The translations under genes and the position numbers were made by a program. Of a stretch of 64,000 nucleotides of DNA, positions 1 to 64,000 are shown piece by piece (position 1 is the stretch's first letter; each line of letters opens with the position of its first letter). The stretch spans positions 26,861,611 to 26,925,610 of the forward strand of contig NC_092576.1 in assembly GCF_037975245.1 (NCBI RefSeq), written 5' to 3'. The stretch comes from Apostichopus japonicus. Lineage: Eukaryota > Echinodermata > Holothuroidea > Aspidochirotida > Stichopodidae. The notes beneath the pieces were generated by a model, which worked only from the letters and a program-made list of their open reading frames with translations, did not search any database and was not told the origin of the DNA.

Positions 1-515
1 TATTATGGGCTAATAGTTCTTTTGAATACTAAGCGTTCCAATGCTTTGTTAGCTTCAAAGTTTGTATTGTAGTGAGGCCAAGCTTGAAAGATATGTTGCA
101 ATCGGGTTTCTCCCAAACATTTTGCGGTACTGCAAGGCGGAACTATGATTACAGAGGTGCCTCCTAACATATTAATATCGACCTCGGTGTGTTTTTGTTG
201 GGTTGCTGCATTACATTACCCCTTATATATTTATTTATTGATAAAAATAACGACAGTTGCCCTCATTAAAACCACGAAATTTATAATCGCATTACTGATA
301 TGTTTTTATTTGTCTAAATGAAAACAAGAAGAAGAAATATTTCAGATTTCTTTAGGCTTTATTTCCTTCCAAAACATTAAGTAGGTATATTAATTTACTT
401 ACGAAATACATATGCCCGGAATTTTTGACACAACATATAATGTTACATGCAATACCTGTGTAAAATAATGAACTAAACAACTGATAAATCAAGGTTGCTG
501 ATTTCAACAGTACAC

Positions 516-1187
516 AGCTGAACAACCCAGACCTTTCTTTTGCAGTATATGGTGAAATAAGAATCATCTCAACTGTGAACAGCCCTCGGCCTATACAAGA
601 AAGGCTGCCACTGCTGAATCTCCGCTTAAGGAAACCCAGGAAAGCCAAATCTAAAGGAAAAGTTACCAAACAAAATATGGGAACGTATTGGGAGGTTGGT
701 CGCATAAGGCATTGTGCAACGCGAAAATTACGATATCAATCTACTATATAAACTCATTAACTTGAAGATATTTCATTGCGTGACGGGGAGGGGGTACGGA
801 TCACATTTCTACAGTCACTACGTTTTATGCACATATCCATTATTCATCTCAGCACGAGCTTTCGTGTTCTACTTACCTTACAACGAGCTACTCTTTAATA
901 GCAATTTTATTGTCCTAATAATATGTCGGTGTCCTAGTAAGACTGCTAATAAGCCTAACGCTAGATGTATAGTCACACATTTTACTGAAAGACGTTTACG
1001 TAATAGATATATGAATAACATGCAGAATCTCTCACCTTTACCAACTGCTACCTTTGTAAATCTTTAAAAAGAGAAGGTCACTTAACGTGTGTTGCAGAGA
1101 CATTCTTTATAATTTCAGTGAATAAAACTACTGTTTCACCCCATAGCAAGCACATTCGTTCAATAAACTCGCAGTATGGTTGTTTCT
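516..1187. other. Left-arm-specific segment, no gene recognised
   Basis: The right arm joins the equivalents of base ~515 and base ~1188 directly, near 14590. These ~670 bases are therefore either an insertion in the left arm or a deletion from the right. Two open frames (352-705 minus, 714-1067 plus) overlap it. Neither has a recognisable domain, and both look like chance frames. I see no terminal repeats or poly-A tail. Confidence 0.5.
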
Positions 1188-1366
1188 AGAACGCTTATCC
1201 TATCTGGGATTAAGTGTACACTACATTGAAACATTGTTTGAAGGTTGTAGTACGGCAATCACTACAACAGAGCACGGTCGTTCTGGTCAGCATATTCCCA
1301 AAAAACTTCCACTTTTAATAAAGGAATAGTGCCTTCTAGTTAATGGGAGATGGTCCATATGGAACT

Positions 1367-1380
1367 GTATAATGTGGTCA
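1367..1380 (+). repeat. Target-site duplication, 5' copy
   Basis: GTATAATGTGGTCA lies directly before the LINE insert and recurs exactly at 2616-2629. The flanking bases differ on both sides, so the duplication is exactly 14 bp. The right arm has one diverged copy of this site at about 14385-14398, with no insert. Confidence 0.85.
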
Positions 1381-2615
1381 ATAGAAGGCACTTAAGATTA
1401 CTTGGATTCGTAGATTGCTTAAATATAACATTGACAGTAAGGTGTATAATTTATATAAACTGAATACTCCTTATTGTAATTTTGATTACTCTTCTGGGAT
1501 AGAGTTATTAAAGAAAGTAAAAATACCTTTTGGAAAGGTGTTTTTCAGACTGGAAAGATTTCACCGTTTCGCTGAAGCCCCAAAATATTCATGATGTTTT
1601 AAGGTTCCAGTATTTGGCACAACGAAAAAATTAAGGTGGGTAATACATGCATTTTGTATATAGATTGGCAAAAACATGGTATATTATATGTTAACGATCT
1701 GATACAGTTTAAGGTGAGTTCTTATCTGCTGATGAGAGTTATACAAAATATGATGTGAGAACAAATTTTCTTCATGTGCATGGTATTAAAAAAGCAATAG
1801 AGAAATCCTTTTCTGATCTAAAAGGCCATATAAATATTTCTCTTGCACTCCCATTTCAAGGCTTTCATATTAAAACTGTTTTTATGGATCCAAAGGTGTA
1901 AAAGGTTTTAAAATATTTTATTAACATATAATAAGGTCCAATATAAATGTATTCAAAAATGGAACATGCTCTTGTCCCCAATTTTGTCTGAAGTAGATTG
2001 GTATAAGGTGTGCTCATACAATTGGAAATGTACTTCTGAGGTGAAGCTCCGTTGCTTCCAATTTCGTCTACTTAACAGAATTTTAGGGACAAATACTCTC
2101 ATGGTTAAAATTGGCAAAACCATTGATCCTTTGTGCACTTTCTGTGGGGTGGCAGATGAGAGTTTAATTCATTTATTTTGGGAATGCAGCTTCACTCAGA
2201 AAGTATGGAGGGATTTTCAAATCTGGGTTCAAATTAAATTGAATATCAATATTGTAGTTAGTAAAGAGCTTGTTCTGTTTGGTAGTTATTTGTACAAAGA
2301 CTATGTGTTTAATAACATCCTTCTGGTTCTGAAATTTTGTGTTTACAAAAGTAAGGTTAAAAATGAGAAACCTTCCTTTAACTATGGTAAAATTTATATA
2401 AAGAATTTTTATTTAAAAGAAAAGTTTATGTATCAAACTAGTAAGCAAAATGCTTTTGATATCAGATGGCATAAGTGGAAATCTTTATTTGAAGTTTAAT
2501 GATTTATTTGTTGTTGTCATTAATATTGACTATTGGTCATAAAGTATATGTTATTAGGAATTGTACATTGTTCGGACTCTTGTTGGAATGATAATAAAAA
2601 AATAATGAAACAAAA
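1381..2615 (+). mobile_element. 5'-truncated non-LTR retrotransposon (L1/Tx1-like)
   Basis: The 1235-bp insert is bounded by a 14-bp target-site duplication and ends in an A-rich tail (AATAAAAAAATAATG then CAAAA), the usual signature of target-primed reverse transcription. Its coding remnant is the C-terminal part of a LINE ORF2 protein. Broken frames at 1385-1900 read as the region after the reverse-transcriptase palm, and 1966-2499 adds the zinc-binding tail. It is absent from the matching place in the right arm, so it inserted after the duplication or was lost there. Clade assignment rests on the zinc-finger style only. Confidence 0.85.
1966..2499 (+). pseudogene. LINE ORF2 C-terminal fragment with zf-RVT zinc-binding motif
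   Basis: The open frame encodes 177 residues with a CX2CX8HX4C motif at residues ~46-63, followed by an aromatic VWRDF. This matches the zinc-binding domain found at the C-terminus of L1/Tx1-type reverse transcriptases. The sequence before it (CFQFRLLNRILGTNT) also fits that family. There is no intact palm or endonuclease, so it is a dead fragment. The in-frame ATG is incidental; the real protein would start kilobases upstream. Confidence 0.75.
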
Positions 2616-2629
2616 GTATAATGTGGTCA
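2616..2629 (+). repeat. Target-site duplication, 3' copy
   Basis: Exact second copy of the 14-bp site at 1367-1380, directly after the A-rich tail of the LINE. Confidence 0.85.
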
Positions 2630-2904
2630 TGTGATTTCTTTAGAACTGTATCAATTATGTATTTGATGGCCAATTGTTACTTGATTTTCTATACAAAGAT
2701 CAAGAAAGTCTAATGAAAAAAATTCAACCAATCGGCACAGTTTCTCTACGTGGTTTGAAACTGACAAAATATTCGGTCTAAAACCATTTCACACAAATGA
2801 AACTCAATGAAAGTCTTTGTATTTAGGGTTGCTGGATATGTAACTCTTTCAATTAAGAGAAACTTGGCAAAGTAAAAACCCATGCTATACCACAAAAGAC
2901 TTAC

Positions 2905-3045
2905 CGAAAAATACTCTTGAAACAGTGACAATGAAGCCTACATTTAATGACGCCTGTATGCAGGTGAACATGATAGAACGTAGAGTACAATCCTTTCTTG
3001 TGCAGTTTGTCTAACTTGTTGAACACCTGTTGGAATCAAACATTC
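2905..3045 (-). pseudogene. Left-arm copy of an exon-like frame (partner at 13924-14124)
   Basis: On the minus strand the frame reads QQVFNKLDKLHKKGLYSTF... and ends at a consensus donor (TTTTCG|GTAAGT, donor at 2904-2899). The right-arm partner shares most residues and also ends at a GT. The 5' half present in the right arm is missing here. A frame of similar protein sequence kept in two old copies, with a good donor, could be a decayed host or transposon exon. I do not recognise the protein. Confidence 0.3.
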
Positions 3046-3360
3046 AGAACAATCCTTCCTGGGGTACTACAGTGCACCACATCTACGTGTCTTCTGGGGG
3101 ACCTTCCGTAGATATTTTTACAAGTCAGTTAAGCTAAGTTAATATATTTGCATAGATTAACAAAAAAGGTGCACTAATGGTACATACAGGATACTCGAAA
3201 AACATAAAATGTTCATCAAAGCTAGAAACCCTAAAGGAAAAGAAAGAAAATAACAGAACAAAGTAAGAAAGAAAAACAAAATGTACAAAACAAATTGACA
3301 ATAATATCAATCACGGTACTTGGAAGTTAGATAACTCTTTAATTTATACTTAAATGAAGC

Positions 3361-3760
3361 ACATGATTTCGAATGTCTAACCAATTGGGAGATTTTTCCA
3401 TATTTGATAACAGTAATTGTTTAGCAGAAACGCATGTTTAGTGCATGTTTAGAGCAGTGTCTAGTGACAGAGAATAGTACATTTGTTCTCGTTACGTTTG
3501 GGATATCTAACCCAATCCTTGGGTGTGCAATATTTCGAAAGACACATGCAGTGCAATGTTAACGTATTTGTAAGCAAAAGTACACATTTTGAAAATATGA
3601 ACATCGTTGAGGTTAAGGACACCAAGAGTACTGTGCAGAGTATTAGTAGGAAAAAGCCAGTGGTTGAACGTGATCGGTTTTACAATTCTATTTTGAAGAA
3701 CTTTTAGGGGCTTTAGAGGGAAAATATTGGTCATACCATTCGTTTCCACACCGTAAGAAG
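3361..3760 (-). pseudogene. Degenerate LINE reverse transcriptase C-terminus (CR1/Jockey-like), left arm
   Basis: The minus strand contains LQNRIVKPITFNHW, then a CTFAYKYVN block and, frameshifted, a counterpart of the WNNLP motif. This is the order of the post-palm tail of CR1/Jockey-superfamily LINE reverse transcriptases. A homologous copy lies at 13050-13445 in the opposite orientation, so the element predates the inverted duplication. The plus-strand open frame at 3483-3707 is its antisense shadow. Confidence 0.6.
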
Positions 3761-3844
3761 TCACCTCGCAAGTCCCCATTAATACACCTTGGTGAAGAGA
3801 GGCAATAAAGATAAAGTTCCTTGCTTAAAGACACCACGTAAAGA

Positions 3845-4120
3845 ATTGCCCTGGGCTGGAACCTGCAAACCTATGATCACAACGCTCTCATATTCATAGA
3901 CAAACATTGTATTTCAAGTTTGGGACAGCGCACGATTGCTGAACTGGGAGAGAACAAACTGTGTCAAATTGTATATATTTGCTTTGAGGGATCCGACAAA
4001 ACAAGATAAAGGGCTTTCTAAGACTGAAAAGCGGCAATTCGTGGCGTTAATTGTCTATGGTCGACTCCGAAAATATGATATTCACTTGAGAGTATACGAG
4101 GTCATAAACTGCTAACATTG
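3845..4120 (+). other. Open frame conserved in both arms, unrecognised
   Basis: Two overlapping frames on this strand survive here and in the right arm (12614-12829, minus). One reads NCVKLYIFALRDPTKQDKG and a later part SKTEKRQ; the other reads TYDHNALIFIDKHC. Conservation between two old copies hints at former coding sequence, most likely transposon-derived. I see no diagnostic motif or clear splice boundary. Confidence 0.25.
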
Positions 4121-4837
4121 TTTCTGTGATACTTTTCTTCATGCAATTCATACTTTCACTGCGTTTAGATGATTATAAGGGAAATGGTCATAGTAAATAA
4201 CATCAGGTTAATATCATAGTTGCACACTGACAGCAAACTTATATTTTTCTATTTTATTGTTAGGTAATGTGCAGTTAACATTTACGTCTAATAATTAATA
4301 ATTATACTAGAGAAGATGGGATGAAGATTTAGAACAGGAAAACCACTTTGTCACATCTGTTAGCTTCAAGTTCACTTTTGGTACAAACTTTGGTACATCT
4401 CAAAAAACGATACAAACGAATAGAATGCAAATTCAACGTTTCTTAGACAAGATCCTTTCATAAGTCATAGATAAGAATATCCCTACTTATGATAATCATT
4501 TGCCATATAAATGAATTTTGACCCATTAAAAATAAAGGGTTCTATTACTCCAGAAGATGGAGTTTCATATTAATTATCAACTTTAACCAAGCTTTTCTTT
4601 AGATATTATGGTGTTTAAAAGGGTTTCAGTATTTGACATATGTTGAAAGAAATCGTTACTTCTTTTCCTGTATGTTGCGATATGATAAAGAAGCACAATG
4701 GACTTATTGCAACGAATACACATTGTCCAGTCGTCGAGATAAATTTAAGCTATTTGAGAATGAACTATTCAGGTGGTTCAATGAGAAGGGTTCTAGATTG
4801 ATAACCTGGTATTCCGGATTTGATTCCATCTTTGCTT

Positions 4838-5100
4838 TTCACGTGATCCGCCCAGCAGAATTCCAAAACGTCACGGGCTTTAAGGCTCTAAAATCCAAAC
4901 CATGCCCTTCCAGTAAGTAAACTATCAACAACAAACAAATTATGTTTGTCTACACAACGACCTGAGCCACCCCAGTGACCCCACACCGAACCCCGACACA
5001 TGAAACGCTTACAAAAGAACAAAGGTCGGCCCGCCCGCAAGCCCAATATTCCAAAACCTGAACACCAATTGCCCGAGAAAACAGGTCTCGGAAAGCGGTG
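4838..5100 (+). repeat. Dispersed repeat R2, copy 1
   Basis: It begins with CTTTTCACGTGATCCGCCC and continues with AAACGTCACGG, then CA-rich sequence with many short purine runs. Related copies are at 11702-11965 (minus, the arm partner), 19548-19865 and 40455-40775. In the last of these it is the interior of a foldback element, so R2 is probably the internal part of that family. Confidence 0.6.
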
Positions 5101-5348
5101 ATAAGTTTTATACAATCTTACGTGGCCAAAGTGACAGACACTGATGAAACATCCACGTCTTGTTTATTTCAAGTCAACCGTTCTAAGTTCAAGACACAAT
5201 GGAGGCATAACGCTCTGATAGCGGTACCGTACTTTTTGTTGCCGAGAATCTTGTGTCCATGTCTCCTTTGAACTCCGCAGATGAAACCGGAATAATGCGA
5301 AGGTCGATCAAATCGACTAGAAGCGTTACTTTAGAGCGTGCGTGGATC

Positions 5349-5840
5349 CTTGTCTATGTTCAGATGGTCACAACAATCTTTACGACAGGCATGTTTTCAG
5401 CTACGTCTAATAAATATGTCGCCCGATAGGGCGCTTTCTACTAATATTTAATATACGGATACCTTTAAGTGACAATAGCATTTTCCTTATAAAAATAGCG
5501 TTGAGTTTTAAAGGAGCGCCATCATCTGAAAAAGTTAACTTTTCGTTGCTTGCAAGTCACGTTTTCTGCTTGTCGCTACAAAATGCAGAAAGTAATGAGA
5601 CATGATACCCTATTATCCCTAGCTGGACTTGAGATGTCCATCGCTGTATCGTACACTGTGCGGTTGGTATTGATCGCAGCTGTATGTACTAGTGTCTAAT
5701 TACCGAAGGTAGCAAGCTGTGTGCGTATTTCCTGGGATCGATAGTGGTGTCTAACACTTCTGTTTACACCTCATTCGAAACTAGGTCAGATTACCGGCAT
5801 TAGACGTTTCTTTTTGCGCCAGTCTTCACACCCCTTAATA
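5349..5840 (-). mobile_element. R1-containing insertion in the left arm
   Basis: The right arm joins the flanks GGATC and TTATATTTCTGG directly (near 11390-11402); here 492 bp separate them. The 3' part (about 5525-5835) is a copy of repeat R1, whose other copies are 20488-20810, 40045-40270 and 41092-41412. R1 is the terminal inverted repeat of the foldback element at 39997-41457, so this is probably a solo or truncated terminus. No clear target-site duplication is visible. Confidence 0.65.
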
Positions 5841-6544
5841 TTATATTTCTGGTTTGTCTGTTTACAGTTCAGTTGAAACACTGTAGTTGGACTCAACATA
5901 ACTGCAAGTCATCACTTATTGTTGACCAACAATGAAACTCATGGAGAGGCAGAAGGGTCTCTAGGAACCTTGTAAAATTATGTATGCCACAAAGATACGC
6001 TTGTGAAATTCTATAACATAGGCTAGTACACAACCCCATCCCAAAACCAGTATTAGCTTCTTCCGATATATTTATTTATTTATTTGTATAAAATTAAAAA
6101 AGAAGACGGTCATTGAGATATTTGACATAAGTTTAATAATGCAATTTATCTGTCGATTATATTTATACATTGACTGAGGATGCTGTCACTTTTCCTAAGA
6201 CTTTGTACACCGGTCGACCTGTTGTTGTGTTCGTCAGGGGTCAAACTTTAATAATGACAAAATGTCAATGACTTCTGGCTGCTATTGTATTACTTCTGAA
6301 AGTCAATAGGCTCGTATTCTGATAAACAGTATTTGCAGCTATTTAATTCATGCCCATGTTACTTCAAACGGAACAGTAGAAAAAAATGGTAGTAAAGTGA
6401 TTGGAATTTACGGACTATGTTTATTTCCATTAATGTAAGGTAAGACCGACTTTGTTCAGATGTGTACGACAAGAAATTTCTGTACGAGTCACCCCATAAC
6501 TAACATTGAAATTATTACCTCCAAATGGCTCCCACTAACACTAT

Positions 6545-6910
6545 TTATACTAACGATGAATGTGTGGCGATAGGATCAATTTCCCGCAGATGGACTGTCA
6601 ACGAATTCCATAAGTGCGGGGCGGAATAACAGAAACTGCGACCACCAAAGGTTCTCGTGCGTGTCACAGGAACAGTAAGTTGATACAGGAATTGGGAACG
6701 AGTTGGTCTATCCGTTATTCGCACTTGGATAAGGTCGTGAAGATATTCGGGCGTACCATACTTCGATGCCATGAACACCAATATCAGAATTGCATAGTCA
6801 ATCTGGAAGCCAGTGTAGATCGATAAGTGTAGGGGTGATGCTGTTAAATCTAGGTAATCCAGTAGCAATTCTAGCAGCTGTATTCTGAATCCTTTGTAAT
6901 CTTGCAGGTT
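6545..6910 (-). pseudogene. CR1/L2-like LINE reverse transcriptase C-terminal fragment
   Basis: On the minus strand the frame carries LQRIQNTAARIATG, then LHWLPD, a frameshift, then PEYLHDLIQ, VPVTRTRTFGGRSF and APHLWNSLT. This order is the classic tail of CR1/L2/Rex-type LINE reverse transcriptases. It is about 120 residues of a roughly 900-residue protein, with at least one frameshift. It is private to the left arm: the right arm has unrelated sequence at 10580-10830. The open frame on the other strand at 6614-6826 is a shadow. Confidence 0.75.
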
Positions 6911-9520
6911 GTGACAAAGGTTGCTCCATATAAAAGAGAGTTTGAATAACCAAGCCTACTAAAAATTGACAAGTTTTTCAGTTGATTCTCTATCTAGATA
7001 TTTTCTTAAATTGACCAACCTGCCGCGGGTGATAAAAAGATGATTTGCAACTGTAGCCAAGTTGATGGTCCATAGTAAGATGAGTGTCAAAGTAAGCGCA
7101 TATTATGGGTACTATTCAGGTTATTGTAGCCGATTATATTTCCATTTATTTGCCACTATGCCTTGTTTTGGGTTAAGGTGCTCAAACTTACAACGCATCG
7201 GAAAGTGCAGATTTAAATTCCTCATAATTATACGTTTTTGATAAAATTCTTAATCTATTCAGTTTTTAAAGAAAATGGTATAACACTATGTACAGAAAAG
7301 TCCAGAGAAATCTGTGTTCCATGAAGGCATTTTCTATGGGATGTATGGTTTTGAGACTGTTTTCTTAACCAATTTGTGGGGGAAATATGAACAGTTCAAG
7401 AAGCAATAGCAAAGTCAATACGGGGATGGCTGGATGAATTGTGATCAACCCGGAGTACAGATTTCGTGTATGATCTTGTCCCAGTGACTAGTATGCCAAT
7501 AACGTTATACGTTATCCGTGCTTTATAAAATACCACCGTAAAGCGCCCACCTAATTTACAAATAGATACCTTCTTCTATGCCAACAAAGTTTCCTTATTT
7601 GCAATGTATAGTTTTGAAATGTATCGGTGTAGAATTTATAACTGTCCTCAATTATAACACAATAATGATAAAGCTATAATAACAATAAAACTGTGCGCGG
7701 CCAAAATCTTGGCGGAGCTTGATGTGTTTGGACAGCACTTTACCAATTCTAATATAAGACAATTGATGGGTTTTAGGGCTAAATAAAGGTGGTTAATGAG
7801 GACATAATTAATTATCATATTCGGTTTCCAACATTCCCCCCCCCCAAACACCTTGTCGTATTAGCATTATTGATATGGAAACCTTAAAGTAACGCATTCA
7901 ATACTTTCCTATTTATGCGTCATTATTTTCAATCATCCCTGGCTGTAGTAAAAACTAATCTTCTATATATTGAATATGACTTATGGAACATTTTTTTTTA
8001 ATCATGTAGCACAACCAACCCAATGTCTGAGTTTATTTTTAGTATAAAATACAAATAATTATGATATTATTAGTATTAGTTTCATTACATATTACGTTTA
8101 TCCTAGTGTTAACTGAACGTCATTCCCTCATAATGTAGGCTGGCTCTGTCACAGAATTTGATATTAAAATGGGGATGAGGGTGAAGTGAAGTGGGTTAAT
8201 CGTATAAACTACATGACTGCATGCCGTAGCGATCATCAATGCAGATAAAGCCATTCACACTAGCATTAATAATTTGTAAGTTAAATAGCATGAATTACCC
8301 CAAGTACTGCCTTTATGATTCATCTTTGAGCGCATCTAATTAACTGACCGGCCACCGTATGATTGTTAACACAAGTGCTCTAATGGCCAGCACTACTTTC
8401 CTGTGTGAAGACAAATTTGACTTAAGCAGAGGAGCGTTTAGTATGGCTAGCATTACCAACTCGAACACGGGTGGATATTCAATATTCAATTACAAATTAA
8501 ATAGGTGTAGGAGTCGGGATTGAGTTATCATTTAAATCATACGGATCGATTTATCCTATGATGACTAAAATAGTGATTCGATAATTCAGTATAGAACAAG
8601 TACATGTTGTATAAAATAAGCGTTGGTTAGTGATTACACGTGACATGACCCTCCATGCACTGTGCACGAACCAGTTTATATTTATACATGTCGCTGATGT
8701 GTACCTCGTAAGCCTCAATTATGGCGAAACGATGGAACGCTTCAGTGTGAGGTCGTTTATATATCTTTATTACGCATTACTGATCCATAGACGTTTCAAA
8801 AATTGTCCAATCTAATGAAAGTAAAAAAAAAGAAAACATCGTTTGATATCCGTCGTTTGTTGTTGAGCCAGAAGAGGTGTAAGTTTAGCATTGTCAGTAA
8901 TGTCATATTTCTCCAAGCTCCAAGCATACTTAACAATAGTAATGATAAAAGCATGTGAACAATTCACTTTACCTCAGTTTATAGGAATATGTATATATAG
9001 ATATATATATTAATAGAGAAAACCCAGAGAAACAAGATATGACTCATAATTGACAAATAAAGAGTAATGATTTAGAAAATATATTGGAATTTTCGGTACC
9101 CATGGGATCTTTGTCAGCAATATTTGGCAGTCGAATATAAAATGTTACACAATGAAAGTGTGACGCTAGATAAGTGTTAGTTGCATTGATGGAATTAGAG
9201 CCAAATAAACCATGACTATACAGGAAGCGGATTAAGGAGCAAAGAACGGATTACATATGGTGATGTGAGATTTAATACGAAAGACGCAATTAACGCTTTT
9301 GGCAGGGGAAAACTTGGCTTATATCTTAGTTTGATGTTTTTTGACTGATACATGTCTAAAACTCGATCGAATTGTCAAAAAAAGTGGAAAACGGCGACAA
9401 AACGCAAAATGCTTGTGGGTGAAAACTATTAAAGTGTAAATACATTTGAATATCAGTGGGCTTATAATCGACCAAAGTGGTTAAGGAATTGCCATCCAAC
9501 TTGACCAGAACATCTAGAAA

Positions 9521-9658
9521 TTATATTTGATGTTTAGAAACTTCGACAGAAAATTTAATGCTGTCATGAAAAGAATTAACATGATCAAATTATATTTGAT
9601 GTTTAGAAACTTCGACAGAAAATTTAATGCTGTCATGAAAAGAATTAACATGATCAAA
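9521..9658 (+). repeat. Perfect 69-bp tandem duplication
   Basis: Two 69-bp units (9521-9589 and 9590-9658) appear identical. Because 69 is a multiple of three, the open frame 9527-9751 continues through both and repeats a basic block (MFRNFDRKFNAVMKRINMIK). The perfect match shows that the duplication is recent. The frame has no recognisable domain. Confidence 0.85.
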
Positions 9659-9754
9659 GATAGATTTGAAGAGATTCTTCGCCATGTGGCCAGACAAAAA
9701 ATATATCGTCAATGTATCTATAATAGCGTGGCGGCTTTAGAAGAGAAGTGAATA

Positions 9755-10140
9755 GCATTTCCTGTTTCAATGAGTGCATAAATGTGTTGGCGTAACATGG
9801 TGGTGTCTAAGTGCCCATGGCAGTACCATTGATTTGGAGATAATATTTCCCATTAAAAGAGAAATAATTATTACTTAATATTAAACGCACAATATGACCA
9901 AGATCATCAGCGAAAGTGTGGTTGGTGGCATACTTACGAAGAAAATTTTTACAAGTGAAAATTCCCTCATCATGAGGGATATTAGTGTACGAAGAGGATA
10001 CGTCCATAGCAACAAGGAATTAATCGGTCAAGCCTGGATTGTGTTAAGAATTTTCAAAACAAAATGAGTAGTGTCTTTTATATAAGAAGGAATATGGCTT
10101 AATAAAGTTAATAAAGGGTCGAGTATGGAGTCTATGCATA
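9755..10140 (-). pseudogene. Penelope-like element reverse transcriptase fragment
   Basis: On the minus strand, in order: KDTTHFVLKI, then, after a frameshift, LVAMDVSSSYTNIPHDEG, then LQINGTAMGT, a stop, and CYANTFM. The pair DVSSxYTNIP (palm motif with the catalytic Asp) and GTAMGT (motif B) is typical of Penelope-like element (PLE) reverse transcriptases. The YADD-type motif and GIY-YIG nuclease are not seen. A stop and a frameshift make it a dead copy. A SINE with a hammerhead-like core lies 270 bp away on the other strand, and hammerhead ribozymes are known PLE companions. Confidence 0.75.
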
Positions 10141-10407
10141 TATCAGTAATCTACGTAATTTTGCATAACTCAAGAACAAGTATATAAGAATTGAATGTGT
10201 AGCAAGTGTATATAAGATATATAGTTAATAAATTAAGAATAACAGTGGTACGGACTTCGGTGCCTATATAGAGTGGTTATTCTGTGTAAAATTGTCAGAT
10301 TCAAAGCACCAGGGGTGCACTCTGTACAATCATAACACTTGGGTAATACGCCCTTAATGACAGTTATACAAAGCCAGTTTATACGCATTACAACACCATT
10401 ATCATAA

Positions 10408-10518
10408 CTATGGTCGAGTGGTACGGACCTCGGTTCCTGACACAATGTTCTGGGGCTCGATTCCTACCTTCGCCTGATGAGTCCCAAAAGGACGAAACCG
10501 AATAAAAACCGAAACCAA
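10408..10518 (+). mobile_element. tRNA-derived SINE-like unit with pol III boxes
   Basis: TGGTCGAGTGG (10411-10421) fits an A box and GGCTCGATTCC (10454-10464) fits a B box, 43 bases apart as in tRNA genes. No cloverleaf closes, so this is a tRNA-derived promoter rather than a tRNA gene. The next bases carry a hammerhead core and then an A-rich stretch ending at the inner border of the right arm. Part of the head (GTGGTACGGAC plus a TCGGT) also occurs at 10245-10262. Confidence 0.55.
10430..10501 (+). ncRNA. Hammerhead-ribozyme-like core
   Basis: CTGATGA (10474-10480) is followed by a stem II of GTCC (10481-10484) and GGAC (10490-10493) around a CAAAA loop, then GAAA (10494-10497). This reproduces the invariant CUGAUGA...GAAA core. 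A possible stem III pairs ACCGA (10497-10501) with TCGGT (10430-10434), placing the cleavage position after 10435. I find no convincing stem I between 10436 and 10473, so activity is doubtful. Small SINE-borne hammerheads are known (Schistosoma Sm-alpha). Confidence 0.5.
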
Positions 10519-11701
10519 ATTAATGGAGATATAATCGGCTCCAATAATCTGAATAGTACCCATAATATTATGCGAGTTAGTTACCGATGAATATAGTGCT
10601 TAAAACTTTGTCTCCTACGTTTCGTTTGGGAAGATGGCTAACCTTTTCATTTTCAATGGAATAACATAACATAGACATAACCTCTCTTACAGAGGTCGAG
10701 TTGTTCATAACTAGAACCCACAAAGTCAACACAAATTATATTTCTAAGCGAATGAAGGGTACATGGAATCGAACACGTATCTTAAGAAAGAATAAGAACT
10801 AAATATATGGGCATGTGTATTGCATTCCTATCGCCACATATCCGTCATTAGAATAAATAGTGTTAGTGAGAGCCATTTGGAGGTAATAATTTCATTGTTA
10901 GTTTTGGGGTAACTCGTAGAGAGATTTCTTGTCGTATACATCTGAACAATGTCGGTCTTACCTAACATTAATGGAAATAAACATAGTCCGTAAATTCCAA
11001 TCACTCTAGCAGTTTTTTTTACTCTTTTGTTTGAAGTAAGATGGCTATGAATTAAATAGCTGCAATACTGTTCATCCGAATTACGAGCCTATTGACTTTC
11101 AAAAGTAATACTATAGCAACCAGAAGTCAAGGACACTTTGTCAACATTAAAGTTTGAACCCTGACGAACACAACAACAGGTCGACCGGTGTACAAAATCT
11201 TAGGAAAAATGAAGTCATTCTATGTTAAAGAATTTCACAGGCTTATCTTTGTGGCATAAATAATTTTACAAAGTTCCTACAGACACTTCTGCCTTCCCAT
11301 GAGTTTCATTGTTGGTCAAAAATAAGTGATGACTTTCAGTTATGTTGAGTCCAACTACAGTGTTTCAACTGAACTGTAACAGACAAACCAGAAATATAAG
11401 ATCCACGCACGCCCTCAAGAAACGCTTCTGGATCGACCTTCTTTGCATTATTCCGGTTTCATCTGCAACCTCAAAGGAGACATGGACACAGGATTCTAGG
11501 CAACAAAAAGTACGGTACCGCTATCAGAGCGTTATGGCTCCAATGTGTCTTGAACTTAGAACGGTTGACTTGAAATAACAAGACAAGACGTTTCATCAGT
11601 GTCTGTCTCTTGGCCAAGAAAGATTGTATAAAACTACTCACCGCTTCAATCAATCAATCAGAAAACATTTATATAGCGCCAAAATCAACAAAAGTTGTTC
11701 A

Positions 11702-11965
11702 AAGGCGCTCAAGCCCAGACCTGCTTTCTCGTGCCGTTGATCTTCAGGTTTTGATGGGAATATTGGGCTTGCGAGTGGCCGACCGTTTGTACTTTTGTAA
11801 AGGATCCATGTGTGGGGATTCAGCGTGGGGTTGGGATGGCTCAGGTGGTTGTGAAGATTAATTGTTTGTTGTTGATAGTTTAGTAATTTGGGATGGCAGG
11901 ATTTGGATTTTAGTGCCTTTAGCCCGTGACGTTTTGGAATTCTGCTGGGCGGATCATGTGAAAAG
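11702..11965 (-). repeat. Dispersed repeat R2, right-arm copy
   Basis: Arm partner of 4838-5100. The reverse complement begins with the same CACGTGA/ATCCGCCCAGCAGAATTCC block. The 83-codon plus-strand frame 11610-11861 crosses it and is not a gene. Confidence 0.55.
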
Positions 11966-13049
11966 CATAGATGGAATAAAATCCAGAAGACCAGGTTATC
12001 AATCTAAAGAACCCTACACATTGAACCATTTGAACAGTTAATTCTCAAATAGCTCAAATCTATCTCGACGGCTGGACAATGTGTATTCGTTGCATTAAGC
12101 CAGTTATGCTTCTTTATTATATCGCAACACACGGGAAAGAAGTAACGCTTTCTTTTCAACATATGTCAAATGCTGAAACCCTTTCAAACACCAAAATATC
12201 AAAAGTAATGCTAAGTTAAACTTGATAATTAATATGAAACTCTATCTTCTGGAGTAATAGAACCCTTTATTTTTAAAAGGTCAAAATTCATCGTGTTCAA
12301 ATTCATTTATATGGCAAATGATTATCATAAGCAGGGATATTCTTATCTATGACTTATGAAAGGATCTTGTCTAAGAAATGTTGAATTTGCATTCTATTCG
12401 TTTGTATCGTTTTTTGAGATGTACCAAAGTTTGTACCAAAAGTAAAGTTCAAGCTAACAGATGTGGCAAAGTGGTTTTCCTTCTTCTAAATTTTCATCCC
12501 ATCTTCTCTATTATAATTATTAGACGTATTGTTAGCTGCACATAATTACCTAACAATAAAATAGAAAACATATGAGTTTGCTGTCAGTGTGCAACTATAA
12601 CATTTACCTGAGTTTAAGTTGCATGAAGAAAAGTATCACAGGAACAATGTAAGCAATTTATGACCTCGTATACTTTCAAGTGAATATCATATTTTCGGAG
12701 TCGATCGTAGACAGTTGCCGCCAATAATTGCCGCTTTTCAGTTTTAGACAGCCCTTTATCTTGCTTTGTCGGATCTCTCAAAGCAAATATATACAATTTG
12801 ACACAGTTTGTTCTCCCCCAGTTCAGCAATCGTGCACTGTCCCAAACTTGAAATACAATGTTTGTCTATGAATATGAGAGCGTTGTGATCATAGGTTTGC
12901 AGGTTCCAGCCCAGGCCAAATTCTTTACGTTTGTGTCTTTAAGCAAGGAACTTTATCTTCATCTTTATTGTCTCTCTTCACCAAGGTGTATTAATGGGGA
13001 CTTGCGAGGTGACTTCTTACAGTGTGGAAACGTATGGTATGACCAATAT

Positions 13050-13445
13050 TTCCGTTCTAAAACTTTAACAAGTTCTTCAAAATAGAATTCGAAAAACGAT
13101 CACGTTTAACCACTGACGTTTTCCTACTAATACTCTGCACAGTACTCTTGGTGTCCTCAAACTCAACGATTTTCATATATTGAAAATGTGTACGTTTGCT
13201 TACAAATACGTTAACAATGCACTGCCTGTGTCTTTCGAAATATTGTACAACCAAGATTTGGGTCAGATGTTCCAAACGTCACGAGAACAAATGTACTATT
13301 CTCTGTCACTAGACACCGCTCTAAACATGGAACGTTTCTGCTATACAATTAGTGTTATCAAATATGGAATAATCTCCCAACTGGTATAAGCCATTCGAAA
13401 TCATGTGCTTCATTTAAGTATTAACTAAAGAGTTATCTAACTACC
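13050..13445 (+). pseudogene. Degenerate LINE reverse transcriptase C-terminus, right arm
   Basis: Partner of 3361-3760. On the plus strand, across several frames, it reads TLHSTLGVLKLNDFHIL, KMCTFAYKYVNNALPVSFEIL and then, shifted, YQIWNNLPTGI and SKSCASFKY. These are the CTF-YK, WNxLP and SFK landmarks of CR1/Jockey-type tails. Multiple stops and frameshifts mark it as dead. The minus-strand frame 13057-13275 is its antisense shadow. Confidence 0.6.
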
Positions 13446-13923
13446 TAACTTTTTGGTATATTTTGTTTTTCTATCTTACTTTGTTCTGTTATTTTCTTTC
13501 TTTTTCTTTAGAATCACTAGCTTTGATGAACATTTTATGTTTTTCTAGTATCCTGTAAATACCATTACTGCACTGTATTTGTATATCTATGTATATGCGA
13601 AATATATTTACTGAACTGCTGAACTGCTTTGTAAAAATATCTAAGGGAAGTCCCCCAGAGGACACGTAAATGTGGTGCACTGTAGTATCCCAGGAAGGAT
13701 TGTTCGAATTGTGCACACTTCGCCAATGGCCGGGGGATAAATGTTGACAGTCGTATGAAGGGCCTTGGCCTCATCAAAGACTGACCATTTTCAAGCCAAA
13801 GCTCGCATGAACGCTTGGATAGACAAAAATTTCAACAGTTCACACAACTAGTGCCAAACAATGCCAAACAACTACTTTTCTTTGACCTTACTTTGTATGT
13901 TTTACTTTATATGACTTTGACAG

Positions 13924-14124
13924 CCAAACAGTAATAGAGGCCTACTACAGTGACGCGTTCCGAATGATTGATTACGTTTTCACCACAGCTTTGTTCCAAC
14001 AGGAGTTCAACAAGTTAGACAAACTGCACAAGAAAGGATTGTACTCTACGTTATATCATGTTCACCTGCATACTGGCGTCATTAAATGTAGGCTTCATTG
14101 TCAATGTTTCATGAGTATTTTTCG
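13924..14124 (+). CDS. Exon-like open frame, unrecognised (partner at 2905-3045)
   Basis: A pyrimidine-rich tract ending TTTGACAG precedes 13924, and CG|GTAGGT follows 14124, so both splice boundaries are plausible. The frame between is open (about 66 codons), with FRMIDYVFTTALFQQEF, then KLDKLHKKGLYSTL and a Cys/His-rich end (VIKCRLHCQC). No known domain is recognised. The 3' half is conserved in the left arm, where the donor is a stronger GTAAGT. It could be a transposon exon as easily as a host one. Confidence 0.3.
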
Positions 14125-14636
14125 GTAGGTCTTGTGTGGTATAGCAATGGGTTTTTCCTTGCCAAGTTTCTCTTAATTGAAAGAGATAGCAACGCTAAAT
14201 ACAAAAACGTTCATTGAGTTTCATTTGTGTGAAATGGTTTTAGATCGAATATTTTGTAAGTTTTAAACCACGTAGAGAAACTGTGCCGATTGGTTGAATT
14301 GTTTTATTAGACTCTCTTGATCTTTGTAAGGAAAATCAAGTAACATATGGCCATCAAATACCTACTTGATAGTTGTAAAGAATCACGTGTCCACGTTATA
14401 CAGTTCCATATGGCTCATCTCTAATAAACTAGAAGGCATTATTCTTTAAATAAAAGTGAAAGTTTTTTTGGGATTATGCTGACCAGAACGACGGTGCTCC
14501 TTTGTAGGGATTACCGTACTGCAACCTTCAAAACAATGTTTCAATTTAGTGTACACTTAATCCCAGATAGGCTAAGCGTTCTAGATAAAATCTACTGTTG
14601 AAATCAGCAACCTTGATTTATCAGATGTTCAGCTCA

Positions 14637-15225
14637 TTAGTGGACAGTGACTGGTTAACAATTCATACAACCTGGATACTGTAGTATCAGCTTTTGGATT
14701 TAATTGAGTCATCTGAATGGAATTAGTAGATTCAAGGTGAACAGTGACTTGGATAGCCCGGAGTATTACTCAACATAAGGTTGCATCCGAATGAACTAAG
14801 ACACCCCTTTGAAGTGTGAGTTTTACGCTCAGTGGCAAATGTTAACGTCTCTGTCGAAACTACGAGCTGATAACACCCCCAAGTAAGCGAAAAGAGATCA
14901 ACCAAAAATATTTCGACATCAAACGCTCCACCCACACCACCGTTCTGCAGATCATACAAAACCATTGACTGTCCGCACTTTCAAGTGTTTACAGTTACAA
15001 GGTTACTGTGAACAAATAACCAAATAAACTATGGCATTCTCAGCATGTCATCACACAGAAAACGTTCTTTACCCGTTTTTTCAATGAAAAACGGAAGAAG
15101 AATTCTTTTGGAAGAAAATGCTTGTTTTCAGGAGATGATTAATCAGAATCATGTCAATATGGAGTCATGTTTAATGCCCGCATTCCTTGTTCGTTCGTTC
15201 CTCGCCCTATTTATCATTATTGTTG
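14637..15225. other. Right-arm-specific segment, no gene recognised
   Basis: The left arm joins the equivalents of 14636 and 15226 (near base 470), so these ~590 bases exist only here. Frames 14732-14965 (minus) and 15045-15248 (plus) lie in it. Neither has a domain, and no repeat termini are seen. Confidence 0.45.
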
Positions 15226-15849
15226 GATTACATAGGTATTGCATGTAACATTATGTGTAGTTTCAAACAAAATATTCCGGCCATATGTATCACGTAAGTA
15301 CTTTAATAGACCTTCTTAGTGTTTGTCGGGGAATAAAACCTACAGAAATTAGTAATATTTCTTCTTCTTACCTTCATTTAGACAAATGAAAACATATCAG
15401 TAATGTGATTTATAAATTTCGTGGCTTTCATGAGGACAACTGTTATTTTTATCAATAAATAAATATATAAGGGGTAATGTAATGCAGCAACCCAACAAAA
15501 ACACACGGGGTCAACGTAAGTACTATAATCATAGTTCCGCCTTGCAGTACCGCAAAAATGTTTGGGAGAAACTCGATAGCAACATATCTTTCAACGCCTC
15601 CTTGGAACGCTTCGTATTCAAAAGAACTATTAGCCCATCATAGAAAAAAAAGTACACTTCCTGTGCACATATGGATTATATTATGGCAAAACCTAACCCG
15701 ACGTTTATTTCCTGATAAAAAACAGAACAGGGTGTCACAAAGTCTGTGTACTTTTTCCGTTTAATACTTTGTAGGATAAAAATGTCCCTTCATTTCAGCG
15801 TTATTGCAGTACTGTGCCATTCGTTTGAGTGAAACGTCATCTGGAAAAT

Positions 15850-15916
15850 ATGGCAGCCGGAGGAAGTAATATCAGTTCCGCAAAATCGAAGAACGCAAGA
15901 CAAATTCCATGGTCAA
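15850..15916 (+). CDS. Exon 1 of the death-domain gene
   Basis: Encodes MAAGGSNISSAKSKNARQIP plus WS and the first base of a codon. The donor is TCAA|GTAAGG. Reading on without splicing meets a stop after another 27 codons. The first base plus GG from 16846-16847 makes Arg and brings exon 2 into frame. Confidence 0.6.
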
Positions 15917-18900
15917 GTAAGGAGTATCATAAGCTTGTACATCATAATAACCTGCAAGTAGATGGGAAATATTATTCCATGAGAATTTTACATTTCTAAT
16001 TAGCTGGAATTTGTTTTCTTTCTGTTTCTGTCCCATCATCCTGTTTTACACTCTTTATCTAATGAACAAAATGTATGTCTGTTTGTGTACGTCCTTTTTA
16101 TCTCCTTATACCTTGTGTTAAACCACATCTTTGGCTCTCTTTCTCAGTATTTATTTCCTGACCAGCGAATCACAGTTTAGCTAAAACACAGTGAGAGCGT
16201 TTTACGTGTTCCCCAATCCCTCGACCAATTGATTTGGTCTATCTAGATTGCACACAGTGTGTTTAGTGTTAGTTGTTTTATTTTATTAGTTATTTCTCCT
16301 GTATCGTCCATAATATTTTCAGTGTTAGGTCCTTTTTTGCTGGTATTTTCGGCTGAATAATACTTCTAGCTTACGCTGCTGTGTCGACATGATGTTTACT
16401 TCCTAATTATATTGTGATTACACCAAAGCTTCCGTCAAGAGAGCTTAGTGTTTTTTTTTGAACGAATCGATCTATTGAGTTGTATATAGATCCCGGCACA
16501 TGGTAATCACTCCTACCGCTATGATCTTATCACTAACAGGAAAATCAGACTAGGCATATACCTAGTGTAAGTCTCATCAGATCTCTAGCTGATCAGAAGG
16601 AAATTTTAGTACAAATTAGGGAACAAACAGTATCCATTGACATCGTCAAGTAGAAAATATTATGTCAATTAAATCATATCATGAGCATACGCATTCAATG
16701 ATGTTGTCTTTGTTCTATCATATTTCATAATAAATAAACTGTTATCTGTTGACTGTTTGCAAAGAAAACCGATGTGAAAGTTTAATTTCAGGAGCTCGTT
16801 TCTGTCTCCACCTCCGCCTCTTTCTCTACCTCTCTCTCTCTTTAGGGCCAGAGTATTTAAGTAAAGCCGTGTACGTTAACGACGAGAGAGAAGTAGTTCA
16901 AATTAAAACCAAAGACAAGTTAACAATTTTGCTGAAAAGCAAACGAGTTGTTGTCGTTTTTAGGCAAACAGACGGGGCTGCAGCTGTACTCAAAGATGTG
17001 CCGTTTCAGAAAAAATGTCCTAGCGCTATGTTTGATTTATGTGACCACAAAGGTCTTGAAGGTGCTGGAATGACACTCAGGTATGCGGTAGCTAAGACAT
17101 TCTGGTCAGACCCGAAAGAAAAGGTAACATTACATAAAGGTGACATAATTCTCATCTTGGCAAACATCCATGGACATCATGTTGTGGGGATTACACAGAC
17201 AAACAACGTAGAGGTTTTCCCATCTAAAGTTGTGAGATATCTTACAAAGCCTCGATTAGTTCTCAGAGACGGAATGGTGATCAGGGTGAAATCCGTCCAT
17301 AATAATTATACCCGCAAGTTGTTCAAATCAACCGGAGAGTTGTTCAGGTGGCAAAGAATGGATGGTCAAACTGTTCTCCTGGACTCATATTGCGAAACGG
17401 AAGGACATACAATGGTAGGTTAATAATTCATTCTCACAGTAGAAACGGCACGTGTTTGAAATTGTTGGAATGATTTGGATTGGAATTAGTAATCAAACAA
17501 TAATACTTAATTATATCTTATTGATAGCGTTACTTGTGTTTCCGTTCATTTTCTTGTGTGGTTAATGTTCATATCATAGAGGCGAAATTTCATAGTTAGA
17601 AGAAATGAAATCACTTTTAGAATTGTTGAAAATACTCTGCCAGTTACGTGGTTTGAAGCTTTACGGATATTCCGTTGTCTGCCTACAAGCGTCTGTTACT
17701 TGTGTCTAGGTTATGTCATATAACTAATAGACACGTTATAATCGAAAACTCATATTAAATGTAGAAGTATAGTTCACATTATTAGTGATACAGACTAAAG
17801 TAGTTTAGAAGAATATGTAGACGGCACATGGAGAAAACTTTTTACTTTCCATGAAGACAAAAAAGCTGTTCTAGAATATATATTGTTTGAAGAATATATA
17901 CCAAGAGAAATTTTACCGCGATCTTCCACCGTTGGAAAAGTGCAATGAACGATTATAATTTTGCTCCCATTATTATAAATATTTACATTGACGGTACTAT
18001 ATATTTCGAACTAATTTGGTACATGACAAGCATCCCTTTCTTGTTTTACCAAATTGGCAGGTTCTCTTTTTTGAAAAGGGATAATCCCGTGGCTCAAGTT
18101 CGTTGCTGAACATTAGTGCTATTTACTTTCTTCATATACTTCCGTCCAAACAACTTCCTGGCAGCATTTTTCTCTTTCTATGAATGAATTATGCGCATCA
18201 GTGTAATTCTGGCAGCAAACAAGTCAATGTTGTTATAATGGCACTGTTCACAAAATATGTTTTATTGCATTACATTTAAATAATGTTCGCATTTAGGAAT
18301 CATATTTCTACAAAACAGTTGCATTGTAATACAAATAGAATATCACTGACCGCTTTGCAAACATTTCCCGGATACATTAACAAGAAGACTAAGTAACTAA
18401 AGCATTTGAAAAAAAAATTCTGCGCTATCATCGACTATACATCGAGGACATTTTCTCTGGCTTCCGACAAGATATTATATCATCTATTCACAACTCTCTC
18501 TAGAAACATGTCTGAATGTTTATAAACTTGAATGGAGAACAAATCGTTTATGATATATATCGAGTGAACCATTCCCCCTAACCTAGCTTGTAATATTTCA
18601 ATGTAATTAAAATATATTTTTGGTATGAAAATACAGACGTATTACTTACACGATCTACACCAGTAATTTACTATTTCTATAACCACAGACAGAAGACAAA
18701 TATTACTACGCACAGAGCGAAGACGATGGATACTCCGTTGCATGGGAAGGGGATGACAACCAAGGAAACGATGATTACAGAAATGACAGGCCTGTGGGAA
18801 CGGTTAAAGGGCTGGTATGTTGCTTCTTTGCATGCAACAGATTGTGTGGGTGTAGAGGGGGATTCTAGATATCACTGGTTTATTTAGCTCAAGGGAGGGG

Positions 18901-21900
18901 CGGTTGCCCCCTACACCCCCTCCCCTATAAGTATCAATCGACATGGGGTGTTGCATATTTTAGTTCAGAAACGTCCTGCCCTTAAAGTGTGTCTATAATC
19001 GCCTGTTTTTGGTTATTTTCTCTCATGATTCATAAACATTTCATATTATAACTGGCAAGAGCCCTTACATGTGATTTCTATTTTCGGAGAACGTGTACTT
19101 ATTTTCAGAACATTTCGTCCTTATAAAGGTCATGTATAAATATTGCCGCATAGACATACTTTTTTATAGCAATTCTGCACCCACAGTTTGAAGACCCTTG
19201 GGCCGACCTTAATTACGACATACTACCGGTATTAATGGAGAAAAAAGAACACGGGTAAAATCCAGGGATGCAAGATATATGTCCCGCAAGGCTTTTCCCC
19301 CATAAAATATAAACAGTGCTAAAAACTACACTATATCTTCTATCTAAGTATAAACATAGTTTATGTATACAAAGAATATTAATACCATATAATGTTGCCT
19401 CAATGGGTGCGTCGCATTTTCTCAATCAAGTTGACGGACAGCTTGAGCTGTAAATCCTGGACGCTAATGTATATTTATGTACAATGGATGTCCGTGAAGC
19501 TGTGTGACTTCTTCAACATGTACATCTTTAACGCGCAATGTACTTTCTACGTGACCCGCCCTGTGGGAATCTAAACGTCACGGCAAAACGGTACTACCAA
19601 ACCAGCCACTTTGACAAACAAAACTCAAGTCAAGAGAGCCAAAAAGTATATAAATACGCACACCGACCAGCAGAGACAAACCCCCAACCACTCACTGAAA
19701 CATTGAAAAGACCACAAAGGGCGACCAGCACGCAGCGAAACAAAAGACCCCTCTCCAGCACACCAGCGAACAAAAAAGGCAGCCCCATATAAAATGCGAT
19801 TTACTGCCTTCAACCTGAAGCCGAATTTCACACCTCACCGCCCCCAGGACTGCCTGCCAACTGGTATATAACTATACAGGCAACGCCGGTGGGTATATGA
19901 CTATACAAACGTAGTGTCACTCTACATGCCGACGCGTAAATGGCAATTGCATGATATTATCACATATGTTTTTTTTTAAATTGTTCTTGTCATCTTTAAT
20001 AAGGGTAGTCATGCTCAGTGCAGAAGCACTGATTTCCTGAGGAGCACTCAATACAAATGACCTATACAGTAATTTTGCAGCAGAAAAATGGTATACATCC
20101 AAAAGCACAAAAAGGAGGGCAAAAAGATAGACAAGCAAATGTCGGACATCTTAACAAAATATATATGTTTTTATATTGCGATTAAAAATATTAACATTTG
20201 GCAAGCATCTCAAATTTGGGAGAAGACTGCTCCATGACCCGTCTCCATATTACTTTAAGGACCTTTTACCATACCCAGATCTAACGTGAGCAGGTAAAAC
20301 AATATTAGAGCAGCTAGATCTAGTTCTGTACGAATGGCTATCTCTCAGTAGAATTGTATTATCAGCGTAATCTGGAGCCAGGCTGTGGACACATCTATTC
20401 ATAACAATAGTCCTGAAATATAATTCACGTTGACGGACATTTAGCCACTATTAAGGAATCATAACCTGTAACTTGATATAGATATTTCAAGGGTGTGAAG
20501 ACTCGCGCAAAAAGAAACGTCTAATGGCGGTAATCTGACCTAGTTTCGAATGTGTTAGACACCACGATCGATCCCAGAAAATACACACACACAGCTTGCT
20601 ACCATCGGTAATTATACACTAGTGTGCAGTCAGTATCGATACGGTCGATATCCACAGCACAGTGTACAAACACTACAGCGATGAACATCTCAGGTCCATT
20701 TAAATATAAAGGTATTACGTTTCATTACTGTACTGTCTGCATTCTGTAGCGACACGAACAAAACGTCCCTTGCAAGCAACGGGAAGTTAACTTTTTCAGA
20801 TGGCCGCACGCGGAAAAACGGGGACATCATAGAACATAGAAGAATTGCTACGTCGGAGATCAGAGGAATATAATTAAGGTTTAATCTTGGGTGGGACATA
20901 TCATGAGGGGAGAAGGATTATTGGAGAGGGTTTTGTATGGTAGATTTGACCGCAGGGCGAAGCAAAAAGTCGTTGTTGGATGATTTAAGAGGCGGCAGGA
21001 GCTATTCTTTTCAATTAACTGAAACTCCCTGGTCCTCTAATAGCATGGTATAAGCCCCAAGTCCTACGAACAACGGCATCATTATCATCAGACTATAACA
21101 CCGTAGGGTTTTCACTTGTCAAAGGATTGTGAACAATAAGGGTATATAAAAAGTCAAATAGAGCAATGGAAAACCGCAAAGGCATACGTTGCCGCTTCAG
21201 TGTTCATGCCAAGCAATAAAGACTTATATTTTGCAATACTGGCTGGTGCGAAGATGGGGCATCCCCTTCATGCCAATTCAGGTCAACAGTAAGGCCTTAG
21301 TGAACAATGAGTATTTCCATAGCATATCATGTCAATGGTCCGCAATAGATTGCAAGATGTTGTTAGTATTTAAAACAGAGCTTTTTGTGTCACTTTGATA
21401 TCATATCGACGATTTTTCAAATGCAACGTGTTGTGTGAAAACACAGTACACTGTCTTGACCAATTTGATGGGTACGATCTTATTGCTGTATGACTGTCGC
21501 TCATTGTTTGAATTGCTATTCCTCGATGTTCCACACATTAAAATAATTTTACCTTTGTCAGTCAAATTCCTTTTTTTATTTTATCATATGAAATAAGTTG
21601 CTGTGAGAACGTACTTCAGAAACAAGTATACAACAATACAATGTTGATAACTTTCAATAATATCTCTTCTTATTGTAAGCAGAATGAAAGACCTGTCCCA
21701 ACCCAAAGGAGCACTTTAAATGAACAAATCCGTTTCACAGAAGGCCACTGCATCGAGGTAAGGAATTTCTGCTAATCGCTTTCCCTTTTCAATTAATCTC
21801 AGCTACAAATAAGGATAGGCCTGCTATATTGTGGAATGCATGTTGTTAGTAATTTACAAAAGAGCTTTGTGTGTCACTTTGTGACAAATGTAACAAATCT

Positions 21901-24458
21901 TCCTGGTGTTGCTCAAATTAATATTCAAATATATCAAACTATGACATCTCATTACATTTTGTCGCGGAAAGAAAATTCATTTGTTGTTTAAAAAACATAT
22001 TTCGAGCTGGAGTTACTTAAATGTTTGGTGCATCATATCGACATTTTTTTCTAAAGCAACGAAAAATACTGCATTAACTCTTCATAAATAAATGGATCAT
22101 CATAATGTTAATATCTGGGAGTTATTAAAATAAATCTCCTTTTTACTTCACGTTTCTATACAGAAAACCAAATTGAATGTACTTGGAAGAATTCGTTACA
22201 ATGCATTTATTATATTTATGTATTTCGTACATGATCAAGCCGACTTGGAAACAAATTGAATAAAACTAACTGGTAGATGACTGTCGCTCATTGATTGAAA
22301 TGCTATTCCTCACTGTTCCACACATCATAATAAATTTACACACACAGTTAGTGAAAGAAGTTGACCATCAACCTAGTGAGAATGCCGAAGATGTAGGAGA
22401 CGAAATTCTGGTAAGATATAGTCATTGAATACAAATATTACGAGGATGTCAATCCTCTCTAAATTTAATTGTTAAGTGTAGTTTTCGCACAGCCGTACCA
22501 ATATTCCTGATTTTAATACATGATGTGGGAGTGGGGATGAAAGACATAACACAGTAACTGTTTATCTTGACCTTTTCTACCCTTAATGGGTACATTTCCC
22601 TTCTTCTGAAGAAATTCTTGAGATTTTTATGTAATTTAACTAAGAAATAAATATATTTAATGAGCTTTACATGATTTCACCAGAAGGAAACCTTTGCTCG
22701 ACAAATTAACATGTTTGTTTAATCCAAGTGAGCATATGTCTAAATATCGCTCATTATCTCAGTTAATCTGACACAATTTCATTAACGGGGAAAACAAACC
22801 TAACCACCTTCTTGATTTTAATGACCTGGTATTCATACTTGCTTCATGAAACCATAGTGTGTTAAAACCAAAATGTGTTTAATCATTTGTCTTAATATCG
22901 CTTAATATCTCAGTTAATCTGACACCAGGATTGACGGGGGAACGAACCTAACCACCTTCTTCATTTTAATTACCTGGTATTCATACTTGCTTCATGAAAC
23001 CATTGTTTGTGTAAACAAAATATCATCATTTGTCTAAATTTCTCTTAATATATCAGTTAATCTTTCACAATGCAAAGTATAGTTTGTGAGATATCACAGT
23101 ATAACAATATCGTCTTTTCGAGAGCCACTTTGTCAGTGCGTGAAGTAATAGCAGAAAAGTAGCTACTTAAAACAGTACAAGTACCAACTACTTTTTGAAA
23201 CATGCTGAACCTTCAGTAGATTACAACATTCATGTCATTGACTGAAGCCCCGTCAGTTTATATATTTCTTAAGAGCAATTTCATTAATTAAGTCTGTTTG
23301 TGTTTTCATCAGCAATCCCAAATCGCTCGACATGAACAAGTGAGTATGTACGAACATATTCTTAGTCTCACTATAACTAATTGCTACGGACCTTAAAAAT
23401 ATTCCTTGGTATTTTTGTCAATGTGAAGCCGTGTATAAGTTAATACGCTACAGAGTACAATTGGTGTAAGTTCTTAAACATCACGAGCCAGATTCTTTTG
23501 ACCAATTGATCTAAATTATTCTTATTGCTTGTGTATGTAATATTTGTGACGTTTGATTGTGTTGATTCTGTCCCTTAGTTCGAACCAACCTTGTCACCCA
23601 AAACAGGAAACTGCAGTGTTTGGAAAAAAATAAGTGGAGAGCTAAGGTGACTCAATCTCGGGATGAAGAAGTGGTGCAAAAGAAAATTCTCCAGACAGGC
23701 AACAAAAGGTGTTGGATAATATAAGCTGTAGCATCGTTAGGCTGTCAAATTAAATACTGTGTCACTCCTTGTAATCTACAAACGACGTAATAATATCACA
23801 GATCAGATTACTTGGCACTCTTTGTGTCTATTAAAAGTGGGAGACTAAAAGTAGAACATCAATTCTTATCCACTTTTACAGTACAGTAAAATGCCAGCCT
23901 TACACCAATGCATAGCAGAACACTTGGTTGATGAAAAACGGGATGAGTTTGGCAAGCTTCTAGTTCCCAAAAACTTGCGGCTTGAGATCGAAGCGAGGCC
24001 CGGCAGCGTTATGGAGAAAACGACAAGCCTGTTGGATCTTTGGCATGAGAGAAATGGAAGAGGAGCAACTGTCGAGGTAAGTTCAACAGGTTACAGAATT
24101 CCATTCGTATTCGTATGGAACTACTGCAATGTATATAATATAAGAAATCAAATGGAGGCAATGGCTACACAAACCTATTTTTACACTAGACGTCACAAAA
24201 TCCTCCTTAATCCCCGATCCCATGCGTAAACACATTACAGAATTAATTCGTTAAATATGATGCTCAATGTTGTTCCTTTTATCATGAAACTAAAAGTAAG
24301 TACCATTGGTTCATTTTCTTTCATATGGTTTCACTCATTTTGTTTCGTTGAAGGTACTCGTTGATGCATTGTTGAAGCTCCATCTAGATGAATCGACTTT
24401 GCTGTTAAGAGACATGCGTGACGTGTTAACAATTGGCAATCCATATAGCGAAGCTTGA
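15850..24458 (+). CDS. Nine-exon death-domain adaptor gene with N-terminal CABIT/SH3-like region
   Basis: My model joins 15850-15916, 16846-17414, 18689-18814, 21683-21757, 22348-22410, 23313-23339, 23579-23646, 23887-24076 and 24354-24458. All introns are GT...AG, every junction keeps phase (including phase 1 after exon 1 and phase 2 after exon 7), and the 1290 coding bases give 429 residues ending at TGA 24456-24458. Layout: short N-terminus (1-23), beta-rich domain (24-~150 plus extension to 212), acidic Tyr/Asp-rich linker (213-331), death domain (~333-420). There is no signal peptide or membrane segment, so it is a probable cytoplasmic adaptor. Death domains join homotypic complexes in apoptosis and NF-kB signalling; the partner here is unknown. 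The start ATG sits in a good context (AATATGG). Exon 6 is only 27 bases and needs transcript proof. Confidence 0.75.
16846..17414 (+). CDS. Exon 2: beta-rich CABIT- or SH3-like domain
   Basis: A long pyrimidine tract (CTCTCTCTCTTTAG) precedes it. The 189 complete residues alternate hydrophobic and polar residues like beta strands: KDKLTILLKSKRVVVVFRQ, then VPF, then LHKGDIILILANIHGHHVVG and VEVFPSKVVRYL. The KGD...W/H...FPS-VV pattern recalls an SH3-type barrel. The whole order (basic N-terminus, L-x-I strand, 'VPF' turn, then 'AVAKTF ... L-x-x-GD') also recalls the CABIT module of THEMIS/GAREM. I cannot decide without a profile search. The domain is complete within one exon. Confidence 0.6.
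18689..18814 (+). CDS. Exon 3: acidic linker
   Basis: 42 codons, phase 0 at both ends. It is rich in Asp, Glu, Tyr and Asn (TEDKYYYAQSEDDGYS...), so probably disordered. The tyrosines are possible phosphorylation or SH2-binding sites by composition only. Confidence 0.6.
19548..19865 (+). repeat. R2 repeat copy in intron 3
   Basis: Begins CACGTGACCCGCCC near 19549, then AAACGTCACGG and CA-rich sequence. It resembles 40455-40775 over about 320 bases, including CTCAAGTCAAG and GCGACCAGCACGCAGCGAAAC. It and R1 (20488-20810) are probably the remains of one foldback element whose left terminus is missing. The frames 19538-19792 and 19625-19831 are inside it and are not genes. Confidence 0.65.
20488..20810 (+). 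repeat. R1 repeat copy in intron 3
   Basis: From GGGTGTGAAGACTCGCGC to CAAGCAACGGGAAGTTAAC. Same orientation as 41092-41412, opposite to 5525-5835 and 40045-40270. Confidence 0.7.
21488..21560 (+). repeat. Intronic direct repeat before exon 4, copy 1
   Basis: GACTGTCGCTCATTG, then TGCTATTCCTC and TTCCACACAT recur at 22276-22345, 788 bases on. Shorter blocks in the same order also recur: GTTGTTAGTA and GTGTCACTTTG at 21359-21395 and 21842-21880, and CATATCGAC at 21402 and 22036. Both copies end shortly before an exon (exons 4 and 5). Confidence 0.65.
21683..21757 (+). CDS. Exon 4 of the death-domain gene
   Basis: 25 codons between GTAAGCAG and GAG|GTAAGG, phase 0 on both sides (NERPVPTQRSTLNEQ...). 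No domain; linker. Confidence 0.55.
22276..22345 (+). repeat. Intronic direct repeat before exon 5, copy 2
   Basis: Second copy of 21488-21560. The two repeats place exon 4 in a duplicated cassette, but exons 4 and 5 themselves are not similar. Confidence 0.65.
22348..22410 (+). CDS. Exon 5 of the death-domain gene
   Basis: 21 codons after ACACACAG and before CTG|GTAAGA, phase 0 both sides; acidic (LVKEVDHQPSENAEDVG...). Confidence 0.55.
22733..23070 (+). repeat. Tandem ~150-bp repeat, 2.3 copies, in intron 5
   Basis: Units start at 22733, 22884 and 23027 with CAT(A/T)TGTCT and share CAGTTAATCTGACAC, CTAACCACCTTCTT and ACTTGCTTCATGAAACCAT. The third is cut short after about 45 bases. Divergence is moderate. 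Confidence 0.7.
23313..23339 (+). CDS. Exon 6 (9-codon microexon) of the death-domain gene
   Basis: TTTTCATCAG|CAATCC...GAACAA|GTGAGT. Encodes QSQIARHEQ, phase 0 on both sides, so it could be skipped without changing frame. Its existence rests only on its splice sites. Confidence 0.4.
23579..23646 (+). CDS. Exon 7 of the death-domain gene
   Basis: 68 bases between CCCTTAG and CTAAG|GTGACT. The donor leaves two bases (AG), and exon 8 supplies one T from 23887, giving Ser. This requires the second of two close AGs at the exon 8 acceptor (23885-23886). Confidence 0.55.
23887..24076 (+). CDS. Exon 8: death domain, helices 1-5
   Basis: Encodes LHQCIAEHLVDEKRDEFGKL, a basic/hydrophobic stretch (KNLRLEIEARPG), then SLLDLWHERNGRGATVE. 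The LL-x-x-W...G..AT pattern is the classic death-domain signature near helices 4-5. It ends at GAG|GTAAGT. Reading through without splicing extends to a stop at 24226-24228, giving the false 112-residue frame. Confidence 0.75.
24354..24458 (+). CDS. Exon 9: death domain, final helices, and stop
   Basis: After TTGAAG, encodes VLVDALLKLHLDESTLLLRD and a short tail ending NPYSEA. L-x-x-AL-x-x-L...D is the expected end of the fold. The frame is continuous with exon 8 (phase 0). Confidence 0.75.
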   Translation, partial: VLVDALLKLHLDESTLLLRDMRDVLTIGNPYSEA

Positions 24459-24886
24459 GTGATGTGGGCAGTCGCCGTATGTCATATTCCTGTTTTGTAA
24501 GATAAAAGCAAACTGAAGTTAAACGTTGCCAAAGGGATCAAAAAAGTTTCAATGTAAATACCCTTACCAAAAGACCTAAGGATTACGAGATAGGGGCCCG
24601 TTTGCGGAACTGTGCAGTAGTGTCTTTTAACGTCAGAGCTATGTGGCACTTTTATAGGTAAACTAATGTCCAGTGTATCTGAGAACGTGCGTCCACCCAT
24701 GCCATCGTAGCGTACAGAGCAAAACGGTCACGGCAGTGTTTTATTTACTACGGTAACCACACGATGCCTTCTTCAATACCGTGGTGGTTCACGACTATAC
24801 GGATAAACATTTCTCTCGAATGCATAGTACTTTTTCTGAAATTGTTTGGGAGCTGAAAACATTATTATATGTTCCTTAAGCACCAC

Positions 24887-24892
24887 AATAAA
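24887..24892 (+). terminator. Candidate polyadenylation signal of the death-domain gene
   Basis: First AATAAA after the stop codon that I find, 429 bases into the putative 3' UTR. Confidence 0.35.
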
Positions 24893-25744
24893 AGACGCCA
24901 ACTTTGGAAAACTTGATACATACCCTTAGTTATCGTATATATTATCATAAATTTTGTTAATGTGATACATGTTTCGAAGACTTACTCAACAGCAACATAT
25001 ATATATAGAGAAATAGCTATATGCTGTAGTGAACTATCGATCTATATGTCTGTCTGTCTGTATATATATATATTGTATTAATGGTATTATTATATTGTAT
25101 TAATTGATTTTTTGAAAATTTTAAGAAAACTGAAAGTGCTCTGAATTGCTAATGGTACACTTTACTTCTGTTAAGACTTGTATGGGGGAAAATCAGTATA
25201 AATACCGAGTACAAGGGTCTATCAGCTCGAGAACTATTACTTCTATATTACATGGTTATGAATGCCCCTGAGTAGTAATACAACTCTACACGGGAGTGTG
25301 ACAATACGGAAATACGCTAACGAGTACAGACTCAATTGAAGTGAAAAGTTGCATTATCAATTGATCGAGTTCAACAATAAAGCCGTGAACTTGGAAGCAG
25401 GTTCAGTTAACGGTTCAGTTAATTCGTTGCATTGATTAGGACTTTAAAGCCTTTGTAAGCAAACTGCATATAATATATTAGTAGGGAGTGCTCTGGCGCT
25501 AAAAATCGGTTCTTTTCAGGGGAAGAACGAGTAGCAAAAATAACTCGTGAATTTCCACACGGATATTTATCCTTTCCAACAACAATTTGATAATAGGATT
25601 GTTGTTTCACTTTGATATGAAACGGTGGCATAGTATCTTGCTTTCACACCCAACATTTTCTCAACATTCTGAAACTTTTAATGTTATGGAGTATAGGGGT
25701 ATAAATCGCAACACCTTTTCATAAGTAAGATATGCCCAAAGTCA
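24893..25744. other. No gene seen
   Basis: AT-rich sequence with an AT/GTCT microsatellite around 25000-25075. The short frame 25419-25631 has no domain. Confidence 0.4.
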
Positions 25745-25945
25745 CATTCTCAAATAGCTTTATTTATCTCAACGGCTGGACAATGTCTTTTCGTTGCAAT
25801 AATTTCCGCTACTTTCATCAAAATCTCCAACCAAGAAACCTCATAAGTTTAGCACATTCGATGAGAATACTTAACTGTACATTAAGCTCATTATGCTTCT
25901 TTATTATATCGCAACTCACAGGAAGGATTAACCTTTTCTATTAAC
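25745..25945 (-). repeat. Third copy of a segment found in the inverted-duplication arms
   Basis: CTCAAATAGCT, ACGGCTGGACAATGT and TTATGCTTCTTTATTATATC recur here in the order found at 12044-12140 (and inverted near 4680-4770), with an extra ~60 bases in the middle. So at least this part of the arms belongs to a dispersed repeat. Confidence 0.6.
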
Positions 25946-26425
25946 TGTAGCAGGCTACTAGTTTACCCCTCCTGTTGCACAGTACCATTACTATGTCACA
26001 TGTTACCCTGTACATAGTCATCCTTTTCCCAGTTACATCATTTTTTAGAGTATTTCCAAGTTTGAAGTGTTGACTCATCCTCTCCCAGAGACAAGAAACT
26101 ATTGTGTTCGTGCCAGCTTCTAATTGTCAGTTTACCTAAATTATGTGTCCACTCTTCCTGACTTCTGAGGTTTGTTACCACTCGTTGACAGACAGTACTA
26201 GATCATTTGGTGGTATTTAATGTAATTTCTTGTTTTATGCAGGAAGTATGTGGGGGATAGTCTCATGCCTCTTTGGGTAACGGGTGAATTATGTTACTTT
26301 GGGGAGTAAAAGATACTTTACCTCCAAGGGGGTTCCTTTGTTTAAGGAGGGATGACCACATCCTCCTATCAAACAGTTAGTTAAGAATTAATTGTATTAA
26401 AAGGTCCGGACGGCAGTGATGGACC

Positions 26426-26511
26426 ACTCATTCACTGACCTCTGTGAGGGAGGCATGCCCTGTTACCAAGAAGAAAATTTAAATTTACTGTTGTGATGTT
26501 TTGGATCAAAC
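26426..26511 (+). repeat. Direct repeat D1, copy 1
   Basis: ACTCATTCACTGACCTCTG through GGATCAAAC, 86 bases, about 95% identical to 27448-27533. Between 25946 and 28020 I see no gene; this pair is the only clear structure. Confidence 0.8.
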
Positions 26512-27447
26512 AGGTAAGCATCATTTGATTACTTTTATTTACATTTGTGTCAAACTTAGGACTTAGAGTAATTTAGATACCTTCACAGTGTCTTACCATT
26601 TGAATGTTGCATTTTCTATAGACATGTACATGTATAGTCATTCATATAAGCCTAAGGACCACTTTTAGTGAGACTGACATATGTAGCTTGCTTATAAAGT
26701 ATTTAGCTTATTAGACAACTTGGAGAACTGGTACATAGATTAAAATGTGTCTTTAGCAGTAATATGTTATTCTATTCATGTTTAGTTTTACGTTTAATCT
26801 ACAACCCCATGTTGATATTGTGTGGTACATTATAGGGTGAAATTGTATCATATATCACCTACTGTGATATAGAAGGCAGTAGCCCAAGTTGAGAGGACTG
26901 CCCAAGCGTTATAATTGTATGTGGTAACTGTCAGTTCTATGACTAATAGGTTAGAATGCACCTTTGGTGACCTTACACTTTTCATTCGAAATGTGATATG
27001 CTGAACTGGGTTATTTACAAATTATTGGTTATCTGTATTTACAAGCACCAATGTGTTCATAGTGTAAATTATTATTGTTAGCCTATTCATTTAATTGCCA
27101 TTCTAGATAAGTCGCCAATTAGCACACTGTCTAGCACTTTTGTTAAAAAGGTTACATAATATCCCCATTTATTGAATGTGACCAGACACCGCATATTGTA
27201 AGGCTATGACATTTGTTTCACCTGTGGTATTCCCTAGTGTATTCTGTGTGTACAGATGACTGATTTGTGGTTTTAAGGCTCCAAGAAATATTGGTACAGT
27301 GTATATGTACTTTTGTCGTATATCTAGTGCTGTAGCCAATAAGTTCATTTATTTTACTTTGTTTTACTGACTTTACTGTTTATTTTATATTTGCCCCTTT
27401 GTATATATATTTCCTTTAAAAGTTGGGTTTACAAGTATTTCATGCTG

Positions 27448-27533
27448 ACTCATTCACTGACTTCTGTGAGGGAGGCATGCCCTGTTACCAAGAAGAACAT
27501 TTATATTTACTGTTGTGATCTTTTGGATCAAAC
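27448..27533 (+). repeat. Direct repeat D1, copy 2
   Basis: Second copy, 1022 bases after the first. It contains GAGGGAGGCATGCCCTG, identical in both copies. Confidence 0.8.
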
Positions 27534-28025
27534 GGGTCTTTTCTAGCCTTATTGATATACTCTATTGATGGCCTTGAGTGGTTAGACGTTGGTCAAGCCC
27601 TAGACGCCGATGGGTCGTATAGACGCTGGTTGTATCAAAGTGCCTAGGGGAAGGGTCTACTCCATCCCGATGACAACTCATATGCTTTAAGACGCTGGAT
27701 CGGAAGACAGTGTTATGGCCGGGTTTATTTTGCTATACTAATTAATTAAGTGTATATCTAGTGGTCGGTAGTCCTGATAGAGACTATAAGAATAAGAGAC
27801 ACCACATTGTAACCTGACTACGTTGAGGTCAGTTAAATGCTTTATTCGAGAACAAACCATGGGACCGTTTGTGAATACAGTAGTACTTTATGCCCACATC
27901 AACTGTTTTTGAATCATTATTATTGTGCTTATAATGTAATGCGACTATACACCTAGAGGTTGTAAACAGTCGACCCCCGCCGCTCCTTGATCTTATGTAT
28001 CCTGTGAGTGGTTGTTACAGAAATT

Positions 28026-28033
28026 TGGCGCCC
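28026..28033 (+). other. Possible primer-binding site of an LTR retroelement
   Basis: TGGCGCCC, the usual start of a tRNA-Lys-type primer-binding site, follows a GTTACA that would be a good LTR 3' end. The matching upstream LTR is not evident, so this is tentative. Confidence 0.3.
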
Positions 28034-29605
28034 TTATGTGGGCTGTAATCATTACAAAGGTAATGAGTGCCTTAAAAGGTCCTACTGATTCCAGAGATAC
28101 TTGATCCAAAAATTTGAAGTTCTATCACTGATATTTATTTATCCTTGATATTGTAGATGTGACGTATATTGATTCCAGTTGATTTGTGTTAATGCTCTTA
28201 TACTGCTGATTTTTGCTTTACAAGTATGTATTGTATTTTAAGTAGCAGATTGTTAGGTTTACTGGAGTTAGTTGACTCTTTGTTGTTGTAGTTTTAAGTT
28301 GTTAAGCAATGCTGAAGTTGTTGATTTTTTTGTACTGCCTTATACTTCGTTGCTTTATTGAAGGTTTATCATAAAGTTTGTGTTCAAGGCCAGAGTTGCT
28401 TGAGCCTACCAATTTCGAGATTTTGAGTTAATAGTTGGTGTTGGATATGGAGCTGACATATACGTATTATATTTTGCCCTATAGTAATGAGAGAATTGTT
28501 TTCATGTTTTGCAAGTTTAAAGATAGTTTTCAACGTTTTGCAAGTTTGATGATTGTTTTTACTGTTTTACAAGTTGATCTCCTTTGTGTGTATATAGATG
28601 TGTGGGGTCGATGGTCAGTGGTACAGGCTATTTTCCCACCGAGTGCAAGGTAAGGATCATATATACTTAGGTACCAAACGTTTTCCAAAAGAACCAGAGT
28701 GGTCGGCACTTTACATAGGAATGTGTGTACTTTGTAATTGCATTATAGCATTATTTTTTGGTTGTGTTGTTACCCTAGGTCAGATAGTTATGACTTAGAG
28801 GGATTTTTATTTGTATTCCCTTTGGGAGTTTGTTGTTTTTAGTTTTTAGCAGACTAGGTTGATTGTTTGGGATCATCCCAAGTATAGTTTCGGGGGGTGC
28901 AATCTAGATCAGTATGGGGGTCAGTGTTGTGTTGGTTAGGTATTGCCGGCACCTGTCTGATGGGACATTGGTCAACATAGTGGTCTGGGTCCATTTGCCT
29001 AGAACTATAGTAAGTAGCGTTTATGTCGGAGACTGTGGAGAATAGTGTGAAAGCGGACAGTGAGTGAACCCTGAATAGTTGAAGCTAGCCCTCCTATCAA
29101 TCAATACACTGTGTATGAAACTTGGTAACGACGAAAAATTAAATTCTTTAAGCAGAATCTGGCTAAGACTGGTAGATAGAGGTAACTGCATGTGGAAAGT
29201 TAAATATGCAGGACACTAAGTGCTAAGGGAGATGTCCCATAGTTGACAAGGGTAGGGTATGGGGTTTGCACTAGGTGAAATTACTTCATCATTGGTTGGG
29301 GCCCACCTTACCATCTTTACGATTGGAGCTTTGCTAATGTTTCGTTGCCATTACCTATGCGGGGTATTTTGAAATACTTGTGCTCAAGCTGCAGAGTCAT
29401 GAGTGTTGGCATATCTATATGGCAAGTTATATTTTTAGCGCACCAGGCGTTCACATGTCATCCACAGGGCTCTTACTGAACTAGTACTGGTATTTGAGTT
29501 GGTGTTTAAAAGTCTGTTTTTTCTTAATTTTCTGTTTGGTTTAGATAGTTTGTTAGTTGGATTTTGTTTAGTTTTGGACTAGCACTTGCTGGTCGAGGAC
29601 GACCA
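28034..29605 (+). other. No intact gene; possible degenerate interior of an LTR element
   Basis: If 28026 is a primer-binding site and 29614 a polypurine tract, this 1.6 kb would be the interior of a short non-autonomous element. No gag, protease, reverse transcriptase or integrase motif is seen. The frames at 28435-28653 and 28598-28798 have no recognisable domain. Confidence 0.25.
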
Positions 29606-30081
29606 GATTTTGTGAGGGGAGTGTGTAGCACCCCTAATTTTTTGGTAAATTAGGAAGTACTAGAATTTAGATTCCCCCTCCCTGTGATAGGTTCCCCCTA
29701 CAAATTCTCGGGTGCTCATTGAGTTCAATGGCCTGTTACTTCATTGCAGGAAGTCGTAATGACTAAACCTGTATTCTTGGAATGACATTGCTGTGTCCTC
29801 CATGTGTACCAGAGAGTAACACCACAATAACCCATTAGCGAGCTAAGCTGTCCCCAGAGTGAGAGAGATCTTCTGCAAACAGGTGACCCGCTGTTCACAA
29901 CTTTGTAAATGAGCTCATTCTCTGGGACTACGTCACTAAGTTGTTTACACCTGTTGTCTTAGTGGTTATTGAGAAATGTTGGTGTTTTCCGGTAATGAGT
30001 AGGCCGATCAGCTGGTTCATTTATCTCCTTATTTGGGCTGGGCAGGAAGTTGTATTGTTTTAGGGTACTGTCCCTTGGCAC

Positions 30082-30087
30082 TATAAG
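30082..30087 (+). promoter_or_regulatory. TATA-like box in the putative LTR
   Basis: CACTATAAGAAGG. A start site 25-30 bases on would fall at about 30110, where the repeated block 30112-30193 begins. Confidence 0.35.
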
Positions 30088-30111
30088 AAGGCCAGTTTAC
30101 CAGCGATCTGT

Positions 30112-30193
30112 GCCACTCACTTGACAGCCCTCAGCCGTCGTTAGGATGTCGGAGACATCATCATTAGAAATTATTCTATAATTTCTATACAGG
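30112..30193 (+). repeat. Near-identical repeat D2, copy A
   Basis: GCCACTCACTTGACAGCCC to TTCTATACAG, followed by GT. It differs from copy B (31922-31994) only by a 9-base insertion. It contains ATGTCGGAGACATCATC, which could start a short frame. Confidence 0.85.
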
Positions 30194-31253
30194 TACGAAC
30201 CACTTTGTAATTTTCAGAAGTAAGCTTCTTAGGTTTAATAGGAATGTTCAGTTACCTGTGATGGCTCCAAGCACACAGGGATGTTTTATATCTAAGTTTA
30301 TTAAAGTCATACCATAGATTGATATACTTTACCATCCGTTGTGTAATTTAGTATAACTATGTGTTCCATTGACATATAGCATTGATATGTACCACATGTA
30401 TATTAGATTTACCCTTTTGTGGAATCCATATTAGCTGATGTATGTTCTGTAGCTCCCTTCGTGACAGTTCTTGTCTTGTCAGAGGTTGACCCTAAGTAGT
30501 TTTGCTACTGTTTGTTGGTACATGTGCTATGTTTATGAGAGACTTATCATATAGGGTATATATGGTGTCTGTACAGTTTGTACATATTTGAGCACTGAAA
30601 ACCTATGTGTTTAGAAAATCATTACTAGAGATAGGAATACACTAGAGAGCTTCCCAAAGCTTTATTTCATCAATAATAATTATTACATCAATAAACAACA
30701 TTTTTCCGAGGGGGTCACATGTTTTTTGGGTTTTTTTTTTGTCTTCAAAGATTTGTTTACATTAAAAAAAACGGCCGTTTTGACCTTTTTTTCAAAAACA
30801 TCGTGAGAACAGTGAAAACTTTCAAGTCAAGTCAAGTCACCCTATCTGATACAACTAGTTAAGACATACAAGGAATCAAGTCAGGAGCCTTCACAGGCAT
30901 ATGTAGAGAGATGGCTCTATATTTGGGGGAAATATGTCAAAAATGACATTTTTCGGTCTAAGTTTAGGGCCAAAGCACAGTCAAATTTCCGATATTATTT
31001 CTCCAGAATGCCTCACCCTACAGAGTAGATTTTTAGCTCTCCAGAAGCGCCACACTGAAACGCTGGGCTATATAGAAACAATTTAGCAATAGCGCCTCCA
31101 CTTTGTGAGTAATCCCTAGCAATTCAACTCGAGCATTTCTATGGTATAGAATTTCGGTCTACCACAGTTGATATGCTTCGTGTAGTGTGTGATCAACGGA
31201 CTCAACGCTATTACTCACGTAATTGAAACGGTAACTATTTAGCACATATTAAC
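30194..31253. other. No gene seen
   Basis: AT-rich sequence with T and A homopolymers near 30728-30790. No domain-bearing frame. Confidence 0.4.
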
Positions 31254-31375
31254 ATGGCTAAATACTTCTAAGAGGCGTTAGACCTTCTTTTTATGGGCAA
31301 TTTGACCATCCAGCCGTTGGAGGATGACAACATCGTTGAATCTGAAGAAGATTCTGACGATGAAATCCTGATATG
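31254..31375 (+). pseudogene. Acidic exon-like frame with one stop, possibly transposase-derived
   Basis: From ATG 31254 the frame reads MAKYF, a stop (31269-31271), then EALDLLFMGNLTIQPLEDD and an acidic run (ESEEDSDDEIL), up to a consensus donor ATATG|GTAAGC. An acidic N-terminal exon of this kind is common in piggyBac-type transposases, but no catalytic domain follows on this strand. It may also be a dead host exon. Confidence 0.25.
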
Positions 31376-34300
31376 GTAAGCCACACTGCATGTACTGTGT
31401 CCATATACTGTAGTCGCGCAATAGGCCTATATGACTCATCGTTACGCTTGACTACCATTGCATTACATAATACATGTAGGTCAAGTAGTTTGGAGGGAGG
31501 GGGGAAAATCAGTCATATTCCTCACATTCAAACATCAAATTATATTTTACTTATAAAATAACATGTCTTGAACTCATCAATCTATCAAAAGTCCAGCAGA
31601 TTTCATCAAAATAATTTCAAATGGGCCAAAAAAAAAAGTACAGTGTATGTATCATAACCTCATTTGCATATTTACATATCTAATTAGCTCAATTATAAAA
31701 AAAATTATAAAAATTAAAACCTCATTTCAATACCTATCTGTTAATACTGGGTCCCTATTGACAAAAATGAACAGATTTTAAGTAATTACAATGTGTAAAT
31801 AGTTTCCCCAAGGAACAATGATATGACGTGGCAATGATAAGAGTGTACTTGTTGTAGATTTGTCCCATATTGTAGTTGGCACTGAGCCCATTGTATTGCT
31901 TACATTTGGTACGTAAGTTAGGCCACTCACTTGACAGCCCTCAGCCGTCGTTAGGATGTCGGAGACATCATCATTAGAAATTATTTCTATACAGGTCCTT
32001 TGGGTTTGGGTGGGCGTGACTAAACGCCCTGGTCGTAAGATGCCCCCTCCCCACCAGGCCATGATGTTCCCGGATTCGAAAGATGGTCGAGCGGGTCTAG
32101 AGAGGGAGTGAGCCCCAACCCCCACGAGTGATCCATCCCGAGATGGGATTGACTGTTTTATTGCTAATTATTGTTAATGACAGATAGTGACAGTTGTTGT
32201 TTATTACCATTTTTATTCTCTTTTCTCTTTCTTCATGTCGTAGTTATGAATATATATCTCGCATAACTATATATATGCTTTATGTGTTATTCTGTTTTTT
32301 TGTGTTTTGACTCAGACGAGCCAGTAGTTAAAGCAGTATTAGTAAGGTAGGGTCATTATACGTCACGAGGCGCATTCTCGATATTTGCGTTTAACAACAT
32401 CGAGTATCTCGGTACTGGTATAGTTGACCCCATAACAGCCGAAGAACCCCCCCCCTTCCCTAAAGGCTAATGGCCCCTGGATGGGAGCGATCAACCTGGG
32501 GTTACACTAATTATTAGTCACTAGTGTAAAATTCTTCTTGATTAATTGTATGATTAGGTGGCAGAAATATGATAATTATGATAGTAACATGAGCAAATAT
32601 ACCTACAAACCTTTTCTGCCACACCCCCTTTTTAAAATCATCATTGAACAAACATTCCAATTGTTATTCTGCTTGTATACAGTGCTTTCTCAATTGACTT
32701 GAATTGTGATCAATAATAACACTGAGTTGCTTTTTATAGTTATTGGGATCATTTGCCTGATCCTATGAAGTTTTACAGTCTAAGAATGTCTGCAAAGGTA
32801 AAATACTAACTGTATCCAAGGACACAATATGAGGTTCAACTGCAATATACCATACTGCAGCTTTAAACAACTATATACACATTAACCTGCAAGACCAAGA
32901 AATATGCCTCCTCCCAATCCATTGCCTTCTCAGGTATGCACAGTATGCCTTCATTATTAGCAATCATGGCTGTTGAAAGACATCAAAATTGATAAAACTA
33001 GTCGAAATTTTAATTTTAGTTGGAATGTCCATCCAAATCAGTCTCCATGTGATTACTGTCATGTCTTTCTGCTACTACTGCACTCATGAAGCTTTCTCTA
33101 TGAGGCTTCTTATGCCCTTCAACACGTCTCTTGACATAAATAGAATGAAAAGATATAAAGTTTCAACACAATATGCATGAAAATATGAGTGTGATGTAGG
33201 GTATTTTGTGTGAAGTATTTGCCAGTTTTGCACACTTTTGGCAAAAGTTTTGCTCACTGCCCTAGGTGAAATTATTGAATTTCTTCTCATACAATGTCTG
33301 AAAATTTTGCCAACGGATGACTTAACGAACACCGGCCCAGTGACTAACCTGAGAGGATGAACATTTCTAGTTGCCAGAGAAATGCTTGTGGTTGCAATTG
33401 TGATCTTGCAGAGGAAATTGCATCCAACTTTCACAAAAATCCATCACGAAAAGAGTTTCCAGAGCACTTAAACAACCATAGATAAATGTAATACAGCTAA
33501 TCCATTAAAACCACACTCAAGTTGTGAAATTTTAACCCTAAATTTACATAGCCTTTTTAATACTACTGATAAGTTACCATTGTAAAATGGTCATATACAG
33601 TATACCAAAAGATTGAGTGATTTGCAAACCCTGAAACTGGCATGTTGTATGAAATGCTGCAGGTTTCCTGTAAACAAGGCTCTACTTGATTCATAAATGA
33701 GTACTCGACCACATTATGTGTCAAGCTGAAAGAAAAAGACATATTTTATAGAATTCCTAAATACAAACTGTAAACGATGACATCCTAGGCTGCTAGCAAA
33801 GAAACATGTATGTTGAACAAACTTACCACCTTGATGGTTATCTATTACATGTTAATACAAGTAGGAAGCTAATTGTATTTTGCCAATTTTGAGCTGTCTA
33901 CATAAACTTAATAGTTCAATCTTTTGTCAAGCAATCCCACTTGCCTGAAACACAAGACTGCCGGGTTTAAAGTTGGTAAAGGATGGCTAAGCCAGAGGCT
34001 GTCATACAGTTGCAGTGCTGTGAGGGGTTTTCACACCGCCCATTCAGTAGTTACTTCAAAAAAGGTACTGCAGAAAAATGAATAACAGATGGATAACTGC
34101 TAGATATAGATTGACAGAGTGAAGATGCTGAGTCACAATATATCAAGTGGCATAGCTGGTTCGAGCTAAAAGTTACATTCCAATATGGGAGAGTCTTACG
34201 AATATCCAGTTGCTCAGACTTACACCATTATTTTACATACACTCTGCTTGCTCTCCATTAACCAGGTGCCACTCCATTAAATATGGAAAAACAACATTTT

Positions 34301-35653
34301 GCTCCAGAGTCTTCGTTCATACAACGCATCCATCATGGACATACTGTTATTTATCATGATGGCAACTTCCATAGACCAGTCATGGAACCATGCAAAATAT
34401 TTTGTGTCTTTGAGTGCAGCTTTACTTTCCTTTCCAATGTTTTTGGTTGTGCTTCTACTGCCAGAACTATCCTTTTTTATCAGCATGTTAACGATCATTG
34501 ACATCTACTGCCATGGTGTGTTGTCAGTAAACCATCTTCTGAAAGATTAAGGCCAGACTGGATAGTCAATGCTTTTGAATGATATATGATGTTTTATTGG
34601 ATATCATGCTGATCACCTGTCACAATTTTATTAAAATAGCTCAACACCTTGTCCAAACAAGGATCTCAATCACTGCAGTTTACAAAGTCATTACAAACTG
34701 AGGGCTTCCAATTTCATCCACAAAAGTCCACGAAATACGTACAGTATAGCCTAGTGCTGAAGAACATGTGGTGTGAGTACTTGGTAATAATATTATATTT
34801 TTCAAAATTGCAGACAATACGCAGCACATTGTTGTACAGTGTACATAGGACAAACAATGGGGCATTATACATATTGTGAATCGCATTTGGGTAAGCACGA
34901 CGCCCCTCCCCTTGGATCCACCAGTACAAAACTAAGTATTGATCCTAGGGTACTAATAATTATTAAAATACCAGAGTGAATGGCCGTGCATGACACAGGC
35001 AGTACAGTTTGCAGGCCTAAGTAAGGCTAACACAGTTACATTCCTAGCATACAGTTACGCCTAGTAGTAGCATGGTGGGTTCATAATTGACGCACGTAAG
35101 GATTTGATCAACGATGACTATCAAGGAAAAATCCAAATCACTCAACTGTATGTGTTTTTCATGTGAGTAGTTCCTCAGAAATGTTATGATCTCAAAATAT
35201 TTAAGATTATGTGCTTATGCACCATACAATTGAGCAGAATTTGACCACAAAATGTTTGCCGTGTCAAGTTCTTTCATACCCCTAAATTGACACATTGGTC
35301 GATAAGCTAACTGTAGTGTAGGCCTTAGTATACATCCATTGACTTTATATGCTGTTTGCTTTGCTCTGAGCCTCTAAGCTTAGACATGTCAAGTCCCAGA
35401 GAGTAGTGTTATCATATTGAGGTAATGTTGGTTATTTTTAGGGTGTAAGATTTCCAAATGCCCTAAAAAACGTGCAAAACTTCTCTAAGATCTATTTTGA
35501 TTGGTGCTAACATACTGTGACACCGTCACCCTCGAGGACAACAACAAAACATATGCGAAGCTAGCACGCATTTCCATCAGTTGCGGCATGACGAGCTCAA
35601 ACCAGGTCACGTGGTATGCGTTACCATATTGACTCCAATGAAGTTTCAGGGGC
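31376..35653. other. Gene-poor stretch
   Basis: Contains repeat D2 copy B (31922-31994) but no recognisable gene. Overlapping frames at 31778-32125, 33084-33434, 34277-34550 and 34649-34929 lie on both strands without domains or splice structure. The clustering near 34280-34930 is typical of locally stop-poor sequence. Confidence 0.35.
31922..31994 (+). repeat. Near-identical repeat D2, copy B
   Basis: Second copy of 30112-30193, lacking TCTATAATT. The flanks on both sides are unrelated to copy A. Read from its ATG (31955), the frame continues on the plus strand for about 50 codons without a domain. Confidence 0.85.
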
Positions 35654-35780
35654 GTACCCAGGATTTTCCACTGGGGGGGGGGGGCGTCAGGCATGAATGA
35701 TCGCCGTCCTGGGGGATGGGTCTAAGGGGAGGGGTGGACAATTTTTGCTTTCGAAGAAGGGCTGAAATGCAAAATGGTGC

Positions 35781-36640
35781 CATATGCATGGGCGGCGATC
35801 CGTACTTCCGAGTGGGGGGGGGGGGGATATGACCTTGTTGACTATCTAAGCGTAGCGCCACCATGGGTTGGCGCGAAGCGTACAAGAAAATTTTGGGATT
35901 AACAAACCCTCTAGATGGCCGGAAACGGCACTTCCCGAGGTTTCCAAGTGGCATATACCCAACTTTAAAATAGGGATGTCATGTCCGAAATATCTCATAA
36001 TCAGGATCCAAAATACTTTTTTTTTAATTTCGGGTGTTATTTTGGGAAAATTGCCCCTGTCAATCTTGTTTCAGGCGCAACTTTAGAATGTTCGAGAGCT
36101 CTTTTATATTATTCGATGAAGAAAATGGCCTCATGCAGGCTATTATAGGCCTATACACATGCAATACGCAATTACACATAGTTACATTCCTAGGTACCGA
36201 TTGCTAGGGCATCCAGGTGAAACGTAGTATTAAGCATTACCCTGGTAACATGAGATTCTCAGCTGTTCGAGGGAACATGTACGTGTGTAGGCCTACTATA
36301 GGGCCTATATGAATACTATGAGGGTGCATATATGTACTATATCAATACCGTGGGCGCAATAATATATTTTGTTGTTATAGGGCCAATGAAGCCTACAGTC
36401 AACTATTCTTGCTTTATAAAGACGCTTTATTTGAAAAGATCGCACTGCGTTTATGGTAGGCGAGAAATGAAGCTAAAAAAGAGCCGTACATTAACGATGA
36501 TGCATAAATGTAGGCATGAAAATATTCTTATCCCTGGCATTTGGTGGGGGGGGGGATATGGTGTATTACATCCCCTCCACCCATTTTCATGGGGGATATA
36601 TCCCCCCTTCCCCCTCAGGATCGCCGCCCATGGCCATATG
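35781..36640. mobile_element. MITE-like element with ~45-bp terminal inverted repeats
   Basis: The left end CATATGCATGGGCGGCGATCC, followed by a G-run and ATAT, is mirrored at the right end (36595-36640: G-run complement, then GGATCGCCGCCCATGGCCATATG). The 860-bp interior has no transposase. A second G-rich edge (GGGGCGTACCCAGGATTTTCC, from 35651) abuts it on the left and may be a separate element. Frames here, such as 36332-36643, are not genes. Confidence 0.6.
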
Positions 36641-38755
36641 TGATCCATTTTTCGACCTTAATAATAAGCAACATTTCCAGTAAATATGAACACAAAATGC
36701 ACAATTTAGTATGGCTGGCATGTCACTTAGTGTTTATAGTGATGTAGGGATGTGGCTTAAACACCCTTCAATTAGGGGAGGAGCTTAGAGCTCTGCATCC
36801 TGTCACGTGACCCTGTTTGCCCCTCTTTTCACCATCTCTGTCCTGCCATGCTCTCTCTCTTGTTCTTGCTCTGATTGAGTGCAGACGTGTTAGTTTCCTC
36901 TGCCTTTTAAACGTACATTTTTTCAGTTCTGTTAAATTCCGCGGCTATTTCTGCCAGGAATGTAGGGTAAATACTTATTTTTACTTTGTATTCATGTGTT
37001 TTCTGTAAATTGACTATATTTTCTTTGGTAATTATGCAGGGAAAATCCTCTGAAAGATCGTTAATTCACCAACTTGTTAGGATAGCCTTCAGTGGGTGGT
37101 GTCAATAGGATTGGGACACACGGTATACATATGTGATTTGTGACATTAGGCTTGAAATTTATGATTTCGTCTGCATACTTGTGATTCATATTTATATCGG
37201 GCTTTTAAGATCATGGATAAATTTAATATGTCAAGGAACCATTGTTATGGAAGAGTTATCATTTTAACATTCCAAATAACGCTGCTACCGCTAGGTCAGG
37301 TTTCCCCACCGTTGCGTTATATTTAATCGTGGTTAGGCGCCCTCTTTCTTTCTCTTCTTGGTGTTGACTCATTCAAAATGGCCGCGCCCTCGATAGTCAG
37401 GCTAGAGTGTGTGGGATAGCTAGATATCTAAATATTTTTAGTTGTTTTGTTCCTGAAAAGCAGATGATTAATATTTTATTGATTATTAAAAGCTTATTGT
37501 TACTAAGCAATGGGATCTGGGATTTGAACTGTATTTTTGATGGTGCTGATCATTATTTGTTGGCTTCTATCATAAAGCTTTGGGCCAGGCTTTCCCATGC
37601 CCCAGGGCCGTTATTATACTTTGTATCCTCCTTACTTTCCCATTTTTACATCCATGTTATCTAGGCTTCACTAGGATGGTCTTGAGATAGCCTTAAGATT
37701 ATATATGTATTTCTGGTGTATGAATTTTCCAAGTATGATGTTTTATGACATTTTTTTTAGTATTTCTTGTATTGTGACCTTGACACGGTCATGCTACAGT
37801 AGTATGGTGTCTCTGTAATATTGAGATTATGTGTTTACTGGAAGTATATTCTTCAACCCCCTTTTCTGATGTTGCCGTATTGGCTGACCTTTACTGGTTG
37901 TCCAAGGGGTAATTTAGTTGTGTTAGTAAGATTAGTTTGTTTTCCCTCCACATATGTCATACGAATTACCTTGTCAAATTTAGTTGGGTTATTTTGTTGT
38001 TGCCTTGCACTAGTACTCTAAATTAAGAGTGGAGATTTCATCCCTGTATCTTGGCTTGACCTTGAGCTAGGCTCAAGTATGATGTTTAGGGATCTCCATT
38101 GTATTTGGCTCTGGATCTGCCTTAACTGTGCAACCAGACCTGGATATGGGTAAATTTGCATGGAGAGAATACTCTTCAAGTGGTGTTATTTGGAGATCTG
38201 CTAAAATGTCGGGATCTAATTGTTTTGTTTGATGCTTACTTTAAATAGTACTTCATTGAGGTTAAATTACCAAAAACAACTTTCCCTTATTGGTACAATC
38301 AACCTTGAATTACTTTAAATGGTAAGTGTGCATAAAATAACATTAATATGTATTATGTCAGGATTGTTGATTGGAATTTGATGTTGTCAGATGCTGATAT
38401 GTTTTCCTCTTATCTGTTGTTTTTCCAGGTGCTAGAGTAAAGGTCACATTTAAGTAGTTTCCACCGCCCTTTTTATGTTGATTTAAATTGCGTATAAAAA
38501 GAAAGTGTAATTCATCTCTTGTTTATCTATTCATATCTCGAGTGAAAGATATTTTTGTCATTTTACTGGCCTGATACCCAGTAATTCTGCTTGGACCCTT
38601 AATAAACATCAACTAGTGAAATTCAAATTGTTTTGTTTTTGTTTTATTAATGCTGTGGGCTTGACTAGTTGGCTCAGTGGCATTACAGTGATAATACAAA
38701 CACAATTACCATCTATGTTTCTAAAACTATTATGCCGCCGAACTTCGCCAGAACC
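36641..38755. other. No protein gene; possible two-exon transcript
   Basis: A donor-like GTAAAT after 36966, an acceptor-like TTGTTTTTCCAG near 38417-38428 and an AATAAA at 38601-38606 could define a short spliced non-coding RNA on the plus strand. Support is weak. The frames at 36817-37008, 37407-37664 and 37821-38021 have no domain. Confidence 0.2.
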
Positions 38756-38915
38756 TTTTTTTGGCAAACAAAAAATAAAGCATACTGGAGGGGGGGGGGG
38801 GGGGTTGAGCGATCACCGACATCTCACATAAAGGTCGTCACCAACTTTTTTTTTTTTTTTGCTAAACTTTTTTGTTTGTTTTGGTGACGGCCCCTGGATA
38901 CGACCCTGAAGTTTA
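38756..38915. repeat. Imperfect inverted repeat, G- and T-run-rich transposon edge
   Basis: A 15-base G-run near 38790 and T-runs near 38850 are followed by GGTGACGGCCCCTGGATACG. The reverse complement of that ending is a common edge of small invertebrate DNA elements. Frames 38616-38831 and 38669-38887 run through homopolymers and are artefacts. Confidence 0.4.
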
Positions 38916-39760
38916 ATGCTTTTACGACCAGTCCGACTCGAAGCAAGAACGGATGAAGGCGAGTGGGAAGGGGTGGGTTTGCTAACATACTAACATCAGC
39001 TCAGGAATAACTTTTTAATTAGGGGAGGATACAAGATTTGCAAAATTAGTGTGGCTTGACCCTGACTCCCTGAGGTCAAACCAACTCTCACGCTGGAGGA
39101 GGTGGGGGGGGGGGGTGCTAGGGTCCTTCCCCAGAAAAATAGATTAACTCTTAGACGTCAAAGTTTACATTCTTAGGTATATTTAGGCTATAAATTAGAT
39201 CTATAAGTAGATCTTCACGCCAGGATATATGTTAATAACTACTTTCAGTTAATGTGTGTGTGTGCGGGTTGAAAAGCGTTTGAGGAACCATGAATCCGAG
39301 CATGATGAAACACAAGTCGTGATTGTTTTCAAGGAAGATAACATATCAAATGCAATAATCACCTATACATGCAGCCTAAAGTTCTTGCCGCGGTAAAAAT
39401 GTGTGACTTGCAGCTTCAAATCGAGGAGGATTTTGACCGTTTGTCGAGACTTATTTTCTCTGACCGTTGGTGTGTGGGGGCAAGAATACCACCAGTGACC
39501 CCGTGGGTGGGCCGCCAGTTTTTACTTATGTATTACTGGACGTCTGTTCTGCTCCGGGATGTGGAGATGCAAGCCTTGCTATTATTGTAGTTTCTGTAAG
39601 AGTCGGAGTGCCGTTTTTTTGGTCATAACGTCTTTAGTGCCGCTGGGTGGTTTACGTAAAGACACATACAGCTTAAAGTGACGAAACAACTTAAAATGGG
39701 AATATTAAGTCACCGCGACATAATATAAAGAAAACCGGCCTGAGTATAGGCCTACATAAA

Positions 39761-39792
39761 AATCGCAGCCGGGCGTCTGCCCGGCTGCGATT
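39761..39792. repeat. Perfect GC-rich hairpin
   Basis: AATCGCAGCCGGGC (39761-39774), loop GTCT, then GCCCGGCTGCGATT (39779-39792): 14 of 14 pairs, ten of them GC. It stands alone in AT-rich DNA 200 bases before the foldback element. It could be a transposon palindrome or a small structured RNA; no polymerase III signals were found. Confidence 0.85.
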
Positions 39793-39996
39793 AAGTTGTA
39801 TTCATACATGCAACAATTAACTTAGCCCTAGACTATAACAAGCTCTAACAAGCTAACAAGTACGCTACTAACAAGCTCTTACCTATTGGGACATTTTTTT
39901 AGCATTATAGAAAACATAATGACAGACAATAACATGAATAGCCTAGACGTTTGGGAAAACTCAGTGCTATTTTACACAATGATAAACAGGCATGAA

Positions 39997-41457
39997 TAAA
40001 AATTACATTCAAGACTCGCCCCAAACCGCGTGTCGCCCTCTGAAAAAAAGTTAACTTTCCGTTGCTTGCAAGTGAAGTTTTCTTCTTGTCGCTGCAAAAT
40101 GCAGACAGTAATGAAACGTGATACCTTGTTATTTTTAGCTGGACCTGAGCTGTCCATCGCTGCTATGTACACTGTGTTCTGTGTATTGACAGCAGCCTGT
40201 ATGTATTGACTGTACACTAGTGTCTAATTACCGACGTTATATGTTTCTTTTTGCACGAGTCTTCACACCCTTTAGATGTGCTCAGACTTGATGATCTCAT
40301 TACTTTACATACAGTACATTTCTTACATTTACTTCTCCCAAAATTCATTTTCTACGTTTTATATGTCCAATGACTCTATCCATAATAATTTTACCAGACA
40401 GGCTTGTCATCTACGTACCCCTTTATGCTCAACTCATCGTCGTAACCGTGCTTTTCACGTGACCCGCCCTACAGGAACCTAAACGTCACGGCCAAACGGC
40501 ACTACCAAACCAGCCCACTCTGACAAACAAAACTCAAGTCAAGCGAGCCAGAAAAAAAGTAAAAACGCCCAACGACCTACAGAGACAAACCCCCATCCAC
40601 CCACTGGAACATTAAAGAACCACAAAAGGACGACCAGCACGCAGCGAAACGAAACACCCCTCCCCAGCACACCAACCTCCAAAAAAGGCAGCCTCAGATA
40701 AACGGCGAAAATCGCATTGAACCTGAAGGCGAATGTCAGACTTCACCGCCTCCAGGACTGCCTGCCAACTGGCAAATTTTCCCCTAAAACTATATCACAT
40801 CTTTTCCTTCAAATATTTTTTTTCTACAGCACAGACACAATTATACGGTGCAACACTGCAACAGAACAAACCGGAGGATCTATCCCATTTAATAGCAAAG
40901 CCCTGTCCTACCGACCAGGAACGGTTACCCGTTAAACGGTCGGTCCAAGTCTGAAACCACTCTCACATGCTTGAAACAAAGGTAGAAATGCCACAAAACA
41001 TGAGCAGTACTTTCAAGGCTGTCGTAATAATCGTAGTCTTACTTCCCGCTCATTGTAGAATGAGCTTCCCGTATTTTTTTTTTTAAGTTAAAGGATGTGA
41101 CGACTCGCGCACAAAGAAACGTCTCATGACGGTAATCTGACCTAGTTTCGAATGAGGTGTAACAGAAGTGTTAGAAACCACCGTCGATCCCAGAAAATAT
41201 ATACACACACAGCTTACTACCGTCGGTAATTAGACACTAGTGTACAGTCTATACATACAGCTACGGTCAATACCCACAACACATGTAGTATGCATAGCAG
41301 CGATGGACATCGCAGGTCCAGCTAAAGATAACAAGGTATCACGTTTCTGCATTCTGCATTTTGTAGCGACAATAAGAAAACTTCACTTGCAAGCAACGGA
41401 AAGTTAACTATTTCATAGCGCGACACTCGGTGTGGGGCAAGTCTTCAATGCTTTTAA
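39997..41457. mobile_element. Foldback element with long terminal inverted repeats (R1-R2-R1)
   Basis: The left end (AAGACTCGCCCCAAACCGCG, then GAAGTTTTCTTCTTGTCGCT...) is mirrored at the right end. The inverted repeats span about 39997-40270 and 41092-41457 (275-365 bp, the right one longer). The interior holds R2 (40455-40775) and no long frame. It is non-autonomous; partial relatives lie at 5349-5840, 19548-20810 and 4838-5100. The frames 39972-40217 and 40717-40954 are inside and not genes. Confidence 0.75.
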
Positions 41458-41489
41458 ATACCCAAACCCTAACAAAATAAAATTAAAAC

Positions 41490-41750
41490 AAGAAATCGTT
41501 TTTAGACGGTAAAAAATATGCAATTTATGAAAGCTTTCTGCGTTAATTTATACAGTCGTGAAAGGGTTGTGACACTCATTAACATTAACAAACGAATAAA
41601 TTATGTTTTTGGTTTTTATGTTGTGCTGCTGACTTTCTGTATTAATTCATACCGTCGTAAAAGTTATATGAAAACATCCAGCGTTAATTTATACTGTCGT
41701 AAAAGTTTGTTGACAGTAATTAATATTAACAAACGAATAAATTAACGTTG
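41490..41750 (+). repeat. Direct repeat upstream of the LRR gene
   Basis: Contains GCGTTAATTTATACAGTCGTG, then GACACTCATTAACA and AACAAACGAATAAATTA, matched at 45480-45570. Inside, the CGTTAATTTATAC(A/T)GTCGT motif recurs near 41540, 41640 and 41683, so the unit is itself internally repeated. Confidence 0.7.
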
Positions 41751-41866
41751 GATTCTTAAATTGCAACTGATATTTTTCCTGCACGCTTCCTGTATTTAAT
41801 TTTTTTTTATGACACTCACGACCGATTTATACCGACTTAAATGTTTGATGACATTCATTGAAATTT

Positions 41867-41950
41867 TTGTATATATATGTATGTATGTATGTATGTATAT
41901 GTATGTATATATATATATATATAGATATATATGTATAGAATATGTATATA
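41867..41950 (+). repeat. (TATG/TA)n microsatellite
   Basis: GTATATATATGTATGTATG... and ATATATATATATAT runs. The minus-strand frame 41796-42014 is produced by this repeat. Confidence 0.9.
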
Positions 41951-42553
41951 TAAAAAATAGGGCATTATAAATCACAATATACAAACTCGTCTCACTATAC
42001 ATTCCGTCATTCAAATTATTGGCACGCTCGTACTTTCTTTTTCAAGTTAGTCGTTTCTAGCTAAAGAACTTTCAGGTAAGTTATTGATGCTCATTTTCTC
42101 TTTTTTTTTGTGGTTGTAATCATGTTTACTGGCAAGTCGATTACTTTTTCACAATTATTAAAAGCAAATCTAGCTTCAGTGATCATAGCCAATGTTCGCC
42201 TTTCAATAGCAATAACACAGAGAGAGGACAGTCTAGGGGCAAGTCAGGAGAATGTAAAAAGAATTAATTTCATGAACTCGCAGCCTGCAGATCATGTCAG
42301 AAACAGTGTTTACAGCTCAGTGGCTCCCTCTCTCTCTCACCTTTTCGTAGACGTCCTGAAGTTGCTTGGCATCAATAAGTGATATTTGTGCCAGATATTG
42401 TTGTAGGAAAAAGAAATATGAACACGACGGTTGTGTGCGTTTGATTTGATTATGTTTTTACGTATATGGTATAAGCAGAAATGCCCAAATGATAGTCTCG
42501 TATCATTTGGAAATTTATCAATTTTTTTTAACCTAGCACGGCGAAACGACAAC

Positions 42554-43995
42554 ATGGAGACGGTAAACATTCAGTTGGCTTTACTGATCCTCGCGTCCAG
42601 TGTCCAGGGGGAACCTTGTCCGCAAACCTGTCGGTGCACTTACGGTAGTATCTTCTGTGACGGAGACAGAGACAACATCACTACTATCTTTCCGATAAAC
42701 CAATTCTATTCTTGGCCAAGCTCGCTTTTAGTGTCTAATACGGACATTCCAGGTCTTCAGTCAGGACAGATTGTCCTTCCATTTATGCCCAATCTTCTCT
42801 CGTTGAACCTTCCCCACAATCAAATTTGGGCTGTGAATGTATCGCTGGTTGGAAACAATTCACACATCTCCTATCTGAGTCTAACGCACAACAACTTGAC
42901 AAGGATTCCGACGGAATTGCTGCAAGTTCTAGAAGATCTGGAGAGTGTTTACTTAGGTTGGAATCAAATCGTGTCAGTGCCACCGTTCGCTTTCCACATG
43001 AACATGAAACTTCTCTCTCTGTCCTTGACGTACAACAAGATACATACAACCACACCTGACTCATTCAGAGGGTTGGAACAGTTAAGAGAGTTACAACTGT
43101 TTGGTAATATCTTAAGCGATTTTCCTCTTGATGAACTTATACAAGGTTCACTTACAAACTTAACGAGTCTACATCTCCACGAGAATGTTATGTCCAACAT
43201 AATATTAAAGGTTAATGAATCATGCTTTTCTTCAAGTTTGCTGAGAGTCATTTCCTTCAACTTCAACAGGCTTAATCGTTTAGACAAAAATGCATTCTGT
43301 GCTTTTAGAAACCTTAACTCTTTCTCTGCTCGTGATAACACCATACTTGAAGTAGATGATTTGCTGTTTGGAAGTGAACCACATCAGAGGTTTTGACTTT
43401 GCGCAATAATTCCTTAAGTGAAATTCCTACGCAACTACTACTGCATTTACCTGACCTGCGTTTGTTATCGTTACGCGCGAACAAAATCACGTATGTGCCG
43501 AAAAATGCTCTCGTAAGTAACGATCGCTTAGCTACCGTTTCTTTGTCACATAACTGGATAGTTTCGCTAGACATTTCATCCCTCCAAGGACTAAATAGTC
43601 TTGACCTGCTTGATCTGCAAGGAAACAACTTGACCAGATTACCCGAGGGGATATTTGACCCTGTCGGGGACTTCGGCATCGACTTGCGTGATAATCCTTG
43701 GTATTGCGATTGCAAAATTATATTCCTTAAGACCTGGATCTTGAGAAGTCAATATTTTCGACATGAAATGTTATGCACTAATCCGATCGAATATCGTGGT
43801 ATAGATGTGAACGCGTTACCGTTTATTCCATGCGTAGCGACGACCAGTAGGCCTACTGTAGTCATGGATACGTCGGTTGCTTTAGTAACAGGGAGCTTAG
43901 CAAACGACGCACACTATAATAACAGTTCATCAGGCCCTTTATATTTTGCTGTATGTTTTGTTATGTTCCTATTCTTTTCGGTCAGAATTGAATAG
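42554..43995 (+). pseudogene. LRR receptor-like protein (LRRNT-LRRs-LRRCT-hydrophobic tail), one frameshift
   Basis: The start at 42554 gives a signal peptide (METVNIQLALLILASSVQG), then an LRRNT cysteine cap (CPQTCRCTYGSIFC), about ten leucine-rich repeats, an LRRCT cap (NPWYCDCKIIFLKTW...C...C) and a Thr/Ser-rich stalk with N-glycosylation sequons. The last segment, LYFAVCFVMFLFFSV, is followed by only three residues, so it is either a membrane anchor with no tail or a GPI-attachment signal. The protein would be extracellular, ~480 residues. The frame breaks near 43382-43392: the first part stops at 43394-43396 and the rest continues one base out of phase, as if one base were missing. That is either a sequencing error or a recent loss of function. 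No introns. Confidence 0.75.
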
Positions 43996-44080
43996 TAAGT
44001 ATTCAAACACATATCTTCTACAATACGTAGATACTAAAGGAAAACATATAAATTGTGTTTGCTCATGTTTCGGTGTCGAG

Positions 44081-44146
44081 GACTTCAGCATCAATTTGCA
44101 TGATAACCCTTGGTTTTGCGATTGCAAAATTATATTCCTTAAGACC
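44081..44146 (+). pseudogene. Duplicated LRRCT fragment
   Basis: 66 bases nearly identical to 43667-43732 of the LRR gene, 414 bases downstream, encoding DFSINLHDNPWFCDCKIIFL and KT. The flanking LRRs are absent, so it is the stump of a second tandem copy or a short local duplication. Confidence 0.75.
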
Positions 44147-44243
44147 AGGCAACCGATACTCATAGCTAGTACAGTAACTACTGTTCATGTTCCACAACCG
44201 TGCATCAGTTACTACTGCGCTGTGTTCGTAACACGGTAACAGC

Positions 44244-44671
44244 TGTTACAGGTGGCACAGTAATTACTGCAAAGCTGTAACACGTTCCCATTTAAGACAA
44301 AGAACTGCGCGACTGGACAAGGAGTCTATGAGTATTTGACGTGGTAAACTATTACTTTATAAAGGCCTATTTAGACGTGGAGCTACCCATAAGGCTAATC
44401 TAGGTTCCCCCTCCCCCACACTAGGTCCCATTTTGTGTATCTGTTTTGTATCTATTTGAGACTTGCACACAATCACCTGTCCGTGAAGAATGTTTCAATC
44501 AAATGGATTTACTAATACGATTTTAGAAAAAAGGTTAGGCTATTATCTGAATCTCGCATGCAGTATCAAACTAGGGAGTAGTCTTCGTTACCCGCTGCCG
44601 CGCTTTTTCACCTTCGGACTAGTAGTTCAACGTGTAACAGCTTTGCAGTAATTACTGTGCCACTTGTAACA
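44244..44671. mobile_element. Small MITE with ~40-bp terminal inverted repeats
   Basis: TGTTACAGGTGGCACAGTAA... to AAAGCTGTAACACGTT (44244-44286) is mirrored by 44629-44671. The 428-bp element has no coding capacity and lies just after the LRR gene remnants. Confidence 0.7.
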
Positions 44672-45429
44672 CAATATTTTTTTGGGTAAAATTACTCATG
44701 TTTTTGATCCAATAAACTTTTTCTTAATTCATTGTAAATAGTATATTTTCAGCTGTAAATTAACTAATAGCTACCCCGGTTGCAACGATTTTTTAGTTAG
44801 AATGAAATACATTTTGAGGGTTGAAAATTACATTGAGTCAGAAAGGAACAGCTCACGAAATAAACGACTAAGATATAGGAAACTCAGAGCATGTTTATCA
44901 TACTCTATGCCAATGGCTGATAATTAAATTACACACCGTCTTTTGTTGGCTTCGGTCGTTAAATTAACCCCTAGTATGCCTAATCTATGTTGTCATACCA
45001 TTAATCGATTAAAATTGATTATTGTTTACAATGTTATGCATTCATTACTTTACAATAAAATTATATAACAATATGATAGATGTTATTACCACCGTACTGT
45101 ACTACAAATCACGTGAATAAATGATGGGGGCAAAAACATGAAAAAACATTTCATTTGGAATGATGATATCAATTGAATATCCAAGAAAAATTGTAATATT
45201 TCTAAAGGTCTTAGTCACCCTTATCTTTTGTATTTTTTTTTTATTGTACACTTGTTTAGTACAGCAGTTATACTGTTCTAAGATTCAACCGTTATTCGTC
45301 TTACAGAACACGAGTCTATCTCGATGGCATGTTTATGGTATTGTCACTGGTAGCCCATTTCAACCTCGGTTTTGTTTTCTACGTTTGTCCTCGTGAGACA
45401 GAATCTGGCCTTTTTTAAATATAACCAAA
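44672..45429. other. No gene seen
   Basis: AT-rich. The frame 45160-45396 is mostly hydrophobic by base composition and has no domain. Confidence 0.4.
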
Positions 45430-45660
45430 GCCTAACAAACTGACACGTGAAAAAACAGAAAATCGTTATGAGACGGTTAAAATTATGCCGTTTTTAAAAG
45501 CTATCTGCGTTAATTTATACAGTCGTGAATGGTTGTGACACTCATTAACAGTAACAAACGAATAAATTATCACTGACAATTTGCTTATAGGCTTACTTTG
45601 CTCTGTTAACTTCCTGTATTAACTCATACCGTCGTAAAGTTTTGATGACAATACGTCACG
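45430..45660 (+). repeat. Direct repeat downstream of the LRR gene
   Basis: Same orientation as 41490-41750: AGACGGT, GCGTTAATTTATACAGTCGTG, GACACTCATTAACA and CATACCGTCGTAAA in the same order. The LRR gene lies between the two copies. Confidence 0.7.
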
Positions 45661-46637
45661 AAATAAAGCCCATCGTAAAACATAAAAATGCTTCATTTAA
45701 GTTATTGCCAGGCTTGCACCTTCATTTTATATTTAAGCAAAGAAATATACCTTCGGGGGTTTTCCCAATTAAATTGCAATTAAATAGAAATAAAAGTATA
45801 GTCACCTTATAACTATAGAAATGCCATCACAAAAATAAAACGATGTTCACTGAATTGATAAACACACAGCCCGAATCGCGCTGTCATCGGCTCTGGAATG
45901 AGTTGCTATGTTTTACCACTGTTACGAGGGCCCATTGTAGCCTAACGCTAATCACTGCTAGTGAGGAACCTAATGTTATAATATAGAAAGTATTTGAAAT
46001 TGCCTACGTGATAAATCAATATTTGAGAACTTAGGTCGGGTTACCGTGTCAGATATCGATACCAAGATTGATTCTACACTTCCATTCAGAAGTTTGAAGA
46101 GGACTTTGCTGTGAATACAGTTTTTCAGTCTTTATTTCGGAGAAGGTGAAGAATTTCTGTCTCTGTTGAGGAAGTTCGTTACGCCAGGAGTTGGTGGCTA
46201 TAAAGCTGATTTTGGACTGACTCTGGTAATATTTAGTCGGCGAGAAGTTCAACTTGTGCTTCACTCGATTGTGGCTGGAAGTCCGTCTTCTATTTTGGAG
46301 CATCGCCGGAAAGAAGGTGACTGCTGTTTCTGGGATCGCGAGAAACTTCGCCGAGGACCAGTGAATTTCGCGGTACAACGGACCGAGAATCGTCGTCATC
46401 AAGGTCGTGGCCGCTGAGGGATATCGCCGTTGGAAGAGACCAGCGTGTTTTAAAGTGTGTCCTATCTTGTTAAGTTTGTGAGTAATTTTCTATATATTTG
46501 TAATTACCACTTATTGTTGTTGATTCAAACTCCATTGTTCAATATAGTTTACGTTCTCATTCAAATTCTCTAGACTCGTCAATTTGTCTGTGTTCCTTAC
46601 AGAAACGAACCCAGGCTTGTGTCTCGTTAAAAATTAA
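45661..46637. other. No gene recognised
   Basis: 46049-46420 is relatively GC-rich with overlapping open frames on both strands (117 and 83 codons), neither with a domain. The stretch to 46600 could be an untranslated or LTR-like leader, but I cannot support a boundary. Confidence 0.3.
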
Positions 46638-47418
46638 TTATCGAGACCTCTCGCATTCAAACGTAACACTACCAATAGTACCGCTGGCAGCCCTTACAAC
46701 CTTCTCTAATTTAAACGAAGAATCCTTTGTAAGCAGCCCGTAAAAACAAATAATACTAAAAGTCAGCACGCTTTGTATCACTGACTGGTAAAAAAGTACA
46801 AGAATAGTGTTGTCGACATTAAAATATTTCAGTTTACATAAAAAGTACAATCGTTGGCAAGCTTTTGATCTAATTGCATCAACCTGGTTTTTGAAGTTAA
46901 GTTTACAGTCAATGGAAGTACCTAGATATTTATAGTGGTGCACCTTTTCGACAATCTCCTCATTAACCCTGATTTGAGCATGATCATGTGGCTGTTTTCT
47001 GAAGTCAAATACTATCTCCTTAGTTTTTTTGCCATTCAATTTGAGGTAGTTTTGGTTGCACCAAGTAACACAATCTTCGATTTCCTTCTCATACGGAGCA
47101 ACGACATCATTGTGCAGGTAACCGGTTATCACGGTATCATCAGCATATTTAATAATAGAACAGACATCGTGTTTACTTCTGCAATCGTTAGTGTATAAGC
47201 AGAAAGGGACAGGAGATAGATAGCATCCCTGAGGGGCACCAGTACTAACGGATCGAACATCAGAGCAAATGCCATTTAATTTAACAAACTGTGGTCTGTC
47301 TCTTAAATAGTTTAAGATCCACAACAGTAACCTGCAATTTACACCAATAGCTAACAGTTTATTAATTAATAAGTGCGGCTGAATGGAGTTGAAGGCACTT
47401 GAAAAGTCAACAAAGAAA
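46638..47418 (-). pseudogene. Non-LTR retrotransposon reverse transcriptase (Rex1/CR1-like), partial but open
   Basis: From 47418 the minus strand reads VDFSSAFNSIQPHLL (motif A region), GAPQGCYLSP (motif B), KYADDTVITG (motif C, the catalytic YADD), LNGKKTKEIVFDFR and HHYKYLGTSIDCKLNF. All three palm motifs are intact over ~260 residues with no stop, unusual among the dead LINEs here. It lacks the endonuclease and N-terminus: 5' of 47418 is a short TTTC-rich run and then unrelated sequence. The C-terminal tail ends early at 46638. It is a 5'-truncated and fairly young copy. Confidence 0.85.
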
Positions 47419-48125
47419 GAAAGAAAGAAAATAAACTAGAGCACCAATGGTGCAGAAGCTCATACCTTTTCGAGCTTAAAAATGTAGGGCCCACAAAACT
47501 TTATGGCCCACCAAATTTCAGATTCCTCCAATTTTGGGCCTAGAGGGATAACCCCCCCCCCCCTCCGTTAGCAGCATCCTGGCCACACCACTGGCTATAA
47601 TTCCTATTTTCCCCCTTTAAATCCTATTTTACCCACTCTCTCAAACAATACCACTGACCTACCCTATTTAACTTTCTCCCCTCTACCTGAGCAGACATAA
47701 CTCCTTCCCAAAATTTTGGCTGGCTACCTACATACCTCAGGCTCAAAGACTTCTAAGAATCGGCAAGTGCTGATTGGCTATAGGGCTCTCATGCTTACAG
47801 TTCAACAGTTAATAACAACTCCCAATACTGCTTTAATACCACTAACAGCCTCTGCAGAGCTTAACCACAAATGTAAACAAACACTGCAGAGACTGGGAGA
47901 CAAATTAAAGGAGCTTTGGAAAAAGGTGAAGGCTCAGATTTTTCTAAAAGATGGGGATTAATTGTAATTAAATAACTTTTGACCAAAAATTATTAGGCAT
48001 CACCTTATTCATACACAATCCAACAATCATCAGTTCAACTTTGAATATGATCCATCAAAATCTTGAGGAGATTGAGATATTTGAAAATATTACAAAGAAT
48101 GACCCCCGATGACCCCCTAAATAAC
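47419..48125. other. No gene seen; repeat-derived
   Basis: Contains TGCAGAAGCTCATACC near 47450, related to the AGCTCA...TGAGCT end at 48571-48602, so the whole 47437-48602 may be one element. The frame 47716-47961 (81 codons, basic) has no domain. Confidence 0.3.
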
Positions 48126-48602
48126 ATTTGACCTCAATTTTCCGAACACCCCTCGTAACCCTCATCCCGAGGAACGTTGTGACTAAGTTTCATTATAACT
48201 GGCCATACACTGTACGAACGGAAGCAATTTGAAAATATAGGGCCGCGGCCCGGGCCAAAAAGACCCCTAGTTGATCTTTGATCTCAAATTCATGAACACC
48301 CTGAAGGTAAAACTTCCATAGTACTATCGTGACAAACCCTCAACATTGTACCATGGAATCTGTAGGAGAAGAAGCATTTTGCGTATTTCCACAAAATGGC
48401 CCATTTCGGCCCACAGGTGACCTTTGACCCCAAATTTCGGACCATCTCTGATGGCCCTATACCCAATGGTCCTCGTGTCCAAGTTTCATGAAATTCCATC
48501 AAACACTGTGCGAGTGGGAGCGGTTTTACCAATTGTTGACGGATAGAGTGATAGACGCCGCACTGTAACAATAGCTCACACCAGCATGCTGGTATGAGCT
48601 AA
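48126..48602 (+). repeat. ~150-bp diverged tandem repeat, three units
   Basis: Units begin with (C/T)TTTGA(C/T)C(T/C)CAAATT at about 48126, 48276 and 48422 and carry similar GACCCC, TTCAT and CATGGAA/GAAGC blocks. The last ends in the palindrome AGCTCACACCAGCATGCTGG, then TATGAGCT. This kind of repeat is widespread in marine invertebrates. Confidence 0.6.
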
Positions 48603-48984
48603 AAAACAGAATTTGTGGTAAAGAGAAACCAAGAATGCAATGAAAGAGAATCTACAGTCTCGAGTCGACCCTGTGTGTTTCAACGCAACCTTTTTGGGCT
48701 ATCGTGCTTTTCCCTCTAATTCTTAAAACAGTTTCCTCTCACTCAAAAGCGAGCATCTAGTTAGCAAACAAGAAAACCAAGAGGTTTTGAGATTCCTTGG
48801 CATCTACAGTAAATATTACTGTAGGTTCATTGTGTACACTTGGTTCCGACCTTTTATGAATATTAATGTAGCATCAACACAAATGTTGTTCCTTGCTATC
48901 AGCTCAAGTTTGATGAACAAATTGATATTTTAAAGAATTTGCTTTAAGCTCTACCACTCATTAATATTCATGCCCCCTCATTAA

Positions 48985-49055
48985 TAGTATTGGGGTAGAA
49001 TTCCGACTTGCAGCTGGAAGGTTAGGGGGTTCGACTCCTGGCCGGGTCATACTGA
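48985..49055 (+). mobile_element. tRNA-derived SINE head
   Basis: GACTTGCAGCTGGAAGG followed by GGTTCGACTCC (B box, 49028-49038) and TGGCCGGGTCA resembles the anticodon and T arms of a tRNA. There is no 5' half able to fold as a tRNA, so it is a SINE remnant at the start of the 303-bp array. Confidence 0.5.
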
Positions 49056-49060
49056 AGATT

Positions 49061-49819
49061 TGTTGAAAATCACTCTAAGCCCCGCCCTCTCATTAATATT
49101 CATGATATTAGCACCAAAATAAATAGGGATCGTCTACTCATGATGGGTAACCTATGTACCAAGAATGAGATCAATCCACCTTGGGATTGCTGAGAAAACC
49201 TAATTTCAAGCTTTTTTGCGAAAAACAACACTTAGCCCCGCCCCTCATGAATAATAATGAGATTGGACAAACTGTCACCATATTCATATAGAGGACTTTC
49301 CTCTTGTACCACCAAACCAAGTTCCATGAAAATTTAACTTACGGTTGCGAAGATATTGACATTTGTTGAAAATCACTCTAAGCCCCGCCCACTCATTAAT
49401 ATTCATGATATTAGCACCAAAATAAATAGGGATCGTCTACTCATGATGGGTAACCTATGTACCAAGAATGAGATCAATCCACCTTGGGATTGCTGAGAAA
49501 ACCTAATTTCAAGCTTTTTTGCGAAAAACAACACTTAGCCCCGCCCCTCATGAATAATAATGAGATTGGACAAACTGTCACCATATTCATATAGAGGACT
49601 TTCCTCTTGTACCACCAAACCAAGTTCCATGAAAATTTAACTTACGGTTGCGAAGATATTGACATTTGTTGAAAATCACTCTAAGCCCCGCCCACTCATT
49701 AATATTCATGATATTAGCACCAAAATAAATAGGGATCGTCTACTCATGATGGGTAACCTATGTACCAAGAATGAGATCAATCTACCTTGGGATTGCTGAG
49801 AAAACCTAATTTCAAGCTT
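49061..49819 (+). repeat. 303-bp tandem repeat, 2.5 copies
   Basis: Units start at 49061, 49364 and 49667 with TGTTGAAAATCACTC and are nearly identical (for example CCGCCCTCT against CCGCCCACT). The third stops at AATTTCAAGCTT. Each holds two AGCCCCGCCC boxes and ATTAATATTCATGAT palindromes. Confidence 0.9.
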
Positions 49820-49824
49820 GGCGT

Positions 49825-49890
49825 CACACACACACAGACACACACACACACATACGCACGCACACACACACATACACACATACACACGCA
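49825..49890 (+). repeat. (CA)n microsatellite
   Basis: CACACA tract with CATACG/CAGA interruptions. The frame 49818-50003 comes from it. Confidence 0.9.
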
Positions 49891-50007
49891 GTCATGACCG
49901 CATAGATTCCTACGGCTACCGCCAAGGAATCAAAAACCTCCAGATAGATCCGGCAAGCAGGTCAGCCCTACTCGACTGCTTTAATCTAATCCCTTTAATC
50001 TAATCCC

Positions 50008-51368
50008 TCACACCGATAGAGAGCCTTCCCTGAAGTCTGTTTTGCCGATCAAACAATTGACCAGAGCCGGTTTGTTGCTTTTGCTGTCCTCTTTGGCCTT
50101 CATTAGTATTTCCCTGATTCCTTCTGTTGTCTCCTCGCTGAGACGGTAACCAGTACCGCCGTAGCCTATTGCGACTTTGTCATAGTCGCAGAACTGTAGA
50201 GGGCGACGAAAGAAGAACAAACATATATTCAAGAGCTTTCTGATCAGAAAGGTATGTTAAAAACAAAACTTTGCAAAGGATGTGTTTAATTGTATAATAC
50301 AGTGCTGGTGAAATTTACTTTACCACCTCACAAAGACTGCTATGTACGTAACGTTGAGTGGCTTGACTGGTCTGTTAACAAATTGCTATCGGTAAATATT
50401 TTCAAAACTTGTGTCTTCTCTTTGACCAGCTGATCGGCATATCGACCACTGGCTATTAATCAAAATCCAAACTGAGGCTAAAGAAATGGGTTGTTTAGGG
50501 CAGATTAATGAATCGTCGCAAGTAACAAGAAGTGGCTTTGTTGTGCCAAAAAAAAATGTTCAATATCGGTTTGCTGTTATCAGCAACGAGGCTAAATTTT
50601 ACTAAAAGATACCGATACGCCATCACTGATGCAAATATCGGTGCATACCGACACAACACAATCATGGTTCTCATAGGCGTAGGAGGCGGGGGGACTGGGG
50701 GGGCTGCAGCCCCCCAACCAATCGGGCAATATGCTGTGAATTTTTTGGGCACCTACTGAAAGAAAAGTAATTTGCACTGTGTTTTTCAATGGTTAAACTT
50801 ATATTATTATTATTATCATTATTATTGTAACGACTTCCCCAATAATTATAACCAATATGGAAGGGTATTAACATGGCAAATGATTGTATGTTATTTGCAT
50901 GAGATGTTATAACCGATACATGCCCTAATGATATGCACATTAACATGATGAACACCAACCATTCTTCAAGGAAATCTCTACCTCCCCCCACTCCCTGCAA
51001 GTTTATGAATGATGAAATATCAATGTCTTTTTTCTCCCCTTGCCAAACTGTTTCAAAGACAAAACCAGGATGATAATACTGAGAGTGAACTCACCGTCAA
51101 GTCACAAGCCACCCTGGTGCTGAAGATCTTTTCTTGGTCTCGTACGATCTGAGTCCAGCAGGCGTCGTTACCGACCACCGCTATCACCGGTATCTTATGT
51201 CTACTGAAGGTGTCAAACTCGGCCACGCTGTACCCCAGGGTCCCGTCCCCGTAGATGATCCAGACCTCGCAGTCTGGTCGACACAACTTGGCACCGAGAG
51301 CGAAACCGCCTCCGACTCCCAGAGTGCCGAAGGCTCCCGGGTCCAGCCACTTCAAGGGTCCACGGGGT
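50008..51368 (-). CDS. ILVBL: ILVBL / HACL2 (2-hydroxyacyl-CoA lyase 2), last two exons
   Basis: Exons 51368-51095 and 50193-50008, spliced CTCTAG|A, ACG|GTGAGT and CTACAG|TTC, join in phase and encode the C-terminal ~152 residues. [19 protein letters not shown], then the thiamine-diphosphate motif starting IYGDG and ending VVGNDACW, and the final [11 protein letters not shown] match animal ILVBL closely. The family is a thiamine-diphosphate enzyme of the acetolactate-synthase fold, anchored in the endoplasmic reticulum. It cleaves 2-hydroxyacyl-CoA to an aldehyde and formyl-CoA in fatty-acid alpha-oxidation. The N-terminal three quarters lies beyond the window, or beyond the minisatellite. 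No frameshift or lost residue is seen in the part present. Confidence 0.9.
50660..50755. repeat. G/C-run inverted repeat in the last ILVBL intron
   Basis: GGCGGGGGGACTGGGGGGGCTGCAGCCCCCCAACC: the GGGGGGCTGCAGCCCCCC core is a palindrome, and the flanks (CATAGGCGTAGGAGG ... GGGCACCTACTG) resemble small DNA-transposon edges common in marine invertebrates. Overlapping frames 50495-50789 are produced by it. The rest of this 901-bp intron holds only an ATT microsatellite near 50800-50826. Confidence 0.55.
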
Positions 51369-52151
51369 CTAGAGGGAAGGACGGTTAAACGATTTAGGGA
51401 TACAAAGATTTAGGAATGAAGTAAAACAGAGAATATTATACAAATACTAAACCATTACAAACAGGATATCTATGATTGGCTGTTGCTATTGGTTACCGCT
51501 TGCGAGAAGATATGAACCCACGTATTATTTGCCGTTTTGTCACTCTGGCAAGCTATTGATGGAATCGAAGTAACAGCGTAACATTTTGTGGTTAATAATT
51601 CATGCATCACTTGTGTTGGGAAAACATGATGTAACTTTCATCAGCTCTGTTTGGACTAATGTTACATAATGTAAGAAGGACAACCTTTATAGATCACTGG
51701 AATACAATACTCAAGACTGTATTGTTGAAATAATAAGTATATTTTTCACCATTCAAACCAAGGCTGCGTGCATGCAGCTGTTTAATTCAGTGAGAGACGT
51801 TTTTATTAGACTGTTCACACCTCTCAACCCACCTCACCTCAAGAAACTACCCCATTTGAAGATGTTAACTGTACTATCAAATGTGTACTCCTAAGTAGAC
51901 TTCATAAGCTGAAGTCCACCTCATCCCCATCTACAAAATAAAGTAACTCCTCTAAGTGTTAACTGTTCTACCTATAACATCAAAGCAAATACTGTTGTGA
52001 CAATGATTTAGTTGAGACACCACACCACACCACACCCACCCCACCACAACCCCTCCTACCTCAAGTAATTCAATTTAACTATTTAAACTTCACTAACTGT
52101 GAATCAGACCAAACTATACTTTACCAACCATACACAAAACTGTTTCTACTG
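51369..52151 (-). other. Upstream ILVBL intron, non-repeat part
   Basis: No further ILVBL exon is visible. A CAC/CCA-rich tract lies at 52020-52055. CCTCCTACCTCAAG at 52056-52069 matches the minisatellite core and may be a stray or ancestral unit. Confidence 0.5.
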
Positions 52152-54829
52152 TTTATTTCCACCTACCTGAGGATGTCACTTTATTTTCTCCTACCTGAGG
52201 ATGTCACTTTATTACCTCCTACCTGAGGATGTCACTTTATTTCCTCCTACCTGAGGATGTCACTTTATTTCCTCCTACCTGAGGATGTCACTTTATTTCC
52301 TCCTACCTGAGGATGTCACTTTATTTCCTCCTACCTGAGGATGTCACTTTATTTCCTCCTACCTGAGGATGTCACTTTATTTCCTCCTACCTGAGGATGT
52401 CACTTTATTTCCTCCTACCTGAGGATGTCACTTTATTTCCTCCTACCTGAGGATGTCACTTTATTTCCTCCTACCTGAGGATGTCACTTTATTTCCTCCT
52501 ACCGGAAGATGTCACTTTATTTCCTCCTACCTGAGGATGTCACTTTATATCCTCCTACCTATGGATGTCACTTTATATCCTCCTACCTGAGGATGTCACT
52601 TTATTTCCTTCTACCTATGGATGTCACTTTATTTCCTCCTACCTGAGGATGTCACTTTATATCCTCCTACCTGAGGATGTCACTTTATATCCTCCTACCT
52701 ATGGATGTCACTTTATTTCCTCCTACCTGAGGATGTCACTTTATTTCCTCCTACCTGAGGATGTCACTTTATATCCTCCTACCTGAGGATGTCACTTTAT
52801 TTCCTCCTACCTGAGGATGTCACTTTATTTCCTCCTACCGGAAGATGTCACTTTATTTCCTCCTACCTGAGGATGTCACTTTATATCCTCCTACCTATGG
52901 ATGTCACTTTATTTCCTCCTACCTGAAGATGTCACTTTATTTCCTCCTACCTGAGGATGTCACTTTATATCCTCCTACCTGAGGATGTCACTTAACTTCC
53001 TCCTACCTGAGGATGTCACTTTATTTCTTCCTACCTGAAGATGTCACTTTATTTCCTCCTACCTGAGGATGTCACTTTATTTCCTCCTACCTGAGGATGT
53101 CACTTTATTTCCTCCTACCTGAGGATGTCACTTTATATCCTCCTACCTGAGGATGTCACTTTATATCCTCCTACCTAAGGATGTCACTTTATTTCCTCCT
53201 TCCTGAGGATGTCACTTTATTTCCTCCTACCGGAAGATGTCACTTTATTTCCTCCTACCTGAGGATGTCACTTTATATCCTCCTACCTATGGATGTCACT
53301 TTATTTCCTCCTACCTGAGGATGTCACTTTATTTCTTCCTACCTGAGGATGTCACATTATTTCCTCCTACCTGAGGATGTCACTTTATATCCTCCTACCT
53401 GAGGATGTCACTTAACTTCCTCCTACCTGAGGATGTCACTTTATTTCTTCCTACCTGAGGATGTCACTTTATTTCCTCCTACCTGAGGATGTCACTTTAT
53501 TTCCTCCTACCTGAGGATGTCACTTAACTTCCTCCTACCTGAGGATGTCACTTTATATCCTCCTACCTATGGATGTCACTTTATTTCCTCCTACCTGAGG
53601 ATGTCACTTTATTTCCTCCTACCTGAGGATGTCACTTTATATCCTCCTACCTGAGGATGTCACTTAACTTCCTCCTACCTGAGGATGTCACTTTATTTCC
53701 TCCTACCTGAGGATGTCACTTTATTTCCTCCTACCTGAGGATGTCACTTTATATCCTCCTACCTGAGGATGTCACTTTATTTCCTCCTACCTGAGGATGT
53801 CACTTTATTTCCTCCTACCGGAAGATGTCACTTTATTTCCTCCTACCTGAGGATGTCACTTTATATCCTCCTACCTATGGATGTCACTTTATTTCCTCCT
53901 ACCTGAGGATGTCACTTTATTTCCTCCTACCTGAGGATGTCACTTTATATCCTCCTACCTGAGGATGTCACTTAACTTCCTCCTACCTGAGGATGTCACT
54001 TTATTTCCTCCTACCGGAAGATGTCACTTTATTTCTTCCTACCTGAGGATGTCACTTTATTTCCTCCTACCTGAGGATGTCACTTTATTTCCTCCTACCT
54101 GAGGATGTCACTTTATTTCCTCCTACCTGAGGATGTCACTTTATATCCTCCTACCTATGGATGTCACTTTATTTCCTCCTACCTGAGGATGTCACTTTAT
54201 TTCCTCCTACCTGAGGATGTCACTTTATATCCTCCTACCTGAGGATGTCACTTAACTTCCTCCTACCTGAGGATGTCACTTTATTTCTTCCTACCTGAGG
54301 ATGTCACTTTATTTCCTCCTACCTGAGGATGTCACTTTATTTCCTCCTACCTGAGGATGTCACTTTATTTCCTCCTACCTGAGGATGTCACTTTATATCC
54401 TCCTACCTGAGGATGTCACTTTATATCCTCCTACCTAAGGATGTCACTTTATTTCCTCCTTCCTGAGGATGTCACTTTATTTCCTCCTACCGGAAGATGT
54501 CACTTTATTTCCTCCTACCTGAGGATGTCACTTTATATCCTCCTACCTATGGATGTCACTTTATATCCTCCTACCTGAGGATGTCACTTTATTTCCTCCT
54601 ACCTGAGGATGTCACTTTATTTCCTCCTACCTGAGGATGTCACTTTATTTCCTCCTACCTGAGGATGTCACTTTATATTCTCCTACCTATGGATGTCACT
54701 TTATTTCCTCCTACCTGAGGATGTCACTTTATTTCCTCCTACCTGAGGATGTCACTTTATATCCTCCTACCTGAGGATGTCACTTTATATCCTCCTACCT
54801 GAGGATGTCACTTTATTTCCTCCTACCTG

Positions 54830-56070
54830 AGGATGTCACTTTATATCCTCCTACCTGAGGATGTCACTTTATTTCTTCCTACCTGAGGATGTCACTTTAT
54901 ATCCTCCTACCTGAGGATGTCACTTTATTTCCTCCTACCTGAGGATGTCACTTTATTTCCTCCTACCTGAGGATGTCACTTTATATCCTCCTACCTGAGG
55001 ATGTCACTTTATATCCTCCTACCTCAGGATGTCACTTTATTTCCTCCTTCCTGAGGATGTCACTTTATTTCCTCCTACCTGAGGATGTCACTTTATATCC
55101 TCCTACCTGAGGATGTCACTTTATATCCTACTACCTATGGATGTCACTTTATTTCCTCCTACCTGAGGATGTCACTTTATATCCTCCTACCTCAGGATGT
55201 CACTTTATTTCCTCCTACCTGAGGATGTCACTTTATTTCCTCCTACCTGAGGATGTCACTTTATTTCCTCCTACCTGAGGATGTCACTTTATTTCCTCCT
55301 ACCTGAGGATGTCACTTTATATCCTCCTACCTGAGGATGTCACTTTATATCCTCCTACCGGAAGATGTCACTTTATATCCTCCTACCTGAGGATGTCACT
55401 TTATATCCTCCTACCTAAGGATGTCACTTTATTTCCTCCTACCTGAGGATGTCACTTTATTTCCTCCTACCTGAGGATGTCACTTTATATCCTCCTACCT
55501 GAGGATGTCACTTTATATCCTCCTACCTATGGATGTCACTTTATTTCCTCCTACCTGAGGATGTCACTTTATTTCCTCCTACCTGAGGATGTCACTTTAT
55601 ATCCTCCTACCTAAGGATGTCACTTTATTTCCTCCTTCCTGAGGATGTCACTTTATTTCCTCCTACCTGAGGATGTCACTTTATATCCTCCTACCTGAGG
55701 ATGTCACTTTATTTCTTCCTACCTGAGGATGTCACTTTATTTCCTCCTACCTGAGGATGTCACTTTATTTCCTCCTACCTGAGGATGTCACTTTATTTCC
55801 TCCTACCTGAGGATGTCACTTTATATCCTCCTACCTGAGGATGTCACTTTATATCCTCCTACCTAAGGATGTCACTTTATTTCCTCCTTCCTGAGGATGT
55901 CACTTTATTTCCTCCTACCTGAGGATGTCACTTTATATCCTCCTACCTGAGGATGTCACTTTATTTCCTCCTACCTGAGGAAGTCACTTTATTTCCTCCT
56001 ACCGGAAGATGTCACTTTATTTCCTCCTACCTGAGGATGTCACTTTATTTCCTCCTACCTGAGGATGTCA
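54830..56070 (+). repeat. Higher-order block of the minisatellite, copy 1
   Basis: Almost base-for-base identical to 59450-60690 at an offset of 4620 bp (165 units). Line-by-line comparison shows only about three differences. Confidence 0.85.
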
Positions 56071-57819
56071 CTTTATATCCTCCTACCTAAGGATGTCACT
56101 TTATATCCTCCTACCTATGGATGTCACTTTATTTCCTCCTACCTGAGGATGCCACTTTATTTCCTCCTACCTGAGGATGTCACTTTATATCCTCCTACCT
56201 GAGGATGTCACTTTATTTCCTCCTACCTGAGGAAGTCACTTTATTTCCTCCTACCGGAAGATGTCACTTTATATCCTCCTACCTATGGATGTCACTTTAT
56301 TTCCTCCTACCTGAGGATGTCACTTTATTTCTTCCTACCTGAGGATGTCACTTTATTTCCTCCTACCTGAGGATGTCACTTTATTTCTTCCTACCTGAGG
56401 ATGTCACTTTATTTCCTCCTACCTGAGGATGTCACTTTATTTCCTCCTACCTGAGGATGTCACTTTATATCCTCCTACCTGAGGATGTCACTTTATTTCC
56501 TCCTACCTGAGGAAGTCACTTTATTTCCTCCTACCGGAAGATGTCACTTTATTTCCTCCTACCTGAGGATGTCACTTTATATCCTCCTACCTAAGGATGT
56601 CACTTTATATCCTCCTACCTGAGGATGTCACTTTATTTCCTCCTACCTATGGATGTCACTTTATTTCCTCCTACCTGAGGATGCCACTTTATTTCCTCCT
56701 ACCTGAGGATGTCACTTTATATCCTCCTACCTGAGGATGTCACTTTATTTCCTCCTACCTGAGGAAGTCACTTTATTTCCTCCTACCGGAAGATGTCACT
56801 TTATTTCCTCCTACCTGAGGATGTCACTTTATATCCTCCTACCTATGGATGTCACTTTATTTCCTCCTACCTGAGGATGTCACTTTATTTCCTCCTACCT
56901 AAGGATGTCACTTTATTTCCTCCTACCTGAGGATGTCACTTTATTCCCTCCTTCCTGAGGATGTCACTTTATTTTCTCCTACCTGAGGATGTCACTTTAT
57001 TTCCTCCTACCGGAAGATGTCACTTTATTTCCTCCTACCTGAGGAAGTCACTTTATTTCCTCCTACCGGAAGATGTCACTTTATTTCCTCCTACCTGAGG
57101 ATGTCACTTTATATCCTCCTACCTATGGATGTCACTTTATTTCCTCCTACCTGAGGATGTCACTTTATATCCTCCTACCTGAGGATGTCACTTTATTTCC
57201 TCCTACCTGAGGATGTCACTTTATTCCCTCCTTCCTGAGGATGTCACTTTATTTCCTCCTACCTGAGGATGTCACTTTATTTCCTCCTACCTAAGGATGT
57301 CACTTTATTTCCTCCTACCTAAGGATGTCACTTTATTCCCTCCTACCTAAGGATGTCACTTTATTCCCTCCTACCTGAGGATGTCACTTTATTTCCTCCT
57401 ACCTAAGGATGTCACTTTATATCCTCCTACCTATGGATGTCACTTTATTTCCTCCTACCTGAGGATGTCACTTTATTTCCTCCTACCTGAGGATGTCACT
57501 TTATATCCTCCTACCTGAGGATGTCACTTTATTTCCTCCTACCTAAGGATGTCACTTTATTTCCTCCTACCTGAGGATGTCACTTTATTCCCTCCTTCCT
57601 GAGAATGTCACTTTATTTTCTCCTACCTGAGGATGTCACTTTATTTCCTCCTACCTAAGGATGTCACTTTATTTCCTCCTACCTAAGGAGGTCACTTTAT
57701 TCCCTCCTACCTAAGGATGTCACTTTATTCCCTCCTACCTGAGGATGTCACTTTATTTCCTCCTACCTAAGGATGTCACTTTATTTCCTCCTACCTAAGG
57801 ATGTCACTTTATTTCCTCC

Positions 57820-58500
57820 TACCTGAGGATGTCACTTTATTCCCTCCTACCTGAGGATGTCACTTTATTTCCTCCTACCTAGGGATGTCACTTTATTTCC
57901 TCCTACCTAAGGATGTCATTTTATTTCCTCCTACCTAAGGATGTCACTTTATTCCCTCCTACCTAAGGATGTCACTTTATTCCCTCCTACCTGAGGATGT
58001 CACTTTATTTCCTCCTACCTAAGGATGTCACTTTATTTCCTCCTACCTGAAAATGTCACTTTATTTCCTCCTACCTGAGGATATTACCTTATTTCCTCCC
58101 ACCTGAGGATGTCCCTTTATATCCTCCTACCTGAGGATGTCACTTTATTCCCTCCTTCCTGAGGATATCACTTTATTCCCTCCTTCCTGAGGATATCACT
58201 TTATTTCCTCCTACCTGAGGATGTCACTTTTTTCCCTCCTACCTGAGGATGTCACTTTATTTCCTCCTACCTGAGGATGTCACTTTATTTTCTCCTACCT
58301 ATGGATGTCACTTTATTTCCTCCTACCTGAGGATGCCACTTTATTTCCTCCTACCTGAGGATGTCACTTTATTTTCTCCTACCTATGGATGTCACTTTAT
58401 TTCCTCCTACCTGAGGATGCCACTTTATTTCCTCCTACCTGAGGATGTCACTTTATATCCTCCTACCTGAGGATGTCACTTTATTTCCTCCTACCTGAGG
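57820..58500 (+). repeat. Higher-order block with rare variants, copy 1
   Basis: Rare variants (CTAGGGATG, GAAAATGTC, ATATTAC, CTCCCACC, CACTTTTTTCCC) recur in the same order at 62496-63176, offset 4676 bp (167 units). Confidence 0.85.
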
Positions 58501-59449
58501 AAGTCACTTTATTTCCTCCTACCGGAAGATGTCACTTTATTTCCTCCTACCTGAGGATGTCACTTTATATCCTCCTACCTATGGATGTCACTTTATTTCC
58601 TCCTACCTGAGGATGTCACTTTATATCCTCCTACCTGAGGATGTCACTTTATTTCCTCCTACCTGAGGATGTCACTTTATTCCCTCCTTCCTGAGGATGT
58701 CACTTTATTTCCTCCTACCTGAGGATGTCACTTTATTTCCTCCTACCTAAGGATGTCACTTTATTTCCTCCTACCTAAGGATGTCACTTTATTCCCTCCT
58801 ACCTAAGGATGTCACTTTATTCCCTCCTACCTGAGGATGTCACTTTATTTCCTCCTACCTAAGGATGTCACTTTATATCCTCCTACCTATGGATGTCACT
58901 TTATTTCCTCCTACCTGAGGATGTCACTTTATTTCCTCCTACCTGAGGATGTCACTTTATATCCTCCTACCTGAGGATGTCACTTAACTTCCTCCTACCT
59001 GAGGATGTCACTTTATTTCTTCCTACCTGAGGATGTCACTTTATTTCCTCCTACCTGAGGATGTCACTTTATTTCCTCCTACCTGAGGATGTCACTTTAT
59101 TTCCTCCTACCTGAGGATGTCACTTTATTTCCTCCTACCTGAGGATGTCACTTTATTTCCTCCTACCTGAGGATGTCACTTTATATCCTCCTACCTGAGG
59201 ATGTCACTTTATATCCTCCTACCGGAAGATGTCACTTTATATCCTCCTACCTGAGGATGTCACTTTATATCCTCCTACCTAAGGATGTCACTTTATTTCC
59301 TCCTACCTGAGGATGTCACTTTATTTCCTCCTACCTGAGGATGTCACTTTATATCCTCCTACCTGAGGATGTCACTTTATATCCTCCTACCTATGGATGT
59401 CACTTTATTTCCTCCTACCTGAGGATGTCACTTTATTTCCTCCTACCTG

Positions 59450-60690
59450 AGGATGTCACTTTATATCCTCCTACCTGAGGATGTCACTTTATTTCTTCCT
59501 ACCTGAGGATGTCACTTTATATCCTCCTACCTGAGGATGTCACTTTATTTCCTCCTACCTGAGGATGTCACTTTATTTCCTCCTACCTGAGGATGTCACT
59601 TTATATCCTCCTACCTGAGGATGTCACTTTATATCCTCCTACCTCAGGATGTCACTTTATTTCCTCCTTCCTGAGGATGTCACTTTATTTCCTCCTACCT
59701 GAGGATGTCACTTTATATGCTCCTACCTGAGGATGTCACTTTATATCCTACTACCTATGGATGTCACTTTATTTCCTCCTACCTGAGGATGTCACTTTAT
59801 ATCCTCCTACCTCAGGATGTCACTTTATTTCCTCCTACCTGAGGATGTCACTTTATTTCCTCCTACCTGAGGATGTCACTTTATTTCCTCCTACCTGAGG
59901 ATGTCACTTTATTTCCTCCTACCTGAGGATGTCACTTTATATCCTCCTACCTGAGGATGTCACTTTATATCTTCCTACCGGAAGATGTCACTTTATATCC
60001 TCCTACCTGAGGATGTCACTTTATATCCTCCTACCTAAGGATGTCACTTTATTTCCTCCTACCTGAGGATGTCACTTTATTTCCTCCTACCTGAGGATGT
60101 CACTTTATATCCTCCTACCTGAGGATGTCACTTTATATCCTCCTACCTATGGATGTCACTTTATTTCCTCCTACCTGAGGATGTCACTTTATTTCCTCCT
60201 ACCTGAGGATGTCACTTTATATCCTCCTACCTAAGGATGTCACTTTATTTCCTCCTTCCTGAGGATGTCACTTTATTTCCTCCTACCTGAGGATGTCACT
60301 TTATATCCTCCTACCTGAGGATGTCACTTTATTTCTTCCTACCTGAGGATGTCACTTTATTTCCTCCTACCTGAGGATGTCACTTTATTTCCTCCTACCT
60401 GAGGATGTCACTTTATTTCCTCCTACCTGAGGATGTCACTTTATATCCTCCTACCTGAGGATGTCACTTTATATCCTCCTACCTAAGGATGTCACTTTAT
60501 TTCCTCCTTCCTGAGGATGTCACTTTATTTCCTCCTACCTGAGGATGTCACTTTATATCCTCCTACCTGAGGATGTCACTTTATTTCCTCCTACCTGAGG
60601 AAGTCACTTTATTTCCTCCTACCGGAAGATGTCACTTTATTTCCTCCTACCTGAGGATGTCACTTTATTTCCTCCTACCTGAGGATGTCA
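59450..60690 (+). repeat. Higher-order block of the minisatellite, copy 2
   Basis: Partner of 54830-56070. Part of it (around 59860-60580) is repeated again about 812 bp (29 units) further on, marked by the rare CTTCCTACCGGAAG variant at 59971 and 60783. Confidence 0.8.
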
Positions 60691-62495
60691 CTTTATTTCC
60701 TCCTACCTGAGGATGTCACTTTATTTCCTCCTACCTGAGGATGTCACTTTATATCCTCCTACCTGAGGATGTCACTTTATATCTTCCTACCGGAAGATGT
60801 CACTTTATATCCTCCTACCTGAGGATGTCACTTTATATCCTCCTACCTAAGGATGTCACTTTATTTCCTCCTACCTGAGGATGTCACTTTATTTCCTCCT
60901 ACCTGAGGATGTCACTTTATATCCTCCTACCTGAGGATGTCACTTTATATCCTCCTACCTATGGATGTCACTTTATTTCCTCCTACCTGAGGATGTCACT
61001 TTATTTCCTCCTACCTGAGGATGTCACTTTATATCCTCCTACCTAAGGATGTCACTTTATTTCCTCCTTCCTGAGGATGTCACTTTATTTCCTCCTACCT
61101 GAGGATGTCACTTTATATCCTCCTACCTGAGGATGTCACTTTATTTCTTCCTACCTGAGGATGTCACTTTATTTCCTCCTACCTGAGGATGTCACTTTAT
61201 TTCCTCCTACCTGAGGATGTCACTTTATTTCCTCCTACCTGAGGATGTCACTTTATATCCTCCTACCTGAGGATGTCACTTTATATCCTCCTACCTAAGG
61301 ATGTCACTTTATTTCCTCCTTCCTGAGGATGTCACTTTATTTCCTCCTACCTGAGGATGTCACTTTATATCCTCCTACCTGAGGATGTCACTTTATTTCC
61401 TCCTACCTGAGGAAGTCACTTTATTTCCTCCTACCGGAAGATGTCACTTTATTTCCTCCTACCTGAGGATGTCACTTTATTTCCTCCTACCTGAGGATGT
61501 CACTTTATATCCTCCTACCTAAGGATGTCACTTTATATCCTCCTACCTATGGATGTCACTTTATTTCCTCCTACCTGAGGATGCCACTTTATTTCCTCCT
61601 ACCTGAGGATGTCACTTTATATCCTCCTACCTGAGGATGTCACTTTATTTCCTCCTACCTGAGGAAGTCACTTTATTTCCTCCTACCGGAAGATGTCACT
61701 TTATATCCTCCTACCTATGGATGTCACTTTATTTCCTCCTACCTGAGGATGTCACTTTATTTCTTCCTACCTGAGGATGTCACTTTATTTCCTCCGACCT
61801 GAGGATGTCACTTTATTTCTTCCTACCTGAGGATGTCACTTTATTTCCTCCTACCTGAGGATGTCACTTTATTTCCTCCTACCTGAGGATGTCACTTTAT
61901 ATCCTCCTACCTGAGGATGTCACTTTATTTCCTCCTACCTGAGGAAGTCACTTTATTTCCTCCTACCGGAAGATGTCACTTTATTTCCTCCTACCTGAGG
62001 ATGCCACTTTATTTCCTCCTACCTGAGGATGTCACTTTATATCCTCCTACCTGAGGATGTCACTTTATTTCCTCCTACCTGAGGAAGTCACTTTATTTCC
62101 TCCTACCGGAAGATGTCACTTTATTTCCTCCTACCTGAGGATGTCACTTTATATCCTCCTACCTATGGATGTCACTTTATTTCCTCCTACCTGAGGATGT
62201 CACTTTATTTCCTCCTACCTAAGGATGTCACTTTATTTCCTCCTACCTGAGGATGTCACTTTATTCCCTCCTTCCTGAGGATGTCACTTTATTTTCTCCT
62301 ACCTGAGGATGTCACTTTATTTCCTCCTACCTAAGGATGTCACTTTATTTCCTCCTACCTAAGGAGGTCCCTTTATTCCCTCCTACCTAAGGATGTCACT
62401 TTATTCCCTCCTACCTGAGGATGTCACTTTATTTCCTCCTACCTAAGGATGTCACTTTATTTCCTCCTACCTAAGGATGTCACTTTATTTCCTCC

Positions 62496-63176
62496 TACCT
62501 GAGGATGTCACTTTATTCCCTCCTACCTGAGGATGTCACTTTATTTCCTCCTACCTAGGGATGTCACTTTATTTCCTCCTACCTAAGGATGTCACTTTAT
62601 TTCCTCCTACCTAAGGATGTCACTTTATTCCCTCCTACCTAAGGATGTCACTTTATTCCCTCCTACCTGAGGATGTCACTTTATTTCCTCCTACCTAAGG
62701 ATGTCACTTTATTTCCTCCTACCTGAAAATGTCACTTTATTTCCTCCTACCTGAGGATATTACTTTATTTCCTCCCACCTGAGGATGTCACTTTATATCC
62801 TCCTACCTGAGGATGTCACTTTATTCCCTCCTTCCTGAGGATATCACTTTATTCCCTCCTTCCTGAGGATATCACTTTATTTCCTCCTACCTGAGGATGT
62901 CACTTTTTTCCCTCCTACCTGAGGATGTCACTTTATTTCCTCCTACCTGAGGATGTCACTTTATTTTCTCCTACCTATGGATGTCACTTTATTTCCTCCT
63001 ACCTGAGGATGCCACTTTATTTCCTCCTACCTGAGGATGTCACTTTATTTTCTCCTACCTATGGATGTCACTTTATTTCCTCCTACCTGAGGATGCCACT
63101 TTATTTCCTCCTACCTGAGGATGTCACTTTATATCCTCCTACCTGAGGATGTCACTTTATTTCCTCCTACCTGAGG
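62496..63176 (+). repeat. Higher-order block with rare variants, copy 2
   Basis: Partner of 57820-58500. A partial third version, with CTCCCACC and two GGATATCAC-type units, appears near 63840-63960. Confidence 0.8.
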
Positions 63177-64000
63177 AAGTCACTTTATTTCCTCCTACCG
63201 GAAGATGTCACTTTATTTCCTCCTACCTGAGGATGTCACTTTATATCCTCCTACCTATGGATGTCACTTTATTTCCTCCTACCTGAGGATGTCACTTTAT
63301 ATCCTCCTACCTGAGGATGTCACTTTATTTCCTCCTACCTGAGGATGTCACTTTATTCCCTCCTTCCTGAGGATGTCACTTTATTTCCTCCTACCTGAGG
63401 ATGTCACTTTATTTCCTCCTACCTAAGGATGTCACTTTATTTCCTCCTACCTAAGGATGTCACTTTATTCCCTCCTACCTAAGGATGTCACTTTATTCCC
63501 TCCTACCTGAGGATGTCACTTTATTTCCTCCTACCTAAGGATGTCACTTTATTTCCTCCTACCTAAGGATGTCACTTTATTTCCTCCTACCTGAGGATGT
63601 CACTTTATTCCCTCCTACCTGAGGATGTCACTTTATTTCCTCCTACCTAAGGATGTCACTTTATTTCCTCCTACCTAAGGATGTCACTTTATTTCCTCCT
63701 ACCTAAGGATGTCACTTTATTCCCTCCTACCTAAGGATGTCACTTTATTCCCTCCTACCTGAGGATGTCACTTTATTTCCTCCTACCTAAGGATGTCACT
63801 TTATTTCCTCCTACCTGAGGATGTCACTTTATTTCCTCCTACCTGAGGATATCACTTTATTTCCTCCCACCTGAGGATGTCACTTTATATCCTCCTACCT
63901 GAGGATGTCACTTTATTCCCTCCTTCCTGAGGATATCACTTTATTCCCTCCTTCCTGAGGATGTCACTTTATTTCCTCCTACCTGAGGATGTCACTTTTT

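Follow-up and report, generated by a model that had tools for sequence, protein, structure and literature searches.

The 28-bp tandem repeat on the sense strand of an ILVBL intron in Apostichopus japonicus carries, in each consensus unit, a motif resembling a 5' splice site followed by a polyadenylation signal, and raises the question of where so many processing signals came from and whether they serve any purpose. A first-pass annotation, made from the DNA letters, had described about 420 pairs of the two motifs and proposed that they might act on ILVBL through the binding of U1. The repeat was therefore followed to its full extent, its unit was compared with the adjoining exon and with the other copies of the gene, and the variation among its units was examined.

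The repeat and its extent

The window, i.e. the whole stretch of 64,000 nucleotides analysed, corresponds to C16:26861611-26925610 in a genome of 671.6 Mb in 35 contigs. The gene copy in the window is referred to here as copy A and its repeat as array A. The relevant features of the window are as follows.

52152-64000, minus strand: the part of the 28-bp array inside the window, with 423 of the total of about 9,434 units; the remainder reaches C16:27177926
51369-52151, minus strand: remainder of the array-bearing intron, from the distal end of the array to the 3' splice site CTCTAG|A
51095-51368, minus strand: ILVBL exon after the array, TPP_enzyme_C; its 3' end is drawn where the protein match stops
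50011-50199, minus strand: last ILVBL coding exon, bounded by the extent of the protein match

The assignment to ILVBL is based on TPP_enzyme_C and TPP_enzyme_N matches. The exon after the array is, in three of the gene copies (A-C), about 72% identical to what we take to be the human ILVBL sequence. ILVBL exons were found both upstream and downstream, which places the array inside an ILVBL intron and on its sense strand, as had been proposed. The upstream exon, whose absence would have spoken against the earlier proposal, is present and adjoins the array. A short ACACC repeat lies at 52017-52048, in the remainder of the intron outside the array, and scans of the window with Rfam (gathering scores) and for tRNAs gave no matches.

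TRF places the array at 52152-63998 of the window, with a period of 28, 423.1 copies, 93% matches and 0% indels, and all 422 unit-to-unit spacings are exactly 28. The minus-strand unit, GTGACATCCTCAGGTAGGAGGAAATAAA, carries CAG|GTAGGA and then, 7 bases past the GT, AATAAA, which confirms the layout first described. The earlier count of about 420 holds for the units (423) but not for intact pairs of CAG|GT and AATAAA, of which there are about 215 (CAGGT is in place in 286/423 units, AATAAA in 303/423 and both in 215/423). The two variants named previously are both present, TATAAA 109 times and CCGGTAGGA 23 times. On its sense strand the array has 281 occurrences of CAGGTAGGA, against none on either strand of the remaining 52 kb of the window; this count is far above chance, yet it represents a single seed that has been multiplied and not hundreds of independent motifs.

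Array A crosses the edge of the window and runs for about 252 kb further on C16. It spans C16:26913762-27177926, that is 264,165 bp or, by coordinates, about 9,434 units, some 22 times the length of the portion available to the first-pass annotation. About 2,140 of these units were read (2,176 counted, about 36 of them in two overlapping pieces). Two contiguous pieces up to C16:26943610 consist of the array throughout, giving 1,066 contiguous units with those of the window, and all 17 spot probes between 26948611 and 27163910 fell within the array on the same strand. At the far end, which was read directly, the first unit starts at C16:27177926, and none of the 14 spot probes from 27183611 onward contained the unit. 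Among the spacings in array A's five larger pieces, two are of 30 and all others of 28.

An exact 36-mer gave 3,228 matches in the genome, all on the reverse strand (its reversed control gave 0), and among the matches listed, which are the first places, all are on C16. Subtraction of the 61 matches in the arrays of copies B, C and D, described below, leaves 3,167 for array A if none lie elsewhere, against 3,564 extrapolated from the units read. The unread stretch is thus mostly the same array, not provably all of it, and parts of it may differ. When four units were searched against the whole genome as DNA, a single place came back, in copy E; this search skips common words and so leaves uniqueness unproven. 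Array A fills nearly the whole of an intron of about 265 kb and would contain, by extrapolation, about 6,700 CAG|GT sites. Its length, like the CAT|GT donor and the one-base deletions described below, rests on one assembly.

Origin of the unit in an ILVBL splice donor

The unit is composed of the last 13 bases of the preceding ILVBL exon and the first 15 bases of its intron, ACATCCTCAG|GTAGGAGGAAATAAA. In copy A the upstream exon (...VADGGDFVGSAAYIL) terminates in CTTACATCCTCAG|GTAGGAGGAAATAAA and the very next base belongs to the second unit; the array begins within the final bases of the exon, exactly at the boundary. The units do more than resemble a 5' splice site: they reproduce the genuine one of the upstream exon. 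The donor motif of the earlier description is therefore real, but its source had been missed.

With the exon that follows the array as query, five copies of the gene were identified on C16 (A to E), together with a distant match of 46% on C18; the donor exon was likewise found five times. The exon, ...GSAAYIL, is present with the boundary CTTACATCCTCA[G/T]|GTAGGAGGAAATAAA in all five paralogs and is directly followed by an array in four of them. In 5/5 paralogs the unit contains both the exon end and the adjoining intron with its splice signal, and the first unit provides the real donor of the exon. This donor is CAG|GTAGGA in copies B, C, D and E and CAT|GTAGGA in copy A only; the exon after the array opens with CTCTAG|G CCC CGT in B-E and with CTCTAG|A CCC CGT in A. 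Computed splicing from the first donor in the paralogs gives DGGDFVGSAAYILRPRGP, while the second donor gives ...YILR followed at once by a TAG stop in the broken frame.

An independent, chance origin of the donor motif was rejected because the coding end of the exon lies inside the unit in all five copies. For the same reason it is hardly credible that an unrelated minisatellite was inserted beside the exon and resembles a donor by coincidence. Minisatellites are indeed common here, another array with a 28-bp period being present in an upstream intron of the paralogs; however, the unit overlaps the coding ATC CTC AG (I-L-R) and the actual donor in 5/5 copies, and copy E, with no more than about one unit, shares this boundary. 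The array is, with good probability, a donor-derived minisatellite, of the kind termed a 'mirage', that has grown to satellite size.

The number of units at this boundary differs widely between the paralogs, the comparison being one between paralogs only: about 9,434 in A (by coordinates), 114.9 in C, 29.9 in B and 18.1 in D (all three by TRF). Copy E has one full unit and the start of a second (about 1.3 units), followed by GTGACATCCTTGG and other intron sequence. The single unit of E may represent the ancestral state or a remnant left after loss of an array; its junction, CATCCTTGG, is also present in the downstream intron of C and E may for this reason have lost its array.

The five copies also differ in the condition of their coding sequence. 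Copy A has a one-base deletion, causing a frameshift, in an N-terminal exon upstream of the array, and copy D has a one-base deletion in the exon after the array. Copy B shows no frame break in its matched pieces, copy C appears intact over the 3' half of the gene, the part read as DNA, and copy E has no frame break within the stretch fetched, its last exon lying outside. Since the arrays of B and C are in genes that look intact in the parts covered and D is broken with 18 units, the length of an array is no simple guide to damage in its gene. The change from CAG|GT to CAT|GT lowers the score in a donor matrix from 8.4 to 4.9 bits and the predicted U1 duplex from -10.8 kcal/mol for the CAG|GT unit to -4.2 kcal/mol for the first donor of A. 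The CAT|GT of copy A is weak, yet it may still work. With this altered donor and an upstream exon that is one base short, the copy in the window is probably a pseudogene.

Variation among units and the binding of U1

The units are good targets for U1, as had been suggested. Eight of the 42 scored U1 gene matches on C20, at three loci, were read and all begin with the canonical ATACTTACCTG, with which the unit can pair in the above duplex of -10.8 kcal/mol. It could be supposed that thousands of U1 sites beside poly(A) signals have been selected as a sponge, as a telescripting shield or as a length-dependent brake on ILVBL. CAGGT is present in 1,378 of the 1,930 array A units read for comparison, the U1 of this genome is canonical, and there is a precedent in human ABCA7, where a longer donor VNTR is accompanied by lower expression and more exon skipping according to the sections of that report dealing with the repeat (PMC5954066).

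The 1,930 units fall into 84 types and were compared by plain means, with no formal test. Mean agreement by type is 0.915 at the nine U1-pairing positions, 0.935 in the AGGT core, 0.911 in AATAAA and 0.932 in the rest of the unit; the corresponding values by copies are 0.966, 0.974, 0.940 and 0.976. There is, by these means over 84 types, no extra constraint on the U1-pairing or AATAAA positions compared with the rest of the unit. The most variable position by copies is the first A of AATAAA (0.687 in the 1,066 contiguous units) and by types the C of CAG (0.704). The donor positions G|G are near-invariant (0.998 and 1.0 in the 1,066 units) and positions outside the motifs are equally so. AATAAA is missing from 655/1,930 units, and inspection by eye revealed no obvious GU- or U-rich element after AATAAA in the unit. 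The host copy is itself frameshifted and, in the ABCA7 data given in that report, retention of one unit is independent of VNTR length (PMC5954066). A selected U1 device, in any of the three forms proposed, is therefore very unlikely.

The variation is informative about growth of the array. Among the 1,066 contiguous units, 105 consecutive units are identical to those at a lag of 246 units and 61 to those at a lag of 533, and these long identical blocks indicate that the array grew by block copying. The CCGGT variant is confined to array A, with 0/30 units in B, 0/114 in C and 0/18 in D.

A hairpin, UCCUC-AGGUAG-GAGGA, is predicted around the donor (-6.5 kcal/mol and z of -1.81 for the consensus). 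Its z ranges from -2.36 to +0.28 across the seven unit variants folded and all five stem pairs are present in 1,635/1,930 units. As a special feature of the array it was set aside and nothing is built on it, because the authentic donor forms an identical hairpin.

Expected processing and related boundary repeats

Donor use, splicing effects and expression of all five copies are inferred here from DNA. The donor-derived minisatellite could have started with a tandem duplication of the exon-intron boundary, which would have placed a second donor 28 bp downstream, and would then have lengthened, as unequal exchange took place and entire blocks of units were copied, to a different extent in each gene copy. 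Such an array would be tolerated as long as the exon-proximal donor is used, since the first donor still removes everything and the extra units are then simply intron. Use of a later donor would retain n x 28 nt and lead directly to the TAG stop; donors further in would always bring a stop, so that decoy donors could do no more than waste transcripts. Little leakage is to be expected in copies B (30 units), C (115) and E (about 1), where splicing most likely proceeds from the first donor. Copy D (18 units), a gene with a one-base deletion, should also use mostly its first donor. In copy A the weakened CAT|GT is followed by stronger copies from 28 nt onward and, given this donor and the frameshift, its RNA is expected to be mostly stop-containing, unproductive or poorly processed.

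Repeats of this kind are already known. The mirages of the cephalochordate Adh3, globin, TnC and PGBD5 genes are described in two reports as minisatellite-like tandem duplications of an exon-intron boundary (PMC3087553, PMC3902484) and, like the present array, they contain a splice signal in the repeat, are unstable in length and have homogenised units. The unit here likewise spans the boundary (5/5 copies), the array abuts it (4/5) and its length is unstable between paralogs. A search for the GFP family, taken as an amphioxus marker, gave no match, a result that does not prove the family absent. As far as the former report describes them (PMC3087553), BflGb9 is a donor-side mirage and BflGb6 duplicates the acceptor side; mirages have few units (6 and 3 in the two haplotypes of BflGb6), in contrast to up to about 9,434 here, and their units are of 150-160 bp, or 10-72 bp in Adh3, whereas here they measure 28 bp and lie at a single boundary in five paralogs. 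Human genes in segmental duplications have variable internal tandem repeats at exon-intron boundaries, with units of 30 bp on average repeated four times (PMC2812944, in the part that concerns these repeats). There too the number of repeats at a splice boundary varies among recent paralogs, at about 4 units compared with 1 to about 9,434 in the present case.

In another known counterpart, the human ABCA7 intron-18 VNTR, the unit is of 25 bp and begins with the GT of the exon-18 donor, and the array abuts the exon (PMC5954066). The first unit supplies in both cases the real donor of the exon. In ABCA7 the second donor is sometimes used, out of frame, and retention of one unit does not rise with length; for the present array a break of the frame is computed should the second donor be used. 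Longer ABCA7 VNTRs are associated with lower expression and more skipping of the next exon, effects that were measured, whereas the present array is known from DNA alone. It differs further in having exon bases in its unit and a changed first donor in copy A, and in size it exceeds the longest of the reported ABCA7 alleles about 22 times (about 12-427 units, 298-10,678 bp; PMC5954066). By analogy with ABCA7, a length-dependent loss of ILVBL output is possible. The kind of repeat is known from mirages and from a donor VNTR; the novelty lies in its scale and in the series of five copies within one genome. No report of such a repeat at this size was found among the matches listed from an open-licence library. 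A splice boundary can evidently seed an array of satellite size, far past the expanded human ABCA7 alleles (PMC5954066).

The same origin is compatible with a plain neutral satellite that has no effect on any ILVBL copy, even A, and whose donor content is incidental to its starting place; only the denial of an effect in copy A separates it from the preferred explanation. The lack of motif-specific constraint on the units is in its favour, as are the amphioxus mirages, which are reported, in the passages on splicing of the two papers, not to disturb it (PMC3087553, PMC3902484). However, an intron of 265 kb that has a weak first donor and, by extrapolation, about 6,700 CAG|GT sites would probably not be processed in the way of its sisters with 1 to 115 units, and in the ABCA7 report, as far as its text on the repeat goes, effects are measurable over alleles of about 300 to 5,400 bp (PMC5954066). 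A wholly neutral array is thus unlikely, though it deserves some weight.

The donor-derived satellite also allows a more speculative reading, in which the five copies form a natural dose series of about 1, 18, 30, 115 and 9,434 donors and the number of donors sets productive output. The exon-proximal one of n near-identical donors would have to be picked, each extra donor would leak a little into stop-containing RNA, and a copy with thousands of donors and a weak first one would fall silent through the very splice site that it multiplied. Thousands of U1 particles could even collect at a single locus, on the nascent 265-kb intron. This reading is rather doubtful at present. Competition between equal 5' splice sites has been examined for two or a few sites. 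Here the same donor is found in about 1, 18, 30, 115 and about 9,434 tandem copies in one and the same intron of sister genes of a single genome, from which the rule of choice could be readable in ordinary RNA-seq.

A second exon-boundary duplication in ILVBL

Besides the main 28-bp array, ILVBL carries a second boundary duplication, the repeat unit of which (135-142 bp) includes the exon end ...KIIAVNRNKSQLLL together with its donor GTAAGTATAT, and which was located in the five copies of the gene on C16 (A, the window copy, to E) as follows.

135-142-bp boundary repeat in the ILVBL copies
C16:27179774-27180011, copy A, about 2 copies
C16:27422160-27422397, copy B, about 2 copies
C16:27505484-27505721, copy C, about 2 copies
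C16:27590735-27590830, copy D, 1 copy
C16:27721237-27721621 (L010:5737-6121), copy E, about 3 copies

Other tandem repeats of the ILVBL copies

An AT-rich array, likewise of 28-bp period and distinct from the donor-derived main array, was observed in an upstream intron of the ILVBL paralogs (C16 stretches L007-L010), its unit being GCACATTTTGTATGTAGCATATTGTAAT or its complement.

AT-rich 28-bp array
L007:6043-7317
L008:8367-9724
L009:5485-6562
L010:2877-3155

In copy E, a long tandem repeat with periods of 12, 69 and 186 bp (L010:9005-9830; C16:27724505-27725330) lies just past the exon following the donor intron (the intron of the main array in copies A to D). In the window, a 303-bp-period repeat (49058-49819; 2.5 copies, 99% matches) lies about 190 bp beyond the point where the final coding exon of ILVBL stops.

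Other open frames and U1 genes

Other open frames in the window
46638-47435 (minus) and 1912-2499 (plus), reverse-transcriptase-type open frames (RVT_1; zf-RVT)
42422-43995 (plus), leucine-rich-repeat protein, split across two overlapping open frames

At least 42 scored matches to the U1 snRNA were found in a single cluster (C20:29019462-29087219), many of them spaced at about 856 bp.
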